From an uncultured Roseibium sp. (GTDB lineage Bacteria > Pseudomonadota > Alphaproteobacteria > Rhizobiales > Stappiaceae): DNA of 64,000 nt. The notes under the pieces are model-generated. The model was given only the letters and a program-made list of their open reading frames with translations, was not told where the DNA came from and did not search any database. The stretch is from assembly GCF_947494555.1 (NCBI RefSeq), contig NZ_CANLVF010000004.1, forward strand, positions 620,001-684,000, written 5' to 3'. Below, one piece after another: positions 1 through 64,000 of this stretch (the stretch's first letter is position 1; the number at the start of each line of letters is the position of its first letter). The position numbers and the translations under genes were made by a program.

Positions 1-1529
1 CCTGGACCTATTCCAACATGCCCAAGTGGAATCCGATGAACGTCTGCTCCTACCATTTGCAGGAAGCGGGTGCGACACCAGTCCAGGAACTATCCTTCGC
101 ACTGGCAACGGCGGTCGCGATCCTGGACTCGATGAAAGCAAGCGGTGCCATCCCGGAAGAGGACTTTCCGAAGGCCGTCGGCCGGATTTCTTTTTTCGTC
201 AACGCCGGCATGCGTTTCGTCACCGAAATGTGCAAGATGCGCGCGTTCACCGAGCTTTGGGACGAAATCTGCCGGGAGCGCTACGGTGTCGAGGACGAGC
301 GCTACCGGCGCTTCCGGTACGGTGTTCAGGTCAATTCTCTCGGCTTGACGGAGCAGCAGCCGGAAAACAATGTCTACCGGATACTTGTTGAAATGCTCGC
401 CGTGGTGTTGTCGAAAAACGCGCGTGCGCGGGCGGTTCAGCTCCCGGCCTGGAACGAAGCTCTCGGTTTGCCGCGCCCTTTCGATCAGCAATGGTCCCTC
501 AGGATGCAGCAGATCATGGCATACGAGACAGATCTTCTCGAATATGCCGACATCTTCGACGGTTCCGCGGAAATCACGAAAAAAGTCGATGCCCTCAAGG
601 CTGAGGCACGGGAAGAACTGGCCCGGATCGATGCCATGGGTGGCGCTGTGGCGGCGGTCGATTCCAGTTACATGAAACGTCAGCTTGTCGAAGCCAACTC
701 AGCGCGCCTTGCCGCGATTGAGGCAGGCGACCAGGTTGTCGTCGGCGTCAACAAGTGGACGGACAGTGAACCGTCTCCGCTCGCGACAGGAGAGGATGGC
801 GCGATCCTGACCGTGCCGGAGCACGTGGAAGAAGAGGCGATCGAAAAGGTCAAGGCCTGGCGCGAAACGCGTGATGATGCGGCGGTGGCGGCAGCGCTGT
901 CGGATCTCAAGGCAGCCGCTCAGGAAGGCCGCAATGTGATGGAGCCATCGATCGCCGCTGCAAAGGCCGGTGTCACCACTGGCGAATGGGGGCGAACCCT
1001 TCGGGACGTGTTCGGGGAATACAGGGCACCCACTGGTGTCGGGCAAGCAGTCCGCGACGATGCCGGTGACCTTGCGACGGTGCGCAATCATGTCGACGCC
1101 GTCTCGGAGAAACTTGGCCGCCGGCTGAAGTTTCTTGTCGGGAAGCCAGGCCTGGACGGTCACTCAAACGGCGCGGAGCAGATTGCCGTGCGCGCGCGCG
1201 ATTGTGGCATGGAGGTCGTTTACGAGGGCATCCGGTTAACGCCGGCTCAGATCGTCAATGCGGCGGTTGAGGAAGACGTTCACGTGATCGGCCTGTCGAT
1301 CCTTTCGGGCTCTCATCTCGCACTTGTCCGCGACGTCATGGACCGCTTGCGTGCATCCGGTTCGGATGACATTCCGGTCGTCGTTGGCGGCATTATTCCC
1401 GACGAGGATGCAGCGCAACTGAAGGCAATGGGTGTTGCCGCGGTCTATACGCCCAAGGATTTCCAGCTGACCGATATCATGGCGGATGTCGTCAAGATCG
1501 TCGGAAATGCAGGAGAAAAAGCCGCCTGA
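1..1529 (+). CDS. ecm: Ethylmalonyl-CoA mutase, C-terminal 508 residues (5' end outside window)
   Basis: Adenosylcobalamin-dependent mutase that converts ethylmalonyl-CoA to methylsuccinyl-CoA in the ethylmalonyl-CoA pathway of acetate assimilation. The reading frame is open from base 3, so the gene starts upstream; the ATG at 18 is internal. The opening residues WTYSNMPKWNPMNVCSYHLQ match the Ecm branch rather than ordinary methylmalonyl-CoA mutase, whose equivalent stretch differs. The C-terminal B12-binding domain starts near base 1120 and shows the cobalamin motif DGHSNG (D-x-H-x-x-G, about 1153-1170), then the S-x-L segment (LSILSG) and the GG turn (VVVGGIIP). The visible length fits a family total of about 650-680 residues. 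No terminator is visible after the stop. Assignment to Ecm over methylmalonyl-CoA mutase rests on recognised sequence similarity. Confidence 0.93.
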   Translation, partial: WTYSNMPKWNPMNVCSYHLQEAGATPVQELSFALATAVAILDSMKASGAIPEEDFPKAVGRISFFVNAGMRFVTEMCKMRAFTELWDEICRERYGVEDERYRRFRYGVQVNSLGLTEQQPENNVYRILVEMLAVVLSKNARARAVQLPAWNEALGLPRPFDQQWSLRMQQIMAYETDLLEYADIFDGSAEITKKVDALKAEAREELARIDAMGGAVAAVDSSYMKRQLVEANSARLAAIEAGDQVVVGVNKWTDSEPSPLATGEDGAILTVPEHVEEEAIEKVKAWRETRDDAAVAAALSDLKAAAQEGRNVMEPSIAAAKAGVTTGEWGRTLRDVFGEYRAPTGVGQAVRDDAGDLATVRNHVDAVSEKLGRRLKFLVGKPGLDGHSNGAEQIAVRARDCGMEVVYEGIRLTPAQIVNAAVEEDVHVIGLSILSGSHLALVRDVMDRLRASGSDDIPVVVGGIIPDEDAAQLKAMGVAAVYTPKDFQLTDIMADVVKIVGNAGEKAA

Positions 1530-1581
1530 GGTTCGACACCCGAAACAGTTGAAGCGCTATTCTCGCAGATGAGACAATGGG

Positions 1582-1607
1582 TTAACCTTACGTAAAGAAT
1601 TGTTAAC
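1582..1607. promoter_or_regulatory. Candidate CtrA-like box upstream of the small gene at 1673
   Basis: TTAA at 1582-1585, seven bases, then TAAA at 1593-1596 gives a near-match (one mismatch) to the CtrA full site TTAA-N7-TTAA. A second GTTAAC lies at 1602-1607, 21 bases after the first, about two helical turns. It sits about 70 bases before the next start codon. The motif is short and may arise by chance. Confidence 0.3.
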
Positions 1608-1672
1608 GCTTTGTTGAGACACTGTTCCAATTCCGCCAGAAGGCGGAGTTCTCTGACGGCCAGGAGGCCACA

Positions 1673-2053
1673 ATGGCGACGACGATCGACAGGCCGCAAT
1701 CGGCCCAGGTCGTGGCGCATGCGACAGAGTATCCTGCGGACAGGGACGGCGATGGGACCGGCTATGACCGCAGAGGCAAGCGTAACAGTGCGCAGCGACA
1801 CGAAACCGACACCGGCAGCTCCTCAGACGGACCTGCGGTTCTAATAGATGCCCACCAGAGCGACGATCACACCCTGGACGGCGTGGCTGCCTACCGCGCT
1901 GCAGCCTTGCAGGCAATGGAACCTGGCATCGATCACGGTCCGGTTCATCCGATGCGGAGTTCGCTGGAGGGCATTGCTCCCTCTGACATCCGTCATGCCT
2001 ATGAAGATCATGCAGAGGCTGACAAGCCGCACGCGGTGAACGTAGCGACCTGA
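1673..2053 (+). CDS. Hypothetical protein, 126 aa
   Basis: I do not recognise a family. The start is supported by AGGAGG seven to eight bases before the ATG. The first 55 residues are polar and low in complexity (many R, D, S, T, G). The second half is more protein-like, with HTLDGVAAYRAAALQAME suggesting a short amphipathic helix, and is rich in His, Asp and Glu. There is no signal peptide or membrane segment. It stands alone between ecm and the bicarbonate operon, with a possible CtrA-like site upstream. Confidence 0.5.
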   Translation: MATTIDRPQSAQVVAHATEYPADRDGDGTGYDRRGKRNSAQRHETDTGSSSDGPAVLIDAHQSDDHTLDGVAAYRAAALQAMEPGIDHGPVHPMRSSLEGIAPSDIRHAYEDHAEADKPHAVNVAT

Positions 2054-2298
2054 CTGCCGGCCGGTTGAAGTTCAGGCTGCGGTCGGCGAAACCGTCTCCA
2101 CGCGAGGGTTGAGACCTTCCGATTTTAAGGCTTTCGGGTTCCTGGCCCGCTTACCTCGTTTTGCCTAAGGCCTGCGGTAGCGATTTCGCTTGAAGTGCCT
2201 GACAAAACCCACCATATCCGCTCAAATACGTATTCTTACGTATCGCGCTTTCTGGCACACAAAAGTGCGATGCGAGTGGGTTAAGGGCACGACGGATC

Positions 2299-3294
2299 TT
2301 GATAGAGACAATACTTTCATTGGCGGCGGAGAATCTGCTGTCGCCGATCATCCTCTTCTTTGCGCTTGGGCTCGGGGCTGCACTCGTGCGATCGGACCTG
2401 TCGGTTCCGGAGGCGGCGGCCAAAGCGATTTCGATCTATCTGCTCTTTGCCATCGGTTTCAAAGGAGGGGTCAGCGTCAGCGCGCATGGTGTCGATTCGA
2501 CACTGTTGCTCGCTCTGATGGCGGGTTTGATCCTGTCCTTTGCTATTCCGTTCACCGCCTTCGGGCTCTTGCGGGTCATGACGCGGCTCAGTGCCGTCGA
2601 CGCTGCAGCGGTGGCTGGTCACTATGGTTCGATATCGATCGTGACATTCGTGGCCGCAACATCCGTGTTGCAAAGTCAGGGCATCGCCAGCGAAGGCTAT
2701 CTTGTTGCCGTGGCCGCCGCCATGGAAGCGCCTGCCATCCTGTCGGCCCTGTGGCTCGCTGCACGGTTTTCCACCGCCGATGCAAATGCCGAGCGCGCAA
2801 AGGGAAGCAAGGGGCTTGTCAGGGAAATTCTTCTCAATGGTTCGATCGTGCTCCTGGTCGGCTCCTTCTTCATCGGGTTTCTGTCCGGTCCGAAGGGGCT
2901 TACGGAAATTGAAAGTTTCATAGTCTCTCCGTTCAAGGGCGTTCTTTGCCTCTTCCTGCTCGACATGGGGCTGGTCGCGGGGCGCGGACTGCGCAGCAGT
3001 GCGGGTCTGCTGCGTCCGGGACTGATCCTGTTCGGTGTCCTGATGCCGGTCATCGGAGCTGTTGCGGGTTTGGTTGCCGGAAGTTTGATTGACCTTTCGG
3101 TCGGCGGAACGATGCTGCTCATGACGCTGAGCGCGTCCGCCTCCTACATCGCGGTTCCGGCGGCAATGCGCGTTGCGCTGCCCGAGGCCAATCCGTCAAT
3201 CTATCTGACCATGTCGCTGGGGGTTACGTTCCCCTTCAACCTCACAATCGGAATTCCGCTTTACTTGAGCATCGCCCAGGCAACGGGAGGATAA
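2299..3294 (+). CDS. SbtA-type sodium-dependent bicarbonate permease
   Basis: Integral membrane protein of 331 aa with about ten hydrophobic segments, matching the SbtA (DUF897) family of Na+/HCO3- symporters. The N-terminal pattern LSPIILFFALGLGAALVRSD followed by VPEA resembles the first helices of cyanobacterial SbtA. A polar loop near residues 155-175 separates two halves, as in the 5+5 helix fold of the family. The start is a TTG at 2299 because no ATG gives a full first helix; AAGGGC lies about 10 bases upstream, so the exact start is uncertain. The PII-like gene follows after 4 bases and a carbonic anhydrase lies next, which supports a role in inorganic carbon uptake. Confidence 0.85.
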   Translation: MIETILSLAAENLLSPIILFFALGLGAALVRSDLSVPEAAAKAISIYLLFAIGFKGGVSVSAHGVDSTLLLALMAGLILSFAIPFTAFGLLRVMTRLSAVDAAAVAGHYGSISIVTFVAATSVLQSQGIASEGYLVAVAAAMEAPAILSALWLAARFSTADANAERAKGSKGLVREILLNGSIVLLVGSFFIGFLSGPKGLTEIESFIVSPFKGVLCLFLLDMGLVAGRGLRSSAGLLRPGLILFGVLMPVIGAVAGLVAGSLIDLSVGGTMLLMTLSASASYIAVPAAMRVALPEANPSIYLTMSLGVTFPFNLTIGIPLYLSIAQATGG

Positions 3295-3298
3295 GTCT

Positions 3299-3610
3299 AT
3301 GGAGATGAAAGACGCTAAACGGGTGGAGATCATCATCGAAGCCCCGATGGAAAACCGGCTCACCGATGCCTTGGATGAGGCAGGCGTAACCGGCTACACC
3401 ATTCTCCCGGTCATGGGAGGCAGCGGACGCTCGGGGCGGTGGAGCCGTGAAGGGCAGGTCTCGCGCGCCGGCGGCATGGTTGCGATCATCTGCATCATCC
3501 GGCCCGAGCGCCTTGATGAGTTGCTGGAAGCGGCATTCGCCGTCGTTGAACGGCACATTGGCGTCGTGACTGTTTCGGACTGTTCGGTGTTGCGCGCAGA
3601 ACGATTTTAG
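3299..3610 (+). CDS. PII-like SbtB-type regulator of the bicarbonate permease
   Basis: Small protein of 103 aa with the ferredoxin-like alpha/beta pattern of PII proteins: a first strand (RVEIIIEAPM), a glycine-rich T-loop region (LPVMGGSGRSGRW, about residues 36-50), and a last strand with VVTVSDCSVL. In characterised pairs SbtB is a trimer that binds adenine nucleotides and controls SbtA at the membrane; that role is assumed here from the neighbour. GGGAGG sits 7-8 bases before the ATG and only four bases separate it from the permease stop, so the two are co-transcribed. The C-terminal CGPxC redox motif of some SbtBs is absent. Confidence 0.78.
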   Translation: MEMKDAKRVEIIIEAPMENRLTDALDEAGVTGYTILPVMGGSGRSGRWSREGQVSRAGGMVAIICIIRPERLDELLEAAFAVVERHIGVVTVSDCSVLRAERF

Positions 3611-3744
3611 GCGCGGGCAGACCGCGTTCTCCCGCAGACGGCGCGTCGGCTAACCCCGTTGGCCGATTTGCAATCGTCCGGGCAGGTGATTAAGAAGCTC
3701 CTCATGAGGCTGCGCGCGTCTTGGGTTGCCAAGGAGGACTTTCG

Positions 3745-4404
3745 TTGACATTTCCTGCCCCTCTTCTGGAAGGCTATGGCCGGTATCTGAACAAGGGTTT
3801 CGTGCGTTACAAGGAAACCCATGAGCGTCTCGCGGTTTACGGTCAAAAGCCGGATGTCCTGGTAATTTCATGTTGCGACAGCCGGGTCACGCCGGAAGGG
3901 ATCTTTCATGCCGGGCCGGGTGAACTGTTCGTGGTTCGCAATGTTGCCAATCTCGTGCCGCCTTACGAGGACAGCCAGGGGCAGCACGGTACCAGCGCCG
4001 CCATCGAATTCGCGGTGAACGGGTTGAAGGTAAAACACATTGTTGTCATGGGGCACGGCCAGTGCGGCGGTGTGAAAGCGTTTCGCGAGAACGCGAATGA
4101 TCCCATGGCAACAGGGGAATTCATCGGACGGTGGATCAAGCTGCTGGAGCCGGCCGCGATCGCCATGGCGTGCATGCCGGTGGACAAGTCGGACGACCCG
4201 CAGCTTGCCATGGAGTATGCCGGTATCCGGCAGTCACTGAAAAACCTGATGACCTTTCCCTTCATCGTGAGGGCGGTCCAAGGCGAGGCGCTCACGCTGC
4301 ATGGCGCCTGGTTTGATATCGGGTCTGGCGAATTGCGGCTGATGGATCCGGAGAACGAGCGCTTCGAACAGGCCTTGCCCGGCGATCTGAAGGCCGGTGC
4401 CTGA
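3745..4404 (+). CDS. Beta-class carbonic anhydrase
   Basis: Zinc enzyme interconverting CO2 and bicarbonate in the cytosol. The protein of 219 aa has the beta-class signature C43-C-D45-S-R47 (zinc Cys and the Asp-Arg dyad), VVRNVANLVPP, and the second zinc pair in GHGQCGG. The length is normal for a complete beta enzyme. I place the start at the TTG at 3745 because AAGGAGG at 3731-3737 lies seven bases before it; the TTG at 3721 has no ribosome site. It lies 135 bases after the SbtB-like gene on the same strand, so it may share the operon or have its own promoter. Confidence 0.93.
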   Translation: MTFPAPLLEGYGRYLNKGFVRYKETHERLAVYGQKPDVLVISCCDSRVTPEGIFHAGPGELFVVRNVANLVPPYEDSQGQHGTSAAIEFAVNGLKVKHIVVMGHGQCGGVKAFRENANDPMATGEFIGRWIKLLEPAAIAMACMPVDKSDDPQLAMEYAGIRQSLKNLMTFPFIVRAVQGEALTLHGAWFDIGSGELRLMDPENERFEQALPGDLKAGA

Positions 4405-4425
4405 GGCGCGAGCAGGACCAATCCC

Positions 4426-4944
4426 ATGTCATATGACCCCGCTCTTTTTCAACGCATGGCAAAATACAACGCGTGGATGACCGAAAAGGCCTATGCGGCG
4501 GCAGGCAAGATGAGCGATGCCGAGCGCAAGGCAGATCGGGGCGCGTTCTTCAAATCCGTTCACTCAACGCTCAATCACATTCTCTTTGCCGACCGGGTCT
4601 GGATGAGCCGGTTTTCCGAGGTGCCCTACGCGACCAACGGCATGGGCGTTGATATCTATGATGTGTTTTCCGAATTGCGGTCGGCGCATCTGGAGATGAG
4701 CCGGGACATCAGTGTCTTCACTAATCAGCTCTCACCGGACTGGCTTGCCCAGACCATGACCTGGACCAGAAGCACTGATGGCGTTTCCCGCCAGCGTCCC
4801 CGCTGGCTGCTTGTGCTGCACATGTTCAACCACCAGACTCATCATCGCGGACAGCTTTCGACGCTCCTGATGCAAAAGGGAATCGATATCGGTGTGACGG
4901 ACCTGCCGTTCATGCCCGATCTGATCGATGATTTCGGCGGCTGA
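4426..4944 (+). CDS. DinB-family metal-binding four-helix protein
   Basis: Protein of 172 aa of the DinB/YfiT superfamily, a four-helix bundle with a three-histidine metal site. The histidines are visible as H in the HSTLNHIL helix (about residues 42-48) and in HMFNHQTHHRGQ (about residues 127-138). Members include thiol-dependent transferases and proteins of unknown function, so no reaction can be assigned. It begins 21 bases after the carbonic anhydrase stop and may be read from the same transcript, though a functional link is not evident. Confidence 0.85.
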   Translation: MSYDPALFQRMAKYNAWMTEKAYAAAGKMSDAERKADRGAFFKSVHSTLNHILFADRVWMSRFSEVPYATNGMGVDIYDVFSELRSAHLEMSRDISVFTNQLSPDWLAQTMTWTRSTDGVSRQRPRWLLVLHMFNHQTHHRGQLSTLLMQKGIDIGVTDLPFMPDLIDDFGG

Positions 4945-5072
4945 AGCCTGTCTTTTCCAGTGCATCGAAGCGTGTACATTCGGCTCATACCGATCTAACG
5001 GGTCTGGAGTGGATCAAATCCTTTGCGGCGCGCCACAAGAACCAAGCCGCCTGAATTCCGCGACACGTGCCC

Positions 5073-5969
5073 TCAACCGGACCTTCTGGCCTTAGACACC
5101 GCATAAGCGTTGCTACGAAGCGGAAACACGAGATCATCTGGTGCACCGACCATTTGAGGAAGATGCGCCGGATCGAAGACACGGGAGAGGCTGTCTTCGC
5201 TCTTGTCCAATTTGTCGATACGGATTGTCCCAAGAGAGATCTCCTGATTTTCACCCGTCCATGGGGCCGTGGGGTCGCTGAGTTCATCTGCCACATTCGC
5301 AATGACCAGTTTTAGCGTCCAGCTAGCCGGCCTGGCTTCCAGGGTGGTCTGCAAGGCATGTCCGAGAAAGTCATCGGGAAGCTCGGCCATCTCGTTCTCC
5401 GTAAGACCGACGCGACCAGCCGCCGGCTCAAGGAGAACGCGAGCAGCGACCGGGTCGTCAGCAACCGAAAACCGGTAGGCATGCGCCGAGTGAAATCGCT
5501 CTGTCGAATAACAACGGCATGGAGATGTGGACTTGAGGTATTCCTGATGCGGGAGCGTATTCGGATTGGCGATATTGAAGGCTTTCACCTTCTCCGGATT
5601 GGGAGCACCTGTTTTGGGATCAGGTACGCGCGCCGCGAGAAAGTCGACGAATTGCTGCGCAGAGCTGGCGAAAAAAACCGGCGCTGAAATCAGGGCAAGT
5701 GTCCAGAGATCCGGACCCGAGCCGATTGTCAGTCCGATGCCGCGCACCGTCGGGCTTTTGTCGCTTATGCCAGGCTTGCCGCCGCCAATGGAGAATCGGG
5801 CAACAACAGGCTGTTCAGCGTGCAGCAGGGGAATATTTGCTGCAGGTTCCGCAGGGGCCGGCAGAAAGCGCCCTGCGACCGCAAATCCCTTGGCATGGGA
5901 CGCACGGCAACCTTTGTGGCGCCCGAATGTGGTGTTGAGTGCATCAATCAGTTGGGCGGCCTCGGTCAT
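5073..5969 (-). CDS. Catalase-related haem peroxidase, cytosolic form
   Basis: Protein of 298 aa of the small catalase-related peroxidase (SrpA-like) family, well short of a full catalase (about 480-500 aa). The distal histidine lies in CRASHAKGF (H25), followed by the family pattern ARFSIGGG and a GIGLTI segment. The C-terminal third is shorter than in true catalase. No signal peptide is seen. It follows the exported homologue by 67 bases on the same strand and was probably formed by duplication, although the two are clearly diverged. Peroxide substrate and electron donor are unknown. Confidence 0.85.
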   Translation of the reverse strand: MTEAAQLIDALNTTFGRHKGCRASHAKGFAVAGRFLPAPAEPAANIPLLHAEQPVVARFSIGGGKPGISDKSPTVRGIGLTIGSGPDLWTLALISAPVFFASSAQQFVDFLAARVPDPKTGAPNPEKVKAFNIANPNTLPHQEYLKSTSPCRCYSTERFHSAHAYRFSVADDPVAARVLLEPAAGRVGLTENEMAELPDDFLGHALQTTLEARPASWTLKLVIANVADELSDPTAPWTGENQEISLGTIRIDKLDKSEDSLSRVFDPAHLPQMVGAPDDLVFPLRSNAYAVSKARRSG

Positions 5970-6036
5970 GACAGGGTTCCTTCAATTCAAGATTTCTGAT
6001 TGGGTGAGGGCGGCACGAGGTGATGTGTCCTGGGGC

Positions 6037-6996
6037 TCAGTCTTTTTCCGAGAGCCGCTTGCCGGCGCCAATCGCGTAAATCAGCGACCGGGCTTCCAGC
6101 ATCCTGTCTTCCGAGGGCTCAAAGCCTTCGCTTAAGATGGTCGGGTCATAGTTGATTCCATCGCACCGGCCATCTGTTTCGGCCATTGCGGACGTCACGA
6201 CAAATTTGGCCGCAGTGATTTGAGTATGCTCGCCCCGCCAGAGGCTCGCAGGATTGTTCACGGGATCTTCCGGATTGGCCAGTGTGATCACCATGTTCCA
6301 GGCGACTTCGCCCTTCAGGAGATTTTTCTGAATGTTTTCGAGGAAGAAATCCTGTTGTGGCTCAAGTTCAAGCCCATGTTGTCCTGCAGGAACGAAGGAA
6401 AACCTCACCGCCGATTTCTTTCCCGATGCATCGACGAGATAAAAGGCATTGATGCTGTTGTAGGTCGCACCCTCGTAGGGGCGCAGAGACTTGTCGAGCG
6501 CTGCGTGATATGCCGTGTGGGCTTTCAGCTCAGGGCTCTTTGCCGCGAACTTCGCCACAGCCTCCTTGCCAATCGCCTTGGCGCGCATCAGTTCGGTAAA
6601 GGCCTCGGGGGTCGATACCGGGAAAAAATGCTCCGTGTTCATGTTGATGATGTGAAGGTCGCCACCGGGTGTCGTGATTTCCATCGCCAGTCCGTAGTGA
6701 CCGAATTTGTTATCCGGGGCCGCGTTGTTCCCACCCTTGTGCGAGAGCCGTCCAACCACTTTCGAGCGCGCCGTAAATAACGGACTGACAGAATAGTCCC
6801 TGATGTCCGACGCTGCAGGGACGAAATCACCTTCGATACAATAGCCCTTGGTATGATTTCGACGCTTTCCCTTCGTAGTGCCGAAAACTTCCTCGAATGC
6901 GGTGAACGCTTTTTCGGCATTTTCAAGGGGGCTTTCGGCGGAGGACGGTAGTGCTGCCAGAGATGCGGCGGCGACCAGCAAAGCTTGCTTCAACAT
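6037..6996 (-). CDS. Catalase-related haem peroxidase with signal peptide
   Basis: Second member of the catalase-related family, 319 aa. The N-terminus MLKQALLVAAASLAALPSSA is a typical Sec signal peptide, so this copy acts in the periplasm. The distal histidine is in RRNHTKGY, followed by GRLSHKGG and YGLAMEI segments. I chose the ATG at 6996 because GGAGG lies 8 bases before it; the GTG at 7011 would lengthen the leader without a ribosome site. It is transcribed away from the OhrR-type gene at 7118 and shares its control region, so induction by organic peroxide is likely (inference). Confidence 0.87.
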   Translation of the reverse strand: MLKQALLVAAASLAALPSSAESPLENAEKAFTAFEEVFGTTKGKRRNHTKGYCIEGDFVPAASDIRDYSVSPLFTARSKVVGRLSHKGGNNAAPDNKFGHYGLAMEITTPGGDLHIINMNTEHFFPVSTPEAFTELMRAKAIGKEAVAKFAAKSPELKAHTAYHAALDKSLRPYEGATYNSINAFYLVDASGKKSAVRFSFVPAGQHGLELEPQQDFFLENIQKNLLKGEVAWNMVITLANPEDPVNNPASLWRGEHTQITAAKFVVTSAMAETDGRCDGINYDPTILSEGFEPSEDRMLEARSLIYAIGAGKRLSEKD

Positions 6997-7007
6997 TGAG
7001 AGTTCCT

Positions 7008-7054
7008 CCACATATAATTAGAATGCATAATATTCGTGCACTAACATTATGTGG
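7008..7054. promoter_or_regulatory. Inverted repeat in the divergent OhrR/peroxidase promoter region
   Basis: CCACATATAATTAG at 7008-7021 and CTAACATTATGTGG at 7041-7054 form an imperfect inverted repeat (11 of 14 bases match) with an AT-rich spacer that itself contains GAAT-N7-ATTC. It covers the likely promoters of both divergent genes, which fits an operator for the MarR/OhrR-type protein encoded beside it. Its position also argues against translation of the repressor from the ATG at 7049. Confidence 0.5.
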
Positions 7055-7117
7055 AAGGACAATCAAGTGCTATATGCACGTGACCCCGTGGATCCCGGCC
7101 GACGAAGGAATCAAAAC

Positions 7118-7558
7118 TTGGAAGATTTACCGGCACCGGCGTCGCAAGACGTCACCCTGGAAGCTCAACTGTGTTTTGCTCTCTATTCGGCATCCAACAC
7201 GATTGACCAGTACTACCGTCCCTTGTTGGAAGCTCATGATCTCACCTACGCCCAGTACATCGTTCTGATGGCGCTGGCGGAAAAGGACAACGTGTCGATT
7301 ACCAGTCTGGCAAACCGTCTTGGTCTGTCGAAAGCGACCATGACGCCCCTGCTCCGACGTCTTGAGGGGCGAGATTTGCTTCGGCGCGAGATGGTAGAGG
7401 GCGACGAGCGGCAAAAATTCATCCAGATCACTTTGGCGGGAAGGGCGCTTTTTGAGAAAAGCTGCGGTGTAACGGAGAAGGTTTTTGAAAAATCAAAGTT
7501 GACGCCCGAACAAGCAAACACATTGGTTGCCTTGTGCAAACGCATTACACAGGACTGA
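7118..7558 (+). CDS. OhrR-type MarR repressor, organic peroxide sensing
   Basis: MarR-family winged-helix protein of 146 aa. The N-terminal motif LCFALYSAS carries the cysteine (C19 here) that in characterised OhrR proteins is oxidised by organic hydroperoxides, releasing DNA. The recognition region follows in SITSLANRLGLSKATMTPLL, then the wing (EGDERQKFIQIT). I set the start at the TTG at 7118, with GAAGGAA seven bases upstream; this gives the usual OhrR length. The ATG at 7049 has no ribosome site and lies inside an inverted repeat. No ohr gene is adjacent; the divergent neighbours are two catalase-related peroxidases, the likely targets. Confidence 0.85.
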   Translation: MEDLPAPASQDVTLEAQLCFALYSASNTIDQYYRPLLEAHDLTYAQYIVLMALAEKDNVSITSLANRLGLSKATMTPLLRRLEGRDLLRREMVEGDERQKFIQITLAGRALFEKSCGVTEKVFEKSKLTPEQANTLVALCKRITQD

Positions 7559-7712
7559 CTATTGCTGAAGCGGGAAAGATGGTCTCCGGCTTCTTGTGCT
7601 CCTAAGAACGGTCAGTTCGCCGGCGCTGGCCAGTCGACCGCCGTTTCTTGGTCTGACGCACTGGTCGAGCCAATACTGCCATTTTTGGTCCGGTTCGCCG
7701 AACCGGCGTGTT

Positions 7713-9788
7713 TCAAGGAAGCTCGAAGTCGCCAGCCGAATAGACCGAGCCGTCAGCGAATTCATAGCGTTCAACCTGGTTTCCGAGATCATTGATGGTG
7801 ACCTGACCGGTTCCGTTGTCCCAGGTCAGCAGCAAGTCTGTTCCGTTGACGATCGAAGCGTCGATCTCTGCAGGCGTAAGGTCGTCGAAGACAAGGTTGT
7901 CGGCACCTTCAGCGAGTAGTTCCTCGACATAAGTCCGGCCATTGTCGGAGGAAATCCGGTAGGTGTCATTACCTTCACCGCCAAATAGCAGCTGCTCGCC
8001 AACCGTGGATGCACCGGGGTCGAGCACATCGTCACCTGCTTTGCCGAAAAGAATGTCGGTCCCATCGCGGCCGAAAAGCTGATCGTCGCCACCACTTCCG
8101 CGCAGATCGTCATTGCCGCCGCCGCCATCCAGGCGATAGTCGACCGTCGCATCGTTTCCATATACGCGATCGTTCTTTTCGGCACCGACGAACGCCTCGA
8201 AGCCGTACCAGGACAGGCCAACCGTGTTGAATTTCGAACCGTCCTCAATCAATAGCGTGTCGAAACCCGCACCGCCGATGTCGCGCGGTTTGTGATCGTC
8301 CCAAAAAACCTTTCCGCTGGCATAGTAGATCGTATCGTCGCCTTCCTGGCCGAAGAGCTGGTCATAGCCCCAGATGCCGCCTCGCACCAGGTCGTTGCCA
8401 GCGCCACCTGTCAGGATATCGTGACCGGTTCCTCCAAGAAGTGTGTCATCACCGTCGCTGCCGGTTAGAACGTCGTTGCCGTACCGGCCTTCCAGTATGT
8501 AGTTGACCGAGGGGTCGTCCCCGATCGCCTTGTCGTCCCCGCCGCCACCCCAAAAGTGTTCAATACCGAACTGAGACAGGCTGTCGGTTTGGAAGCTGGA
8601 ATCGAGCGAGATGATAAGCCTGTCGTATCCTGATCCGCCAAGGTCGACCGGAACGCCGTTCTGGAAGAAGATGTCACCGCTCTCGCCGAGAATCGTGTCG
8701 TCGCCTGGTCCGCCCAGCATAAGATCCGCGCCGGTCCGTCCGCTCAGGAAATCATCGCCCTCACCGCCGATCAGGATGTCGTCTCCGCCATAGCCACCCA
8801 AGTGGTTGTCGGCTGAGTTGCCTAAAATTACATCGTCTCCATTGCCGCCGTAAGCTCGCTCGATAACGGTGCCCCGGGCGATCGTCAGATTGCCCTTGCC
8901 ACCGGCAAAATCCGATGTGGCCTCTTCATTGAGATCGATGCGCTGGTCGCCCTCATAGCCGAGAAAGCGAATAAGATCGTTGCCTTGAGAATCATAGATG
9001 GTCGCCGTTGCCTCCGGGCTAATTTCGACAAACCCCTGTTCGTTGTAGTCACCGTATATGTTGGCACCAAAGATGGTGTATTCGAGGTAGGTGTCATCAG
9101 GTGCGCCATAGAGGTTCTGCGCAGCCAATATGTCTGCGATCATCGGTGTAACCGGGTAGGCGAAACTGGCATCTATTGATGTGTTGTCCGTCTGGCTGAA
9201 GGCGGACATGACAGAGGATTGCCAGGAGTCGTTGGCGTAGTGATTGTCTTGTCCATAGGCCGCTGCATCGCCGTAGTTTCCTGCATGTCCAAGTCCGAGT
9301 GCCTGTCCGATCTGCTGCAGAAAGGTGAAATAGCCGAAGCCAGGGATCTCCGTGCCATGCGTTTCCAGAAAGGACTGCGGAATGTTGATTTCGGACGACA
9401 GAATTTTTCCGCCGTTGACCTCGGATGTGGTCGAAACATCGTTGCTTTCATTGCTGAAAGTGATTTGAGCGCCGCCTGAAACGAACGCAAAATCCAGATC
9501 GGCAACATTCGACCATTCTGTAAGCGCCCGTTGAGCCAGCGCCTGTCCATCTTCAGTCAGGCCGGAGATGTCAACGGTCAGCAGATTGCTATTTTCCGTG
9601 TCGAACGCGCGCCGCGTATCGCCTTTGAACTCCCAGTAGTCGTCAGTCAGCTGCGCCGCAATCTGGTCAAGGGTGAAAGTCGGTAGCGACATAGCACCGT
9701 CACTTTGCTGAATGACCGGCTGGTGCAGCTGGTCGAAGGCTGATCCAGTTTCGGAATTCCGGTCAGGCCCATTTGAGAGTGTTGACAT
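7713..9788 (-). CDS. RTX serralysin-like (M10) protein with a mutated zinc site
   Basis: Protein of 691 aa. Residues 40-260 have the layout of the serralysin peptidase domain, and residues 310-640 carry calcium-binding RTX repeats (GGxGDDxLxG type, in several clusters). There is no N-terminal signal peptide, as expected for type I secretion. In place of the zinc motif HEIGHxLGxxH the protein reads QQIGQALGLGH (158-168): two His ligands and the catalytic Glu are all Gln, and only H168 remains. The Met-turn (SSVMSAF, M194) is kept. It is therefore probably not a protease. The codons are CAG at 9315-9317, 9312-9314 and 9303-9305. No type I secretion genes are nearby. The AT-rich stretch 9890-9990 upstream probably holds the promoter. 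Confidence 0.88.
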   Translation of the reverse strand: MSTLSNGPDRNSETGSAFDQLHQPVIQQSDGAMSLPTFTLDQIAAQLTDDYWEFKGDTRRAFDTENSNLLTVDISGLTEDGQALAQRALTEWSNVADLDFAFVSGGAQITFSNESNDVSTTSEVNGGKILSSEINIPQSFLETHGTEIPGFGYFTFLQQIGQALGLGHAGNYGDAAAYGQDNHYANDSWQSSVMSAFSQTDNTSIDASFAYPVTPMIADILAAQNLYGAPDDTYLEYTIFGANIYGDYNEQGFVEISPEATATIYDSQGNDLIRFLGYEGDQRIDLNEEATSDFAGGKGNLTIARGTVIERAYGGNGDDVILGNSADNHLGGYGGDDILIGGEGDDFLSGRTGADLMLGGPGDDTILGESGDIFFQNGVPVDLGGSGYDRLIISLDSSFQTDSLSQFGIEHFWGGGGDDKAIGDDPSVNYILEGRYGNDVLTGSDGDDTLLGGTGHDILTGGAGNDLVRGGIWGYDQLFGQEGDDTIYYASGKVFWDDHKPRDIGGAGFDTLLIEDGSKFNTVGLSWYGFEAFVGAEKNDRVYGNDATVDYRLDGGGGNDDLRGSGGDDQLFGRDGTDILFGKAGDDVLDPGASTVGEQLLFGGEGNDTYRISSDNGRTYVEELLAEGADNLVFDDLTPAEIDASIVNGTDLLLTWDNGTGQVTINDLGNQVERYEFADGSVYSAGDFELP

Positions 9789-10077
9789 GGTGCGGGTGGT
9801 CCTGTGGTCGCGCGACGCTCATTCGTGCGAAGACTGAGCCAATATCAGTGCGATGATAGATTTCGTGCCGCGGAAGGAGCGTCGATTATCTGCATGTTTA
9901 TTTATTTTCTATTTTTTTTCATAATCAAGCGGAAGTTTTCAAAACCGCCAAATAATGTTTTCGTTGCAATAAATCTCTAAAATAGAAGTAATTTTGAATC
10001 TTGCTGTGCGATTCTATTTGTTTACTGTTTTTCCTTTGTAACCACTTTCAAATGCTCGCTGCTACCGAAGCCATATG

Positions 10078-11199
10078 TCAATTCCAACTTATGACCGGGT
10101 CTTTCAGTTCGGCGCGGTCAACAATCACACCAAGACCGGGTGCATCCGGCGTCAAGACACCACCATTTTCAATCGGTGCATCGAATTCCGCCATCTGGCG
10201 TGTCACCATCGCTCGGCAATCAAGAATACAGCGCAGATTCTTTTCCGGTACCGTTTGCCCAAGATGCGCAATTGCCGCGAAGGCGATTGCTGACCCGACA
10301 GTGTCCTGCACGCTGATCGTCATCCCCGCCGCCCGCGCCATGTCCCTGTGGCGCCGACCGGGGGTCAGGCCACCTGCCTTCGTGATTTTCAATCCGATAC
10401 CATCGCAGAGATCCAACGAGACCGCTTGAATGATATCTGCGTCGGTCTGCGCGAGTTCATCAAGGATGATCGGAACCCGGCACCGCGAACGAAGCGACTG
10501 CGTTTCACGCCAGCTCGCGCAGGGAGCTTCCAACACAAAATCCAGTCCCACCGGCAAAAGATGAAGCATCCGCAAGGCGGATTCGGGTGTCAGGCCGCCA
10601 TTGGCATCGACGAGAAAGAATTCGCCCGGCTGCCTGTCCGCAAGAGCGGCTTCGATCCGGGCGGCATCCAGTGGGGGCCCGCCGTCGACATCGGCCGCAC
10701 CGATCTTTATCGAGTGCCCCACAAACCCTTTGGACCGATGTTCGGCGACATGCTCCCGCATGTCTTCCGGCAACGCGGCCGGAATTGACGATATCACGGG
10801 CATGCGCCGCGCCGTGGATCCTCCCAGCAGCATCCAGCACGGCATTCCCGTTGCCTTTCCCAGAATATCCCAGGCAGCGACATCGAGTGCGGCCTTGGCA
10901 TGTGCATGGCCCGCCAACGCGCCGTCCATCACATCGTAAAGACGATCGACCTGGCGGCAGTCGCGTCCAATCAGATGCGGGGCGATTTCGGTTATGCCGG
11001 CGCGCGCTCCCAAGGCGTGTGCCGCAATGTAAGTCGAGCCGAATGGGGTCGTCTCTCCCCAGCCTTCCAGCCCGCAATCGGTTTCCATCCGGACGATGGT
11101 CGCATCAAAGACCTCATATTCCCGGCCAGCAGACAAACGATAGGTGCCGCCCGAATAAGGGAGATCGGCCTGAAACACATCGATGCGTTTGATCTTCAT
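10078..11199 (-). CDS. Mandelate racemase/muconate lactonising enzyme family protein (enolase superfamily)
   Basis: Protein of 373 aa with the enolase-superfamily layout: an N-terminal capping domain (to about residue 125) and a TIM barrel. Visible barrel motifs are HSIKIG (second-strand lysine), a metal ligand region LVDANGG, the EAPC segment, ILDELAQ (metal carboxylates) and KITKAGG (sixth-strand lysine). The KxK motif of many relatives is reduced to a single lysine. The family includes cis-3-hydroxyproline dehydratase and hydroxyproline-betaine epimerase, both known from this bacterial group, and this gene may belong there, but the substrate cannot be fixed from sequence alone. The stop is 50 bases from the 2OG oxygenase gene, with which it probably forms an operon. 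Confidence 0.85.
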   Translation of the reverse strand: MKIKRIDVFQADLPYSGGTYRLSAGREYEVFDATIVRMETDCGLEGWGETTPFGSTYIAAHALGARAGITEIAPHLIGRDCRQVDRLYDVMDGALAGHAHAKAALDVAAWDILGKATGMPCWMLLGGSTARRMPVISSIPAALPEDMREHVAEHRSKGFVGHSIKIGAADVDGGPPLDAARIEAALADRQPGEFFLVDANGGLTPESALRMLHLLPVGLDFVLEAPCASWRETQSLRSRCRVPIILDELAQTDADIIQAVSLDLCDGIGLKITKAGGLTPGRRHRDMARAAGMTISVQDTVGSAIAFAAIAHLGQTVPEKNLRCILDCRAMVTRQMAEFDAPIENGGVLTPDAPGLGVIVDRAELKDPVISWN

Positions 11200-11249
11200 C
11201 GCTCATCCCAACTGGCGCGAAACGGTTTTGTTCCGGGTGCTTTCAAATC

Positions 11250-12254
11250 TTACGCGGGGATCTTCTGGAGGTGCGGATAGCTTTGGACGAAGCGTCCGAA
11301 CTTGTGAGCACCGCAGGTCACGGCCTGGTATCGGGCGGGACTGTCTTGGGATATGCACGACGGCAACGGTGCGAACTCGGCGTCATAGTCCGCGTCTATG
11401 AAGAACGGAATAGAGTATCTCTCGCGTCCGCTCGTGTTGACCACCCGGTGCAGGTTGGCAAGATATCTGTCGTTGGTCAGCCGCTGCAACAGATCGCCGA
11501 TATTGATGACGAATGTTCCGGGGATCGGTGTGCCTTCAACCCATTGTCCGTCGCGGTTCATCACCTGAAGTCCGCCGACGTCGTCCTGAGCCAGTATGGT
11601 GAGGCTGCCGTAATCCGTGTGGGCTCCGATGCCGATTATGCTCTCGTCAACGATCCCTGTCTGGGGTGGATAGTGCAGCAGACGCTGAATACTGATCGGC
11701 CGCCGCATCTTTGCCTCGAAGAAATCCGGTGCAAGGTCGAGACTGCGCGCAATGCCGGACAAGATGACCATCGACAGGCGCTTCATTTCCTCATGATAGA
11801 GATACACCGCGTCGCGAAAACCTGGCGCCAGGGCTTCATCGGGCCATGGATTGGCTCCGAAGAAAGGGCAATCGGGTTCCGATTCCGGCCCGATATCAAA
11901 ACACTCCTTGAGGTCTTTCGTCTTTTCAGGGTCGGTGTTTTCGCCAAAGGGTTCGATATAGCCCCGCAGTGTCTGACCTGACCTGGAGACGTGCAGCTTC
12001 TTCTTTTCGGTTTCGGGTAGGTTGAAAAACGCCTTGGTCTTCAAGAACGCATTCTCAACCACTGCCTCAGCGATGCCGTGATTCTTGACATACATGAAGC
12101 CCGCGTTTGCAAGGGCCCAGCCAATCTCACCGGCCACCTTGTTGGGATCGCTGCCATCCAAGAGCGGCGCAATGTCAACGACCGGGATCTTGTCGAAGGA
12201 CTGACGCTTGGCGCGCAATGCGTCATCAAGCATTGCTATTTCTGATGTCGACAT
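11250..12254 (-). CDS. 2-oxoglutarate/Fe(II)-dependent oxygenase, isopenicillin N synthase family
   Basis: Cytosolic oxygenase of 334 aa. It has the N-terminal DIOX_N region (IPVVDIAPLL) and a C-terminal jelly roll with the iron triad H-x-D in GAHTDYGSLT and the distal H in NLHRVVN, plus the co-substrate R-x-S pair in RYSIPFF. I chose the ATG at 12254 (MSTSEIAML) because the family fold starts soon after; the frame is open further upstream but the extra residues look non-coding. It is divergent from the LysR gene at 12412 and precedes the enolase-superfamily gene, suggesting one regulated catabolic unit in which the oxygenase might hydroxylate the substrate. Confidence 0.87.
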   Translation of the reverse strand: MSTSEIAMLDDALRAKRQSFDKIPVVDIAPLLDGSDPNKVAGEIGWALANAGFMYVKNHGIAEAVVENAFLKTKAFFNLPETEKKKLHVSRSGQTLRGYIEPFGENTDPEKTKDLKECFDIGPESEPDCPFFGANPWPDEALAPGFRDAVYLYHEEMKRLSMVILSGIARSLDLAPDFFEAKMRRPISIQRLLHYPPQTGIVDESIIGIGAHTDYGSLTILAQDDVGGLQVMNRDGQWVEGTPIPGTFVINIGDLLQRLTNDRYLANLHRVVNTSGRERYSIPFFIDADYDAEFAPLPSCISQDSPARYQAVTCGAHKFGRFVQSYPHLQKIPA

Positions 12255-12411
12255 TCCGCTTCCCGCCTGTTTCCGGTTCATTCCTGCCTTCATTACTCCG
12301 TTTTCCGGAGCGGCTGGCAATGACAAAAAAATTTTTGATGACTTAAAAAAAATAAGCCAAACTTCTGGAAACTCACTTGAGTTTTCGAACATCTGAAAAG
12401 AGTGGAGTGAG

Positions 12412-13338
12412 TTGAATTTGCCCCAGCGACCATATGAACTCCCCCCGTTAAATGCACTCGTGAGTTTCGAGGCTGCGGCACGCCATGTCAGTTTCAAATC
12501 GGCGGCAACAGAATTGAATGTCACGCCGGCAGCCGTCAGCCATCAGGTGAAAGCACTTGAGCGGGAATTGAACTGTATGTTGTTTCGCCGTCACCATCGC
12601 GGCGTTGAGCTGACTGAAACCGGCGCCTATCTGTTCGTTTCCCTGCAGCGCGGCTTTGAAGAGATCAGTGGTGCGTTGGATCAGCTAAGGGCGCAGACGG
12701 CGAAAACATCGGTCACGGTCCGGGCAACCACGGCAATGAGCGCGCTCTGGCTGACGCCCAGGCTCGCGCAATTCTGGAAATCGCATCCGCGCATTTCCGT
12801 TTCTCAGATCGTCAGCGACACGGGCATCGACACGACCGACTGCGATATCAGCATTCACTACGGCGAAATGTCCGGGGAAACGGGTGTTTGCCGTTCGCTC
12901 TTCCATGACCGGATTTCCGCGTTGGGAAGTCCGCGCTTTGCCAGGCAAAACAAAATTGACAGCATCGAAGATCTGGCAGGTCTGCCTTTGATCCATCTGG
13001 ATTCCGCCGGTACAGACTGGACCGACTGGCAGGACTGGTTTTCAGCGCTTGGATTTCACGGTTCCCTGCGGAATTCGCATCGGGTCAACAACTACGTGAT
13101 AGCGCTTCAGGCCGCTCAGGACGACATGGGAGCCGTGCTGGGCTGGGATGGGCTGACCCACTCGTTTGTGGAAAGCGGTAGACTGGTGAAGCTTTTGCCC
13201 GATGCGGTGCCGTCGCCAAGGGACTACTTTGTCAAACTGCACCCTCGGGCATCGGAACAGGCCAAGCTGGTATTCGACTGGCTTGCCGGCGCATCCACGT
13301 CCGGGAACCGGAAAATGCGCGACCACCGGTTCTCATAG
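12412..13338 (+). CDS. LysR-family regulator, GcvA type
   Basis: Transcription factor of 308 aa. The N-terminal winged helix includes LPPLNALVSFEAAARHVSFK and the recognition helix VTPAAVSHQVKALE, typical of the GcvA subgroup. The effector domain follows from about residue 100. The start is a TTG at 12412 with GTGGAG six bases upstream; a nearby ATG is out of frame. It is divergent from the oxygenase gene (158-base shared gap, AT-rich), so it probably regulates that gene pair. Confidence 0.9.
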   Translation: MNLPQRPYELPPLNALVSFEAAARHVSFKSAATELNVTPAAVSHQVKALERELNCMLFRRHHRGVELTETGAYLFVSLQRGFEEISGALDQLRAQTAKTSVTVRATTAMSALWLTPRLAQFWKSHPRISVSQIVSDTGIDTTDCDISIHYGEMSGETGVCRSLFHDRISALGSPRFARQNKIDSIEDLAGLPLIHLDSAGTDWTDWQDWFSALGFHGSLRNSHRVNNYVIALQAAQDDMGAVLGWDGLTHSFVESGRLVKLLPDAVPSPRDYFVKLHPRASEQAKLVFDWLAGASTSGNRKMRDHRFS

Positions 13339-13427
13339 GCCGTTGATTGGGTGCCTTGACAAAGAGGTTTTCAATGCGCGGAAGCCAACCGCTTCCGCGC
13401 ATAAAGAGGCTCATTCGATACAGTCCG

Positions 13428-15146
13428 TCAGGCGGCCGCCACATTGCGCAGGAATGTCTCGACTTCCTGCTTCAGCTCGTCGGTGCGCGACGACAGCAAC
13501 TCGGATGCATCCAGTACCGATTGAGAAGACTCCGACGTTTCGTTCACGGTGCCCGACAGGTCGGACATTCTGGAAGACACGAATGTCGTGCCTTCGGCTG
13601 CCTTCTGCGCGTTTTGTGAAATCTCACCCGTCGCGGATCCCTGTTCACCGACGGCCGAAGCGATCGTGCTGGTGTAGGAATTCACTTCTTCCATGATCGT
13701 CGTGATCTCCGCGATCGCGCTGACCGACTCCTTCGTTGCATCCTGAATGGCCGTGATCTGGGCTCCGATTTCTTCGGTGGCCTTTGAGGTCTGGGTCGCA
13801 AGCTCCTTGACTTCAGCAGCCACAACCGCAAAGCCTTTACCGGCTTCGCCCGCTCTTGCGGCCTCAATCGTCGCATTGAGGGCAAGCAGGTTGGTCTGCT
13901 CAGCGATTGCCTGAATCAGCGTGACGACCTCTCCGATTTTCGACGCAGACGAGGCAAGGCCCTCGACTTTCTCGTTGGTGACGCGTGTCCCTTCCGTCGC
14001 GCGGCTGACAACTTCGGTTGTCTGAGCGACCTGACGGGAGATTTCACCAATGGATGCGGACAGTTCCTCAGCGGCGCTGGCGACCGTCTGAACGCTGGAC
14101 GTCGCATCATCGGCCGAGTTGAGGGTTTCAACCGCACTGGAGGCGCTTTGACCTGACAAGTCGGACAGGCGGCCGGCGGTGCTGCCCAGGCTCTGGACAG
14201 TGTCATCGACCGAATTCAGCACATTCGATACGTTGCTGCGGAAGGTTTCAATGAGTGACTGAACAGCGTTTTGTCTGTCGACAGTCGCCGTTTCCGTGTC
14301 GCGTTGCTGCTCCGCAAGGGTCAGTCTTTCAACCGCCCTGCTTTTCAGGGCATTCACGGCCTGAGCCAGTGTGCCGATCTGATCGGAGCGGTCCTTGAAT
14401 GGTACTTCTCCCTCAAGGTTGTCCTTTGCGACCTGCGCGGTGATCTCGGCAAGTTCGGTGACAGGACGCAGCTGGCGGCGGATGGCGAAAATCAGCAACA
14501 GGACCGAAACGACGACGACAGGGAGCGCCAGCATTGCGTATCCGCTCATCAGCTCCCATACATTCGCCTGAACCGCGGCTTTTTCGACGCCTGCATAGAG
14601 TATGCCTGTGATTTCGCCCGTGTTGGAGAAGATCGGCTGGTAGACGGTGAAGTAGTCCTTGCCAAGGATCGTTGCCTGACCGTGAAATGTCTTTCCGCTG
14701 GTTACGACCGGATAAACCGCACCGTTCTTGCCGAGCGGTGTTCCAACAGCGCGTTTTCCGTCACCCTTGATGATGTTCGTGGTCTTGCGCCAGAAGTCCT
14801 TGTTCTCCGGGTCCCACTGGAAAACAGTCGCGGTTTCCCCGGTCATCCGCCCGATTGAGTCGATCATGGTATGATCGTCGTTGAATTCCGGGAATTCTGA
14901 AAGCTGGATCCGCGTCACGTTGCCGGAGTTCGTCCAGACTACGCTTGCACCCTCAACGCGATCCTGAAAGATCGTTGCGGCTACCCTCAGATTCACATCC
15001 TGCTTCTTGATGGCAGCCGTCTGGGCCTGGCCCAGGGCGACCTGATAGAGGATGAAGCCGACGACGACCATGGAGACCGTCAGCACGCCACCTGACACTA
15101 TTGCCAGTGTGGACGTCACGCTCAAGCGAGCAAAAAGATTATTCAT
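13428..15146 (-). CDS. Methyl-accepting chemotaxis protein with periplasmic Cache domain
   Basis: Chemoreceptor of 572 aa. A first membrane segment (about residues 12-35) is followed by a single-Cache-type sensor (about 40-195, with motifs [15 protein letters not shown] and GILYAGVEK), a second membrane segment (about 200-222), HAMP (about 223-285) and a signalling domain. The receptor tip is complete ([20 protein letters not shown]) and the tail ends in FLRNVAAA. The ATG lies directly after a hairpin at 15152-15175 that contains its ribosome site. Ligand unknown; related Cache sensors bind small organic acids. Confidence 0.93.
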
Positions 15147-15151
15147 GAAGT

Positions 15152-15175
15152 ACCCCTATTGCCTCTCGTAGGGGT
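15152..15175 (-). promoter_or_regulatory. Hairpin covering the ribosome site of the chemoreceptor gene
   Basis: ACCCCTA and TAGGGGT (7 perfect pairs, 10-base loop) stand six bases before the ATG of the chemoreceptor on the minus strand. The right arm contains AGGGG, the only plausible ribosome site, so folding would hide it. On the plus strand the same hairpin is followed by TTTTT (15175-15179) and has the form of an intrinsic terminator for any antisense transcript. Both readings are inferences from the visible stem. Confidence 0.5.
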
Positions 15176-15321
15176 TTTTGCTGATTCGTGTAAATTTTGA
15201 ACAAACTGCTTCTACTAAAAAGTGTGTTTTCGCGATTTACACGTTTTGGATCAGTTGTCTGATTTTCCGACTGGAATTCGTCCTGCGTTTATTATCAAGT
15301 TCCGTTGCGGTGCGTGTCTCA

Positions 15322-15583
15322 TACCAAGCTCAAGAAATATGGACCTATCTGATGGCGCTGTTCCGGTTTGCCGGCAAGGCGCTTTGTGCAGGACGGCCTG
15401 GTTGGCCGTTCAAACAAGGCAACGCCGTCCGGAGAGCCGGAAAAGGCCACCAAAGGCCATGTTTGAAGGCTGTTCTGCCGCGTCGCAGGTTTTGGACGAT
15501 AAACCATATCGCCCTGCAACCTGCTTCTTGCCGAACAGCCTTCAAACCCGGTCAGATCGGTTCTTATTTCTTGAGCTTGGTAT
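15322..15583. mobile_element. MITE-like palindromic element, 262 bp
   Basis: The ends are 32-base inverted repeats with three mismatches: left arm 15322-15353 starting ATACCAAGCTCAAGAAATA, right arm 15552-15583 as its complement. The inside contains further complementary blocks (for example GTTTGAAGGCTGTTC near 15463 and GAACAGCCTTCAAAC near 15533). The element encodes no convincing protein, although frames are open across it. If the outer TA is the target duplication, the true ends would be CCAAGCTC, as expected for small elements mobilised by IS630/Tc1-type transposases. It lies between a chemoreceptor and a carrier gene. Confidence 0.6.
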
Positions 15584-15601
15584 AAGTCCTCTTCCTCGAA
15601 C

Positions 15602-16495
15602 CTAGACAATGAACAAAAGTGCGCTGCCGGACACGACAAGCGCTGCCCCGACCCATGCCCCGGCTGCCGGGACTTCCTTTGTGCGCCACCACATCATCGG
15701 CAACATCACTGCCGGGGTCGTTGCAGACAGTGTCGCCACAATACCGACTTCACCACCGGACAAGGCGAAAAGGATTAATGTCATGCCAATCCCCATGCCG
15801 AGCAGACCGGAAATCGCGATGATGCCAACGACCTGATAGCTAAAATGTCCTGCAGGTTTGACCCAGCTAACGGGTAGTCTTGTCAACAGGACAAGGCAGA
15901 ATGCCGCCACTCCGACGCGAATGCTCGACGCGGCGACAGGATCAGCGCCAGTTTCCATCACCGGACGTGCGATCAGGGAGCCGATCGATTGCGAAAGTGC
16001 CGCGGCCAATCCGAGGAGCACACCGATCCAAAGTGGTCCCTTGATGCTCTCCCACTTGTGCAACTGGGATTTGCGCTTGCCGAAACGAATGGCAAGCAAC
16101 ACGCCCAGAAAGATCAGCAGGATGCCGACTGTCTGAAGGCCGGTCAGGTCTTCATCCAGGATGATCCATCCCAAAATGGCGGACATGGGGGCATTCAGTG
16201 AAAAGAGCATCGCGGTCCGGCGCGGACCCATCCGGTTCAGCGTCAGAAAGAGGGCGGTGTCTCCCATGAAGATGCCAATGACGCCTGAAAGGATCAAAGG
16301 GGACACATGCGCGCTGCCAATTGTGTCCCAGCCGCTGGCAAAAACCACCCAGGCGCAGAGCATGATCGTGACCATGACCATGCGCGTGCAGTTGAAGGCG
16401 ATTGCACCGAGGTGCTGTGCGGGAGCGGCCGACAGGAGGCCGGTCAAAGCCCAGAGCGTGGCAGCTGCAAGCGCAGCGGCTTCATAGACGTACAC
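15602..16495 (-). CDS. DMT-superfamily carrier, EamA family
   Basis: Integral membrane protein of 297 aa with about ten hydrophobic helices in two EamA repeats (about residues 5-140 and 155-295); the first repeat ends in GVLLAIRFGKRK. Substrates of EamA carriers cannot be read from sequence. The start is a GTG three bases after the stop of the TenA gene, so the two are almost certainly one transcript. This makes a thiamine-precursor substrate possible but unproven. Confidence 0.88.
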   Translation of the reverse strand: MYVYEAAALAAATLWALTGLLSAAPAQHLGAIAFNCTRMVMVTIMLCAWVVFASGWDTIGSAHVSPLILSGVIGIFMGDTALFLTLNRMGPRRTAMLFSLNAPMSAILGWIILDEDLTGLQTVGILLIFLGVLLAIRFGKRKSQLHKWESIKGPLWIGVLLGLAAALSQSIGSLIARPVMETGADPVAASSIRVGVAAFCLVLLTRLPVSWVKPAGHFSYQVVGIIAISGLLGMGIGMTLILFALSGGEVGIVATLSATTPAVMLPMMWWRTKEVPAAGAWVGAALVVSGSALLFIV

Positions 16496-16498
16496 GCC

Positions 16499-17239
16499 CT
16501 AGGTCCGCGGCAACTTGCCGGTGATCTCCGGTGGGATACCCGTCCAGGCCGCTTCGAAAAATGCGTCTTCCAGGATACACATCTGACGGAAAAGGCTGGC
16601 GAGCGTTTGCTGCTTCTCCGGGGAGAGGGCCGGGCCGATTTCGTCCAATTCGGAGCGGATCCAGTTCACAAAGGCTTCGAAGCCAGGAACAGCGTGAAGA
16701 TCGATCCATTCTGTGAGGTAGAATTTCTCCGAACGGGGTTTTTCAGCCTCGCGTCTGCCCCATGTGAGATAGCACCATTCCGCACAGAGCAGGCAGGTCA
16801 GACCTTCGGCATAGGAGCCTTCACCTGAGGTCTTCAACAGGAGATCCGCGAACGCCCTGGTGACCGGTCCCTGTGCCGCCTGTTCGTACACGTCTGCAGA
16901 CACGCCAAGTGCATCGAAAGAACGCAGGAAATAGTCGTTTTCTTCCGACGTCAGCAGCGCCAGAAAGGCTGACAGCCGTGACTTCGACCGCATGCTGGGC
17001 GCCTTGGCAACAAGATACCCCAGCGTAGAGGCCAGATCCGTGATGAAGGTGTAGTCTTCGATCAGGTATCGGGCATAGGCGTCATCCGGCATGGAGCCGT
17101 CGCCGATGGCGTGGGTGAAGGCATGACCTGTCGCGCTGGACCAATAGGGCTCAGCACTTGCTGCCAACCAGTCGGTGAAGGACGTTTCCGGCGAAGACGT
17201 CAGGAAGTCCTGATAGGACCCTTTGAATGGCGAGGGCAT
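16499..17239 (-). CDS. TenA/THI-4 family protein (thiamine pyrimidine salvage or relative)
   Basis: All-helical protein of 246 aa of the TenA family, whose classical members hydrolyse aminopyrimidine products of thiamine breakdown. Visible family features are the N-terminal HAFTHAIGDGSM region, YLIEDYTFI, the CLLCAEWCYLTWG helix holding the conserved cysteine and glutamate, and a C-terminal helix with the conserved E (CILEDAFFEAAW). It is encoded between asd (67 bases upstream) and an EamA carrier (3 bases downstream). No thi-box riboswitch is seen. Some TenA relatives have other substrates, so the exact reaction is open. Confidence 0.85.
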   Translation of the reverse strand: MPSPFKGSYQDFLTSSPETSFTDWLAASAEPYWSSATGHAFTHAIGDGSMPDDAYARYLIEDYTFITDLASTLGYLVAKAPSMRSKSRLSAFLALLTSEENDYFLRSFDALGVSADVYEQAAQGPVTRAFADLLLKTSGEGSYAEGLTCLLCAEWCYLTWGRREAEKPRSEKFYLTEWIDLHAVPGFEAFVNWIRSELDEIGPALSPEKQQTLASLFRQMCILEDAFFEAAWTGIPPEITGKLPRT

Positions 17240-17277
17240 AGCGGAGCCATGCTTTCTTGGAGAGGAAGAGAAGGTGC

Positions 17278-17295
17278 GGACGCCGGACGGCGCCC
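17278..17295 (-). terminator. Possible hairpin after asd
   Basis: GGGCGCC and GGCGTCC with a four-base loop form a seven-pair stem 12 bases after the asd stop on the minus strand. It is followed by a pyrimidine-rich but not T-only stretch, so it may attenuate rather than end transcription before tenA. Confidence 0.3.
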
Positions 17296-17306
17296 GCTGA
17301 AAGGGA

Positions 17307-18341
17307 TCACGCGGCGGCTTTTTTCGGAGTGATCAGGCCGCGGTTCACGAGGACTTCGGCAATCTGGATGGTGTTCAGTGCCGCGCCCTTGCGCAGGTTG
17401 TCGGAGACGACCCAGATGTTCAGGCCATTGTCGACGGTCGCGTCTTCGCGGATGCGCGAGATATAGGTCGCGTCTTCGCCGGCAGCTTCGTACGGTGTCA
17501 TGTATCCGCCGTCTTCATGCTTGTCGATGACAAGGCAACCCGGCGCTTCGCGCAGGATGCTGCGCGCATCGTCTGCGGTGATTTCGTTTTCAAACTCGAT
17601 GTTGACGCTTTCGGAGTGACCGATGAATACGGGAACGCGCACGGCCGTGCAGGTGACCTTGATGCTCGGGTCGAGCATTTTCTTGGTTTCCGCCAGCACC
17701 TTCCATTCCTCCTTGGTGTAACCGTCTTCCATGAAGACATCACAGTGGGGAATGACGTTGAAGGCGATCCGCTTCGGATATTTGTTCGGCTCGATCGGGT
17801 CGTTGACAAAGACGGCGCGGGTCTGGTTGAACAGCTCTTCCATCGCCTCTTTGCCGGTTCCGGACACAGCCTGGTAGGTCGACACGACGATGCGCTTGAT
17901 TTTGGCGTGCTCGTGAAGCGGCTTCAGTGCCACGACCAGTTGCGCCGTTGAGCAGTTCGGATTGGCAATGATGTTCTTCTTGGTAAAGCCGGTGATGGCA
18001 TCTGCATTCACTTCCGGAACGATCAGCGGCACTTCCGCGTCGTAGCGCCACGCCGAGGAATTGTCGATCACGACGCAACCCTTGGCGGCGATCCGGGGCG
18101 CCCATTCCTTGGAAACGGTGCCGCCTGCGGACATCAGGCAGATGTCTGTATCGGAGAAGTCGAAATGCTCCATCGCCTGAACCTTCAGCGTCTTGTCGCC
18201 GAAGGATACTTCCGTACCCTGGGAACGGCGGGAGGCGAGTGCGATGACGTCATCGGCCGGAAAGCCGCGTTCGTCCAGAATGTCCAGCAGTTCACGGCCG
18301 ACATTGCCCGTGGCGCCTGCAATTGCGATCTTGAAACCCAT
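17307..18341 (-). CDS. asd: Aspartate-semialdehyde dehydrogenase
   Basis: NADPH-dependent enzyme reducing aspartyl phosphate to aspartate semialdehyde, the branch point to lysine/diaminopimelate, methionine and threonine. The 344-aa protein starts MGFKIAIAGATGNVGREL with the nucleotide-binding GATGNVG loop. The catalytic cysteine is in IANPNCSTAQL and the substrate-binding segment includes CTAVRVPVFIGHSE with its histidine. The ATG at 18341 is chosen because the Rossmann fold begins immediately; the open frame upstream to 18419 adds residues with no family counterpart. The tail GLITPKKAAA is normal. Confidence 0.95.
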   Translation of the reverse strand: MGFKIAIAGATGNVGRELLDILDERGFPADDVIALASRRSQGTEVSFGDKTLKVQAMEHFDFSDTDICLMSAGGTVSKEWAPRIAAKGCVVIDNSSAWRYDAEVPLIVPEVNADAITGFTKKNIIANPNCSTAQLVVALKPLHEHAKIKRIVVSTYQAVSGTGKEAMEELFNQTRAVFVNDPIEPNKYPKRIAFNVIPHCDVFMEDGYTKEEWKVLAETKKMLDPSIKVTCTAVRVPVFIGHSESVNIEFENEITADDARSILREAPGCLVIDKHEDGGYMTPYEAAGEDATYISRIREDATVDNGLNIWVVSDNLRKGAALNTIQIAEVLVNRGLITPKKAAA

Positions 18342-18447
18342 TTTCGGTCTGGTCCTTGTCCGTCTCCCCGCTTCACCGGCTGCCCGGAAGAAGGCTTGCC
18401 GGCTCTGGGCGCCTCCCATCCCCGGGGAGGCGGGATGAGCGGCACCG

Positions 18448-18717
18448 TCAAGCGGTGGTCTTGGTTGTCTTTGTAGTGCGTTTGAAAGCGATTACGGCAG
18501 CCGAACGGGTCTCGCCGCGCAGAAATGTTGCGCTGGCAAGAGCCTTGGACATCATATCCAGAATGTCGGCGCTGAGCCGGTTCATCGGGTGCTCGCAATC
18601 GTCAAAACTTGAGACGGCGGTGTTTTTGCCCGGAATTCCTTGGAAGTCAACAAGGAATGCGGTGAAAATCTGATTTGGTGCATCTGCCGCCAAACGCTGG
18701 CTTCGCTCTGCAATCAT
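18448..18717 (-). CDS. Small hypothetical protein coupled to the racemase-fold gene
   Basis: Frame of 89 aa whose ATG overlaps the stop of the upstream gene as ATGA, the same arrangement seen between the other genes of this operon. That overlap is the main reason to believe it is translated. The middle (NRLSADILDMMSKALASATF) could form one amphipathic helix and the end is a lysine/threonine repeat (TTKTTKTTA). I do not recognise a family. An internal ATG at 18585 would give a 45-residue version. Confidence 0.4.
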   Translation of the reverse strand: MIAERSQRLAADAPNQIFTAFLVDFQGIPGKNTAVSSFDDCEHPMNRLSADILDMMSKALASATFLRGETRSAAVIAFKRTTKTTKTTA

Positions 18718-19478
18718 GTTTCACGGTTGAAGAGCCGTCCGGGTGCCTTGCCGCGGGTGTCGATGCCGGCCAGCGTCATCATGTGCCAGGCCAACGCAAG
18801 GTTCGAACTGACAACCGGTTTGTTCAGCGCACGTTCACATGCCTCGATAACGGGAAATGTGCGCAAGTTGGTACAGGAGGCGAAGACGGCATCCACTTTC
18901 GGATCGTCGCCAATCGCGCAGATTGCCTCTTGTACGGATCGCGCTTCGATACGTGCAACCACAGCCTCCTCGGACTGGCCGAATGAACCGATCTTTGCCG
19001 TATCAAGTCCTTCCTGCCTTAGCAATCCGCACACGGCCTCAGTGACGTCGGCGATATAGGGTGAGACAACGCCGATCCGTTTGGCTCCAAATGCCTTCAA
19101 AGCGGCAACGACAGCAACGGCCGGGTTTGTCACGGATGCGCCCGGATGAGCTTTCCGGATTGCGGCTTCCACAGCCCCGGACCCGATCACTGTCGAGGCG
19201 GATGTGCAGGCATATCCGATAACGTCCAGTGGGCGATGACCGGGCAAAAGTGCCGCTGCGCCCGTCAGGTTTTCCTTCATTCGCATCAGGGTTTCTTCTG
19301 TGACTTCCGGATCGCTGGCAATTCGGGAATGGTAGAGAACCACCCCGTCCTGATCGAAGAGCGGGCGGAATTCCTTTTCGATCGTTTCGTCGGCCTGCAA
19401 GACGATCAGACCCAGAGCGGCCTTTTCTCCCAGACCCGTGTCACAGTCGAAATCCAGCCGCACGTCACTCTCCTTCAA
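18714..19478 (-). CDS. Asp/Glu racemase-fold enzyme (maleate isomerase/EutA-like)
   Basis: Protein of 254 aa of the aspartate/glutamate racemase superfamily, in the branch with maleate cis-trans isomerase, arylmalonate decarboxylase and EutA of ectoine catabolism. The two catalytic cysteines lie in GYACTSAS (about C91) and FASCTNLR (about C198), with GVVSPY marking the second half of the pseudo-symmetric fold. It overlaps the M24 gene (ATGA) and is the third enzyme of a minus-strand operon. Reaction unknown; racemisation or isomerisation of a C4-C5 amino or dicarboxylic acid is the expected type. Confidence 0.82.
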   Translation of the reverse strand: MKESDVRLDFDCDTGLGEKAALGLIVLQADETIEKEFRPLFDQDGVVLYHSRIASDPEVTEETLMRMKENLTGAAALLPGHRPLDVIGYACTSASTVIGSGAVEAAIRKAHPGASVTNPAVAVVAALKAFGAKRIGVVSPYIADVTEAVCGLLRQEGLDTAKIGSFGQSEEAVVARIEARSVQEAICAIGDDPKVDAVFASCTNLRTFPVIEACERALNKPVVSSNLALAWHMMTLAGIDTRGKAPGRLFNRET

Positions 19479-20617
19479 TCCGCGATCACAGGAATTTCTG
19501 CCGAAGCGGGCGTGCTCAAGAACTCGGGTGCACCGGCTCGAATGACAATATTTTCCTCGTGCACCATCATCTTGCCATCGCGAAGGCCAATGCCCGGTTC
19601 CAGCGTAAGAACCATGTCCTCCCGCAATTCCGTATTGTCAAACGCAGTGATCGACGGCGTCTCAGTCAGCTGCATTCCGAGCCCGTGCCCCAGGCGCCCG
19701 ACGTTGCCGGGATCCTGAGCGAGGACATCCGTCATTGCCTTGAAAAGATCCGCGCAGGTCTTCCCGGGACGCGCGATTGCGGTGGCGGCAGCGACGGCCT
19801 GAACCAGTTTTTCATGCGCTGTTCGAACATCGTCGGTGGCATGGCCGATTGCGAAGTTCCGGTCGAAGTCGCAGAAATACCCATCCTTGGTCGCGCCGGT
19901 ATCGAGCATCAAGACGTCACCGTCCGCCAGGGGACGGTCGGTTGGAGGTGAAATGACGTCGTAATATCCTCCCGGACCGGCCCCGCCCACCAGATAGGGT
20001 ACATCGTCGGCTCCCTGCTGCAGGAGCTCGATTTTGAACTTTCGAAAAGCTTCCTTGAGCGGTTGCCCTTCATGAAACAGGTTGGCGGCGTTGGCGAATG
20101 CGGCCGAACCGATCTTGCAGATCCGGCGCAGGAGATCGATCTCCTTGTCTGATTTGACCATGCGCAGTTGCATCATCAGCGGGGATGCATCTGCAAATGA
20201 CTTTTCGGCAAGTTTGGACTTCAACTTTTCAAAGTCCTGCATCGGCATGCGCAGCGAACTTTCCCGTCCCATCGGCATGCCGATGCGCTGGTAAGTTTTA
20301 AGACTGCTCACCAGAACCGAAATGCCTTCGTCAACAGGATGAGGTGCTGAAAACGTCCGGATGTCGTCAATCCAGGTGGAAGCCATCAAAGGGGCCCCGA
20401 TCTCGGGGATGATTGCAATCGGCTTTCCGTCTTGCGGAACAATCAGGAACCATGGCCGGGTCGGGCTTTGCCAGAACAGGGTCCTGAAGCCGGTGAAATA
20501 ACGCATTTCAGGCTCAGTCGTGAAAAAGAGCGCGTCAAGACCCTCTTTTCGCATCGCCTGCTGCGCGCGATCCAGCCGTCGTTCATATTCGCTTTCTGGA
20601 AAGTCCGGTTCAGCCAT
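19475..20617 (-). CDS. M24 family (Xaa-Pro peptidase/ectoine hydrolase-like) metalloenzyme
   Basis: Protein of 380 aa with a creatinase-type N-terminal domain (about 1-155) and a pita-bread catalytic domain. The dinuclear metal ligands are present: D in MLDTGATKDG, D in CDFDRN, H in LGHGLGMQ, E in LTLEPG and E in VHEENI. The family contains proline peptidases, creatinase and the ectoine hydrolase DoeA/EutD. Its partners here (Asp/Glu-racemase fold, PLP lyase) are similar in kind to the Eut/Doe sets, which favours hydrolysis of a small N-acyl or cyclic amidine compound over peptide cleavage. It overlaps the upstream gene by 8 bases. Confidence 0.85.
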   Translation of the reverse strand: MAEPDFPESEYERRLDRAQQAMRKEGLDALFFTTEPEMRYFTGFRTLFWQSPTRPWFLIVPQDGKPIAIIPEIGAPLMASTWIDDIRTFSAPHPVDEGISVLVSSLKTYQRIGMPMGRESSLRMPMQDFEKLKSKLAEKSFADASPLMMQLRMVKSDKEIDLLRRICKIGSAAFANAANLFHEGQPLKEAFRKFKIELLQQGADDVPYLVGGAGPGGYYDVISPPTDRPLADGDVLMLDTGATKDGYFCDFDRNFAIGHATDDVRTAHEKLVQAVAAATAIARPGKTCADLFKAMTDVLAQDPGNVGRLGHGLGMQLTETPSITAFDNTELREDMVLTLEPGIGLRDGKMMVHEENIVIRAGAPEFLSTPASAEIPVIAD

Positions 20618-21692
20618 CTTCCGGTCCTTCCGAGAGATAGCAGAGCACCCTGGAGTTCGGTGTCAGGCCGAGCTCTTCAACATGACCGCGTGCGTGATGG
20701 ACGGCGCAGAGACCGGCGGCGCCAGACGGGGTCGTCTTCAGACCGTTGCCGTCAAGCCAGGCGACAGTCTCCACCGCTTCGGCGTCTGTGACCGTCGCGA
20801 ACAAGTTCGCCTCCAGCGCGAGGTAGCGCAACGCCAGATGAGAGGGTTCCTTGCAATCCAACCGGCCCATGTTTGAAACAGGACCCGGTGCCAGGACCGG
20901 CTTGCCCGCGGATATGCTCGCCAGCAAGGCAGGAGCTGCTTCCGGTTCGACAACAACGATCGTCACGCCCTCGCCCCAGCTTGTGCGTGCGCTCGACGCA
21001 CAGGCAGCAGCAAGCCCTCCGACGCCGGCCTGGAGAAAGACGTGGGTTGGTGGTTCGGGGATCTGGCGCGCGATTTCTTCGCCCATTTTCAGATACCCTT
21101 CCATGACATCGCGTCCCGGTTGCGTCATGCCGGTCCATGTACTGTCGGAAAGCAAGTGCCAACCGTTTTCGGATGCGTGGCGCTCGGCTTCCGCCATGCT
21201 CTCTTCATAAATCTCGCCAGCACGGACGACCCTTGCACCCTTGTCCTTCAGTCGTGCCGCAAAGGCCTCGGGAACGCTCTGGGCGACAAAGACAACGGCA
21301 TTGGCGCCGAATATGCGGGCGCCTTCGGCAAGCGACAGACCGTGGTTGCCGGCGCTGGCGCAAACGAATGTGACGCCCTTAAGCGCGGTCGCCGGATCGG
21401 TCGCTTTGCCGGAGCGGATCCTGGCAAACGCCTGTTTGGCAATCGCGTAGGCAGCGCCAAGCGCCTTGAAACTGCCAAGGCCAAGCCGCTCGCGTTCATC
21501 CTTGATAAAGAGTGCGCCTATGCCGAGCTCATCCGCGAGTTCGGGGCGGTTCAGAAGTGGAGAGGTTTGAAGGCCGGTGACCTCGGCAAAGAACCCGGAT
21601 TGCGGTCCAAGCGATTGCGAGATGTCTCCGGAAGCGAACTCAGGTCGATCTTCAAGGCCTGTTCCGAGCCATTCATTTTTGATTGTTTTCAT
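20610..21692 (-). CDS. PLP-dependent lyase, diaminopropionate ammonia-lyase/EutB-like
   Basis: Fold-type II PLP enzyme of 360 aa. The PLP lysine is in ERLGLGSFKALGAAYA (about residues 68-83), the asparagine/serine loop is CASAGNHGLS, and the phosphate loop is AGVGGLAAA. The sequence follows 2,3-diaminopropionate ammonia-lyase more closely than threonine dehydratase, and no regulatory ACT domain is present. It would deaminate a beta- or diamino acid. It is the first gene of the operon PLP lyase - M24 enzyme - racemase-fold enzyme - small protein. Confidence 0.85.
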   Translation of the reverse strand: MKTIKNEWLGTGLEDRPEFASGDISQSLGPQSGFFAEVTGLQTSPLLNRPELADELGIGALFIKDERERLGLGSFKALGAAYAIAKQAFARIRSGKATDPATALKGVTFVCASAGNHGLSLAEGARIFGANAVVFVAQSVPEAFAARLKDKGARVVRAGEIYEESMAEAERHASENGWHLLSDSTWTGMTQPGRDVMEGYLKMGEEIARQIPEPPTHVFLQAGVGGLAAACASSARTSWGEGVTIVVVEPEAAPALLASISAGKPVLAPGPVSNMGRLDCKEPSHLALRYLALEANLFATVTDAEAVETVAWLDGNGLKTTPSGAAGLCAVHHARGHVEELGLTPNSRVLCYLSEGPEDG

Positions 21693-21802
21693 AGCGTCCC
21701 CTTCACCGTCTCACGCCGCAGATCAACAGGTTGGAACAAGGAACACAAGGGCGGTTTTACAAATGCCGCATCTGCGCAAAAGGAGTTCGCGCAGGGCCTT
21801 CT

Positions 21803-23002
21803 TCAGGCGGGTGCCTTGGCCCGTGGTTCAGGACGCAGCGTCAGGAGTGCGAGGACAAAGGCGATCAAGGCACAAGCTGCCACGGCACCGACCAGCGGCA
21901 GCGCTGTCCGGTCGAAAAAAGGGCTGCAAATGAGGATCATCAGCCCGCCTGCAACCATTTGCAATGTGCCGCCGAGGGAGGACGCCATGCCGGCATGTTC
22001 TCCATGCTCTTCAAGCGCCATCACCATGGTTGGAGCGATCACAAGGCCGAGGCACGAGTTGCCAAGAAAAAACAGTGCCATCAGGACCGGCAAGTCGTCA
22101 AACCCGAGCCAGACCAGTCCGAAGAGTGATGACGTGGCCAGCGCAAACCCGCAAACGGCCCAGAAGGCGACGCGGCCCATGCCGTATTTCTGGCCGAGAC
22201 CGGCAGCAAATTGGGAGGCTGCGAAAAAGCCCACGGCATTGATTGCAAACACCAGCGAGAACCCGGTCGGTGAGAGCGCATACTGGGTCATGTAGACCAT
22301 CGGTGCCGAGGCGATGAAGACGAAGAAACTCGCAAGCGCAAAGCCGCCAATCATTGTCAGACCCATGAACCTTGCGTCCTTGATGAGGTAGATTGAGCTG
22401 CGGAGAAGCGCTGCCGCGTTGATGCGGCTGCGCCGGTCGGCGGGCAGCGTTTCCGGCAGCCGCAGCGCTGTCAGGATCATTGCAAGCAGTGCGATCAGGG
22501 CCAGGGCCCCGAATATCATGCGCCAGCTTGCAAGGGATATGATAGCGCTTCCCGTAATTGGTGCCAGCAGGGGCGAAATGCTGATCACGAGCATGACAAG
22601 GGCCATCAGCCGCGTCGCTTGAGTGCCGGTGTGCAGGTCCCTGACGACGGCCCGCACAATCACCATTGGGGCCGCGGCACCGAGTGCCTGCACAAAACGG
22701 CCGAGCATCATCATTGTGATATCCGTCGCAAAAGCGCAGATCAGCGAACCGGCGATAAAGACCAGAAGTCCCATAAAAATCGGAGGCCTGCGTCCAAGCC
22801 AGTCGGCAATGGGGCCATATATGAGCTGCGCAACTCCGAACGCGATGAAGTAGACCGTGAAAGTCATGTGGGCGCCGGCATCATCCGTTCTCAAATCCTC
22901 AACGATCTGAGGTGTCGCCGGAAGATATAGATCGATAGCGAATGGGCCAACGGCAGCCAGCAGTCCAAGGACCAGGGCCGCGCGAACGAATCCGATCTGC
23001 AT
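21803..23002 (-). CDS. MFS transporter, Bcr/CflA (drug resistance) type
   Basis: Twelve-helix major facilitator of the DHA1 Bcr/CflA subfamily. The marker sequence AVGPFAIDLYLPATPQI in helix 1 and the motif-A loop GPIADWLGRRPP are present, and motif C-like GPITGS occurs in helix 5. I favour the ATG at 23002 (MQIGFVRAAL), which gives the normal short N-terminus (399 aa); a TTG at 23044 is also possible. It sits 110 bases upstream of the PLP lyase gene on the same strand. It could export or import a compound handled by that operon, or be unrelated. Confidence 0.88.
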   Translation of the reverse strand: MQIGFVRAALVLGLLAAVGPFAIDLYLPATPQIVEDLRTDDAGAHMTFTVYFIAFGVAQLIYGPIADWLGRRPPIFMGLLVFIAGSLICAFATDITMMMLGRFVQALGAAAPMVIVRAVVRDLHTGTQATRLMALVMLVISISPLLAPITGSAIISLASWRMIFGALALIALLAMILTALRLPETLPADRRSRINAAALLRSSIYLIKDARFMGLTMIGGFALASFFVFIASAPMVYMTQYALSPTGFSLVFAINAVGFFAASQFAAGLGQKYGMGRVAFWAVCGFALATSSLFGLVWLGFDDLPVLMALFFLGNSCLGLVIAPTMVMALEEHGEHAGMASSLGGTLQMVAGGLMILICSPFFDRTALPLVGAVAACALIAFVLALLTLRPEPRAKAPA

Positions 23003-23231
23003 GAGTACATCCAAGAGTGAGGGACGCGCGGTGCGCGCAAGCAATCTGAGCCTGCAACCTGAGAGGAATCACCGATGTTGTCCAGTGTTTTTTGGCGAAC
23101 CCGCCTGATATCCGGCCGCATTATTTATTCGTGAGGGTGTCGTACAAGCTTCATGGAAATGTCACCGTTCTTGTAATGAGGCCCACTAGCTTGCGCGCAC
23201 CTCAACCCAAAAAACTGTGGGAGCTAGTGCA

Positions 23232-25451
23232 ATGTCAGACCTTCGCGGACGTTTCTTAAAAAGCGTCAGCCTTGCCGTTCTGGTCGGTCTTGGAGCCGTT
23301 TCAGCGGCACAGGCGGACTATTTTGAACGCATCAACACCTACCCCGTCTACAAGACCCTTCCGGAAGGTGCGGACAAGGCAACCGAAACCGTCGCCGAAA
23401 TCATATATGCCTCCAAAGACGGCCGGACGCTTGCATTCACGGACAGCCCCGGCGATTCGATCGTTTTCGTCAACGCCGCCAATCCGCTTAACATTCAACC
23501 GACGGCTCGCGTTGACCTCGGCGGCGAACCGACATCGGTTGCTGTTGGCGAAAAGGCGGCCTATGCCGGTGTGAACACCAGCGAAGACTTCATCAATGCG
23601 TCGGGTCATCTTGCGGTCATCGCCCTGAACGAAATGGGCGTAACGGCAAAGTGCGACGCGAAAGGCCAGCCGGACAGCGTTGCTATCTCGCCAGACGGGA
23701 AATTCGTTGCGATCGCGATCGAAAATGAGCGCGACGAAGACCTGAACGACGGCGTCATACCGCAAATGCCTGCCGGTCATCTCGCCGTTTTCGATCTTGA
23801 CGAAAATGGCGTGCCGACCAACTGCGACGCCGTGCGCATCGTTGATCTGACCGGCTTCGCGGACGTCGCACCGACCGATCCGGAGCCTGAGTTCGTTTCA
23901 ATCAATTCCCAGAACCAGGCCGTTGTCACGCTTCAGGAAAACAATCACATCGCCATCGTCGACCTTGCGAGCGGTGACGTCGTCGCGAACTTTTCAGCCG
24001 GTGCGGCAACCGCCGAAAATGTTCCGGTGAAAAAGGCACGTATGAGCGACGCTTCCGGAAGCAGCGAGAATGTGCTTCGCGAGCCGGATGCTGTTGCCTG
24101 GATTGACGACGAGCGCTTCGTTACTGCCAACGAAGGTGACTACGAAGGTGGTTCGCGCGGTTTCACCATCTGGAGTGCGAAGGGCGACGTCCTTTTCGAC
24201 AGCGGCAACCAGATGGAACATCTGGGCATGTCCCACGGCCACTACCCCGCCAAACGTGCGCACAAGAAGGGCACCGAACCTGAAGGTGTTGCTGTCGGCA
24301 CTTTCGGCGGCGAGACGCTGATTTTCGTCAATTCCGAGCGCGGCAACTTTGTTGCTGTCTACAAGGACACCGGTGGCGCGCCTGAATTCGTACAGTTCCT
24401 GCCGACTCATGTCGGTCCGGAAGGTCTGCTGGCAATCCCGAGCCGCGATCTCTTCGTCGTAGCCAACGAAGTCGACAGTGCCGAGGATAATGTCCGCTCG
24501 CACATTTCTCTCTACAAGTTCGGTGCCGATGCACCTTCCTATCCGTCTGTTGTTTCCGACAGGGACCCGGAAAAGGGCGCACCAATCGGCTGGGGTGCTA
24601 TTTCTGCGTTGGCGGCCGACCCGTCCGATGCAAACAAGCTCTTTGCGGTCAGCGACAGCTTTTATGACGATGCCCGGATCTACACGATGGATATCTCGTC
24701 AAAACCGGCAATGATCACGTCCTATGTGACGGTCACCGGCTTTGATCAGGAGAGGCTCGACCTTGAAGGGATCGCTATTGCCAAGGACGGCGGCTTCTGG
24801 CTGGCTTCCGAAGGCCACCCCAAAAACGAGCGCGAGCATCTGCTTTTGAAAGTCGGAACGGATGGTGTCATCTCGGAACAGATCACGCTTCCGCAGAGCC
24901 TGATCGATCAGGCGAAGCGCTTTTCCTTCGAAGGTGTGACCGAGTTTGAGATGAACGGTCAGACCCTGGTGGCTGTTGCCGTTCAGCGCGAGTGGAACGA
25001 CGATCCGAAGGGGCACACCAAAATCGCGATATACAACCCTGCTGACAAGTCCTGGGGCTTTGTTCACTATCCGCTCGACGCTCCCAAGAGCGCTGCTGGC
25101 GGCTGGGTAGGTCTTTCCGAAATCGTTTCGCTGGGTGAAGGTGACTTTGCCGTTCTGGAGCGTGACAACAAGGGCGGCGAAGATGCGGCGATCAAGCAGA
25201 TCACCGTGATTTCGCTCAAAGACGTTGTTCCGGCAGCGCATGGTGAGACGCTTCCGGTTCTGAAGAAGCGCTATGCGATGGATATCCTTCCGGCAATGGC
25301 CGAAGGCAAAGGCTGGGTCCTGGACAAGCCGGAAGGGCTTGCCATAACGGCGGACGGCCACCTTATCCTCGTGACCGACAATGACGGTGTTGACGATGCA
25401 CCGGGCGAAACCCAGCTGATCAATCTCGGCCCGGCATCGCGTCTGAACTAA
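23232..25451 (+). CDS. Secreted esterase-like phytase-family beta-propeller protein
   Basis: Protein of 739 aa with a signal peptide (about residues 1-31: FLKSVSLAVLVGLGAVSAAQA). The mature part has repeated beta-propeller blades (PDSVAISPDGKFVAIAIENE, EPDAVAWIDDERFVTANEGD, PEGLLAIPSRDLFVVANE). The second half, from about residue 440 to the end, matches the esterase-like activity of phytase domain (PF13449): GWGAISALAADPSD, DLEGIAIAKDGGFWLASEG, EGVTEFEMNGQTLVAVAVQRE, GLSEIVSLGEGDFAVLERDN. The ATG at 23232 has GGGAG about ten bases upstream. Expected periplasmic or extracellular; the substrate is perhaps a phosphate ester. It ends at a strong terminator. Confidence 0.88.
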   Translation: MSDLRGRFLKSVSLAVLVGLGAVSAAQADYFERINTYPVYKTLPEGADKATETVAEIIYASKDGRTLAFTDSPGDSIVFVNAANPLNIQPTARVDLGGEPTSVAVGEKAAYAGVNTSEDFINASGHLAVIALNEMGVTAKCDAKGQPDSVAISPDGKFVAIAIENERDEDLNDGVIPQMPAGHLAVFDLDENGVPTNCDAVRIVDLTGFADVAPTDPEPEFVSINSQNQAVVTLQENNHIAIVDLASGDVVANFSAGAATAENVPVKKARMSDASGSSENVLREPDAVAWIDDERFVTANEGDYEGGSRGFTIWSAKGDVLFDSGNQMEHLGMSHGHYPAKRAHKKGTEPEGVAVGTFGGETLIFVNSERGNFVAVYKDTGGAPEFVQFLPTHVGPEGLLAIPSRDLFVVANEVDSAEDNVRSHISLYKFGADAPSYPSVVSDRDPEKGAPIGWGAISALAADPSDANKLFAVSDSFYDDARIYTMDISSKPAMITSYVTVTGFDQERLDLEGIAIAKDGGFWLASEGHPKNEREHLLLKVGTDGVISEQITLPQSLIDQAKRFSFEGVTEFEMNGQTLVAVAVQREWNDDPKGHTKIAIYNPADKSWGFVHYPLDAPKSAAGGWVGLSEIVSLGEGDFAVLERDNKGGEDAAIKQITVISLKDVVPAAHGETLPVLKKRYAMDILPAMAEGKGWVLDKPEGLAITADGHLILVTDNDGVDDAPGETQLINLGPASRLN

Positions 25452-25482
25452 GCCGGTTTCCGGCTCACGGAACTATAACGGA

Positions 25483-25514
25483 GACCCGGCAGCAATATTC
25501 TGCCGGGTCTTTTT
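25483..25514 (+). terminator. Rho-independent terminator of the esterase gene
   Basis: GACCCGGCAG (25483-25492), a seven-base loop, CTGCCGGGTC (25500-25509), then TTTTT. The ten-pair perfect stem and T run lie 31 bases after the stop codon. It faces the LysR gene that ends at 25537. Confidence 0.93.
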
Positions 25515-25536
25515 GCCTCTTGGAAAGCCAAGCCTC

Positions 25537-26412
25537 TCAATTGGAGTTTTGGCGGTTGTCTTTTCTGACAAAGCGCAGAAATGCTTGAATTTTCGCGGTC
25601 CGGTGAAGATCGACATGCGTGACGATCCAGACATTTGCAGTCCACCTTGTCCTGGGTGGCAGGATTTCGACGAGCTCGGACCGGCCCTGAGCTTCGTGTT
25701 CAGGCAGAAAACCGAGGCCAAGACCCGCGCACACAGCCTCAAACTGCACCGGTACTTCGCTCGTTTGCAATGACAGCGAAGTTTGCGGAACGTGCGTGCG
25801 CATCCATTTCGAATAGGGGTGTGCCGTCGGACGGCTGACTGCTCCGACGAACTCATGGCCCTCGAATGCCCCGTTCTCCGGATATCCGAAGCGTTCGATA
25901 TAGTCGCGGCTCGCGTAAAGACCGAAACGGATCTGATAAAACGGGAGAACGACATAATCGGCGACATCAGGCTTCGGGCCGATCCGGAACGCGACATGCG
26001 CTTCACCGTGTTCGAGCTTTGCAAGCCGTTCTTCCGCGACGAATTCCACGGCTATCTTCGGGTAGGCAATGTGAAATTCCTTGATGGCCGGAATGATCAG
26101 TGACGCAATGCCGCCGAGAGCGGTAATGGTCAATTCGCCTGACAGGAGGCTGGCGCGGTTCCGGTTACGTCCCTCAAGATCTTTGAACATGTCTTCGGCC
26201 CGGCTCGTCACTTCAAGCATGTCCCGGCCAGCATCTGTGAGGGCATAGCCGCGGGCATGCCGGTGGAAGAGCGTTGTCCCGAGCGTGTGTTCCAGCACCT
26301 CGATATGACGGTTTACAGTCGCGCGATGGACCCCGAGCGCGCTTGCCGCGGCGCTGACGGTGCCTGTTTGGGCAACAAGCATTGCCGTTCGAAGTTCGGT
26401 CCAGTGCTTCAT
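25537..26412 (-). CDS. LysR-family regulator
   Basis: Regulator of 291 aa. The helix-turn-helix is at residues 14-42 (GTVSAAASALGVHRATVNRHIEVLE), with HRATVNRH in place of the usual QPAVSxQ. The effector domain runs from about residue 88. It is divergent from the flavin reductase gene at 26561 with a 148-base gap, the classical position for a LysR controlling its neighbour. Inducer unknown. Confidence 0.88.
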   Translation of the reverse strand: MKHWTELRTAMLVAQTGTVSAAASALGVHRATVNRHIEVLEHTLGTTLFHRHARGYALTDAGRDMLEVTSRAEDMFKDLEGRNRNRASLLSGELTITALGGIASLIIPAIKEFHIAYPKIAVEFVAEERLAKLEHGEAHVAFRIGPKPDVADYVVLPFYQIRFGLYASRDYIERFGYPENGAFEGHEFVGAVSRPTAHPYSKWMRTHVPQTSLSLQTSEVPVQFEAVCAGLGLGFLPEHEAQGRSELVEILPPRTRWTANVWIVTHVDLHRTAKIQAFLRFVRKDNRQNSN

Positions 26413-26560
26413 CGTCGCAGCCTTTTGCTTATGCGCGCTAATCGCTCACCCAGTGCGCGAAACCCGCTATTGTGCGCGGCAATGCAGCATAACACCTTGT
26501 CGCATGGGACAGAACAAGAGCGCGTCTTGAGACGTCGCTCGAGGGCGATGAGGTCTAGAA

Positions 26561-27130
26561 ATGCGATTGCTGGCATTTGCAGCGACGAACAGCCGCCGGT
26601 CGATTAACCGGCAGCTCGTCGAACTGGCTGCTTATCAATTCAAGCGGGACGTGCGCACTGATGCGCAGATCGAGTTTCTCGACCTGAACGATTTCGAGAT
26701 ACCGATCTACTCCATCGATCGGGAGAATGAGAGCGGCTTGCCTCCGCAGGCGCACGCATTCTTCGAAAAGATCGGTGCTGCGGATGCGTTGTTGATCTCA
26801 TTCGCGGAACACAATGGATTTGTAACGGCTGCCTGGAAAAACCTCTTCGACTGGATGAGCCGGATAGACACAAAGCTATGGCAGGGCAAGCCCATGGTCA
26901 TCCTGGCTGCAACGCCGGGACCGAGAGCCGGTGCCGGCGTCTTGCAAAGCCAGGAACTGCTGGCTCCCCATTTCGGCGGCTCCGTTCGCGGATCTGCCGG
27001 AATTGGCCGTTGGAAGGAGGCCTACGATCCGGAAAAGGCCGCGCTCATCAGAATTGAGGATCAGGTTGCGCTCAGCTCCGCTCTTGCTGCTCTGGCGCCG
27101 GAACACGCGCAAGGGACTGCACCACAATGA
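26561..27130 (+). CDS. NADPH-dependent FMN reductase family flavoprotein
   Basis: Flavodoxin-fold protein of 189 aa. It has the N-terminal phosphate-binding loop AATNSRRSINRQLV, the central segment DALLISFAEHNGFVTAAWKNLFDWMSR typical of NAD(P)H:quinone/azo/chromate reductases, and ATPGPRAG. It probably transfers electrons from NAD(P)H to FMN, quinones or xenobiotics in the cytosol. It is divergent from a LysR gene and its stop overlaps the start of the next gene (ATGA). Confidence 0.9.
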   Translation: MRLLAFAATNSRRSINRQLVELAAYQFKRDVRTDAQIEFLDLNDFEIPIYSIDRENESGLPPQAHAFFEKIGAADALLISFAEHNGFVTAAWKNLFDWMSRIDTKLWQGKPMVILAATPGPRAGAGVLQSQELLAPHFGGSVRGSAGIGRWKEAYDPEKAALIRIEDQVALSSALAALAPEHAQGTAPQ

Positions 27131-27576
27131 AAACGGAACACAAAATTGCGCTGAAAGTCGCTTCCATCCTCTGGGTGATTTGGGGTCTGGTCCACGTCCT
27201 TGCGGCTCTTTTGATCATTCCCGTGGATCCGCAGACAGCGATCGGAAACATCGCGGATGCCGTCGACAAGGCGACGCTGGTTGGAGAGTATCCGGAGCCC
27301 CTGTCCGGCATCCTGTCGCAACACGGCTGGAACCTGGGGTGGTTTGGCGTAACCACAATCGTCGGTGCCGTGTTCATCTGGCGCGGTAACATGACGGCCA
27401 TCTGGGTGACCGGGCTTGTCGGCGGCCTGGCGGATGTCGGTTATTTCGTCTTCATCGATTTGCCCGGTTATGCCAATTTCATTCCCGGAACCCTCATGAC
27501 ACTTGTCTCCGGGTCCGCCGTCATCCTGAGCTTTTGGGTCTGGTTGGCCAACCGGGCTTCCCGCAGTCTTTCGTAG
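27127..27576 (+). CDS. Small four-helix membrane protein, unknown function
   Basis: Protein of 149 aa with four predicted membrane helices: about 10-32, 62-85, 90-108 and 117-140. The ATG overlaps the TGA of the flavin reductase gene, so both are translated from one message under the same LysR regulator. I do not recognise a named family. It might anchor or serve the reductase, but that is only inferred from the coupling. Confidence 0.75.
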   Translation: MKTEHKIALKVASILWVIWGLVHVLAALLIIPVDPQTAIGNIADAVDKATLVGEYPEPLSGILSQHGWNLGWFGVTTIVGAVFIWRGNMTAIWVTGLVGGLADVGYFVFIDLPGYANFIPGTLMTLVSGSAVILSFWVWLANRASRSLS

Positions 27577-27873
27577 CATTCCTTGAATTCGACGATGGAC
27601 AAATGCCGTGGAATTTGCCTGTAATGAACCTCTCGCCGGCAGACCGGAGCCAGTTCATGCATATATCGCTGGCTTTTGAAATTCAGGTGGACCGAAAACG
27701 ACCGGGCACCATGCGCCATGGTGTCTGGTCTCTTCAGGTTCTTTTCTGATTTCAGAAACACTCCCAATGAAATGGGGCGGCCTGCCCTTAAGGAGGTGGT
27801 CGTTTCGAATTTATTGGTAATTTCAGCTTAGCTTTTCTCTCAATGCGTCCCATGGCGATTCGGGAGACTTCCA

Positions 27874-29769
27874 TTGACCATCCGTAAAAGACTGTTTCTG
27901 CTGGTTATTGTCCTGACCTTGCCGATCGTTGCATGTGCCGGATGGATTATTTTATCGGCCTATAACGACCTGGCACGGGACAGCGCCAAGCTTGCCGGGC
28001 TTCCAGCGCTGGAAACGGTCTGGACATCTTCGGTGATGAAGAACAACAACGGATTGCCGGACAGTGTTCTCTCAAGCTATCCGCTCTGTGCTCCCGAGGA
28101 GTTGCCGACCAAAGCGGCCCAAACCCTGTCGGCGGCAAATCGGCTGATTGTGTGTATCGGTGAAAAGTCGGGTATACGCGCAAACCGTTCGCCGGAGGCG
28201 AACCTTCTTGCCGAGCTGGTTGCGGGACAACTCTCCGATCTCGTAGTGCGCACCAGCGCTCTTGTGCGGAACGGCGAAATGGTTGGCGGGAAATCGAAAC
28301 TCAGTCATGCCGACACCATGTCGGTGTTGGTCGGAGCCGGGCAGTTCAAGGTGCTTGCGGATGCGATCAGTGCCGCGACACGAGCGGACTTAGGCGCACT
28401 GACCTCGAGCGAGGAGACGCCGTTCAACAAGGCGGCGAAGGCCTATCGGCAGGCAAACGGCAAGTTCCAGGGAGAAATGGCGCGTGTGGCCAAACAGGTC
28501 GGCCAGGGTGCTGATGGAACGCAAATCGATCTCGTGCCGCTGCGTGAGCGTTATGGGGCGTTGCTTGCCGCAATCGACGGTTTGCAGGTTGTGAGCGCCG
28601 GTGAACTCGAAACAAGGCTCCAGGCGATGGTTTCCGGGTCAAAAACCCGGATGTTGGCGGTGGCTGCCGCCCTGGCTGTCGTGTTCGTCATTGCGTTTGG
28701 TGTGGCGTGGCGCTTCAGCAGTTCCATCCTTTATTGCATCCACTCCCTCAACAGTGGCATCCGCAATCTCGCCGATTCCGACGGATTGGAATCAGAACTG
28801 CCCTTCTCGTATGGACACACCGAAATCTCGGAAATTGCCCGGGCCGTGGGTTACTACCGCGACCGCACGATCGAGCTTACGAAGGAGCGGCAGCGCCTTG
28901 AAGGCCAGGCCGCCGCGGAGCGTCAGGAGCGCATCGAAAAACTCATTGAGGATTTCCGTTGCCGCGTGACGGATCTACTGACCGAAGTGGATGATGCGCT
29001 CGGGCATATGAAAAACACATCCTTCACGCTTGAAGATGTTGCCCAGAACGCCGACCGCAGCGCGCAGGCGACGGCAGCGGCCTCCTCCGGTGCTTCGGAA
29101 AATGTCGACGCGGTCGCAGAAGCGGCTGAGGTCCTGGCCAACGACATCGCCGCTATCAGCAGGCGCGCCCAGGATGCGACAGGTATCGCGCGCGCTGCAA
29201 ATCAGAACGCGGCGGCCGCAAATGCCGAAATCGAAAGCCTGGTCGAAATCTCCAAATCGATTGGTGAAATCGTCTCGCTTATCAGCGCGATCGCAGATCA
29301 GACCAACCTGCTGGCACTCAACGCAACGATCGAAGCGGCGCGTGCGGGGGATGCCGGCAAGGGGTTTGAGGTTGTTGCCGGAGAAGTCAAGACACTGGCT
29401 GGCCAGACTGCATCGGCAACGGAGCAGATCACCGGGCAAGTCGCCCAGGTTCAGGGCCGGACGGATCGCGTTGTTGAAGCCATTGAGAAAATCATCACGG
29501 ACATTGGCGAGGTCACGGGTTGTACCACTCAGATCGCAGATGACCTGGAAGCGCGGCGGCAGTCGACCGATGCCATTAAAGGCAACGTCCTGGAAGCGGC
29601 GGATCAGACACGTTCTGTTGTCGGCGACATGGCCCAGGTGGAAGAAATCGCGCAGCAGTCAAGCAACGCAGCCGCCGATATGGGCAGCCGGACAAGCGAT
29701 GTGGTCGGCCGCACCGAGGAGTTGCGCACGGAGATCCGTGAGTTTTTGAACGACGTGGCAGCGGCGTAG
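27874..29769 (+). CDS. Methyl-accepting chemotaxis protein with long periplasmic helical domain
   Basis: Chemoreceptor of 631 aa. Helix 1 lies at residues 7-29, the periplasmic sensor at about 30-250 (mostly helical, no clear Cache pattern), helix 2 at about 252-275, followed by HAMP and the signalling domain with the intact tip [20 protein letters not shown]. The tail ends in FLNDVAAA, like the receptor at 13428. The start is a TTG at 27874 with GGGAGA upstream. The first membrane helix opens directly after the start. A 297-base gap precedes it with no gene. Confidence 0.92.
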
Positions 29770-29775
29770 CCTGGT

Positions 29776-30654
29776 TTACGCTTCACCCATTTCGGATCGC
29801 AAAATGAAATCGGCGCATTCGCTCGTCAGATCCCTGAAGCGCGTGCGTTGCCGGACATAGAGCCAGACCTCGCGTTTATCGGGCAGATCGGGGATCGGTC
29901 TGAAAGCGGTCGATTCCGGAATGAAACGGGCAACGGTTTCGGGCAGCACGGTGACCCAGTCCCCGGTCCTGACCATCGTGATCAGCGAATGGGTGTTGTG
30001 GATCGTGACTTCGGTGTTTTGAATCGCGTCCACGAGGCTCGGCGTTTTGATCAGGTCACACAAGGCATTGCGGATGAAAGGGGCCTTGGCGACATCTGCA
30101 ATCCGGGGCGGGGCGCTCCGGGTCATCAACGGATGATCGGCGGCGCAAACGAGACCAAACCTGTCTTCGAACATCGGTGTTGACGTGACCCCATTGAGCG
30201 GATGATGCCCCGACGCGATGCCGACATCGGCTTTGCCCTGGGCAAGCGCGTCGAGTACCTGCTGTGTGTCCGTGTCACGCAATTCCACCTTAATGCCCGG
30301 AAACATCCGCGTCATGTGTTCCAGAACGGACGGGAACAGGATTGCCGCGACCGAGGGAACGGAGACGATGCGGATCAGCCCCTGCGAGGCGTCCGCCGCA
30401 GCTTCAATGCTGCGAACTGTCTGCTCGAACTGGCGCACCTGTCTGAGGGAAAGTTCAAACACCTGCTCGCCCAGGGGAGACAGGCGGTTCTTCCGTTCGC
30501 CCTCGAACAGTCTCTTGCCCAGATGGTCTTCCAGCTGCTTCAGCGTCATCGATATTGCGGATTGCGTGCGGCCGAGTCGGTCGGCTGCTTCGGCGAGACT
30601 GCCGGTCTGGGCCACGGTGCAAAAGCAACGCAGCATTTCGATCTTGATGGACAC
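29776..30654 (-). CDS. LysR-family regulator, probable controller of the 30.7-38.4 kb operon
   Basis: Regulator of 292 aa. The helix-turn-helix is at residues 17-45 (GSLAEAADRLGRTQSAISMTLKQLE) and the effector-binding domain starts near 92 (LIRIVSVPSVAAILFPS). It resembles CysB/Cbl- and NocR-like LysRs in its spacing, but its inducer cannot be told. It is divergent from the aldehyde dehydrogenase gene with a 103-base AT-rich gap. Confidence 0.9.
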   Translation of the reverse strand: MSIKIEMLRCFCTVAQTGSLAEAADRLGRTQSAISMTLKQLEDHLGKRLFEGERKNRLSPLGEQVFELSLRQVRQFEQTVRSIEAAADASQGLIRIVSVPSVAAILFPSVLEHMTRMFPGIKVELRDTDTQQVLDALAQGKADVGIASGHHPLNGVTSTPMFEDRFGLVCAADHPLMTRSAPPRIADVAKAPFIRNALCDLIKTPSLVDAIQNTEVTIHNTHSLITMVRTGDWVTVLPETVARFIPESTAFRPIPDLPDKREVWLYVRQRTRFRDLTSECADFILRSEMGEA

Positions 30655-30757
30655 GTTTCAATTTTTCTAAAGTTAAATTAAGTTTATTGAGTTTGACTGA
30701 TGTCACGCCAGATGTCCATGCTGTTAACCAACGGAATTTCTGGACCTGGAACCCTAA
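30655..30757. promoter_or_regulatory. Divergent control region between LysR and aldehyde dehydrogenase genes
   Basis: AT-rich gap of 103 bases in an otherwise GC-rich region. Around 30668-30700 it holds TTAAATTAAGTTTATTGAG, which contains overlapping T-N11-A arrangements as used by LysR proteins. It must contain the promoters of both divergent genes. The exact operator cannot be fixed by eye. Confidence 0.5.
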
Positions 30758-32203
30758 GTGACACACCTCAACCTGATTGCCGGCACCTGGCAGGCCGGGA
30801 CAAGCGTAATCGAGAACCGAAACCCGTCCGATCTGAGCGACCTGATCGGATTGTTCGCGCAGGCAGGTCCGGATCAGCTGGATCTCACGCTGGAGCGCGC
30901 CCGCACCGCGCAAGCCGAATGGGCGTCCTACGGCCTGGAGCGCAAGCAGTCGGTCCTGATGAAAATCGGCACCGAATTGATGGCTCGAGCCGAAGAACTC
31001 GGGAGGCTGCTCTCACGCGAGGAGGGTAAGCCGCTTGCCGAAGGCAGGGGAGAAGTCTACCGGGCCGGGCAGTTTTTTACATACTATGCAGCCGAATGCC
31101 TGCGCCAGACCGGCGAAAATGCCGACAGTGTGCGCGGCGGCGTCGAAATCGATGTGCGGCGCGAGCCCGTGGGTGTCGTGGCGATCATTTCCCCCTGGAA
31201 TTTCCCGACCGCGACAGCGTCCTGGAAAATCGCTCCGGCACTCTGCTACGGCAATGCGGTTGTCTGGAAACCGGCGAATATCACGCCCGCATCCGCAGTT
31301 GCGCTGACGGAGATCATCGAAAAGCAGGACATCCCGAAGGGACTGTTCAGCCTTGTGATGGGGTCCGGCCGTTCTATTGGTCAGCGGCTCGTGGAGAGCC
31401 CGCAGGTGAATGCGATCTCGTTCACCGGGTCGGTCGCGGTCGGCAAGGGAATCGCGTCTTCGGCTATCCAGAACCTGACCAAGGTGCAGATGGAGATGGG
31501 CTCGAAGAACGCTCTGGCCGTGATGGATGACGCGGATCTCGATCTTGCCGTTACGCTCGCGCTTGGCGGTGCTTTTGGTGGAACCGGGCAAAAATGTACC
31601 GCGTCTTCGAGACTGGTCGTCCACGAGCGCGTCCACGATGCCTTTGTCGACAAGCTTGTGGCAGGCGCCGAGGCGATGACCGTCGGCCATGCGCTTGAAG
31701 AGGGAACCCAGATGGGACCTGTCGTGAGCGGTGAGCAGCTTCAGGAGAATCTCGACTATGTGGAGCTGGGCAAGTCGGAGGGGGCCGAGCTCGCGTGTGG
31801 CGGTGCGCGCCTGGAGCGCGCGCACGAAGGCTATTACATGTCTCCGGGCGTTTTCCTGAACACCAACAACACCATGCGCATCAACCGCGAAGAAATGTTC
31901 GCGCCGCTGACAAGCGTAATCAGGGTCGGCAGTTACGACGAGGCTTTGGCGACGGTGAACGACACGAATTTTGGGCTCACCTCCGGGATCGTCACGAAGA
32001 GCCTCGCCAGGGCTACCGACTTCCGCCGCAACGCGCGCACCGGTGTGGTGACCGTCAATCTGCCGACGGCCGGTACCGATTACCACGTCCCGTTCGGCGG
32101 CCGGGGCGACAGTTCGTATGGCCCGAGAGAACAGGGCAAGGCCGCAGCGGAATTCTACACGACGGTCAAGACCGCCTATATCAGCGCGGGGAGCCCGGAC
32201 TGA
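30758..32203 (+). CDS. NAD(P)-dependent aldehyde dehydrogenase
   Basis: Aldehyde dehydrogenase of 481 aa. Family landmarks are IISPWNFP (about 143-150), the cofactor lysine WKPANITPAS, the FTGSVAVGKG turn, the catalytic glutamate segment MEMGSKNA and the nucleophilic cysteine in GGTGQKCTASSR (about C281). It resembles alpha-ketoglutaric-semialdehyde dehydrogenases, which oxidise the last intermediate of hydroxyproline and sugar-acid routes, but the substrate is not certain. The start is a GTG. Its stop overlaps the ATG of the dipeptidase gene. It is the first gene of a probable six-gene operon. Confidence 0.9.
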   Translation: MTHLNLIAGTWQAGTSVIENRNPSDLSDLIGLFAQAGPDQLDLTLERARTAQAEWASYGLERKQSVLMKIGTELMARAEELGRLLSREEGKPLAEGRGEVYRAGQFFTYYAAECLRQTGENADSVRGGVEIDVRREPVGVVAIISPWNFPTATASWKIAPALCYGNAVVWKPANITPASAVALTEIIEKQDIPKGLFSLVMGSGRSIGQRLVESPQVNAISFTGSVAVGKGIASSAIQNLTKVQMEMGSKNALAVMDDADLDLAVTLALGGAFGGTGQKCTASSRLVVHERVHDAFVDKLVAGAEAMTVGHALEEGTQMGPVVSGEQLQENLDYVELGKSEGAELACGGARLERAHEGYYMSPGVFLNTNNTMRINREEMFAPLTSVIRVGSYDEALATVNDTNFGLTSGIVTKSLARATDFRRNARTGVVTVNLPTAGTDYHVPFGGRGDSSYGPREQGKAAAEFYTTVKTAYISAGSPD

Positions 32204-33180
32204 TGCGGATCGATGCGCTGCAATACGCCAACTGGTCGGAGAAGATCTTCCGGCAACTGCGCGAAGGCGGCGTCGACGCGATCCATGTGACGGTCGCCTA
32301 CCATGAAAATTTCAGGGAAACCGTGCTCAACTTCGAGAAGTGGAACCGCTGGTTCGAGCAGTTTCCAGATCTCATCATGAAGGGTGAATGGACCTCGGAT
32401 ATCGATGAGGCGCGGCGGACCGGGCGAACGGCGGTCTTTTTCGGCTTCCAGAACCCGTCGCCGATCGAGGACGATATCGGACTGGTCGAGATCGTGCACA
32501 CGCTGGGTGCCCGGTTCATGCAGCTCACCTACAACAACCAGTCGCTGCTCGCGACGGGATGCTACGAGAGCGAAGACACCGGCATCACGCGCATGGGGCG
32601 TCAGGTCATCAAGGAGATGAACCGGGTCGGCCTGGTCGTCGACATGAGCCATTCGGCCGACCGTTCGACCATTGAGGCCGCGGAGATTTCCGAGAGGCCG
32701 ATCGCGATCACCCACGCCAATCCGTATGACTGGGCACCGGCACTCAGGAACAAGCGCGACGATGTCATCCGCGCCGTGACCGAGCACGGCGGGATGCTGG
32801 GGTTCTCCATTTACCCGCACCACCTGAAAGACAAGTCTGCCTGCAGCCTCGACAGCTTCTGCGAGATGATCGCCCGCACGGCCGACAAATACGGCGTTGA
32901 GCATCTCGGCCTCGGCACGGACCTGTGCCAGGACCAGCCCGACAGCGTGGTCGAATGGATGCGGGTGGGACGCTGGACCAGGGAAATCGACTATGGCGAA
33001 GGCTCGGCAGCGACGCCCGGATTTCCAGACATGCCAAACTGGTTCCGCGACAACAGGGACTTCGGCAATATCGAAGACGGGCTTCGCACGGTCGGAATGA
33101 ACGATGCCGAGATTTCCGGGATCATGGGGGGCAACTGGTACAGGTTCTTCGCTGACGGTTTCGGGAGGAAGTCCCGGTGA
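32203..33180 (+). CDS. Membrane dipeptidase (peptidase M19) family zinc enzyme
   Basis: TIM-barrel amidohydrolase of 325 aa of the renal-dipeptidase family. Visible pieces are DAIHVTVAYHEN near the first strand (the usual D-x-H-x-D is altered), QLTYNNQSLLATGC, the strand VDMSHSA, the metal histidine in AITHANPY, and the C-terminal GGNWYRFF. The start ATG overlaps the aldehyde dehydrogenase stop (TGATG). Some M19-like proteins act on amides or lactones rather than dipeptides; in this operon hydrolysis of an N-acyl or amide bond of an imported compound is plausible. Confidence 0.85.
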   Translation: MRIDALQYANWSEKIFRQLREGGVDAIHVTVAYHENFRETVLNFEKWNRWFEQFPDLIMKGEWTSDIDEARRTGRTAVFFGFQNPSPIEDDIGLVEIVHTLGARFMQLTYNNQSLLATGCYESEDTGITRMGRQVIKEMNRVGLVVDMSHSADRSTIEAAEISERPIAITHANPYDWAPALRNKRDDVIRAVTEHGGMLGFSIYPHHLKDKSACSLDSFCEMIARTADKYGVEHLGLGTDLCQDQPDSVVEWMRVGRWTREIDYGEGSAATPGFPDMPNWFRDNRDFGNIEDGLRTVGMNDAEISGIMGGNWYRFFADGFGRKSR

Positions 33181-34862
33181 CGCCGGCTCAGCCGCATATT
33201 CCCCGGCGGGACCCGGCAAAGATGATGCGACTCAGCCGCCTGGGGTCTTTGCATCAGTGCCGCCTCAGCTTCATGCGGATCCTGATGCGCCGCATGGCAC
33301 AGGAGAACTGGCAGTTTTCACGCCCCGTGTTCGACATCGACCGCAAAGGTGTTGGCCGGGCGGTCTATACGGCGATGGGACCGGAGCGTGCCTATTCACT
33401 CGTCGCCTTTGCCCATGATCTACCGGCCGAAAAACGGTCGGACCGGGTCATTGCCGATGCCTGGGACACAACCTTTGCACTCTTTGACGGGATCCCGGAC
33501 GAGAGCGATATCGAGCGTCTGGCCGAGAATGTTCCGTTGCAGGAGGCGGGACGGGTCAGCCAGCGCGAATTGTCGCTGTCGCGGGCAAACCGGTCGGCCC
33601 GGCTCTGGACCCATGTGGTTGACCGGCTGGCGTCGGGACAGCAACCGGACCTCCAGCAGATTGAAGCCGTCGGCTACCTGATGCGGACGACCGCGGTCTA
33701 CGGGTCAGGCAAATTCGGCGCTGCCGACCGGGATGTGATTTCTGATCGGGCGGAAATGCAGCCGCCATTTCAGGCCGAAATGCTGTCCGTCTATCTGACA
33801 AGGACCTTCGTCCGCGATCTCGTGAATCACATTGCCGCAAGCCGTGGCGGCACGCAGGCGGTCTCGCTGGACCCGGCAATCGCGCGGGGGCTGGGAATTG
33901 GCAATTCCACCGGCCTCGGCATGGCGCCCTTTATCGTCAATCACCCGATCCTCTTCAACAACTGGATGATGGTGCGCGAGGAGGCGATATCCCGCGTGCG
34001 CGCCGTGGCGCGGGCGGCTCCCGAGGACGTGAAAACCTTCGGGCAACTCGTCAAACAAAGCATTTTGTCCGTGGAGCACTGGCGATCCGAACACCCGGTG
34101 CAGCTCGACAAGCTGGTGCGGCTGAAGGCCGACCTCAAAACCCTGGCGCAGCATCTCTCCAGTTGGGATGCGACTGTGGAATGTCCCTGGAACACCCTGA
34201 TCGAATGGTCGGAGAGATCCTTGAGCGAAGAAGGGCAGGAACTCGTCGCCTCGCTCATTCTGGAACCCTATGGCGCACTCGTCGACGGATTGGCGGGTTG
34301 CATGGCCGACGGCAATCCCGATGCATTCCGCATCGATGGTTCGATGCCGGTGAGCGCGGTCAGGGCACTCTTGCAAGAGTGCTTCGGGTGGGCGTTGGAC
34401 CTCGACTGGAGCGATCCCGCCAATTGCGCACGCGCCTGGTACGTTTCTGAGGAAAAGCTGGAGCCGCGCATGGGCGAACGGTTCGAGGAACCGATTGCCG
34501 CTTATGAACAACCCCTTGCGCCTGCGCGCGATGCTGCTGCCGCGTTTTCCGCGCTGGAGGCATGGGACCCGGCAGATACGGTTGCCCGGTTTCTCCTGCA
34601 ACATCCGGAGCACCGGCACACCGTCAGGCGGGCGCAGATGGGGCGTGTCGCACCTTATGGCGAAATCCGCGACAACACGATCAGCACGTCGGTCATGCCT
34701 GTCGACATGCTGCGTGCGAAGCTGTCGTTTTTCGGAGCAACGCATTTCGATCCCCGCTCCGACCGGTGGGTGCGGATCTGCATGTATGCAGGTGCGCCTT
34801 ATCCCGAAGAGCTGACACCCGGCAATGCCGACCTCTGGGTCTATCCGGAGACGGCCACATGA
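33177..34862 (+). CDS. Unknown 561-aa protein of the catabolic operon
   Basis: I do not recognise any named domain. The GTG start overlaps the dipeptidase stop (GTGA) and its own stop overlaps the next ATG, so it is translated as part of the set. It has no signal peptide or membrane helix and is rich in Trp, Arg and Glu. Notable stretches are WQFSRPVFDIDRKGVGRAVYT near the start, GLGIGNSTGLGMAPFIVNHP in the middle, and a C-terminal RVAPYGEIRDNTISTSVMP. The glycine-rich middle motif could bind a nucleotide or phosphate, which is only a guess. Codon use matches its neighbours. Confidence 0.85.
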   Translation: MTPAQPHIPRRDPAKMMRLSRLGSLHQCRLSFMRILMRRMAQENWQFSRPVFDIDRKGVGRAVYTAMGPERAYSLVAFAHDLPAEKRSDRVIADAWDTTFALFDGIPDESDIERLAENVPLQEAGRVSQRELSLSRANRSARLWTHVVDRLASGQQPDLQQIEAVGYLMRTTAVYGSGKFGAADRDVISDRAEMQPPFQAEMLSVYLTRTFVRDLVNHIAASRGGTQAVSLDPAIARGLGIGNSTGLGMAPFIVNHPILFNNWMMVREEAISRVRAVARAAPEDVKTFGQLVKQSILSVEHWRSEHPVQLDKLVRLKADLKTLAQHLSSWDATVECPWNTLIEWSERSLSEEGQELVASLILEPYGALVDGLAGCMADGNPDAFRIDGSMPVSAVRALLQECFGWALDLDWSDPANCARAWYVSEEKLEPRMGERFEEPIAAYEQPLAPARDAAAAFSALEAWDPADTVARFLLQHPEHRHTVRRAQMGRVAPYGEIRDNTISTSVMPVDMLRAKLSFFGATHFDPRSDRWVRICMYAGAPYPEELTPGNADLWVYPETAT

Positions 34863-35485
34863 ACCGGTCGCTGAACGAGATCGAGGCCACGGCGAAACGC
34901 GCAACGCGCGGTGCCGGATATTCGTGGGGCCTTGCGGAGGAAGCGTCCAAGGCAACGCGCTGGCTCTCAAGACAAGGGCAAGATGGTGTGGCCGCACTGG
35001 CCGCGCTTCTGGACAAGGGGCTCGCCCAACCGGCGGACCATCGACCCTGCGCCGCCGACGAAGTCTGGCGTAACGATGGGGATCTGTGTCCCCTCGCGAC
35101 GGGTGCATTCCTTTCCGACTGCGCGCAGGGCCTGCGTTCGGGACCGGTCACCATGCAGCGGGTGGCAGTGCCGCTGTTCATTCTGCCATTTGCCGCCAAT
35201 GCGGCGTCGGAGCTGAGGTGCTGCGTAAGGGTCGAGATGGACGGCCAGGTTGCGATGACCGACGGCGGCAATCTTCAGTGCCCTGACGTGCTGCCGGAGC
35301 TGGCTGAGCGGATAACGGTTCAAACAAGCGAAACGGCACCGCCCTGGCGGCCGCGCGGCGCGCAGATGTGCCCCGATCCGGACAGCTGGGATCGGCTTGC
35401 AGTGCTTGCGCATCGCACCTACGCGCCGGCCACCGAGGAATCGCGCCTGCGTGGCGCAGGTGCAGGCCTCTCCGACAATGACTGA
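34859..35485 (+). CDS. DUF3726-family protein
   Basis: Protein of 208 aa whose opening SLNEIEATAKRATRGAGYSWGLAEEA follows the DUF3726 pattern. The function of the family is not established. Four cysteines occur in the middle third. It overlaps the stop of the 561-aa protein (ATGA) and precedes the Ldh2-type dehydrogenase by 12 bases. A tight link to the 561-aa protein is suggested by the translational coupling. Confidence 0.82.
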   Translation: MNRSLNEIEATAKRATRGAGYSWGLAEEASKATRWLSRQGQDGVAALAALLDKGLAQPADHRPCAADEVWRNDGDLCPLATGAFLSDCAQGLRSGPVTMQRVAVPLFILPFAANAASELRCCVRVEMDGQVAMTDGGNLQCPDVLPELAERITVQTSETAPPWRPRGAQMCPDPDSWDRLAVLAHRTYAPATEESRLRGAGAGLSDND

Positions 35486-35497
35486 CAAGGTGCAATC

Positions 35498-36508
35498 ATG
35501 ACCGAAACCCGGACCCTCTCGCTTGCTGAAATCGAAGATCTCTCGTTTCGGGCGCTTGTGGCGGCAGGCACATCGGAAAAGAGCGCCCGCGCTCTTGCGC
35601 TTGCCACGGCGGCAACGGAAGCGGACGGGGTTGCCAGTCACGGACTGGCCTATATCCCGATCTATTGCGAACATGTCCGCTGCGGCAAGGTCGACGGCAA
35701 GGCGGAACCTATCCTCGCTCGCCCAAGACCCGGCGTGGTTGCCGTCGATGCCGCGACGGGTTTTGCGCATGCTGCGATCGACCTTGGATTTGAGACGCTT
35801 GTCCCCGCGGCACGCGAGCAGGGCATTGCCGTCCTGACGATCCGAAACAGCTACAATTGCGGGGTTCTCGGCTATCACACCTTCCGGCTGGCTCAGGAGG
35901 GCCTGGTCGGGCTCGGGTTCACGAACGCACCGGCATCCATCGCACCTTCGGGTGGCGCAAAGCCTGTCGTCGGCACGAACCCGTTTTCCGTTGCCGTTCC
36001 GGGGACTGACGGTCAGCCCGCCCTGCTGATCGACCAGAGCGCCAGCACGATTGCCAAGAGCGAAGTCATGAAGCATGCGCGCGAGGGCAAACCGATCCCG
36101 ATCGGCTGGGCGCTGGACGGTGACGGAAATCCGACCACCGACCCGGAAGTCGGGCTCAAGGGATCGATGGCACCGTCGGGCGGATACAAGGGTGTCGGGG
36201 TCGCGCTTTTGACGGAAGTCATGGCCGCTGCGCTCACCGGAGCGACGCTCGGAATAAACGCCTCGCCATTTTCGGGCACCGCAGGCGGTCCGCCGCGGAC
36301 GGGACAATGCTTCATTGCAATCGACCCGGGTGTCACATCAGGGGGCGGTTTCAACGCCATTGTTTCCGAGCTGGTTGAAGCGATCCGGTTTCAAGAGGGG
36401 GCGCATCTACCCGGTGACGGGCGGCGTTCCAGGCGATTGGCGGCACGGGGAGATGGTGTTGCCGTGAATGCCGCGACGCTGGCCAGAATAGACGCTCTTC
36501 TTACCTGA
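35498..36508 (+). CDS. Ldh2/MDH-type NAD(P)-dependent dehydrogenase
   Basis: Oxidoreductase of 336 aa of the malate/L-lactate/sulfolactate/ureidoglycolate dehydrogenase family, which also contains delta1-piperideine-2-carboxylate/pyrroline-2-carboxylate reductase (DpkA). Visible motifs are DGVASHGLAYIP near the start (catalytic His region), VRNS-like RNSYNCGVLGYH, and GTNPFSVAVPG. The C-terminal GGYKGVGVALLTEV is also typical. In this operon it could reduce a cyclic imine or oxidise a 2-hydroxy acid. It follows DUF3726 by 12 bases with no terminator between. Confidence 0.87.
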   Translation: MTETRTLSLAEIEDLSFRALVAAGTSEKSARALALATAATEADGVASHGLAYIPIYCEHVRCGKVDGKAEPILARPRPGVVAVDAATGFAHAAIDLGFETLVPAAREQGIAVLTIRNSYNCGVLGYHTFRLAQEGLVGLGFTNAPASIAPSGGAKPVVGTNPFSVAVPGTDGQPALLIDQSASTIAKSEVMKHAREGKPIPIGWALDGDGNPTTDPEVGLKGSMAPSGGYKGVGVALLTEVMAAALTGATLGINASPFSGTAGGPPRTGQCFIAIDPGVTSGGGFNAIVSELVEAIRFQEGAHLPGDGRRSRRLAARGDGVAVNAATLARIDALLT

Positions 36509-36587
36509 ACGGCCGGGCAGCCAACCGGGGAGCTGCCGGCACCAATCCACCCGGAAAGACAGGGCACATGTGAACAGGAGGTCACAC

Positions 36588-38411
36588 ATGTCAATCAAAC
36601 AACCTTTCACCGATCTTCAGATCAAGAAATCTGCCGGTGGGTTTTACGAGGGTCACAGCGTCGAGATCGCCATCTTGAGCAAGGCGATCATGGTGGCGCT
36701 GGTCATCTGGGCACTGGTTTGGCCCGCGAACGCTAATGGCGTTCTGGGGAGCCTGAACTGGCGCTTGCTGGAGGACTTCAACGGATTTTACATCGTCATC
36801 GTCGGGCTGTTCTCTTTCTTTCTGCTGGTGATCGCCATTTTGCCGCGTACGGGCAGCCGGGTCATGGGGGTGCCGGGTGAAGCCCCCGAATTCTCGACAT
36901 TCTCCTGGTTTTCCATGATGTTCGGCGCGGGGCTCGGAGTCGGTCTCATGGTCTTCGCCACAGCGGAACCGCTTGGTCTCTGGGGGTCGAATCCGCTCGT
37001 GCTGGCCGGTGACGTTGTCGCCAACAGCGAGGACGCGGTCCAGTCCGGGTACCGGTACACGTTCCTGCACTATGGCTTTCACGCCTGGGCAATTTATGTC
37101 GTGACGGGGCTTTCGCTGGCTTACTATGCCTATACGCGTGGGATGCCCCTGACCATCCGGACCGCGCTGACACCTTTGTTCGGCCGGCTGATGAACGGCT
37201 TTCTTGGCCATGTCGTCGATGTGCTCGGCGTTGTCGCCACTATCCTCGGCGTCTCGGTGACCATCGGCTTCGGCGTGTCGCAGTTCATTGACGGTCTTTA
37301 CGCCATCACCGGCATGCAGTGGATGATGGATACGTCCGGCGATGCACCCGCACCGGGCACGGTCGGTTTGATCACCGGTCTCGTCGTGATCATGGGACTG
37401 TCGATCATCTCGGCGGTTTCCGGGGTCGGGCGCGGTGTCAAATACCTGTCCAATCTCAATCTGGTGCTGTCGATCATCCTGCTCCTGACCTTCGTGGTCT
37501 TCGGTTCGTTCCTGTTCGCGATGACGACCTATGCATCCGCATTCGCCGACTACATTCTTCACTATGTTTCGCTGAGTTTCGGTGCGTTCGGCCCGCAGTC
37601 CCCGGCTGAGTTTGCCGCAGCGCTGCCACCGGAGGCCGCTCCCTTTGCGGACGCCCTGAGAACGGGCGCGACGAATGCCTGGGGATCGTTCGACGCGTTC
37701 AAGTCAGGGCTCGAAGGTGACGCCGCAGCGTTGCCGGAGAACGTTCTTGCCGCTGCCTATGCAGCCGGTGAACCCGGACGGCAGTTCGGCTGGCAGGCCG
37801 GTTGGACCACATTCTACTGGGCCTGGTGGATCGCGTTTTCTCCCTTCGTGGGACTGTTCCTCGCACGCATTTCCAAGGGCCGCTCGGTGCGCGAATTCAT
37901 CATTGGATGCGTCATCGCACCTGCGCTCGTCTGTTTCGCCTGGATGACGATCCTCGGTGGAACGGCAATCGATCTGGAACTGACGGGCGGTGCGGATGGC
38001 GCGATCATCGGGGCGTCCAACACGGCGAAACTTTTTGTCACGCTCGGGCAGATGCTGTCCGGAGGGTTCCTGTCAGCCATCACCGTGATGTGCGTTGTCC
38101 TGATCCTGACATTCCTGGTTACGTCCGCGGATTCCGGCATCCTTGTGATGAACACGATCATGTCCGGCGGAGCGCAGCAGACAGGCATCAAGCACCGGAT
38201 CGTCTGGGGCGTCATCCTGACACTGGTGATCGGGACATTGCTGATTGCCGGCAAGACCAATGGCGGCGCAGACCCGATGGAAGCTCTGAAAAGCGCCATG
38301 ATCATCGGTGCCCTTCCGTTTACGATGGTTATGGGTCTGATGTGTATCGCGCTGGGCAAGGCGCTCTACCGCGATGGCCTGCGCGAAAGAGCCGTGGTTC
38401 CGGCAGAATAG
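36588..38411 (+). CDS. BCCT-family betaine/carnitine/choline-type transporter
   Basis: Secondary transporter of 607 aa with twelve membrane helices. The BCCT hallmarks are present: MFGAGLGVGLMVFATAEPL in helix 3-4 and the helix-8 signature FYWAWWIAFSPFVGLFLARIS holding the tryptophan box that binds quaternary ammonium groups. An AGGAGG box lies eight bases before the ATG at 36588. An 80-base gap separates it from the dehydrogenase gene. The short hydrophilic tails suggest uptake for catabolism rather than osmotic control, so the operon substrate is likely a betaine-like compound. Confidence 0.92.
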   Translation: MSIKQPFTDLQIKKSAGGFYEGHSVEIAILSKAIMVALVIWALVWPANANGVLGSLNWRLLEDFNGFYIVIVGLFSFFLLVIAILPRTGSRVMGVPGEAPEFSTFSWFSMMFGAGLGVGLMVFATAEPLGLWGSNPLVLAGDVVANSEDAVQSGYRYTFLHYGFHAWAIYVVTGLSLAYYAYTRGMPLTIRTALTPLFGRLMNGFLGHVVDVLGVVATILGVSVTIGFGVSQFIDGLYAITGMQWMMDTSGDAPAPGTVGLITGLVVIMGLSIISAVSGVGRGVKYLSNLNLVLSIILLLTFVVFGSFLFAMTTYASAFADYILHYVSLSFGAFGPQSPAEFAAALPPEAAPFADALRTGATNAWGSFDAFKSGLEGDAAALPENVLAAAYAAGEPGRQFGWQAGWTTFYWAWWIAFSPFVGLFLARISKGRSVREFIIGCVIAPALVCFAWMTILGGTAIDLELTGGADGAIIGASNTAKLFVTLGQMLSGGFLSAITVMCVVLILTFLVTSADSGILVMNTIMSGGAQQTGIKHRIVWGVILTLVIGTLLIAGKTNGGADPMEALKSAMIIGALPFTMVMGLMCIALGKALYRDGLRERAVVPAE

Positions 38412-38424
38412 TCTGAAACGGTAT

Positions 38425-38452
38425 CGGGCGGGCGGTACGAGCCGCCTGCCCG
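38425..38452. terminator. GC-rich stem-loop between convergent genes
   Basis: CGGGCGGGCGG and CCGCCTGCCCG pair over eleven positions (one G-T) around a short loop, 13 bases after the BCCT stop and before the convergent pseudogene. There is no T run on either side, so it could be a Rho-assisted end or an mRNA-stabilising hairpin. Confidence 0.45.
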
Positions 38453-38489
38453 GGGCACACCCTCTTTGCCGAGTTTCAAAGTCTGCCGA

Positions 38490-40592
38490 TCAGGAATGCT
38501 CGCGCAAGCCTGCCTTGCGCAGGCCTTTGACATAGGTTTCGATCTGTTCCTCCTTTTTGAGATAGAACAGATGTTTTCTGGCGAAATCGACCGAGAACTC
38601 GGGTTTCGACCTTGTCAGATCAGCAACGGCGCGCGCCGCCTGTGTCTCTTCTCCCAGCAACCCAAGAGCGGCGACACGGTGGGCCTGGGCCCAGTATTGC
38701 GCGTTCGGTGTCTGCACAGATTTGCGTGCCCAGGTGACCGCGTCTTCAAATTCTCGGCGGAAGAGATGTGCCAGCGACCGGTAGGAATAGAATGCCCACC
38801 GGAAGGGATCGTGCGGGCTGAGCCGTATCGCGATTTCGAACTGTTCTATCGCCTCGTCTAGACGCCCTTCGTAAGCGAGTGAATCGCCAAGCCCGCAATA
38901 GGTCACTGCGAGATAGGGGTTCAGCTCGACAGCATGTTCAAGCGCGTCAATTGCCAGCTCGTATTCGCAACGCGCCAGATAGACCCGCCCGATCGTGAAG
39001 AAGCTGTTTGCGTCCTGATCGTCCAGTTCCAGCGCACGTTTGGCGGCCGCCAGGGCTTCGTCCATGCGCTCACTGTCGGGAGCGGCGTCAAAGTAGACCA
39101 TGCTCAGAACGATAGCGTATGCCAGTCTCGAGTGAGCGCTCGCGAACTCCGGGTCGAGCTCAATGGCGCGGCGAAGCAGGTCCTGACATTTCTGATTGGC
39201 ATCGCTTGTGAACTTGTAGAATTCGGCCACACCGAGTTGATAGAGGTCCCATGCCCCCAGGTTTTTGCGGGGACGCCTTTCCGCCTTTCGCTGTTCGGTT
39301 ATGCCGAGCTCGGCTTCGATACGCGAGGCGACCAGCTCGGTGATCTCGTCCTGCAGGTCGAAGATGTCCGTCATGTCGCGGTCAAAGCGTTCCGACCAAA
39401 CGTTATTCTCGGTATCCGCGTCCACCAGCTGAACGGTGATACGAACCCTCTGGCCTGCCTTTCTGACGCTGCCGGTTACAATGTAGTCGGCGCCAAGCTT
39501 TTCGCCGATGACCCTGATGCCGTCCGATGAATTGCGGAAAGAAAAGCTTGAATTGCGCGCAATCACGGTCAACCAGCGGTTCTTGGAAAGTGCTGTCGTG
39601 ATGTCCTCGGTGATACCGTCCGCGAGATAGTCTTCGGAAGGTTCCGTGTTTTGGTTGGCAAACGGCAATATGGCGACCGACGGCTGCATCCGCGCCTGTT
39701 GGTATGCGTCCGGCTCGGGCAGCGGCGTGTCGTTGTTGACCGGGACATCGTCCGTAGGAGCCAGCGGGGCAACGAATCGGAACCCGCGGCCATGGATCGT
39801 GCGGATGGTGTGCTGTGACGTCCCGTCGTCCCCCAAAACTTTCCGGGCCATTTTGATCTGGCTGCTCAGCGCTGAATCTGAAACGAACCGTTCTCCCCAG
39901 AGTTTTGAAAAAATTTCGTCCTTTGTGACGGTTCGCTCGCAATTCTGGGCAAGATAGGAAACCAGATCGAATACCTGCGGTTCCACCGCGACCGCCTCGC
40001 CCCGGCAGCGCAATTCAAACAGGTCCGGATCGAGCTCAAAGTCGCCGAACCTGACCCGGCCGGATGCAGGCTTCTTTGAACTGACATCGACGCTATAGGC
40101 TTCAATGGGCCGGCTGATGTTCTTCACCTGTTGCTCGCCCAATGGGGTGAAATGCACGGGAACCCTGCCGCCAACATGGTCGAATACCTGTTTCGAAAGG
40201 ACAATCGATCCCGGTTGCGCGATGGCCTCGAGACGTGCCGCGACGTTGACGCCATCGCCATAGATGTCGTTGCCTTCCACGATGACGTCACCCAAGTGCA
40301 TGCCAATTCGAAGGCTCAATGGCGGCGCGTTGCCATTGTGGCCATTCGTGCCGGTCAGGTTACGCTGGATTTCAATTGCTGCCTGGAGCGCGCCGACAAC
40401 GCTGGTAAACTCCGCCAGCGCGCCATCGCCCATCAGTTTGACGATGCGGCCCGAGTAGCGCTCAATCGCGGGTTCGATCGTGCTGGATCGGGTGTCGTTA
40501 AGCTATCTGAGCGTGCGCTCTTCGTCGCGCTCCATCATCCGGCTGTAGCCAACCACGTCCATCGCAACGATTGTTAAAAGTTTTCGTTCCAT
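38490..40592 (-). pseudogene. Class III cyclase - winged helix - TPR protein interrupted by an in-frame amber codon
   Basis: Reading from the ATG at 40592 gives MERKLLTIVAMDVVGYSRMM and then a TAG at 40503-40505 (codon 30). The same frame continues without a break as LNDTRSSTIEPAIERYSGR into KLMGDG, the core of the adenylate/guanylate cyclase domain with both metal aspartates. After the cyclase domain comes an OmpR-type winged helix (VRFGDFELDPDLFELRCRGE to GRGFRFVA), a region that resembles FlgO-like domains (SVAILPFANQN), and TPR repeats to the end. A truncated protein could start at the ATG at 40433, but it would lack the first metal Asp. Nonsense mutation, sequencing error and readthrough are all possible. 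Confidence 0.8.
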
Positions 40593-40787
40593 TTCCGTGC
40601 TCTCGATGAATTGGCTGAATGAAATGAGGTATATTATTTCCTATAGTATTCGCTGAAGTGCTGCTTAGTCCGAATCCTATACTTCGGCAATCCTGATGCC
40701 GGGTTTCTGGCGCAAGATTTTCGCTTTATCTGACGTAATGTCAAACCGGCAATCAGGACTTCATTGCTTATTCTTTGATCTTTTTTG

Positions 40788-41774
40788 TTAATCTTCCAGA
40801 CCGTCAAACAGCGCCGTCGACAGATAACGTTCGGCAAAACTCGGCAGAATGGTCACCACCGTTCGGCCTTTCATGTGGTCCCGTCGCGCAACGCGGAGAG
40901 CGCAGCAAAGCGCGGCGCCGGAAGAAATCCCTCCCGGAATTCCTTCTTGAATCGCCAAGGTCCGCGCCGTTTCCATGGCATCCTCGTTGCTGACCGTCAT
41001 GACCTCGTCGATGAGGTCCGTGCGCAGGACGTCCGGAACAAACCCGGCGCCTATGCCCTGGATCATGTGCGGAGAATGCGTTCCGCCGGAAAGTACCGGG
41101 CTGTTTTCCGGTTCGACCGCCACGATCCTGACCTCGGGGTTTCGCGTCTTCAGCACCTCGCCGACACCAGTCAATGTGCCGCCGGTACCGACGCCGAGAA
41201 CAACGGTGTCGACCACGCCGTCGGTGTCGCACCAAATTTCTTCCGCCGTCGTCTTACGGTGAACATTCGGGTTTGCCGGGTGTCCGAATTGCCAGGGCAT
41301 CACGGCCTTGTCTGTCTTGGAAATGATTTCCTTTGCCTTTTCGATGGCGGCACTGATCCCCTTTTCACGAGGCGTCAAGACAAGCTCTGCACCAAAGAAC
41401 TTCATCATTTTCCGCCTCTCGACGGAGAAGCTGTCAGGCATGGTCAAAATGCAGCGGTATCCCTTTGCGGCACAGGCGAATGCCAGGCCGATGCCGGTAT
41501 TGCCTGAAGTGGGTTCTACGATCACGCTGCCCGGGCCGATTGTTCCGTCGGCTTCCATGGCTTCGAGCATCGCGACCGCTATCCTGTCCTTGACGCTCGA
41601 AACGGGATTGAAGAACTCCAGTTTTGCGAGGACCTCGGCCTTGCAGCCCGTTTCGCTTGCCATGCGGCCAATGCGCACGAGTGGCGTGTTCCCGATCGTT
41701 TCGAGCAAACTGTTATAGACGCGGCCCCTGCCGGGCCGGTCGAATGTCAGTCGGGATCCAGGTTGATGCTGCAT
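40788..41774 (-). CDS. cysK: Cysteine synthase A (O-acetylserine sulfhydrylase)
   Basis: PLP enzyme making cysteine from O-acetylserine and sulfide. The 328-aa protein has the PLP lysine in NPVSSVKDRIA, the substrate loop EPTSGNTGIGL and the phosphate loop GVGTGGTLTG, with the C-terminal SFAERYLST as in CysK. The ATG at 41774 has AAGGA seven bases upstream. It stands alone on the minus strand. No S-box or other riboswitch is apparent in the 300 bases upstream, which contain no convincing gene. Confidence 0.94.
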   Translation of the reverse strand: MQHQPGSRLTFDRPGRGRVYNSLLETIGNTPLVRIGRMASETGCKAEVLAKLEFFNPVSSVKDRIAVAMLEAMEADGTIGPGSVIVEPTSGNTGIGLAFACAAKGYRCILTMPDSFSVERRKMMKFFGAELVLTPREKGISAAIEKAKEIISKTDKAVMPWQFGHPANPNVHRKTTAEEIWCDTDGVVDTVVLGVGTGGTLTGVGEVLKTRNPEVRIVAVEPENSPVLSGGTHSPHMIQGIGAGFVPDVLRTDLIDEVMTVSNEDAMETARTLAIQEGIPGGISSGAALCCALRVARRDHMKGRTVVTILPSFAERYLSTALFDGLED

Positions 41775-42076
41775 GTTTCTATCCTTCACTTGACTGGACT
41801 GGGTGCCATGCAAATCAAATAGCCGAGTGGCGGGTACAGCGCTTGGACCTCTCCTGGAGAGAGTGTGGGGATTTCATGAAGAGATGCTGGATTCGCACAT
41901 TCACGGCCGATTTTAAGCGCTTAAGATGGCTCAAGGCAGCAATCGGTTGCATTCGGGCCGAATGGCTTTATTGAAGTGTCAGGTCTCTTTTTCCTGCGCC
42001 GTCAGGCTCGGTGTTCACCGTTTCTCGCGGAAAAATTCTCACAATTGCAGTGCATGTTCATAAGGTGGACAGTGAT

Positions 42077-42967
42077 TTGAAAAGTCAGTCCGCGTTCGTT
42101 CCGAACCGCAACCTCGGAATTGCGAGCGCCATAGGTGTTCTTTTCATCTGGTCCGGATTCATCGTCTTTTCGCGAGCGGGCGTGACGACCAGCCTGACAC
42201 CGGCCGACATGACAGGGCTCAGGTTTCTGGTCGCCGGATCCATCACGCTGCCCTTTCTCCTGAAATGGTGGCCACGGCATCTGCCCTTTCATGCCGTTTG
42301 TCTCATGTGTCTGTGCGGGCCCGGCGCTTTCTATTCAATGCTGATGTACTGGGGGCTGAACGAAGCGTCGGCGGCCTATGCCGGCGTTTTTTCAAACGGC
42401 GCATTGCCGATATTCACCGTAATTCTGGTCGCGGTTTTTGCGGCAACCCTGCCGGACAAGAGGCAAATCGTCGGGATCGTCGTGATTGTCGCGGGAGCAT
42501 TGCTTCTCGGAAGTGCGGGTTTCCTCACCGGCGGCAAGAATGTGGCCGTCGGGATAGGTTTGTTCCTGAGCGCGTCCGCGGTGCTTTCGATCTATATTTT
42601 CGGGGTACGGCAATGGCAGGTGACACCGCGTCAGGCGCTTGTACTCGTTAACGTTCCGAACGCCATCCTGTTCCTGCCGGTCTGGCTGTTCATGCTTCCC
42701 TCCGGCCTGGAGGATACCAGTATGGCAACGATTGCGTTTCAGGCGGCCTATCAGGGTCTGGGACCCGGTTTTGTGGCCGTTATTCTCTTTGCCCTGGCCG
42801 CAACGCATCTTGGTCCAACGGCAACTGCCGGTTTCTCAGCTGCCGTTCCGGCGTCGGCCGCCGTTCTTGCGATCCCGGTCCTTGGGGAGACCCCTGATGT
42901 CAGGGAATGGATCGGAATTTTCATCGTTACGGTTGGGCTGTCGCTGCTCGTGATGAAGCGCAGCTAA
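42077..42967 (+). CDS. DMT-superfamily carrier, EamA family
   Basis: Membrane protein of about 296 aa with ten hydrophobic helices in two EamA repeats (about 15-140 and 160-295). Segments include MYWGLNEASAAYAGVFSNGALPIFT and AATHLGPTATAGFSAAVPASAAVLAIPVLGE. I prefer the TTG at 42077, where AAGGTGG lies six bases upstream; the ATG at 42011 would add 22 residues with no ribosome site. Substrate unknown. Confidence 0.85.
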   Translation: MKSQSAFVPNRNLGIASAIGVLFIWSGFIVFSRAGVTTSLTPADMTGLRFLVAGSITLPFLLKWWPRHLPFHAVCLMCLCGPGAFYSMLMYWGLNEASAAYAGVFSNGALPIFTVILVAVFAATLPDKRQIVGIVVIVAGALLLGSAGFLTGGKNVAVGIGLFLSASAVLSIYIFGVRQWQVTPRQALVLVNVPNAILFLPVWLFMLPSGLEDTSMATIAFQAAYQGLGPGFVAVILFALAATHLGPTATAGFSAAVPASAAVLAIPVLGETPDVREWIGIFIVTVGLSLLVMKRS

Positions 42968-42999
42968 AACGGGTTTGCTCCGGTGTGTTTTGCCGCCGG

Positions 43000-43389
43000 T
43001 CAGTAGTGTTCGATCAGATCCCATTTATTGCCGAACGGGTCCTTGAAAACGGCCACTTTGCCGTACTCTTCTACGCGTGGGGATTCGAGAAAAGAAACAC
43101 CTTCTGAGACCATGGCGGCATGGTCGCGGTCAAAATCATCGGTATTGAGAAAGAGGAGCACGCGTCCACCGGCCTGGTTGCCGATGGCGGCGGACTGTTC
43201 GTCATTGTCGGCCCTTGCCAACAACAGGCGCGCCTCAGTGCTGCCTCTGGGTGCAACGCGCACCCAGCGTTTGGTCTCGCTAAGGTGTGTGTCTTCAACA
43301 AGGTCGAAGCCAAGTTGCCCGACATAGAAGGCTATCGCCGCGTCATAGTCCGGTACGAGGAGCGCGACGGCACCGATCATCTGTTTCAT
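43000..43389 (-). CDS. VOC (glyoxalase/bleomycin resistance) family protein
   Basis: Single-domain VOC protein of 129 aa with the beta-alpha-beta-beta-beta repeat: IGAVALLVPDYDAAIAFYVGQLGFDL, then GRVLLFLNTDDFD and AVFKDPFGNKWDLIEHY. The first and last segments carry likely metal ligands, but one usual His is missing in the first strand. The ATG at 43389 or the GTG at 43398, which overlaps the stop of the previous gene (43395), may be the start. It is probably co-translated with that gene. Confidence 0.85.
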   Translation of the reverse strand: MKQMIGAVALLVPDYDAAIAFYVGQLGFDLVEDTHLSETKRWVRVAPRGSTEARLLLARADNDEQSAAIGNQAGGRVLLFLNTDDFDRDHAAMVSEGVSFLESPRVEEYGKVAVFKDPFGNKWDLIEHY

Positions 43390-43394
43390 GTTGC

Positions 43395-43814
43395 TCACTG
43401 TGCCTTGCGATAAACGGATGTGTTGGTGAAGCTGGCGACGTCGACCAGGTGAACGGTCTGGGTGACCGTCAACGTCCGGCCATCCTCGGAAAGTTCCCGC
43501 TCCGCTTTCATGATCGTCAGGCCACCACGCCGGGCCTCGGACACCAGGTTCCTGTCACCCTTGAACACCAGCCGCATGGCGTCGACGAGGCCGCTTTTGC
43601 CGAGCTTGACTTCCGGGCCGTCCGGGACAGCTTCGAACGTATCGCTGCTGTCTTCACCCTCGGCCGAGATCTGGCTCATGGAGAAACTCACCATGCCGAA
43701 ATTGTCTTCGATCCGAAGTGTCGCGCTTTGCGGTGGGTCTCCCTGTTCGAACTCGCTCTCGTCCGCGTCAAGGATCCAGGTGCCGAGAAAGGGAGTGATT
43801 TTGTCATCGATCAT
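43395..43814 (-). CDS. Hypothetical beta-rich protein, 139 aa
   Basis: No family is named with certainty. The pattern PFLGTWILDADESEFEQGDPPQSATLRIED and later GLTIMKAERELSEDGRTLTVTQT resembles lipocalin-like ligand-binding domains of about 140 aa. No signal peptide. Its stop lies at the start of the VOC gene, so the two form a pair. Confidence 0.7.
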   Translation of the reverse strand: MIDDKITPFLGTWILDADESEFEQGDPPQSATLRIEDNFGMVSFSMSQISAEGEDSSDTFEAVPDGPEVKLGKSGLVDAMRLVFKGDRNLVSEARRGGLTIMKAERELSEDGRTLTVTQTVHLVDVASFTNTSVYRKAQ

Positions 43815-44001
43815 GTGAGCGGCCTTGGCTCGGTGTGAATGAGTGCCGGCGATGGTACGGCCGGCAACAAACTTACCATCGTCTTCCCGGACGCAGCATA
43901 GCGGAGATCCTGGAGCGGTGAGTCGAAGGTGACGGGCGCCCCGATCCCGGCTCGCGTTCCACTTGGCCGGGATGGCGAAGAAAAGCGTTTCCAGCAGTTC
44001 A

Positions 44002-44029
44002 ACCGCCCCCGGGAATACCCGCGGGCGGT
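44002..44029 (-). terminator. Stem-loop after leuB
   Basis: ACCGCCC (44002-44008) and GGGCGGT (44023-44029) pair, and an inner CGGG/CCCG adds four pairs after one mismatch, with loop AATA. It lies 24 bases after the leuB stop on the minus strand. The T run is poor, so efficiency is uncertain. The rest of the gap 43815-44052 holds nothing I recognise. Confidence 0.45.
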
Positions 44030-44052
44030 CCGATTTGCAATCAATGCCGGGA

Positions 44053-45165
44053 TCAGGCGCTCAGTGCATTCAATTCAGCGAGAATGACGTCGCCCATTTC
44101 GGCGGTGGTGACAATCTTGTCGCCGTCCTTGGCGATGTCCTTGGTCCGGAGGCCTTTTTCCAGCGCCGCCTCGATTGCCTTTTCAACCTTGTCGGCTGCC
44201 TCGATCTCCTCGAAGGAGTACCGCAGTGCCATGGCGAAACTTGCGATCATTGCGATCGGGTTGGCAGCGCCCGTTCCCGCGATATCCGGAGCGGAACCGT
44301 GAACCGGCTCATAAAGTGCTTTCCGCTTTCCGGTAACCGGATCCGGTGCGCCCAGGGAAGCGGACGGAAGCATGCCGAGGGAACCGGTGAGCATGGCAGC
44401 GACGTCGGACAGCATGTCCCCAAAGAGGTTGTCGGTAACGATCACGTCGAACTGCTTCGGCCAGCGCACGAGCTGCATGCCACCGGCGTCGGCGAGCATG
44501 TGTTCCAGTTCAACGTCGTCATACCCTGCCTGATGAGTATCAGTGACGACCTCGTTCCACAGCACGCCGGACTTCATCACGTTCCGTTTTTCCATGGACG
44601 TGACCTTGTTGTTGCGCGTGCGGGCCAGTTCGAATGCCACCTTGGAAATGCGCTCGATTTCGTAGGTGTCGTAGACCTGGGTGTCGATGCCGCGCTTCTG
44701 GCCGTTGCCAAGATCGGTGATTTCCTTCGGTTCACCGAAATAGACACCGCCGGTCAGCTCGCGGACGATCAGGATATCGAGGCCTTCGACCACCTCAGGC
44801 TTGAGAGAAGACGCGTCCGCAAGAGCCGGATAGCAAATTGCCGGGCGCAGGTTTGCAAAGAGCTGCATTTCCTTGCGCAGGCGCAGAAGTCCGGCCTCCG
44901 GGCGGACATCATAGGGAACCTTGTCCCACTTGGGCCCTCCGACGGCGCCGAAAATCACGGCGTCGACGTCCAGTGCCTTGGCCATGTCCTCGTCGGAAAT
45001 GGCCTGTCCATGCTTGTCATAGGCCGCGCCGCCGACATGACCTTCAGTGGTTTCAAAGGACATATCGCTGTTCTCGTTGAACCAGTCGATTACCTTTTCC
45101 ACTTCCTTCATGATTTCAGCGCCAATGCCGTCGCCCGGCAGAAGCAGAAGACTGTGAGAAGCCAT
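44053..45165 (-). CDS. leuB: 3-Isopropylmalate dehydrogenase
   Basis: NAD-dependent oxidative decarboxylase of leucine biosynthesis, 370 aa. It opens [20 protein letters not shown], and the substrate-specific segment [16 protein letters not shown] carries the arginines. The metal-binding aspartates lie in the [17 protein letters not shown] region and the adenine site in [18 protein letters not shown]. The ATG at 45165 is preceded by GGATGG; the ATG at 45183 lacks a ribosome site. No other leu gene is in the window. Confidence 0.95.
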
Positions 45166-45305
45166 GGGCGTTCCATCCTGCATTATTGAAAACTGTTCGC
45201 GCTGAGTTACCGCGCCTTGCCCTGTCTTTCAAGGCAAAGCCAGTTGCGATTTACTCAAGAAACGCTGCCGGATCGGTCAAGCATGGGCCGGATTGACGGT
45301 ATCTG

Positions 45306-46070
45306 TCACATCAGGCTTCGCCCGGCCTGCCACAGAAGGTTGAGCGCCAAAGCCGTCATCACCCATTTGAACCCGGTTTTGAATGTCGCCTCATTCATTT
45401 TTCCAAGCAGCTTCGACCCGGCAAGCGTTCCGAGAAATCCGCTGAAGATCATCAACAGGATCAGTCCGGCCCAAGGTGCGAACGCGAAGCCGAGAGCGCC
45501 GAATGCGATGATCTTGAAGACATGCATGACGAGGGCCGTGACCGCCTGGTTGGCGACGAAACCGTGACGGGTGAGACCAAGGGTCGACAGAACAGCACCG
45601 CCAATCGGACCCGCAGCGCCAAAGAACATGGAAAGAAATGTGGACGCAAAACCGGCGGCTGCCATCGCGCGTTTCTGAACTTTGCCGAACTTTGGCGCCC
45701 TGCCCCAGACGACCCACAAGACGAACACGCCGATCCCGGCTCTGAGCGCAGCGGCTGGCAGTTCCACCGCGATCGCACCGCCGAGCCCGGCGCCGAAAAT
45801 CGCGCCTGCGGTGAACCATGCGACGATGAGCCAGTCGACATGTTTCAGCTGAACCAGCGCCCGCCCGCCGTTCGACCCGATTTGGACGACGCCGTGAACA
45901 GGGACGAGGGCGCTTGTCGGCATCAGTGTGGCCATGACCGCTATCAAGGCAATTCCGCCGCCCAGTCCGACGGCGGCAGTGAGGGCGGATGTGAAGAAAC
46001 TGGCGATGACGAGAACACAGGTGGCAAGGAAGCCGAGCTGTTCGGGAATGATCGTTGTCAGAAAATCCAT
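45306..46070 (-). CDS. TSUP (TauE/SafE) family anion permease
   Basis: Membrane protein of 254 aa with about eight helices in two repeats, beginning QLGFLATCVLVIASFFTSALTAAVGLGGG. The glycine-rich pair of motifs (GLGGGIALIAVMA and FFGAAGPIGGAVLS) is typical for the sulfoacetate/sulfite/sulfonate exporters of this family. The ATG at 46070 (or TTG at 46073) begins 5-8 bases after the stop of the AlbA_2 gene, so they share a transcript. Confidence 0.87.
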   Translation of the reverse strand: MDFLTTIIPEQLGFLATCVLVIASFFTSALTAAVGLGGGIALIAVMATLMPTSALVPVHGVVQIGSNGGRALVQLKHVDWLIVAWFTAGAIFGAGLGGAIAVELPAAALRAGIGVFVLWVVWGRAPKFGKVQKRAMAAAGFASTFLSMFFGAAGPIGGAVLSTLGLTRHGFVANQAVTALVMHVFKIIAFGALGFAFAPWAGLILLMIFSGFLGTLAGSKLLGKMNEATFKTGFKWVMTALALNLLWQAGRSLM

Positions 46071-46075
46071 CAAGG

Positions 46076-46870
46076 TCAGGTCCAGCGGGATCTGGCGTAG
46101 TTCAATGCCTCGCGGACATCGAGCTGTCGGGTTGAGTTTCCGCTTCTAACGTAAAAGACGGATGACCTGCCTTCTTCCATATAGACGGCGCGGGGCGCCG
46201 GCCGGATGATGATCATCGCGACATCCTTTTCGTCGACCTTCGCGAAGACCGTGTGAATGGAAGGACAAAGATCACCGCCGAGATTTTTGGACACAATGTC
46301 GTTGATGGTGCGCTCGAAGGAATCGAGGTCGGGGCTTTTCAGTGTCGAGAGATCCTTGTCGAGACCGAGCGGCTTGCCGTCGTCGTCGACACCGACCAGC
46401 AGGTGGCCGCCGTCTGTGTTGAAGAAACCTGCTATCGTCTTGGCGATGACTTTTTCCAGGCCCCTGTTGATGCGATCTTCCTTCACGTCCCAGCGGAGCG
46501 TCGATTTGAACTCGACGGTGTCTGTTTCCCCGCGTTTCATAAGATCGGGGATCACGTTGGTCTGTTCGTCACGCAGAGACTGATAGGCCTGTGAGGCTCG
46601 CAGGTAGTTTCTCGTAAAAATTCCGAAGGCCAGCCCGACGACCGCGCCGACGAGCGTATAGGCGATCGCGACGTCCAGGTGCCGCGGCAGCAGAACGAGC
46701 CACAGGCGGGCGGACAGAAACTCCAGGAGACCGGGGGCCGTATCGGAGAAGCGGGACAGTTCCCACCAGACCACAACAAGGTTCAGCGGGTGGATGACCA
46801 ACACACCGACAAACGCACCGACCAACACGTATGTGGCCAGGAAGGAGAGTTTGAAGGGGGAAAGTGTCAT
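46076..46870 (-). CDS. Membrane-anchored AlbA_2 (Schlafen-like) domain protein
   Basis: Protein of 264 aa with two membrane helices (about 10-35 and 62-85) and a cytosolic C-terminal AlbA_2 domain: ETDTVEFKSTLRW (about 115-127), IAGFFNTDGGHLLVGVDDDGKPLGL and a last strand in FYVRSGNSTRQL. Typical AlbA_2 proteins are soluble and often paired with a helix-turn-helix; the domain is related to Schlafen nucleases and occurs in stress and phage-defence settings. Membrane anchoring is less usual. It is translated just before a TSUP permease. The start has no clear ribosome site, so its message may be leaderless. Confidence 0.85.
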   Translation of the reverse strand: MTLSPFKLSFLATYVLVGAFVGVLVIHPLNLVVVWWELSRFSDTAPGLLEFLSARLWLVLLPRHLDVAIAYTLVGAVVGLAFGIFTRNYLRASQAYQSLRDEQTNVIPDLMKRGETDTVEFKSTLRWDVKEDRINRGLEKVIAKTIAGFFNTDGGHLLVGVDDDGKPLGLDKDLSTLKSPDLDSFERTINDIVSKNLGGDLCPSIHTVFAKVDEKDVAMIIIRPAPRAVYMEEGRSSVFYVRSGNSTRQLDVREALNYARSRWT

Positions 46871-46886
46871 CGCGAAACACCCAATG

Positions 46887-46910
46887 AAAAACGCCGGTCG
46901 GAACCGGCGT
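46887..46910 (-). terminator. Rho-independent terminator of the M20 gene
   Basis: On the minus strand ACGCCGGT, loop TCCG, ACCGGCGT and then TTTT, 19 bases after the M20 stop. The stem has eight perfect pairs. It separates the M20 gene from the AlbA_2 gene downstream. Confidence 0.85.
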
Positions 46911-46929
46911 CTTCATATCACAGAATTTT

Positions 46930-48102
46930 TCAAGCTGCCGTTGGCAGGGCTGTTTCCACGAGTTTCACCCAATATGAACAGCCGACCGGGATCAGCTCGT
47001 CATTGAAGTCATATTCGGGGTGATGCAGACCGGCGCTGTCGCCGTTGCCGGCAAAAATGAAAGCGCCAGGCCGTTCCTCAAGCATGTAGGAGAAGTCTTC
47101 CCCGCCCATCATCGGTTCAATGTGCCGGTTGACCTTGCCATCGCCTGCAATACCTTCGGCGATCGCGGCGGCGAAATCGGTCTGCTCGTCGTGATTTGCT
47201 GTCACCGGGTATCCCCGCCGGAATTCGAGCTCGGCACTTGCATCAAACGCCTCGGCGATCGACTTGACGATGTTGCCCATGCGCTGCTCGGCGAGATCCC
47301 GCATTTCCGGTTTCAGGCTTCTGACGGTGCCACGCAGAACGGCTTCCTGCGGGATCACGTTGAACGCATTGCCGGCGTTGAACACTGTTACGGAGACGAC
47401 AACGGAACCGAGTGGATCTGCGTTGCGGCTTGCAATTGTCTGCAGAACGGACACCATCTTTGCACCGACAACAACCGGGTCGATGGTCTGGTGCGGCTTG
47501 GCAGCGTGCCCGCCCTTGCCGGTAATGGTGATGCGGAACTCGTCGGTTGCGGCCATGATCGGCCCCTTCCGGATCGCGAATTCACCGACTGGCATGCCCG
47601 GATAATTGTGCATCCCGTAGACTTCATCCATCGGCCATCGGGTCATCAGGCCGTCGTCGATCATGGCCTTTGCACCGGCGCCGCCTTCTTCAGCCGGCTG
47701 GAAGATCACAATGACGGCGCCGTCGAAATTACGTGTTTCGGAAAGATATTTGGCCGCACCCAGCAACATGGCCGTGTGACCGTCATGACCGCAGGCATGC
47801 ATTTTCCCGGGCACCTTGGACGCGTAGGGCTTGTTGGTTTCCTCTTCGATCGGAAGCGCATCCATGTCGGCACGCAGGCCGACTGTTTTGCCCGCGCCGC
47901 CGTTGCGGCCCTTGATCACACCCACAACACCGGTTTTGCCGATCCCGGTCGTGACTTCGTCCACTCCAAAACTCTCCAGCAACTCAGCGACTTTTTCGGC
48001 CGTCCTGACCGTTTCATAGAGAATTTCCGGATTTTCGTGGAAATCGCGGCGCCAGACGGTGATCTCGTCAGCCAGATCAGCAAGGCGGTTAACGATGGGC
48101 AT
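46930..48102 (-). CDS. M20-family amidohydrolase (hippurate/N-acyl-amino-acid hydrolase type)
   Basis: Dimetal aminoacylase-like enzyme of 390 aa. Visible are the first metal region MHACGHDGHTAMLLG (Cys and His ligands), the catalytic/metal glutamates in FQPAEEGGAGAKAM, the dimerisation domain (about 180-290, beginning FRITITGKGGHAAKPH) and the last ligand region MGGEDFSYMLEE. Substrates in this subfamily range from hippurate to indole-acetyl-amino acids. It is a single gene with its own terminator. Confidence 0.92.
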   Translation of the reverse strand: MPIVNRLADLADEITVWRRDFHENPEILYETVRTAEKVAELLESFGVDEVTTGIGKTGVVGVIKGRNGGAGKTVGLRADMDALPIEEETNKPYASKVPGKMHACGHDGHTAMLLGAAKYLSETRNFDGAVIVIFQPAEEGGAGAKAMIDDGLMTRWPMDEVYGMHNYPGMPVGEFAIRKGPIMAATDEFRITITGKGGHAAKPHQTIDPVVVGAKMVSVLQTIASRNADPLGSVVVSVTVFNAGNAFNVIPQEAVLRGTVRSLKPEMRDLAEQRMGNIVKSIAEAFDASAELEFRRGYPVTANHDEQTDFAAAIAEGIAGDGKVNRHIEPMMGGEDFSYMLEERPGAFIFAGNGDSAGLHHPEYDFNDELIPVGCSYWVKLVETALPTAA

Positions 48103-48243
48103 GAAGGACTCCTGGAAATACGGCGAGTTGAATTTGAGCGGCTAACCTATCGCAAGAACAGCAAAGGGGAAGGCCCGGCAGGTGAAACTTTTGCTTTTTT
48201 CCGCATTTTGCAAAATTACTGCGTGAAATTGTCCAAAACAGGA

Positions 48244-48912
48244 TCAGGTTTCCCGGACACGATAGATGTGCGTTCTTTTGATCTCATTGTCTTCCAGCGC
48301 GCCGACGACCTTGACCGAATAGTCTGCTAGCTCCACAAGCCGTTCGCGCGGAAGGTACGACCGGCCGGGATCGCCAACAAGCACCGTGATGTCTGCTGCC
48401 AAAAGCCGGTCAATGAAGGCAAGAATCTTGTCCGCCATGGGTTTGTCGTAGAAAACGTCGCCACACAGGACAATATCGACGTCGGGCAAGCGATCAGACG
48501 TGATATCGGCCGCCTGCCTCAGAAGTTCGACGCCGTTCAGCTCGGCATTAAGGCGTGCCGCCTCAAGCGCAAACGGATCAATGTCGACGGCGTGGCATGC
48601 GCGCGCACCTGCCTTCATTGCAGCGATGCCGACAAGTCCTGATCCACAAGCGAAATCCAGAACCGTCTTGCCGGCAACAAGCTCAGGCGTGTCCAAAATG
48701 TAGCGGGCAAGCCCCTGACCGCCCGCCCAGGCGAACGCCCAGAACGGAGGCGGGAGGCCAAGTTCTCCCAGCTCTTCTTCAGTTTTCTGCCAGAGCGCCA
48801 TCGCCTCGTCGGCAACGTGAAGTCTTATCTCCTCGGCATGTGGCACCGGTTTGACCCGTGTTTCCCGCAGGATGAATTCGCAAGGGTCTTCGACAACCGG
48901 CATGGCCTTCAC
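48244..48912 (-). CDS. Probable ETF-beta lysine methyltransferase (METTL20-type)
   Basis: SAM-dependent methyltransferase of 222 aa. The segment PPPFWAFAWAGGQGLARYILD (about 54-74) is the hallmark of the METTL20/ETFBKMT group, whose characterised bacterial member in Agrobacterium methylates the beta subunit of electron transfer flavoprotein. SAM motif I is VLDFACGSGLVGIAA and the substrate-side motif is CGDVFYD. The start is probably the GTG at 48912; an ATG at 48903 is also possible. It follows the EVE gene by 12 bases and belongs to the tsaD-gpsA operon line. Confidence 0.82.
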   Translation of the reverse strand: MKAMPVVEDPCEFILRETRVKPVPHAEEIRLHVADEAMALWQKTEEELGELGLPPPFWAFAWAGGQGLARYILDTPELVAGKTVLDFACGSGLVGIAAMKAGARACHAVDIDPFALEAARLNAELNGVELLRQAADITSDRLPDVDIVLCGDVFYDKPMADKILAFIDRLLAADITVLVGDPGRSYLPRERLVELADYSVKVVGALEDNEIKRTHIYRVRET

Positions 48913-48924
48913 CGAGCCGCCTTA

Positions 48925-49350
48925 TCAGGCGGGCTCCTTCAGTCCGCCCATCTCGCAGACGATCTTCCATTCATCTTCGGTGACCGGCTGGACGGAAAGG
49001 CGCGTGTTGGCAACCAGCGCCATCTTTTCCAGGCGCGGTTCAGCCTTGACGCCGGCAAGGGTTACCGGCTTGGGCACGTCGCGGACGGCTTTGAAATCCA
49101 CACACTCCCAACGTGGATCTTCCGTCGTGGTGTCTTGATGAATTTCACTGCACACCTCAACGATGCCGACGACTTCCTTGCCGATATTGGAATGATAGAA
49201 GAAAGCCTTGTCGCCGATCTCCATGGCGCGCATGTTGTTTCGGGCCTGGTAGTTCCTGATGCCGTCCCATTGTTCTCCGGCATCACCCTTGGCCTTTTGC
49301 TGCTCCCAGGACCATTTGTCCGGCTCGGATTTGATCAGCCAGTACTGCAC
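48925..49350 (-). CDS. EVE domain (PUA-like) protein
   Basis: Protein of 141 aa opening MQYWLIKSEPDKWSWEQQ and containing WDGIRNYQARNNMRAM and FFYHSN, the signature of EVE domains. These bind modified bases or are linked to RNA/DNA modification; the role of the stand-alone form is unknown. It starts at the base after the stop of the YciI gene, so it is translationally coupled. Confidence 0.92.
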   Translation of the reverse strand: MQYWLIKSEPDKWSWEQQKAKGDAGEQWDGIRNYQARNNMRAMEIGDKAFFYHSNIGKEVVGIVEVCSEIHQDTTTEDPRWECVDFKAVRDVPKPVTLAGVKAEPRLEKMALVANTRLSVQPVTEDEWKIVCEMGGLKEPA

Positions 49351-49641
49351 TTAGGAAACCTCCGGATTCTTGATCACCCAATTCCATGGACGGATCTCAA
49401 CGCTTTCGAACAGGTCGGCCTTGGCGTAGGGGTCCTCCTGCGAGATGGCAAGAGCTTCGTCCCGGTTAGCAGCTTCGATGACCACCAGCGACCCCGTCAT
49501 GTTGCCGTCGTCATCCAAGAACGGTCCGGCAGCTTTGAGCCCGTTGCCGAGGCCTTTCAGAAACGCGATATGGTCGTCGCGATTGTCGAGTCGCGTTTGC
49601 AATGCACCGGGTTTGTCGGTGCAGATCAAGGCATAGAGCAT
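49351..49641 (-). CDS. YciI-family protein
   Basis: Ferredoxin-like small protein of 96 aa with LYALICTDKPGALQTRLDNRDDHIAFLKGL and the conserved DDGNMTGSLVVIEAANRDEALAISQEDPYAKADLFESVEIRPW. The conserved His-Asp pair of the putative active site is present (about H24, D76). The function is not established. It sits between gpsA and the EVE gene, a conserved order in this bacterial order. Confidence 0.92.
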   Translation of the reverse strand: MLYALICTDKPGALQTRLDNRDDHIAFLKGLGNGLKAAGPFLDDDGNMTGSLVVIEAANRDEALAISQEDPYAKADLFESVEIRPWNWVIKNPEVS

Positions 49642-49718
49642 GTGTAAGATCCCTGGTTAAAGACGTTTGCCCGAACCTAGGGCCGAGTTGTCACAAACTC
49701 AATGGCGGAAAAGGTCCT

Positions 49719-50726
49719 TCAAGGGCTTTCCGTTTCCGACTTCAGCGGACGGGCCATCAAAGTATTGAGAGCGTCGTCAATAGACAGATCCTCGTCGATC
49801 ATACGAGCGACTGTTTCGCAGATCGGGACATCAATCTCGTGTTTTTGCGCCAGTTTGACGGCGACCCTTGCAGAATAAGCGCCTTCCGCGAGCTTGCCGC
49901 CGGCAGCGATCAATTCCGAGGCCTTGAAGCCTTCTCCAAGTCGCAGGCCGAACGAGAAGTTTCTGGATTGAACAGACGAGCAGGTCAGCACGAGGTCGCC
50001 AAGGCCCGAAAGACCGGTCAGGGTTTCGCCCTGTGCTCCCATGGCTGTTCCAAGGCGGGTGAGTTCCGCGAACCCGCGCGCCGTCAGGGCCGCCTGGGCG
50101 CTGGCGCCGAGTTTTCTGCCGACAACGGCACCGCAGGCAATTGCAAGCACATTCTTCAGCGATCCGCCGATCTGCGCGCCGAGAAGGTCAATCGATGCGT
50201 AAGGCCGAAAACACGCGGACTGGAGCGCCTCACACAGGCTGAGTGCCGTTTTTGCCGAGTTCGCCGCAACGGTGACAGCGGTCGGAAGCCCACGGGCGAC
50301 GTCGTCGGCAAAACTCGGGCCGGAAAGAACGCTGGGTTCGACGCCCGGGAGTTCTTCACTCAAGACCCGCGACAGGAGCTTGCCCGAAGTCTGTTCAATA
50401 CCCTTTGCGCACAGCACAACCGGGCCACGGACGGCTCCGGTCTTCTTCAACGCGGCCAGCACGGCGCGTGTGGTCTGGGCGGGTGTTACCAGAAGGATCG
50501 CGTCCGCTCCCGCGACATCCTCAAGGGATGTTGTTGCGTTCAGTTCCTCGTCGAAAGTTATACCGGGCAGGTACTGCTGGTTCTGCCGTCTCGCACGGAT
50601 ATTCGAGACTGTATCCGCATCCCGCGCCCACAGCCTGACATTTCGTCCTGCACGGGCGGCCGTCAGCGCCAGCGCCGTTCCCCAGGCACCGCCGCCGACA
50701 ACACCAACTGTCTTAATGGCGCCCAT
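49719..50726 (-). CDS. gpsA: Glycerol-3-phosphate dehydrogenase [NAD(P)+]
   Basis: Supplies sn-glycerol-3-phosphate for phospholipids by reducing dihydroxyacetone phosphate. The 335-aa protein has the NAD loop VGVVGGGAWGTALAL, LCAKGIE, the LSGPSFADDVARGLPT segment, the catalytic lysine in GGSLKNVLAIACG and LSGLGDLVLTCSSVQSRN. The ATG at 50726 has GGAAGGG 7-8 bases upstream. It overlaps the end of the NUDIX gene by 14 bases. Confidence 0.95.
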   Translation of the reverse strand: MGAIKTVGVVGGGAWGTALALTAARAGRNVRLWARDADTVSNIRARRQNQQYLPGITFDEELNATTSLEDVAGADAILLVTPAQTTRAVLAALKKTGAVRGPVVLCAKGIEQTSGKLLSRVLSEELPGVEPSVLSGPSFADDVARGLPTAVTVAANSAKTALSLCEALQSACFRPYASIDLLGAQIGGSLKNVLAIACGAVVGRKLGASAQAALTARGFAELTRLGTAMGAQGETLTGLSGLGDLVLTCSSVQSRNFSFGLRLGEGFKASELIAAGGKLAEGAYSARVAVKLAQKHEIDVPICETVARMIDEDLSIDDALNTLMARPLKSETESP

Positions 50727-51189
50727 TGATCTGCCCTTCCATGCGCGTCCGTAGTATTTCAAGCTGCTCTCCAAACCCGTGAAAAAATCGGGTCTCGGCG
50801 GGAGCATCGACAGCGAACAAATCGATCCAAAACAGACGGAACCGGATAGGCGGGCCACCTGCGCTGGGTGAATTTTCGAAATGTTCCCATTCTGCGGACG
50901 GCTTTTCCCGGATCTTCCCATGAAAATGCCGCCGACGATGCAATCCATCGAGACAATCGGGAATACCTTCGAAGATCCTGTCCTCGTCCGCGAACGATTC
51001 GAGCGCGATATCCAATGAAAGTCCTGTTTCTTCGGAAAATTCACGCCGGGCTGCCTGCAGATAGCTTTCACCGGGGTCAAGCGTGCCGCCGGGTACCTGC
51101 AATCCGACATGCGGAAAGTCGGGTTCGGAAAACACCAGGAGATCCCTGCCACAGGTCAGGTAGACATAAGCCTTGTGATAGACATGCAT
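50713..51189 (-). CDS. NUDIX hydrolase
   Basis: Protein of 158 aa with a complete NUDIX box: GGTLDPGESYLQAARREFSEETGL (G-x5-E-x7-REUxEExGU, written here with key residues G, E, REF, EETG). It hydrolyses a nucleoside diphosphate linked to some group; the substrate is unknown. I chose the ATG at 51189 (MHVYHKAYVYL), where the fold begins. It lies between tsaD and gpsA and overlaps gpsA, which is a small departure from the simple tsaD-gpsA order. Confidence 0.88.
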   Translation of the reverse strand: MHVYHKAYVYLTCGRDLLVFSEPDFPHVGLQVPGGTLDPGESYLQAARREFSEETGLSLDIALESFADEDRIFEGIPDCLDGLHRRRHFHGKIREKPSAEWEHFENSPSAGGPPIRFRLFWIDLFAVDAPAETRFFHGFGEQLEILRTRMEGQINGRH

Positions 51190-51330
51190 GCGGCCAGGAT
51201 CCTTTGCTGAAGGGCTCTGCTTCCTAGCAGGCTCCCTGCATGCGCAAAAGGGCAAGTTTGCGATTGGGGCACGAAATCACCGCTGAACTTGAAAGGTGCA
51301 CTTCGATCGAGCCGAAACGATAGGCCTCTT

Positions 51331-52437
51331 TCAGGCTTTCGCACCCTTCTTGCCGGCACCGAGGATCCCCGCCCGCTCCTGATCGAGCGGCCAGCGCGGG
51401 CGTGGGGACAGGTTCATGTCGTCTACCGGTCCGAGCTGCAAGCGTTCGATGCCGGCCCAGGCAATCATGGCCGCGTTGTCGGTGCAAAGCTGCATCGGCG
51501 GGGCAACGAAGCGCGCGCCTGCCTCCTCCGCCGCGCCGGTCAGAGCGGCGCGGATTTCCTGGTTCGCGGCGACGCCACCTGCAACGACGATGACGGGCTC
51601 CGCCTGCGGATGACTGTCCCGGAATAGCTGAAGCGCGGATTTTGTGCGGTAAGACAACACATCGGAAACTGCGCGCTGAAAACCAGCGCACAGATCCGCG
51701 ACAGTCTGTTCATCCACCGGCTCGAGTTTTTTTGCCTGTGTTCGAAGTGCCGTTTTCAAACCGGCAAATGACATGTCGAGGCCCGGACGGTCTAGGAGCG
51801 GCCGTGGCAGCTTGAAGCGCAAGGCATCGCCTTTGTGCGCCATTTTTTCCACATGCGGTCCTCCGGGATAGGGCAGGCCCAACAGCTTCGCGGTTTTGTC
51901 GAATGCTTCGCCAATGGCATCGTCGATGGTCGTGCCGAGACGTTCATAGTCGCCGACGCCGCGCACCAGCAGAAACTGGCTGTGGCCTCCCGATACAAGC
52001 AGCAAAAGAAACGGAAAGTTCAGATCATCGGTCAAACGCGCCGTAAGGGCGTGTCCTTCCAGATGGTTGACGCCGATCAAGGGCTTGCCAGCCGCCGTGG
52101 CGATTGCCTTTGCGGTCATGAAACCGACAATGACGCCGCCGATCAGTCCAGGTCCGGCGGTTGCCGCCACGGCGTCGATGTCATCCCAGCCGCAATTGGC
52201 CTCTTTCATCGCCTCGGCGACGACCCGGTCCAGGATTTCTATGTGCGCCCGCGCGGCGATTTCCGGGACGACGCCGCCAAATTCCGAGTGCTCGTCAATC
52301 TGTGCGCGTATGGTGTTGGACAGAATTTTCCGCTCGCCCGGCCCGCACACCACCGCTGCTGCCGTCTCATCGCAGCTGGTTTCAATGCCAAGCACGGTCA
52401 GATTGGTCGCATTGTCTTTTGAATTGACTGAAGTCAT
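51331..52437 (-). CDS. tsaD: tRNA N6-adenosine threonylcarbamoyltransferase
   Basis: ATPase-fold enzyme that, with TsaB and TsaE, transfers the threonylcarbamoyl group to A37 of ANN-decoding tRNAs. The 368-aa protein has the N-terminal [14 protein letters not shown], the metal histidines in VNHLEGHAL (H-x-x-x-H), [10 protein letters not shown], the [11 protein letters not shown] segment and [10 protein letters not shown]. It is divergent from hemC across a 95-base gap. Confidence 0.96.
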
Positions 52438-52532
52438 TGGTTTTGCGAGCGCGGCCTGTGATAGGACATGGGAGCGAATTCAAACAAGGCTCCGGCGAAT
52501 TTTTGCCGGGCGTAACATCCGGACGGTAAACC

Positions 52533-53459
52533 TTGCAACCAAATCCTTTGCGCATCGGAACCAGAGGCAGTGCGCTTGCATTGGCGCAAGCCCACGAAAC
52601 CCGCGATCGTTTGATGGCGGCGCACGGCCATTCCGACGAGGCGTTTGAAATTGTCGTCATCAAGACATCGGGCGACCGCATTCAGGACCGGCCGCTGTCG
52701 GAGGTCGGTGGAAAAGGATTGTTCACAAAGGAAATTGAAGAGGCGCTGCTCGACGGGCGGATCGATATTGCCGTCCATTCCTCGAAGGATATGCCGACCC
52801 ACTTGCCTCGCGGGCTTGCCCTGACAGCGTTTCTGCCGCGCGAAGATGTCCGCGACGCTTTCTTGTCTCCGAAGGCCGCATCACTCAGCGACCTGCCCGA
52901 AGGCGCCGTCATTGGATCCAGTTCCCTGCGCCGCCAGGCCATGATCAAACGGATCAGGCCGGACATTGAAGTCGTCATGTATCGCGGCAACCTGCAGACG
53001 CGGCTCCGCAAGCTGGCCGAAGGAGAAGTCGACGCAACGCTGCTGGCAGCTGCCGGTCTCAATCGTCTGGGTCTTGAACGGGAGATTACGAGCCACCTCG
53101 ATACCGGCGACTTTCTTCCCGCCGTCGGGCAGGGCGCAATTTGCATCGAAAGCCGCGAGAACGATGCCGCGACCCTTTCCATGCTGGCTGCTATCCATGA
53201 CCCGGATACGCAAATCCGTCTCGATGCGGAGCGCGCATTTCTCGCCGTACTCGACGGGTCCTGCAGAACCCCGATCGGCGGGTTGGCGACACTGGAAGGT
53301 GAGCGGCTTCATTTCAAGGGCATCGTTTTGAAGCCGGACGGCAGCGAAGCGCATGAGGCGGAGGAAACCGGCGCGGTCAAAGATGCGGTCGAGATCGGCG
53401 TTTCTGTCGGCAACACGCTGAAAGAGCGTATGGGACCGTCCTTTCTTGCAGAAATCTGA
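52533..53459 (+). CDS. hemC: Hydroxymethylbilane synthase (porphobilinogen deaminase)
   Basis: Polymerises four porphobilinogen units into hydroxymethylbilane in tetrapyrrole synthesis. The 308-aa protein has [14 protein letters not shown], the [13 protein letters not shown] loop, HSSKDMPT with the catalytic aspartate (about D90), SSSLRRQAM, and the dipyrromethane cofactor cysteine in [11 protein letters not shown]. The start is a TTG at 52533, since no in-frame ATG allows the first strand. It is followed by hemD after four bases. Confidence 0.95.
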
Positions 53460-53463
53460 ACGG

Positions 53464-54180
53464 ATGCGTTTACTTGTCACACGACCGCAGCCCGAGTGCA
53501 GGCGAACGGCCGACAGGATCCGGGCGAAAGGTTATCGCGCCGACGAGGCGCCGATGCTGGATTTTTGCCCGAAGCCGCCAGAGAAATTTGACCTGAGGAA
53601 TGTGTCAGCGCTCGCGATCACGAGCCGGCGCGCAGTCGACGTTATTGCGAAGCACGTTCAGGTGCCGGAGTTCAGGCCGTTTCCGGTCTTTACGGTCGGA
53701 GATGCAACGGCGTCGGCTTGCAGGAATGCAGGGTTCGGACAGGTTTTTTCGGCAGGCGGTGATGTCACGTCGCTTGCGCAATTGATCGTCAGTAAGCAAA
53801 TGCAGATTGGGGCGGGTACAATGCTCTACCCGGCTGCACAGGATCGGAGCGGTGATCTGGAAGGTGCTCTGGAGAAGGCCGGCATCGACTGCCGGATGGT
53901 TCCGGTCTACCGGATGAAAGAGGCGGCAGACGTCCCGCGCGAGGTGGAGGAAAAGCTTCGAGCGGGTTCTTATGATGGCATACTCATCTATTCGAGAAGG
54001 TCGGCGGCGGCATTGTTGCGTCTGCTCAAACGCCGAGGTCTGGATCACAATTTCTCCAATTTGCGAATTTACGCGATCTCGCAGCAGGCGGCAGAGCCTC
54101 TTTGCGACTATATGAAGGTGGAAGTGGCTGAAGACCCTTGTGAAAATGCGCTACTGGATCTGGTTTTAGGAGAGTGTTAA
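53464..54180 (+). CDS. hemD: Uroporphyrinogen-III synthase
   Basis: Closes hydroxymethylbilane to uroporphyrinogen III with inversion of ring D. The 238-aa protein shows MRLLVTRPQPECRRTADRIRAKGY, LAITSRRAVDV, the FTVGDATASACRNAGF segment and YSRRSAAALLRLL, normal for this fast-evolving family. The ATG at 53464 lies four bases after the hemC stop. Confidence 0.93.
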   Translation: MRLLVTRPQPECRRTADRIRAKGYRADEAPMLDFCPKPPEKFDLRNVSALAITSRRAVDVIAKHVQVPEFRPFPVFTVGDATASACRNAGFGQVFSAGGDVTSLAQLIVSKQMQIGAGTMLYPAAQDRSGDLEGALEKAGIDCRMVPVYRMKEAADVPREVEEKLRAGSYDGILIYSRRSAAALLRLLKRRGLDHNFSNLRIYAISQQAAEPLCDYMKVEVAEDPCENALLDLVLGEC

Positions 54181-54292
54181 CCAGATCCGGGGGAGTCCTT
54201 GTTTTGCAGCGCGCAAAAGACTGTGCCGCAGCGCTACCGCTTCGCATTGAGGTGTGTATAGTGAGTGACCGGAAGGTTCAGGAGGAGAGTAG

Positions 54293-56248
54293 ATGACGAC
54301 GGACAAGAAATCTTCTGGCGGAACATCCTCTTCTGGCGGAAGCGGATCCGGCCCAACCGACAAGCCGGGCAGCAGCGCGAAACCTTCGACCAGTGCAGGC
54401 GCCAAACGGCCGGTCACGATCGATCTGACGGCAGAAAAAGTGAATGAAAAGCCGGGCACATCCGGGGCGGGACCGGCATCCAGCAGCACTCCGAGAACGG
54501 GTAGCGCGGCTACGCCGGGCAAGAAGCCTTCCGATTTGAAGCCGGAGAGTGCAAAGACGGACCCGGCCAAACCAGAAGCCGCATCGACATCTTCTTCCGG
54601 GCTGAAAAGCAGCACGGCCCCGTCGTCTTCCTCGACCGCAAAATCGTCTCCGAGCAGTGCCCGTTCAACGACAGGAACCTCGTCGTCTTCCACCAGTCCG
54701 CGCTCTTCGACCTCAAGCACCAGTTCCAGTTCAACGGCGAAACCGGGGGCAGCAACGACGTCATCCTCTAAACCGGCGAGCTCAAGCAGTGCTTCCGGTT
54801 CCAAAACGCCGGCATCGTCCTCCAGGCCGACAGGATCTTCGACATTTTCCAATCCGCCTGCAGCTCAGGAGCGTGGCGGTGTAGGTGCATTCGGGGTTTT
54901 GATCGCTGCCGTTATCGGCGGAATTATCGTTCTTGGTGGCGGTTTCGGGCTTCATCAGGCCGGGATTCTCAAGTTGACGCCCGAGCAGGATCAGCAACTT
55001 GCCGGCGCTCTTTCCGCGGCAGAACGGAAAATTTCGGATCTTGAACAGAAACTCGAGGAGGTCGGCGCGTCAGCGACCAACCAGTCTGCCGGCCAGGCAC
55101 TGACCGCCCTTGAAGCGAAGGTGTCGTCGCTGGAAAGTGACGTCCAAAGCGCGGTCTCCTCAGCATCCGCCGATGTCGCGCCTGCGATCGATGCCCTGAA
55201 GAAGGATATCGAAACCCTCCGCGGCGATGTCGCATCGGCAGGAGGAAGCGGCGGTGCTGCTGGCACGGTCAATCTCCAGCCTCTTGAAACGCGTATCGAC
55301 GCGCTTGAAACCGCATCTTCGCAGCAGTCCGATGTCGATCTGAAACCCTTGGAAGACAGGCTTTCCAAGCTTGAAAGCGAAGCCACATCGACAACAAGTG
55401 CGGCAGACACGCTGTCCGGCTCCGTATCCGGTCTGGAAACCGCGATGAGCGGATTGAAGACACAGTTCGCCGACGTTGAAAACCGGCTGCAAAATACGGA
55501 AGCGACCGCCAAGGCGGCGCAAACCGCGGTGTCGACGTCTGACGTTTCACTGAAGACGCTGGCGGACAGCCAGGCCCGTGCGACGGAAACCCTGTCCAGT
55601 CTATCGTCCGATATCAATTCCGTGGGCGCGGCCAATACTGCCGCGCTCGAGACGATCCGTGCGGAACTCGATGCGATATCAAAGCGACTTCAGCATGTTG
55701 AAAGCACAATGGGCGACGCAACGGCCCGCGAAGTCGCAGCCCGTGCGTTGTCTGTCTCCGCGTTGAAATCGGCCGTCGATTCCGGCCGTCCATACGAAAC
55801 GGAACTTGCTGCGGTCAAAGCGGGCCTGCCGTCCGACATTGATGTGAAAGCGCTGGAAGCACATGCCAAGACGGGTGTCGAGCCCGTTTCCGTACTGATT
55901 GCCCAGTTTCCACCCGTTGCGCGGAAGATCTATCAGACATTCTCGGAGCCCGACCATTCTGACGACGTTTTGAACAGTCTTCTTGCGAGCGCGCGGTCCA
56001 TCGTTGCCGTCAGGGGGCCGGGCGATGCCGATGGCACAGGACCGGAAGCCTCCTTGCGGCGCATGGAAAATGCTGTTTCCAACGGCAATCTGGAAGGCGC
56101 GATTTCGGCTTATCAGGACCTGCCCGATGCGGCAAAGGCTGCCGGTAGCGAGTGGGTTGCCCGCGCGCAGGCGCGCGTCGAAGTAGATAGTCTCACCGAC
56201 AAGGCTTCTCAGGAAGTGCTGAACGCGCTTGCTGCGAACGACAGTTAA
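54293..56248 (+). CDS. Mic60/mitofilin-like inner membrane protein
   Basis: Protein of 651 aa. Residues 1-195 are low-complexity and rich in Ser, Thr, Pro, Lys and Ala. One membrane helix lies at about 200-224 (GAFGVLIAAVIGGIIVLGGGF), followed by a long coiled coil in the periplasm (about 235-500) and a C-terminal mitofilin signature domain (ELAAVKAGLPSDIDVKALEAHAKTGV and following). Its place between hemD and hemY matches the published alphaproteobacterial Mic60 locus. It probably shapes inner-membrane contacts with the envelope, as Mic60 does for cristae. Confidence 0.88.
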   Translation: MTTDKKSSGGTSSSGGSGSGPTDKPGSSAKPSTSAGAKRPVTIDLTAEKVNEKPGTSGAGPASSSTPRTGSAATPGKKPSDLKPESAKTDPAKPEAASTSSSGLKSSTAPSSSSTAKSSPSSARSTTGTSSSSTSPRSSTSSTSSSSTAKPGAATTSSSKPASSSSASGSKTPASSSRPTGSSTFSNPPAAQERGGVGAFGVLIAAVIGGIIVLGGGFGLHQAGILKLTPEQDQQLAGALSAAERKISDLEQKLEEVGASATNQSAGQALTALEAKVSSLESDVQSAVSSASADVAPAIDALKKDIETLRGDVASAGGSGGAAGTVNLQPLETRIDALETASSQQSDVDLKPLEDRLSKLESEATSTTSAADTLSGSVSGLETAMSGLKTQFADVENRLQNTEATAKAAQTAVSTSDVSLKTLADSQARATETLSSLSSDINSVGAANTAALETIRAELDAISKRLQHVESTMGDATAREVAARALSVSALKSAVDSGRPYETELAAVKAGLPSDIDVKALEAHAKTGVEPVSVLIAQFPPVARKIYQTFSEPDHSDDVLNSLLASARSIVAVRGPGDADGTGPEASLRRMENAVSNGNLEGAISAYQDLPDAAKAAGSEWVARAQARVEVDSLTDKASQEVLNALAANDS

Positions 56249-56325
56249 GCGGCAACCGGTTTCATGGTGATCGCGCAGTTGATTTTTGAGCCGGATCCGC
56301 CCGGCGACGCTTGGGAGCAAGCTTC

Positions 56326-58293
56326 ATGATCCGCGTCTTTTTCTTCTTTTTCCTGCTGTTTTTGCTGGCATTGGGTTTTGCCTGGATGGCGGACCTGCCG
56401 GGCACGATTTCCGTGAGCTGGAACGGGTATGTCTGGGAGCAGCCGCCGGTGATTTTCGCGCTGGTGGTCGGCGTCTTGCTTGCGGCGCTTCTGTTTGCGG
56501 TGTGGGTGATCCGGGTGATCTTGAAATCGCCGCAGATCGCGAACCGGTTCTTCAAGCGCCGGCGCAAGGACAAGGGTTACGAGGCGCTGTCCCATGGGCT
56601 GATCGCGCTTGGAACGGGAAATGCGAAACTGGCACGGCGCTACGGCCTGGATGCGGACCGGCTGCTGGCCGAAGAACCTGCGGCCAAACTTCTCCTGGCA
56701 CAGACCGCGCAGCTTGCGGGCAAGGATGACGAAGCCCGCCAGCGGTTCGAAGCCATGTTGGACGACCCGGAAACCAAGGCGCTGGGGCTCCACGGTCTCT
56801 TTGTTGAGGCTGAGCGCCAAAGGGAACCTGTTGCCGCAAGACACTATGCCGAAGAGGCTGCCAAAACGTCGCCCGGGCTAGAATGGGCGGGAAAGGCGGT
56901 TCTCGGCTACCAGGCGGTTGCCCATCATTGGGATGAAGCCCTCAAGACGCTGGAGCGCAATTACGCTGCCAAGCTCCTGGACAAGAAGGCCTATCGTCGG
57001 CAGCGCGCCGTGATATTGACGGCCCTTGCCCAAAAGCTCGAGGGCGGCGAACCGGAGCGTGCCTTTTCGTTGGCCAAGGAAGCGCATGGACTGGCGCTCG
57101 ACCTGGTTCCTGCCGCCGTTTTGACATCGCGTCTTGCCACACGCAGAGGCGACGTCCGCAAGGCGGCAAAAGTGCTTGAAGCGACCTGGCGGCTTTCGCC
57201 CCATCCCGAACTTGCCGAAACTTACGCGCATGTTCGCACGGGCGATTCCGCTGTCGACCGGCTGAAACGCGTCAAGTCGTTGTCCGCACAACGCGCCGGC
57301 ACACCTGAAGGGGCGATTGCGATTGCCAGGGCCGCGCTCGAGGCACGCGAATTTGACGAGGCGCGCGCCCAATTGAAAAAGCTGCTGCAGTCCGAGCCGA
57401 CGCGTGGTGCTTTCCTCCTGATGGCAGAAGTGGAAGAAGCCGAGCACGGCGACAGGGGCCGTATGCGCGACTGGTTGGCCAGGGCTCTGAAAGCGCCACA
57501 GGACAAGGCCTGGGTCGCGGACGGCATTGTCTCTGCCGAATGGCAGCCCGTGTCACCCGTGACAGGAAGACTGGACGCGTTCCAGTGGAGCATTCCAGCC
57601 GCCGGTCTGGACGAGGAAGGAGAGCTTGTCGAGGACAGTCTGTTCGACGCACCGGCCTTGCCCGCTGCGGTTCCAACTGCAGAGCCGGTGAAAACGGAGC
57701 CTGTACAGCCGGCCGCAAGTGCCGGTGTCGACGAAGCAAAGACCGTAGAGCTGAAAGCCGAACCTGCCGACGCCGACGCCAAGCCAGCGTCATCGGCTTC
57801 GCACGATCCAAAGCCGGTCACCAGCACGCCGGCCAGCAGCGCACCCGCCAGGGGCACGAACGCAAAGCACGGCTTTGAAGGGACAACTGACGATGTGCGT
57901 TTCAGTCCCGCACTGAACGATCTTCCAGACGGGTCGTCCGCGGCCACTGATGGCGAACCGACAAAGGAAGAGGCAAAGGCGGACGCGCCAAAGGCGGCGG
58001 AACCGGAAAAGCCAGCTGTTGCCGGCGATGAAGAACCGGACGTAACTGCCGATGCGGCCAGCGCGGGAGATGCCGATACGAAGAAGGGATCATCGGAGGC
58101 TGAGGCCGCCAGTGCAGAGCCGTCTGAGGAAAAGACCGGCGAAAAGAAAGCAGAGAATGGCAAGGCCGAAGCGGTCGACGATCCTGACGGACCGATCCAG
58201 TTTCCACTCAAGCGCATGCCGGATGATCCTGGCACGGACGACGATGAAAAAGACAAGGCCGCGAAGTCCTCTCGTCCCCGCTTCTTCAACTGA
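56326..58293 (+). CDS. hemY: HemY-family membrane TPR protein
   Basis: Protein of 655 aa with two N-terminal membrane helices (about 3-24 and 44-66) and the HemY_N domain (FAWMADLPGTISVSWNGYVWEQPP). TPR-like helical repeats follow to about residue 420, and the last 200 residues are disordered, rich in Ala, Lys, Glu and Ser, ending PRFFN. This is the TPR protein named HemY by synteny with haem genes, not protoporphyrinogen oxidase. Its role is thought to be tied to haem synthesis. GGGAG lies nine bases before the ATG at 56326. Confidence 0.9.
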   Translation: MIRVFFFFFLLFLLALGFAWMADLPGTISVSWNGYVWEQPPVIFALVVGVLLAALLFAVWVIRVILKSPQIANRFFKRRRKDKGYEALSHGLIALGTGNAKLARRYGLDADRLLAEEPAAKLLLAQTAQLAGKDDEARQRFEAMLDDPETKALGLHGLFVEAERQREPVAARHYAEEAAKTSPGLEWAGKAVLGYQAVAHHWDEALKTLERNYAAKLLDKKAYRRQRAVILTALAQKLEGGEPERAFSLAKEAHGLALDLVPAAVLTSRLATRRGDVRKAAKVLEATWRLSPHPELAETYAHVRTGDSAVDRLKRVKSLSAQRAGTPEGAIAIARAALEAREFDEARAQLKKLLQSEPTRGAFLLMAEVEEAEHGDRGRMRDWLARALKAPQDKAWVADGIVSAEWQPVSPVTGRLDAFQWSIPAAGLDEEGELVEDSLFDAPALPAAVPTAEPVKTEPVQPAASAGVDEAKTVELKAEPADADAKPASSASHDPKPVTSTPASSAPARGTNAKHGFEGTTDDVRFSPALNDLPDGSSAATDGEPTKEEAKADAPKAAEPEKPAVAGDEEPDVTADAASAGDADTKKGSSEAEAASAEPSEEKTGEKKAENGKAEAVDDPDGPIQFPLKRMPDDPGTDDDEKDKAAKSSRPRFFN

Positions 58294-58491
58294 GGCAGAG
58301 GCACCGATTTTCGAGCCGTTGCCGGTACTTTGCAAGGGACGCCGGATTGCGCCACGCGCAAGATGTGTTCTTCAGCAAGGAAGCTGCTTGTTGCCCCTTG
58401 CATCTGAAGCCAAGCTCCGGTAATTAGCGGCCCACTCGATGCACTTTCGAGCGGGCGCGCACCTCGCACGCCAACCTGATTTTCAGGATAG

Positions 58492-58567
58492 GCCGCTGTA
58501 GCTCAGTTGGTAGAGCACGTCATTCGTAATGATGGGGTCGTAGGTTCGAGTCCTATCAGCGGCACCA
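58492..58567 (+). tRNA. tRNA-Thr (anticodon CGU), CCA encoded
   Basis: Acceptor stem GCCGCTG/CAGCGGC, D arm GCTC..GAGC, anticodon stem CGTCA/TGATG with loop TTCGTAA (anticodon CGT, reading ACG), T arm GTAGG-TTCGAGT-CCTAT, then ACCA. All arms pair. A tyrosine recombinase gene begins 101 bases later on the same strand, so the 3' end of this tRNA is the likely attachment site of an integrated element. Confidence 0.95.
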
Positions 58568-58668
58568 GTTTTAGACATTGAATTAATTGTCTATTTTACT
58601 CTTCCAGCATCATAGAATTCCGATTTGACAAAGCTGCTTGGCACACTCTTGGCACAGCAGGTTTCATC

Positions 58669-59656
58669 ATGGCATCGATCAGGAAGCGCTCTGGCAAATA
58701 TCACGTTCAAGTCAGGCGGCAAGGATTTCCGACAAGGACAAAGAGCTTTCTCCAGCATAAGGACACGAAGGAGTGGGCTCGACAACGGGAGCTTGAAGCA
58801 GACCGGGGAGATCTGAAAAGCTCAAAGTCAGACCTAAAGAAATATACCTTAGGTGATATTGTTTCTCGGTATCTGGATGAGGTGGTCCCACTCAAGAAGC
58901 AGTCGGTTGAGACCCATTTCTTGAATGCGTTTCTGAGACATTCGATCTGTTCCAAACGTCTTGATCAGCTGACTACAGCAGACTTTGCTGCCTACCGTGA
59001 CGAACGGTTGAAGACCATTGCTCCCATAAGTCTGAAACGGCAACTGGCCCCCATTAGTCACGCCTTCGAGATCGCTAAAACAGAGTGGGGAATTCCGATC
59101 CAAGAGAACCCTGTCGAAAAGCTGAGACTGAAGGCTCGGGACAACCGTGGTGAGCGCAGGCTGAAGGTCGGGGAACAGGAAGAGCTCCTCGAAGCAGCTA
59201 GAACACGTCAGAATCCCCTAATCGAAAAGGTCGTTATTTTCGCTATAGAAACAGGCATGCGAAGGGGTGAGATCCTTGGGCTACGCTGGGGACCAAGTAG
59301 ACCTCAAACGACGCTCAGTGACCGTCCTAGAGTCAAAGAGCGGCTATTCACGCACCATTCCACTGACACCGGGAGCTCTTGCACTCTTGCACGGTATGAA
59401 AAGGGAGGTAGAGAGAGTTTTTCCTCTTACTGCCAATGCTTTACGGATGGCATGGGAGCGAATGTTGGCGAGGACCGATATCGAAGACCTTCACTTCCAT
59501 GACCTGAGACATGAGGCGATTAGCGGGTTCTTTGAGATGGGCTTGACAGTTCCGGAAGTGGCTTCGATTTCAGGTCACCGGGACATGAAAATGCTGATGA
59601 GATATGCCCACGCTGACGCGACAAGGTTGGCAAAGAAGCTGGAAGCAGCAGAGTGA
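58669..59656 (+). pseudogene. Tyrosine recombinase (phage-type integrase), frameshifted
   Basis: The N-terminal arm-binding and core-binding domains (ASIRKRSGKYHVQVRRQGF; YLDEVVPLKKQSVETHF) and the first catalytic Arg (ETGMRRGEILGLRW) are in one frame up to about 59290. The rest (QVDLKRRSVTVLESKSG, then HDLRHE, SGHRDM and the catalytic Tyr in LMRYAHAD) is in another. Removing one G from the GGGG run at 59288-59291 rejoins the two as RWDQVDLKRR, so a one-base insertion broke the gene (or it is a sequencing error). All R-H-R-H-Y residues survive. It adjoins tRNA-Thr in integrase position. Confidence 0.88.
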
Positions 59657-59746
59657 TAGGCACTCAGGACGGTTTGTACAGCTTCGCAGGTCTAACTGGT
59701 GGGCTGTCCCTCCTTTAAGAGAGCTCGTTCTACATGCAAATTGCAG

Positions 59747-60355
59747 TCACGCCTTTTGTCTTCTGCCTTCAAAAAAAAGGACCTTTTCGATTGCCCTTGT
59801 TTTGCAGACCGGATTCAGATTTGGGCAGGCTCCGATGATGACTTTGTTAACCGCGTGTTGAGCTTGGTCCTTAAGCTGAGTTGGGCACTTCGCGATGTAA
59901 GTGAGGTAATCGATATACGTGGATTTCTGATTTACCTTATGACTTGATTTAATTGAAAAAACTCTCGCAACTCGGCTGTCCCAGATCGGAAACCAATCGG
60001 GATTGACGAAGTGTAGCACCTTGCTTGTACCAACCCAGCTTTTGTTAACGGGTGCCATCTTCCCCATAACATCAACGAACTCTAGGGCACCTTCAAAGCC
60101 ATTGACGTTGCGAAGCTTCCAAAACACCTCGTCAGTTGGTTGATGATGCCATCTGGCCGGAGATATTTCTCTCAATATTGTTGGCATCCATGAGTAGGCC
60201 AACCGGCAAATCATGTTGAGTTCGAGTATGCCCGCATCTTCTCGAATTGAGTCAACGAACTGTATGATCTCGTAGTAGTCCTTGTCGTACTGCTCGATGG
60301 ACGCATTGTTTTTGTAATTTTCAATCATGTTTGCCAATTCCACCCTCACATGCAT
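59747..60355 (-). CDS. Hypothetical island protein, 202 aa
   Basis: I do not recognise the family. Start chosen at the ATG at 60355, where GGAGG lies seven bases upstream; an in-frame GTG at 60376 has none. The protein is aromatic-rich, with SWMPTILREISPARWH and the striking SKVLHFVNPDWFPIWDSRVARV (key residues LHF, P, PIWD). Similar 'LHF..P..FPIWD' stretches occur in uncharacterised proteins of mobile regions as I recall them, but no function follows. Base composition is clearly more AT-rich than the chromosome around it, in keeping with transfer together with the integrase. Confidence 0.75.
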   Translation of the reverse strand: MHVRVELANMIENYKNNASIEQYDKDYYEIIQFVDSIREDAGILELNMICRLAYSWMPTILREISPARWHHQPTDEVFWKLRNVNGFEGALEFVDVMGKMAPVNKSWVGTSKVLHFVNPDWFPIWDSRVARVFSIKSSHKVNQKSTYIDYLTYIAKCPTQLKDQAQHAVNKVIIGACPNLNPVCKTRAIEKVLFFEGRRQKA

Positions 60356-60376
60356 GTCCAGCCTCCAGATCATCAC

Positions 60377-60784
60377 GTTGCCATAGCGAAACTAGACTTC
60401 CAAAAATGGCTTCGCAAAGAGCTCCTTAAAGTTGATTACTGCCAACATCAAACGTCTCGCCAGATCGGCGCTGAACTGGGTGCAAAACTTTCGATCAAGT
60501 AGCGCTAAAGCTCAAAATCATAAAATTACGGAGTAACAAAATAGAATTGTCTAGTTATTTTTAAGGATGATTGCGTAACTTGAAATTTTATTTTATTTTC
60601 CCTCTCAACTATAAGTATTTAATCTCATAAACGTGCCACATATCACAATTTCATACAAAAAACTCTGCTAATAACTTGAACTAGACACACGTAGATTGAG
60701 TTCCGCTTGCTGTTTACTGCGCAAAACGACAAATCAAATCGGCTAGTAGAGCTCCGCTGTTACAAATAGTTTGGGGAGGCTGTA
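60377..60784. other. AT-rich divergent intergenic region of the island
   Basis: About 400 bases with no protein-like frame between two divergent island genes. It is strongly AT-rich (for example TTTTATTTTATTTTCCCTC near 60588) and must hold both promoters. A ribosome site GGGGAGG lies just before the 60785 gene. I see no repeat, tRNA or clear hairpin. Confidence 0.5.
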
Positions 60785-61828
60785 ATGACCCAAAATAACG
60801 CAAAAGAGATCGCTAAGAATACTGCACACCTACTCATTAGCGATTGGGCAAATTCCGCTCATAGAGGTGTTGGGGATGCAATCACAGTCTCAATTTTGAA
60901 CGACCTTGAAAAGTTGAATGCAGTCAGCGCCCTAGATTATGTGCTTCAACCACTTGCCGTGGTGACACCATTTTTTGCTCCAGCGATGGTCGCTGTCTTT
61001 AAAGCTGGGTCACCAGCGATCAACCCTGATCAGTATCGAAAGCTGATAAAGAACATAGACAACTTTACAGCGGTTGACAAAAACAAAATCCTCAGTGAGT
61101 TGAGTATGACAAATGCCACTCTTAGCACTGTTGGTGCTGCGAAGAGTGTGTCGATTTTCGGAGGAGTGGACTACAATAGAACGGATATTTTGGCCGAGGC
61201 TCGCACACATTTGGACAAGATGAAAGCCAAGCTGATAATCGCGGCATTTACGCTGATTGACAAAGAGTTTGACCAAAATCCAGAGTGGTTCGCTCGCGAT
61301 AGGATGGCCGACAAGGTTCTAGCGTACAAATACGTCAACAGGGTTCGCAACTCGAAAGGAGAAATGGTCGGGCAATTGGATGAAGCGTTGGTCCGGCTTG
61401 ATCTGCAAGCCAAAACAAGCATGGCTCTAATTGGCGGGTTTTCAAAATTTTCGTCGAGTTTTGTCGATGGAACTATGCAAGCTGGAGTTGTTGACAGTTT
61501 AAATCAGATTGTCCTCAAAGAATTTCATGAAAACTATCCTGGAGCACACATCACAGAGTGCGAACTCAAAAGCATTCATAAATATGGTGGTACATTGCGT
61601 ATTTCGGAGCAAAAGGCGCGGACAGTGCACAAGAGCGAGACTGCATCGGGGTGGTCTCCGGCGACCTTTCCAGTCGTTTGGCACACCGAGACAAAAACTT
61701 ACGCTAGACGGATCTCAAAAATCCACTTCAAAGAAAGCAACGCAAAGTCGAGCAGCATTGAAGTCCATTGGCACCCAAATATCCAAAACCGCTTCACCGA
61801 CTTTGGATTCGGTTTCACTCCTGTCTGA
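60785..61828 (+). CDS. Hypothetical island protein, 347 aa
   Basis: Complete frame with GGGGAGG seven bases before the ATG. I do not recognise a domain. It has a weakly hydrophobic segment near residues 53-70 (YVLQPLAVVTPFFAPAMVAVFKAG) that could enter a membrane, a helical middle (AEARTHLDKMKAKLIIAAFTLIDKEFD) and a beta-rich, His/Trp-containing end (SIHKYGGTLRISEQ; SIEVHWHPNIQN). Codon use is AT-rich like the 59747 gene and unlike the chromosome. It is followed at once by insertion-sequence remnants. Confidence 0.72.
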   Translation: MTQNNAKEIAKNTAHLLISDWANSAHRGVGDAITVSILNDLEKLNAVSALDYVLQPLAVVTPFFAPAMVAVFKAGSPAINPDQYRKLIKNIDNFTAVDKNKILSELSMTNATLSTVGAAKSVSIFGGVDYNRTDILAEARTHLDKMKAKLIIAAFTLIDKEFDQNPEWFARDRMADKVLAYKYVNRVRNSKGEMVGQLDEALVRLDLQAKTSMALIGGFSKFSSSFVDGTMQAGVVDSLNQIVLKEFHENYPGAHITECELKSIHKYGGTLRISEQKARTVHKSETASGWSPATFPVVWHTETKTYARRISKIHFKESNAKSSSIEVHWHPNIQNRFTDFGFGFTPV

Positions 61829-61869
61829 GTTTATTGCAAATCATCGAGCCCTGATCGCATCAGGTCCAT

Positions 61870-62186
61870 GGGAATAATCGTAACTTCATTGAGCGGTTCA
61901 ACGACAAGCTGAGCTGTGGCCGCGCCTTTGCGAGAAGCGCTCTATTTATCTGCAACAGTGCAAGAGTTGGTGTGTGCCTCAAGAACGCGGCCGAATGTTG
62001 GCCTTCAACGGACGGTTCAGGGCGGAGTGCTTGAATGCACACTGGTTCCTGAGCCTTGCGGATGCAGCCGAAAAGTTAGAGGATTGGCGCAAGGACTATA
62101 ACGAACACAGACCTCATGGTGCCATCGGCAACAAGGTGCCGGTGGACCTGATGAAATCAGAACACGCAGCCAGCCCGTGTTCCTGA
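61870..62186 (+). mobile_element. Remnants of insertion-sequence transposase genes
   Basis: 61874-61970 encodes NRNFIERFNDKL followed, after a frame change, by ALYLSATVQELVCA, similar to the C-terminus of IS5-type transposases. 61985-62186 encodes FNGRFRAECLNAHWFLSLAD and WRKDYNEHRPHGAIGNKVP, the C-terminal part of IS3-family OrfB with the final catalytic Glu (E in RAECLN). Both lack the rest of the gene. The first assignment is weaker than the second. They mark repeated insertion and decay at the island edge. Confidence 0.7.
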
Positions 62187-62263
62187 TTTGGTCCGGAAAA
62201 CTCTAGCCCACCCCGAGGGCGCGTTGGGTAGCACCTCATCACAAAGCATCGGACGGCGAAAAG

Positions 62264-62289
62264 AAAAAGGCGGTCCTGAAGGACCGCCT
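62264..62289 (-). terminator. Rho-independent terminator of the VPLPA-CTERM gene
   Basis: On the minus strand AGGCGGTCC, loop TTCA, GGACCGCCT then TTTTT, 24 bases after the stop at 62314. The nine-pair stem is perfect. Confidence 0.9.
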
Positions 62290-62313
62290 CTCAATCTTTT
62301 TATCAGGTCAGTC

Positions 62314-62844
62314 TTAGGCGGTTTTTTGCCTGCGCCATCCCATGAAACCGAGAAGGCCGAGACCTCCAGCAAGCAGTGGAAGAGCCGCCGGTAGCGGGAC
62401 CACTGTGGTATTGACACCCTGCGTAATCGTGAAGCTGCCGATGAAGTTCGTCCCGCCAGATGGAGCGGTCACAGCGTTCGAGCCGTTGAAGCTCGTGTCC
62501 AGGCGGTAGTTGTAAACACCGTTTGCCAATCCATTAATCGTGAGCGAAAAGGCACCACTTAATGAACCGAACGAAGCGGAGACCGTGTCCCAGTTCGACG
62601 CAGCGCCCAAAGGGTTAGTGCTCCCCAAATTGGTTGTGAACGCATATTGGTTGCCGGTCAACGGGCCGCCTGTCATCAAAATGCCCGCAACCGGGGACGA
62701 GCTACCGCCATGCCAATGGCCGAGAAAGACCGTCGCGTTGGCGCCTGAGACCATGTCACCAATCGCTACCGTGTGTGCTGAAGCCGCCCCTGAAGACAGC
62801 CCTGCTGCCAGGAGACCTGCAGCCATTACCTTTGAAAGTTTCAT
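62314..62844 (-). CDS. Secreted VPLPA-CTERM sorting-domain protein
   Basis: Protein of 176 aa with a signal peptide (MKLSKVMAAGLLAAGLSSGAASA), a beta-rich mature part of about 125 residues, and a C-terminal tripartite sorting signal: VPLPAALPLL, a hydrophobic helix (LAGGLGLLGFMGW) and the basic end RRQKTA. Such signals are recognised by exosortase-type enzymes that cut and release or anchor the protein at the surface. No exosortase gene is visible in this window. Function of the mature part unknown. Confidence 0.9.
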   Translation of the reverse strand: MKLSKVMAAGLLAAGLSSGAASAHTVAIGDMVSGANATVFLGHWHGGSSSPVAGILMTGGPLTGNQYAFTTNLGSTNPLGAASNWDTVSASFGSLSGAFSLTINGLANGVYNYRLDTSFNGSNAVTAPSGGTNFIGSFTITQGVNTTVVPLPAALPLLAGGLGLLGFMGWRRQKTA

Positions 62845-63850
62845 AGCAAAAATGCCCCTTTAACTCAAATTTAACACTTAAAACTCGCGAAATTTTGATC
62901 TAATGTCAAATTTTCTTTCAATCTAGTCAAAAATACTTCACATCCTGTCCAAATCCGGATCTTTCGCCACGGCATTTGACCAGCCGGGCGGCAGGTTCTA
63001 ACCCGGTTAGCTGGACGAGCCCTGCCGGTAGAAAATGCTCAGTGGCGCTTGCGTTCGCATGAAAAGTCAAACGGCTGTGCCATGCCTTTTTTCGAGAAAA
63101 CTCGAGTAACGGTGTTCCATAGAGGTCCAATACAGTCCAAAGGCACGCAGGTTTCGTGGAGTCTGGTTGCGTCTATGGCCGCGCCCAATGGTGTGTCTTC
63201 GAGGGTCGTGCCATTCCGTTTTGGTGAGCATACAGGCTGACGGCTATGCCTCTGGTCCAGAGTGCGAGTAGGCGTCCGGGGCCGGGCACCGTAAGGTAAC
63301 CTGAGTAGTCATGTGCAAGTCTTGAAAGTCAGGGTTCGGTCTGCTTCTGGCGCAATCCTCCTGAACAAAGCGCCACTTTGTATCGATCCCGGCAAAAAGC
63401 AAGTACCACATCTCCCGAACAGTCTCAGCTTTTTGCTGAGCTTGGGAATGCCTGCAAAAACTCGGGCTTCTTGCCTTCAAATTTGGCGCGATCGGGTTCC
63501 TGGTCGTTCGCGTAGTCCGGCATGCCAACTCCTTCTCCAACCCTCCTGATCCATCCAAAAGGCTTGCAGATCTGCGATAAGCTCACCCGCGCCTAACGAA
63601 GGCTCAAGCGCATTTTTACCCCTGTTAAGGTTTGTATGGACACATCCCAAGTGAGGTCCCGCTTGCAGCGCAGAGATGGACTACGGGCCTTGCTAACGCT
63701 GGCAAAGGGCTGGTTCCTGACTTTTGCGGCATGAAAAAAGAAGTTCTCGAGGGGATATTCGATCTTCTATGCCTGCTTTCGGGCCGTTGCGTCTTGAGGG
63801 AATACGGCCCCGGAGGGCCGTTTTGAAAAACGCGGGTTCTGCGACGAGAC
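62845..63850. other. About 1 kb without a convincing gene
   Basis: The first part, 62845-62930, is AT-rich and probably holds the promoter of the 62314 gene. Between 63240 and 63590 the minus strand has short protein-like pieces in two frames (one beginning MPDYANDQEPDR, another REMWYLLFAGIDTKWRF), suggesting a decayed gene or transposon remnant. No intact gene, tRNA or array is seen. Confidence 0.4.
63804..63824. terminator. Hairpin downstream of the partial VPLPA-CTERM gene
   Basis: ACGGCCC, loop CGGA, GGGCCGT, then TTT on the plus strand. The stem has seven perfect pairs and lies 27 bases after the stop of the minus-strand gene ending at 63851. The T run is on the plus side, so its direction is unclear. 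Confidence 0.35.
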
Positions 63851-64000
63851 TTAAGCAGGTTGTGTCCTGCGCCAACCCATGAAGCCAAGCATTCCAAGCC
63901 CGCCGGCAAGGAGGGGGAGAGCGGCTGGCACTGGTACCGCAGTTAGCCGGATATCATAGGTGGCAGGGCCACTCGGGTCGTTGCATGGACCATTTTGGAT
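63851..64000 (-). CDS. Second VPLPA-CTERM protein, C-terminal 49 residues (5' end outside window)
   Basis: The minus-strand frame is open from the window edge and ends at TAA (63851-63853). The last residues VPVPAALPLLAGGLGMLGF followed by MGWRRTQPA are the same type of sorting signal as in the 62314 gene, and the two tails share the run LPLLAGGLGxLGFMGWRR. Upstream there is a short beta-like segment (TYDIRLTA). The start and the signal peptide lie beyond the window. The pair probably arose by duplication or tail exchange. Confidence 0.82.
   Translation of the reverse strand: MQNGPCNDPSGPATYDIRLTAVPVPAALPLLAGGLGMLGFMGWRRTQPA

Follow-up and report, generated by a model that had tools for sequence, protein, structure and literature searches.

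An operon built around M19-like, P561 and DUF3726 proteins, with a probable role in homarine catabolism

Which described systems come closest to the locus studied here? Homarine (N-methylpicolinate), a nitrogen-containing ring compound, is common in marine life, and its bacterial consumers channel homarine carbon and nitrogen through the sea. A paper in Nat Microbiol 2026 is said to describe its catabolism by homABCDER, five genes and a regulator, which reportedly occur in Rhodobacterales, SAR11 and SAR116 and yield N-methylglutamate, a product handled by Mgd. For trigonelline, Perchat 2018 reportedly describes tgnABCD-R of Acinetobacter baylyi, in which ring opening is followed by an aldehyde dehydrogenase (ALDH) and a hydrolase, accompanied by a LysR regulator and a carrier. 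PMC13390433 cites the homarine catabolism paper (Nat Microbiol 2026) and reports that Mgd takes part in homarine catabolism. According to an excerpt of PMC8269262, homarine is a highly abundant and understudied marine metabolite, and the trigonelline ring is opened by TgnA/TgnB, for which activity on homarine is considered unlikely; another ring-opening enzyme is therefore needed. The same excerpt has R. pomeroyi DSS-3 growing less effectively on homarine than on trigonelline (PMC8269262), and a passage of another paper reports quick homarine uptake by this strain.

The window, by which we mean the whole stretch of 64,000 nucleotides analysed here, comes from an uncultured Roseibium sp. and contains a row of six genes on the forward strand. 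An ALDH gene with a GTG start (30758-32203; Pfam Aldedh) is overlapped at its stop by one base of the gene for an M19-like protein (32203-33180; Pfam Peptidase_M19, matched from position 32 of the profile), which shares four bases with the GTG-started gene of a 561-residue protein, here called P561 (33177-34862; no Pfam or NCBIfam match in profile searches), and this in turn shares four bases with the gene of a DUF3726 protein (34859-35485; Pfam PF12525). An Ldh2-family reductase (35498-36508; Pfam Ldh_2) follows after 12 bases and, after a further 79, a BCCT carrier (36588-38411; Pfam BCCT), whose best start is the ATG at 36588, behind AGGAGG. A LysR-type regulator (29776-30654, minus strand; Pfam LysR_substrate and HTH_1) is divergent from ALDH and lies 103 bases from its start. 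These coordinates agree with the stop/start overlaps, short gaps and divergent regulator of a preliminary description, which had counted 80 bases ahead of BCCT, and each family that it named has its match in Pfam, P561 being the one protein without. In an alignment of 77 LysR/ALDH intergenic stretches and the window, the putative site TTCA-N7-TAAA (30657-30671, plus strand) falls on a relatives' consensus of TTCA-N7-TGAA, i.e. T-N11-A, from which we infer a LysR-box-like function.

As far as its reported description goes, homABCDER would fit this set, with LysR as the regulator and ALDH, M19-like, P561, DUF3726 and Ldh2 proteins as the five; the window-type set is present in Rhodobacterales and its core in small genomes, whereas BCCT is an addition of the window operon. 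The 2026 paper may describe the very operon seen here. With tgnABCD-R, as reported, the locus would share an N-methylpyridinium carboxylate as substrate, ring opening as the first step, ALDH, hydrolase, LysR and carrier. Unlike tgnABCD-R, the window operon has no TgnA/TgnB-like flavin oxygenase, as Pfam and NCBIfam gave no match to such an FMN oxygenase/reductase among the seven operon-region proteins; its proposed first enzyme is without recognised relatives, and window-type operons add an imine reductase or RidA. The trigonelline route was rejected on the absence of TgnA/B from the operon, and the ectoine and carnitine routes because the enzymes known for them would not match.

A scan with exact peptide patterns, whose total lies below what genome samples suggest exists, recovered the gene set in at least 79 loci; within 7 kb of P561, it placed DUF3726 in 79/79, M19 in 77/79, ALDH and LysR in 68/79 each, Ldh2 in 67/79 and BCCT in 41/79, a recurrence beyond chance. 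In the phylum sample, P561 adjoins DUF3726 in all 28 of the DUF3726 places other than our own. The operon core is M19-P561-DUF3726: these three are the most constant genes, present even at loci that yielded no ALDH or Ldh2, as expected of substrate-specific steps. A rearranged set without Ldh2 (LysR / ALDH, M19, BCCT, P561, DUF3726, RidA) occurs in other classes of the same phylum. P561 is also found in the genomes G423, G628, G580 and G663, which measure 1.2-1.4 Mb, are 94-99% complete and gave fetched stretches of 28-36% GC; they carry M19-P561-DUF3726, joined by ALDH in two, whereas nothing beyond these three was seen in the two genomes with the lowest GC. Such genes in small, low-GC genomes would suit the reported occurrence of hom genes in SAR11. 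Counts below refer to 129 P561 loci (79 + 20 + 20 + 10, contig-end loci included), among them distant P561 of about 29-33% identity at L170-L173, L201 and L202, with L209 outside the count. Set A1 comprises the window and 37 of the 79 loci, set A2 the window and 35 of the 79 (L053 was omitted because of a stop inside its stretch, others by choice), and set A4 the window protein together with 21 others.

What can be said of the two proteins that the preliminary description had left without known chemistry? Neither has a function assigned in Pfam or NCBIfam, and our literature search found no publication on DUF3726. For P561, Pfam matches were each confined to one of 19 members (best E 0.0061, spectrin repeats), PDB sequences gave nothing convincing (best profile match E 0.072, an HTH regulator), and a Foldseek search of PDB folds reached a best E of 0.31, with a query-normalised TM of at most 0.12 in the best 50 of 98 matches. 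Its AF2 model has a pLDDT of 81.7 and a pTM of 0.86; no cofactor site was recognised in the protein, and there is no flavin reductase among the operon genes. The AF2 model of DUF3726 (pLDDT 90) retrieves Ldh2-family proteins at all of Foldseek ranks 1-27, and hhalign aligns the protein to the Ldh2 N-terminus, whereas the motifs SHG, NCGxLGYH, GTNP and GYKG, present in the Ldh2 that the operon encodes, were not found on inspection of the A2 and A4 consensus. By these predictions DUF3726 is a shortened Ldh2-fold relative without catalytic motifs, its likeness confined to fold and N-terminus.

The remaining enzymes and the carriers point to the kind of substrate. The nearest NCBIfam models of ALDH are alpha-ketoglutaric semialdehyde / 2,5-dioxovalerate dehydrogenases, at 476 bits against a cut-off of 770, and many betaine aldehyde dehydrogenases rank high among its named PDB chains. 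Ldh2, whose family according to the preliminary description includes cyclic imine reductases, has an imine reductase as its nearest PDB entry: it aligns over residues 4-334 to 1wtj, delta1-piperideine-2-carboxylate reductase (186 bits), with a full-length Pfam Ldh_2 domain and with the SHG His and the I/F-D motif Asp, which we take to be the catalytic residues. It keeps this His and Asp in common with the delta1-piperideine-2-carboxylate and N-methyl imine reductases of the family (1wtj, 2cwf and DpkA, presumably the name for the family of the window's reductase), whereas the operon adds, in DUF3726, a second, shortened relative without their motifs. In PMC6237917, DpkA is called an imine reductase and is used for the reductive methylamination of pyruvate.

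BCCT scores 467.7 bits against a Pfam cut-off of 27, and its nearest NCBIfam model is the glycine betaine BCCT, below cut-off. BCCT lies within 10 kb in 57/129 P561 loci and a ProX-type gene in 16 others, 73/129 together; in 56/129, neither was recognised within this distance. The ProX-type gene is on the opposite strand in 12 of the 16 cases, several at 28-30% identity; in four loci, a betaine-type ProXWV ABC carrier shares the strand of the set. BCCT, or in these four loci ProXWV, is part of the set. Polyamine-type, phosphonate-type and TRAP carriers stand near a few other P561 loci. A portion of a transporter paper (PMC10130141) mentions BCCT, and homarine was not found in that portion. With BCCT or ProXWV in the set and Ldh2 closest to an imine reductase, the import-and-breakdown route proposed in the preliminary description is supported, probably with a quaternary amine as its substrate, and we are largely confident in an N-methyl betaine that passes via an N-methyl imino or amino acid. 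That this betaine is homarine, which the LysR-controlled operon would open up as a carbon and nitrogen source, is a narrower claim that we consider probable, as the C5-semialdehyde-type ALDH and the imine reductase would fit homarine best. Points against homarine are the betaine aldehyde dehydrogenases close to ALDH in the PDB, the loci in which neither carrier type was recognised, the opposite strand of most ProX-type genes, the small share of RidA among loci without Ldh2, and the lack of a recognised cofactor site in P561 and of a flavin reductase gene in the operon.

In the pathway that we propose, LysR would control the genes from ALDH to BCCT as one predicted operon, and homarine would enter through BCCT, whose family is that of a quaternary-amine importer. 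P561, as the putative catalytic subunit of the first step, would together with its presumed partner subunit DUF3726 attack the pyridinium ring, opening it between C5 and C6; the resulting semialdehyde would be oxidised by ALDH to a 2-(N-methylformamido)pentenedioate, from which the M19-like protein may take off the formyl group or otherwise free the enamine, giving the N-methyl imine of 2-oxoglutarate. The DpkA-like Ldh2, as a candidate N-methyl-imine reductase, would turn this imine into N-methylglutamate, and a sarcosine-oxidase/N-methylglutamate-dehydrogenase-type tetramer encoded elsewhere would demethylate it to glutamate. In some operons without Ldh2, RidA is present and would hydrolyse the same imine to 2-oxoglutarate and methylamine; the RidA/Ldh2 swap predicts that a single pathway has two measurable end products, methylamine in the one case and N-methylglutamate in the other. 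Most far-reaching, and in our estimate a little short of an even chance, is the proposal that P561 and DUF3726 form a new enzyme class that opens the N-methylpyridinium ring of homarine without a known oxygenase family, P561 being catalytic and of a fold unseen in solved structures, DUF3726 descending from a dead Ldh2-type dehydrogenase, and a repurposed M19 with a half-lost metal site working alongside. If the homarine pathway as a whole is right, P561 would be a marker gene for homarine flux, and P561-DUF3726 a tractable case of ring opening in a family without known structure.

Two other assignments of P561-DUF3726 have to be weighed. As DUF3726 resembles Ldh2, a reductive role is possible, and the pair could be an N-demethylase or the reductase of a later intermediate, with the attack on the betaine left to an enzyme encoded elsewhere than in the operon. 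Such a role, which overlaps the other readings, agrees with the lack of a recognised cofactor motif in the pair, whose complex is itself a proposal; it appears rather unlikely, given that M19, P561 and DUF3726 are retained even when searches of a locus recovered neither ALDH nor Ldh2. Alternatively, P561-DUF3726 could make the first cut by the same logic in another N-methyl betaine, such as trigonelline, proline or hydroxyproline betaine, or pipecolate betaine. The carriers are of a general betaine type, MTTB, DMGDH-like and Rieske-type genes stand near some copies of the set, with MTTB and DMGDH-type genes beside M19-P561-DUF3726 in some loci, and a single plasmid of Phaeobacter inhibens DSM 17395 carries two copies that have diverged from each other, perhaps a sign of two substrates. 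To our knowledge, however, the trigonelline route yields no N-methyl amino acid, and we know of no proline betaine route that needs an ALDH. Trigonelline moreover has its own TgnA/TgnB route in the excerpt of PMC8269262. The better fit of ALDH and imine reductase to homarine, as we judge it, also makes another betaine unlikely.

The M19-like protein bears on a further reading, in which BCCT imports an N-acyl amino acid or peptide, M19 splits it, and ALDH and Ldh2 finish the pieces. Membrane dipeptidases of the M19 family have a binuclear zinc site made of HxD, a bridging Glu, two His and an Asp. Among 125 gathered sequences, the window included, the two His and one Asp that we take to be metal-site residues are retained in 125/125, as in renal dipeptidase; in contrast to the latter, LQY stands at the usual HxD place in 117/125 (matched by eye, because M19 alignments begin downstream of it), and Gln replaces the bridging Glu in 124/125, with one gap. 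Some HxD occurs within the first 45 residues in 10/125, mostly in a YHED that lies farther along the chain, and in our alignment none of these coincides with LQY. The nearest PDB entry, 2i5g, is named only 'amidohydrolase'. Without the usual HxD place and bridging Glu, dipeptide hydrolysis is unlikely and the protein is probably not a dipeptidase; having lost part of the metal site, it is also an uncertain candidate for plain formyl-group removal. The dipeptide route was rejected on these residues, and the preliminary description's N-acylated amino acid or dipeptide route with a working dipeptidase is not supported: in spite of the M19 family membership, the residues, the betaine-type carriers and the sox, purU, folD and RidA genes near part of the loci, which speak for N-methyl chemistry, make it highly improbable.

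For homarine catabolism by way of an N-methyl imine, the wider gene context is informative. RidA lies within 10 kb in 0/84 P561 loci with Ldh2 vs 12/45 without (Fisher p 1e-6, the loci being non-independent), two of the 12 being doubtful, L056 at 9.4 kb and L201 with its distant P561. SoxA-type genes (TIGR01372, E <= 1e-200, genome lists compared by eye) are present in 50/53 P561 genomes vs 97/332 others (p 2e-20, confounded by kinship and lifestyle), and in 13/13 hand-picked genomes behind the 79 loci; the model presumably covers sarcosine oxidase and N-methylglutamate dehydrogenase alike. The window's own genome has two full SoxA-type loci, one beside a GbdR-like regulator and one beside formaldehyde-oxidation genes, between which N-methylglutamate dehydrogenase was not singled out. 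Three strains, Ruegeria sp. TM1040, P. inhibens 2.10 and Roseateles sp. XES5, have sox genes adjoining the operon with only regulator genes intervening, and in XES5 purU and folD also stand beside the operon and sox genes, which fits the disposal of a folate-bound methyl group.

How far is the operon (30758-38411, + strand) preserved beyond the window? It is real and conserved. The positions of all seven genes agree with the preliminary description: neighbouring genes first overlap by 1, 4 and 4 bases and then stand 12 and 79 bases apart. The LysR gene (29776-30654) described there as divergent indeed lies 103 bases away in the opposite direction. Pfam assigns, gene by gene, LysR, Aldedh, Peptidase_M19, no family (P561, the 561-residue protein at 33177-34862), DUF3726, Ldh_2 and BCCT. 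A pattern scan for P561 gave 79 loci, most of them titled as Rhodobacterales (Ruegeria, Leisingera and others), some as Roseibium/Labrenzia and a few as something else; within 7 kb of P561 they hold DUF3726 (79/79), M19 (77/79), ALDH and LysR (68/79 each), Ldh2 (67/79) and BCCT (41/79). DUF3726 is present in 27 of 398 genomes scanned across the phylum, where a P561 relative adjoins it at 28 of 28 places outside the window's own genome. Searching 385 genomes of the class with a P561 profile turned up relatives in 53; among 20 neighbourhoods chosen by hand from these, DUF3726 is clear in 14, weak in two (L168, L177) and not seen in the four with the most distant P561 copies (L170-L173). Four P561 genomes measure only 1.2-1.4 Mb, two with ALDH-M19-P561-DUF3726 downstream of a ProXWV set (L159, L160) and two with M19-P561-DUF3726 only (L161, L162). 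By these neighbourhood counts, M19-P561-DUF3726 is thus the core of the set, the ALDH, Ldh2 and carrier being more variable. The motif TTCA-N7-TGAA, a putative LysR box, is kept in the LysR-ALDH intergenic stretches (77 loci and the window), the window's site at 30657-30671 (TTCA-N7-TAAA) being one base off.

Homarine use is the most likely function of the operon, and this function has quite possibly been published already. The operon of a 2026 homarine paper is reportedly homABCDER, with N-methylglutamate as product. A citing article names that paper for a conserved homarine pathway and states that Mgd takes part (PMC13390433). Homarine would fit as an N-methyl betaine whose breakdown leaves a C5 N-methyl imino acid. 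If its ring were cleaved at C5-C6, as trigonelline breakdown suggests by analogy, the product would be an N-formyl, N-methyl 5-semialdehyde with a glutamate skeleton; processing it further would require an ALDH, removal of the formyl group and an imine reductase. Trigonelline itself is opened by TgnA/TgnB, whose action on homarine is considered unlikely by Heal et al. (2021; PMC8269262).

The usual cargo of BCCT and ProX-type carriers is quaternary amines. Among 129 P561 loci, contig ends and distant copies included, 57 have BCCT within 10 kb and another 16 a ProX-type gene, with ProXWV on the operon's own strand in four (L159, L160, Aminobacter aminovorans, Roseateles sp. XES5); neither was recognised within 10 kb in 56, and at a few loci the nearby carrier genes are instead of polyamine, phosphonate or TRAP type. 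The window's BCCT (36588-38411) is interrupted by an insertion of ~70 residues (about 333-404), so that its Pfam and NCBIfam matches each fall into two parts.

Tetrameric sarcosine-oxidase-type genes adjoin the operon in TM1040, P. inhibens 2.10, the second copy of DSM 17395 and Roseateles XES5, there accompanied by purU and folD; in Aliiroseovarius, two loci (L015, L045) have them no more than 5 kb from P561. Genome-wide, in a comparison of two lists, SoxA-type genes occur in 50 of 53 P561 genomes (all except G429, G460 and G732) versus 97 of 332 others. The family covers both sarcosine oxidase and N-methylglutamate dehydrogenase, and the co-occurrence therefore supports an N-methyl amino acid intermediate, not glutamate as such. 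In some genomes another demethylation route is suggested by genes for an MTTB-family methyltransferase and DMGDH-like proteins close to M19-P561-DUF3726 (L128, 11825-14483; L123; L174).

As to the imine step, the window's Ldh2 is nearest 1wtj, a delta1-piperideine-2-carboxylate reductase, and keeps the His of SHG; enzymes of this type go by the name DpkA. DpkA is called an imine reductase used for reductive methylamination of pyruvate (PMC6237917). RidA lies within 10 kb of 0/84 loci with Ldh2 versus 12/45 without, the 12 being not independent, yet from more than one lineage: seven belong to genomes of other classes (L109, L110, L112-L116), and the others are L127, Phaeobacter inhibens DSM 17395 (L199), Caballeronia (L204) and the doubtful L056 (RidA at 9.4 kb) and L201 (distant P561). 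Neither gene is nearby in 33 of the 45. DSM 17395 has two diverged operon copies on one plasmid (NC_018291.1, pPGA1_262; L199, L209), one with RidA and dmdA/dmdD-type genes alongside, while the second has BCCT, genes of sarcosine oxidase and an apparently broken Ldh2 gene, its match being spread over two reading frames.

A dipeptidase role for the M19-like protein, as first supposed, is unlikely from its residues: the usual N-terminal HxD place, assigned by eye, reads LQY in 117 of 125 operon sequences and the bridging Glu is Gln in 124 (one gap), while two His and the Asp of the metal site are kept in all 125, positions that we take to be dipeptidase site residues. The closest structure is 2i5g, an 'amidohydrolase'.

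The unusual part of the operon is the P561-DUF3726 enzyme pair. The P561 model, built from 38 sequences (mean pLDDT 81.7, pTM 0.86), matched no PDB chain better than E 0.31. Several regions where invariant polar residues cluster (around 174-184, 243-247, 424-446 and 525-531) coincide with or border the lowest-confidence loops (174-183, 245-247, 423-430, 435-446, 529-531), as might be expected for ligand or partner sites. For the DUF3726 model (pLDDT 90), PDB fold matches 1-27 are all Ldh2-family (best E 1.1e-4, three at E <= 0.001; query-normalised TM 0.37-0.51), and when the DUF3726 profile is set against that of the Ldh2 from the operon, the 44 N-terminal columns align (32% identity, E 1.2e-4, probability 54). 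Searching PDB sequences with the DUF3726 profile gave no match (best E 1.5), and the DUF3726 consensus lacks the SHG, NCGxLGYH, GTNP and GYKG motifs of Ldh2. DUF3726 looks like a shortened Ldh2 relative retained as a partner of P561.

Downstream of the operon in L159 (1.4 Mb genome) lies a DMSP demethylase above the NCBIfam cut-off (11314-12420). A distant P561 subfamily of about 29-33% identity (L170-L173, L201, L202) reaches rhizobial megaplasmids and one haloarchaeon; its neighbours are a dipeptidase, an ABC carrier and an aminotransferase on Sinorhizobium meliloti pSymB (L201, 9001-12387), and ALDH and BCCT in Natrinema versiforme (L202).
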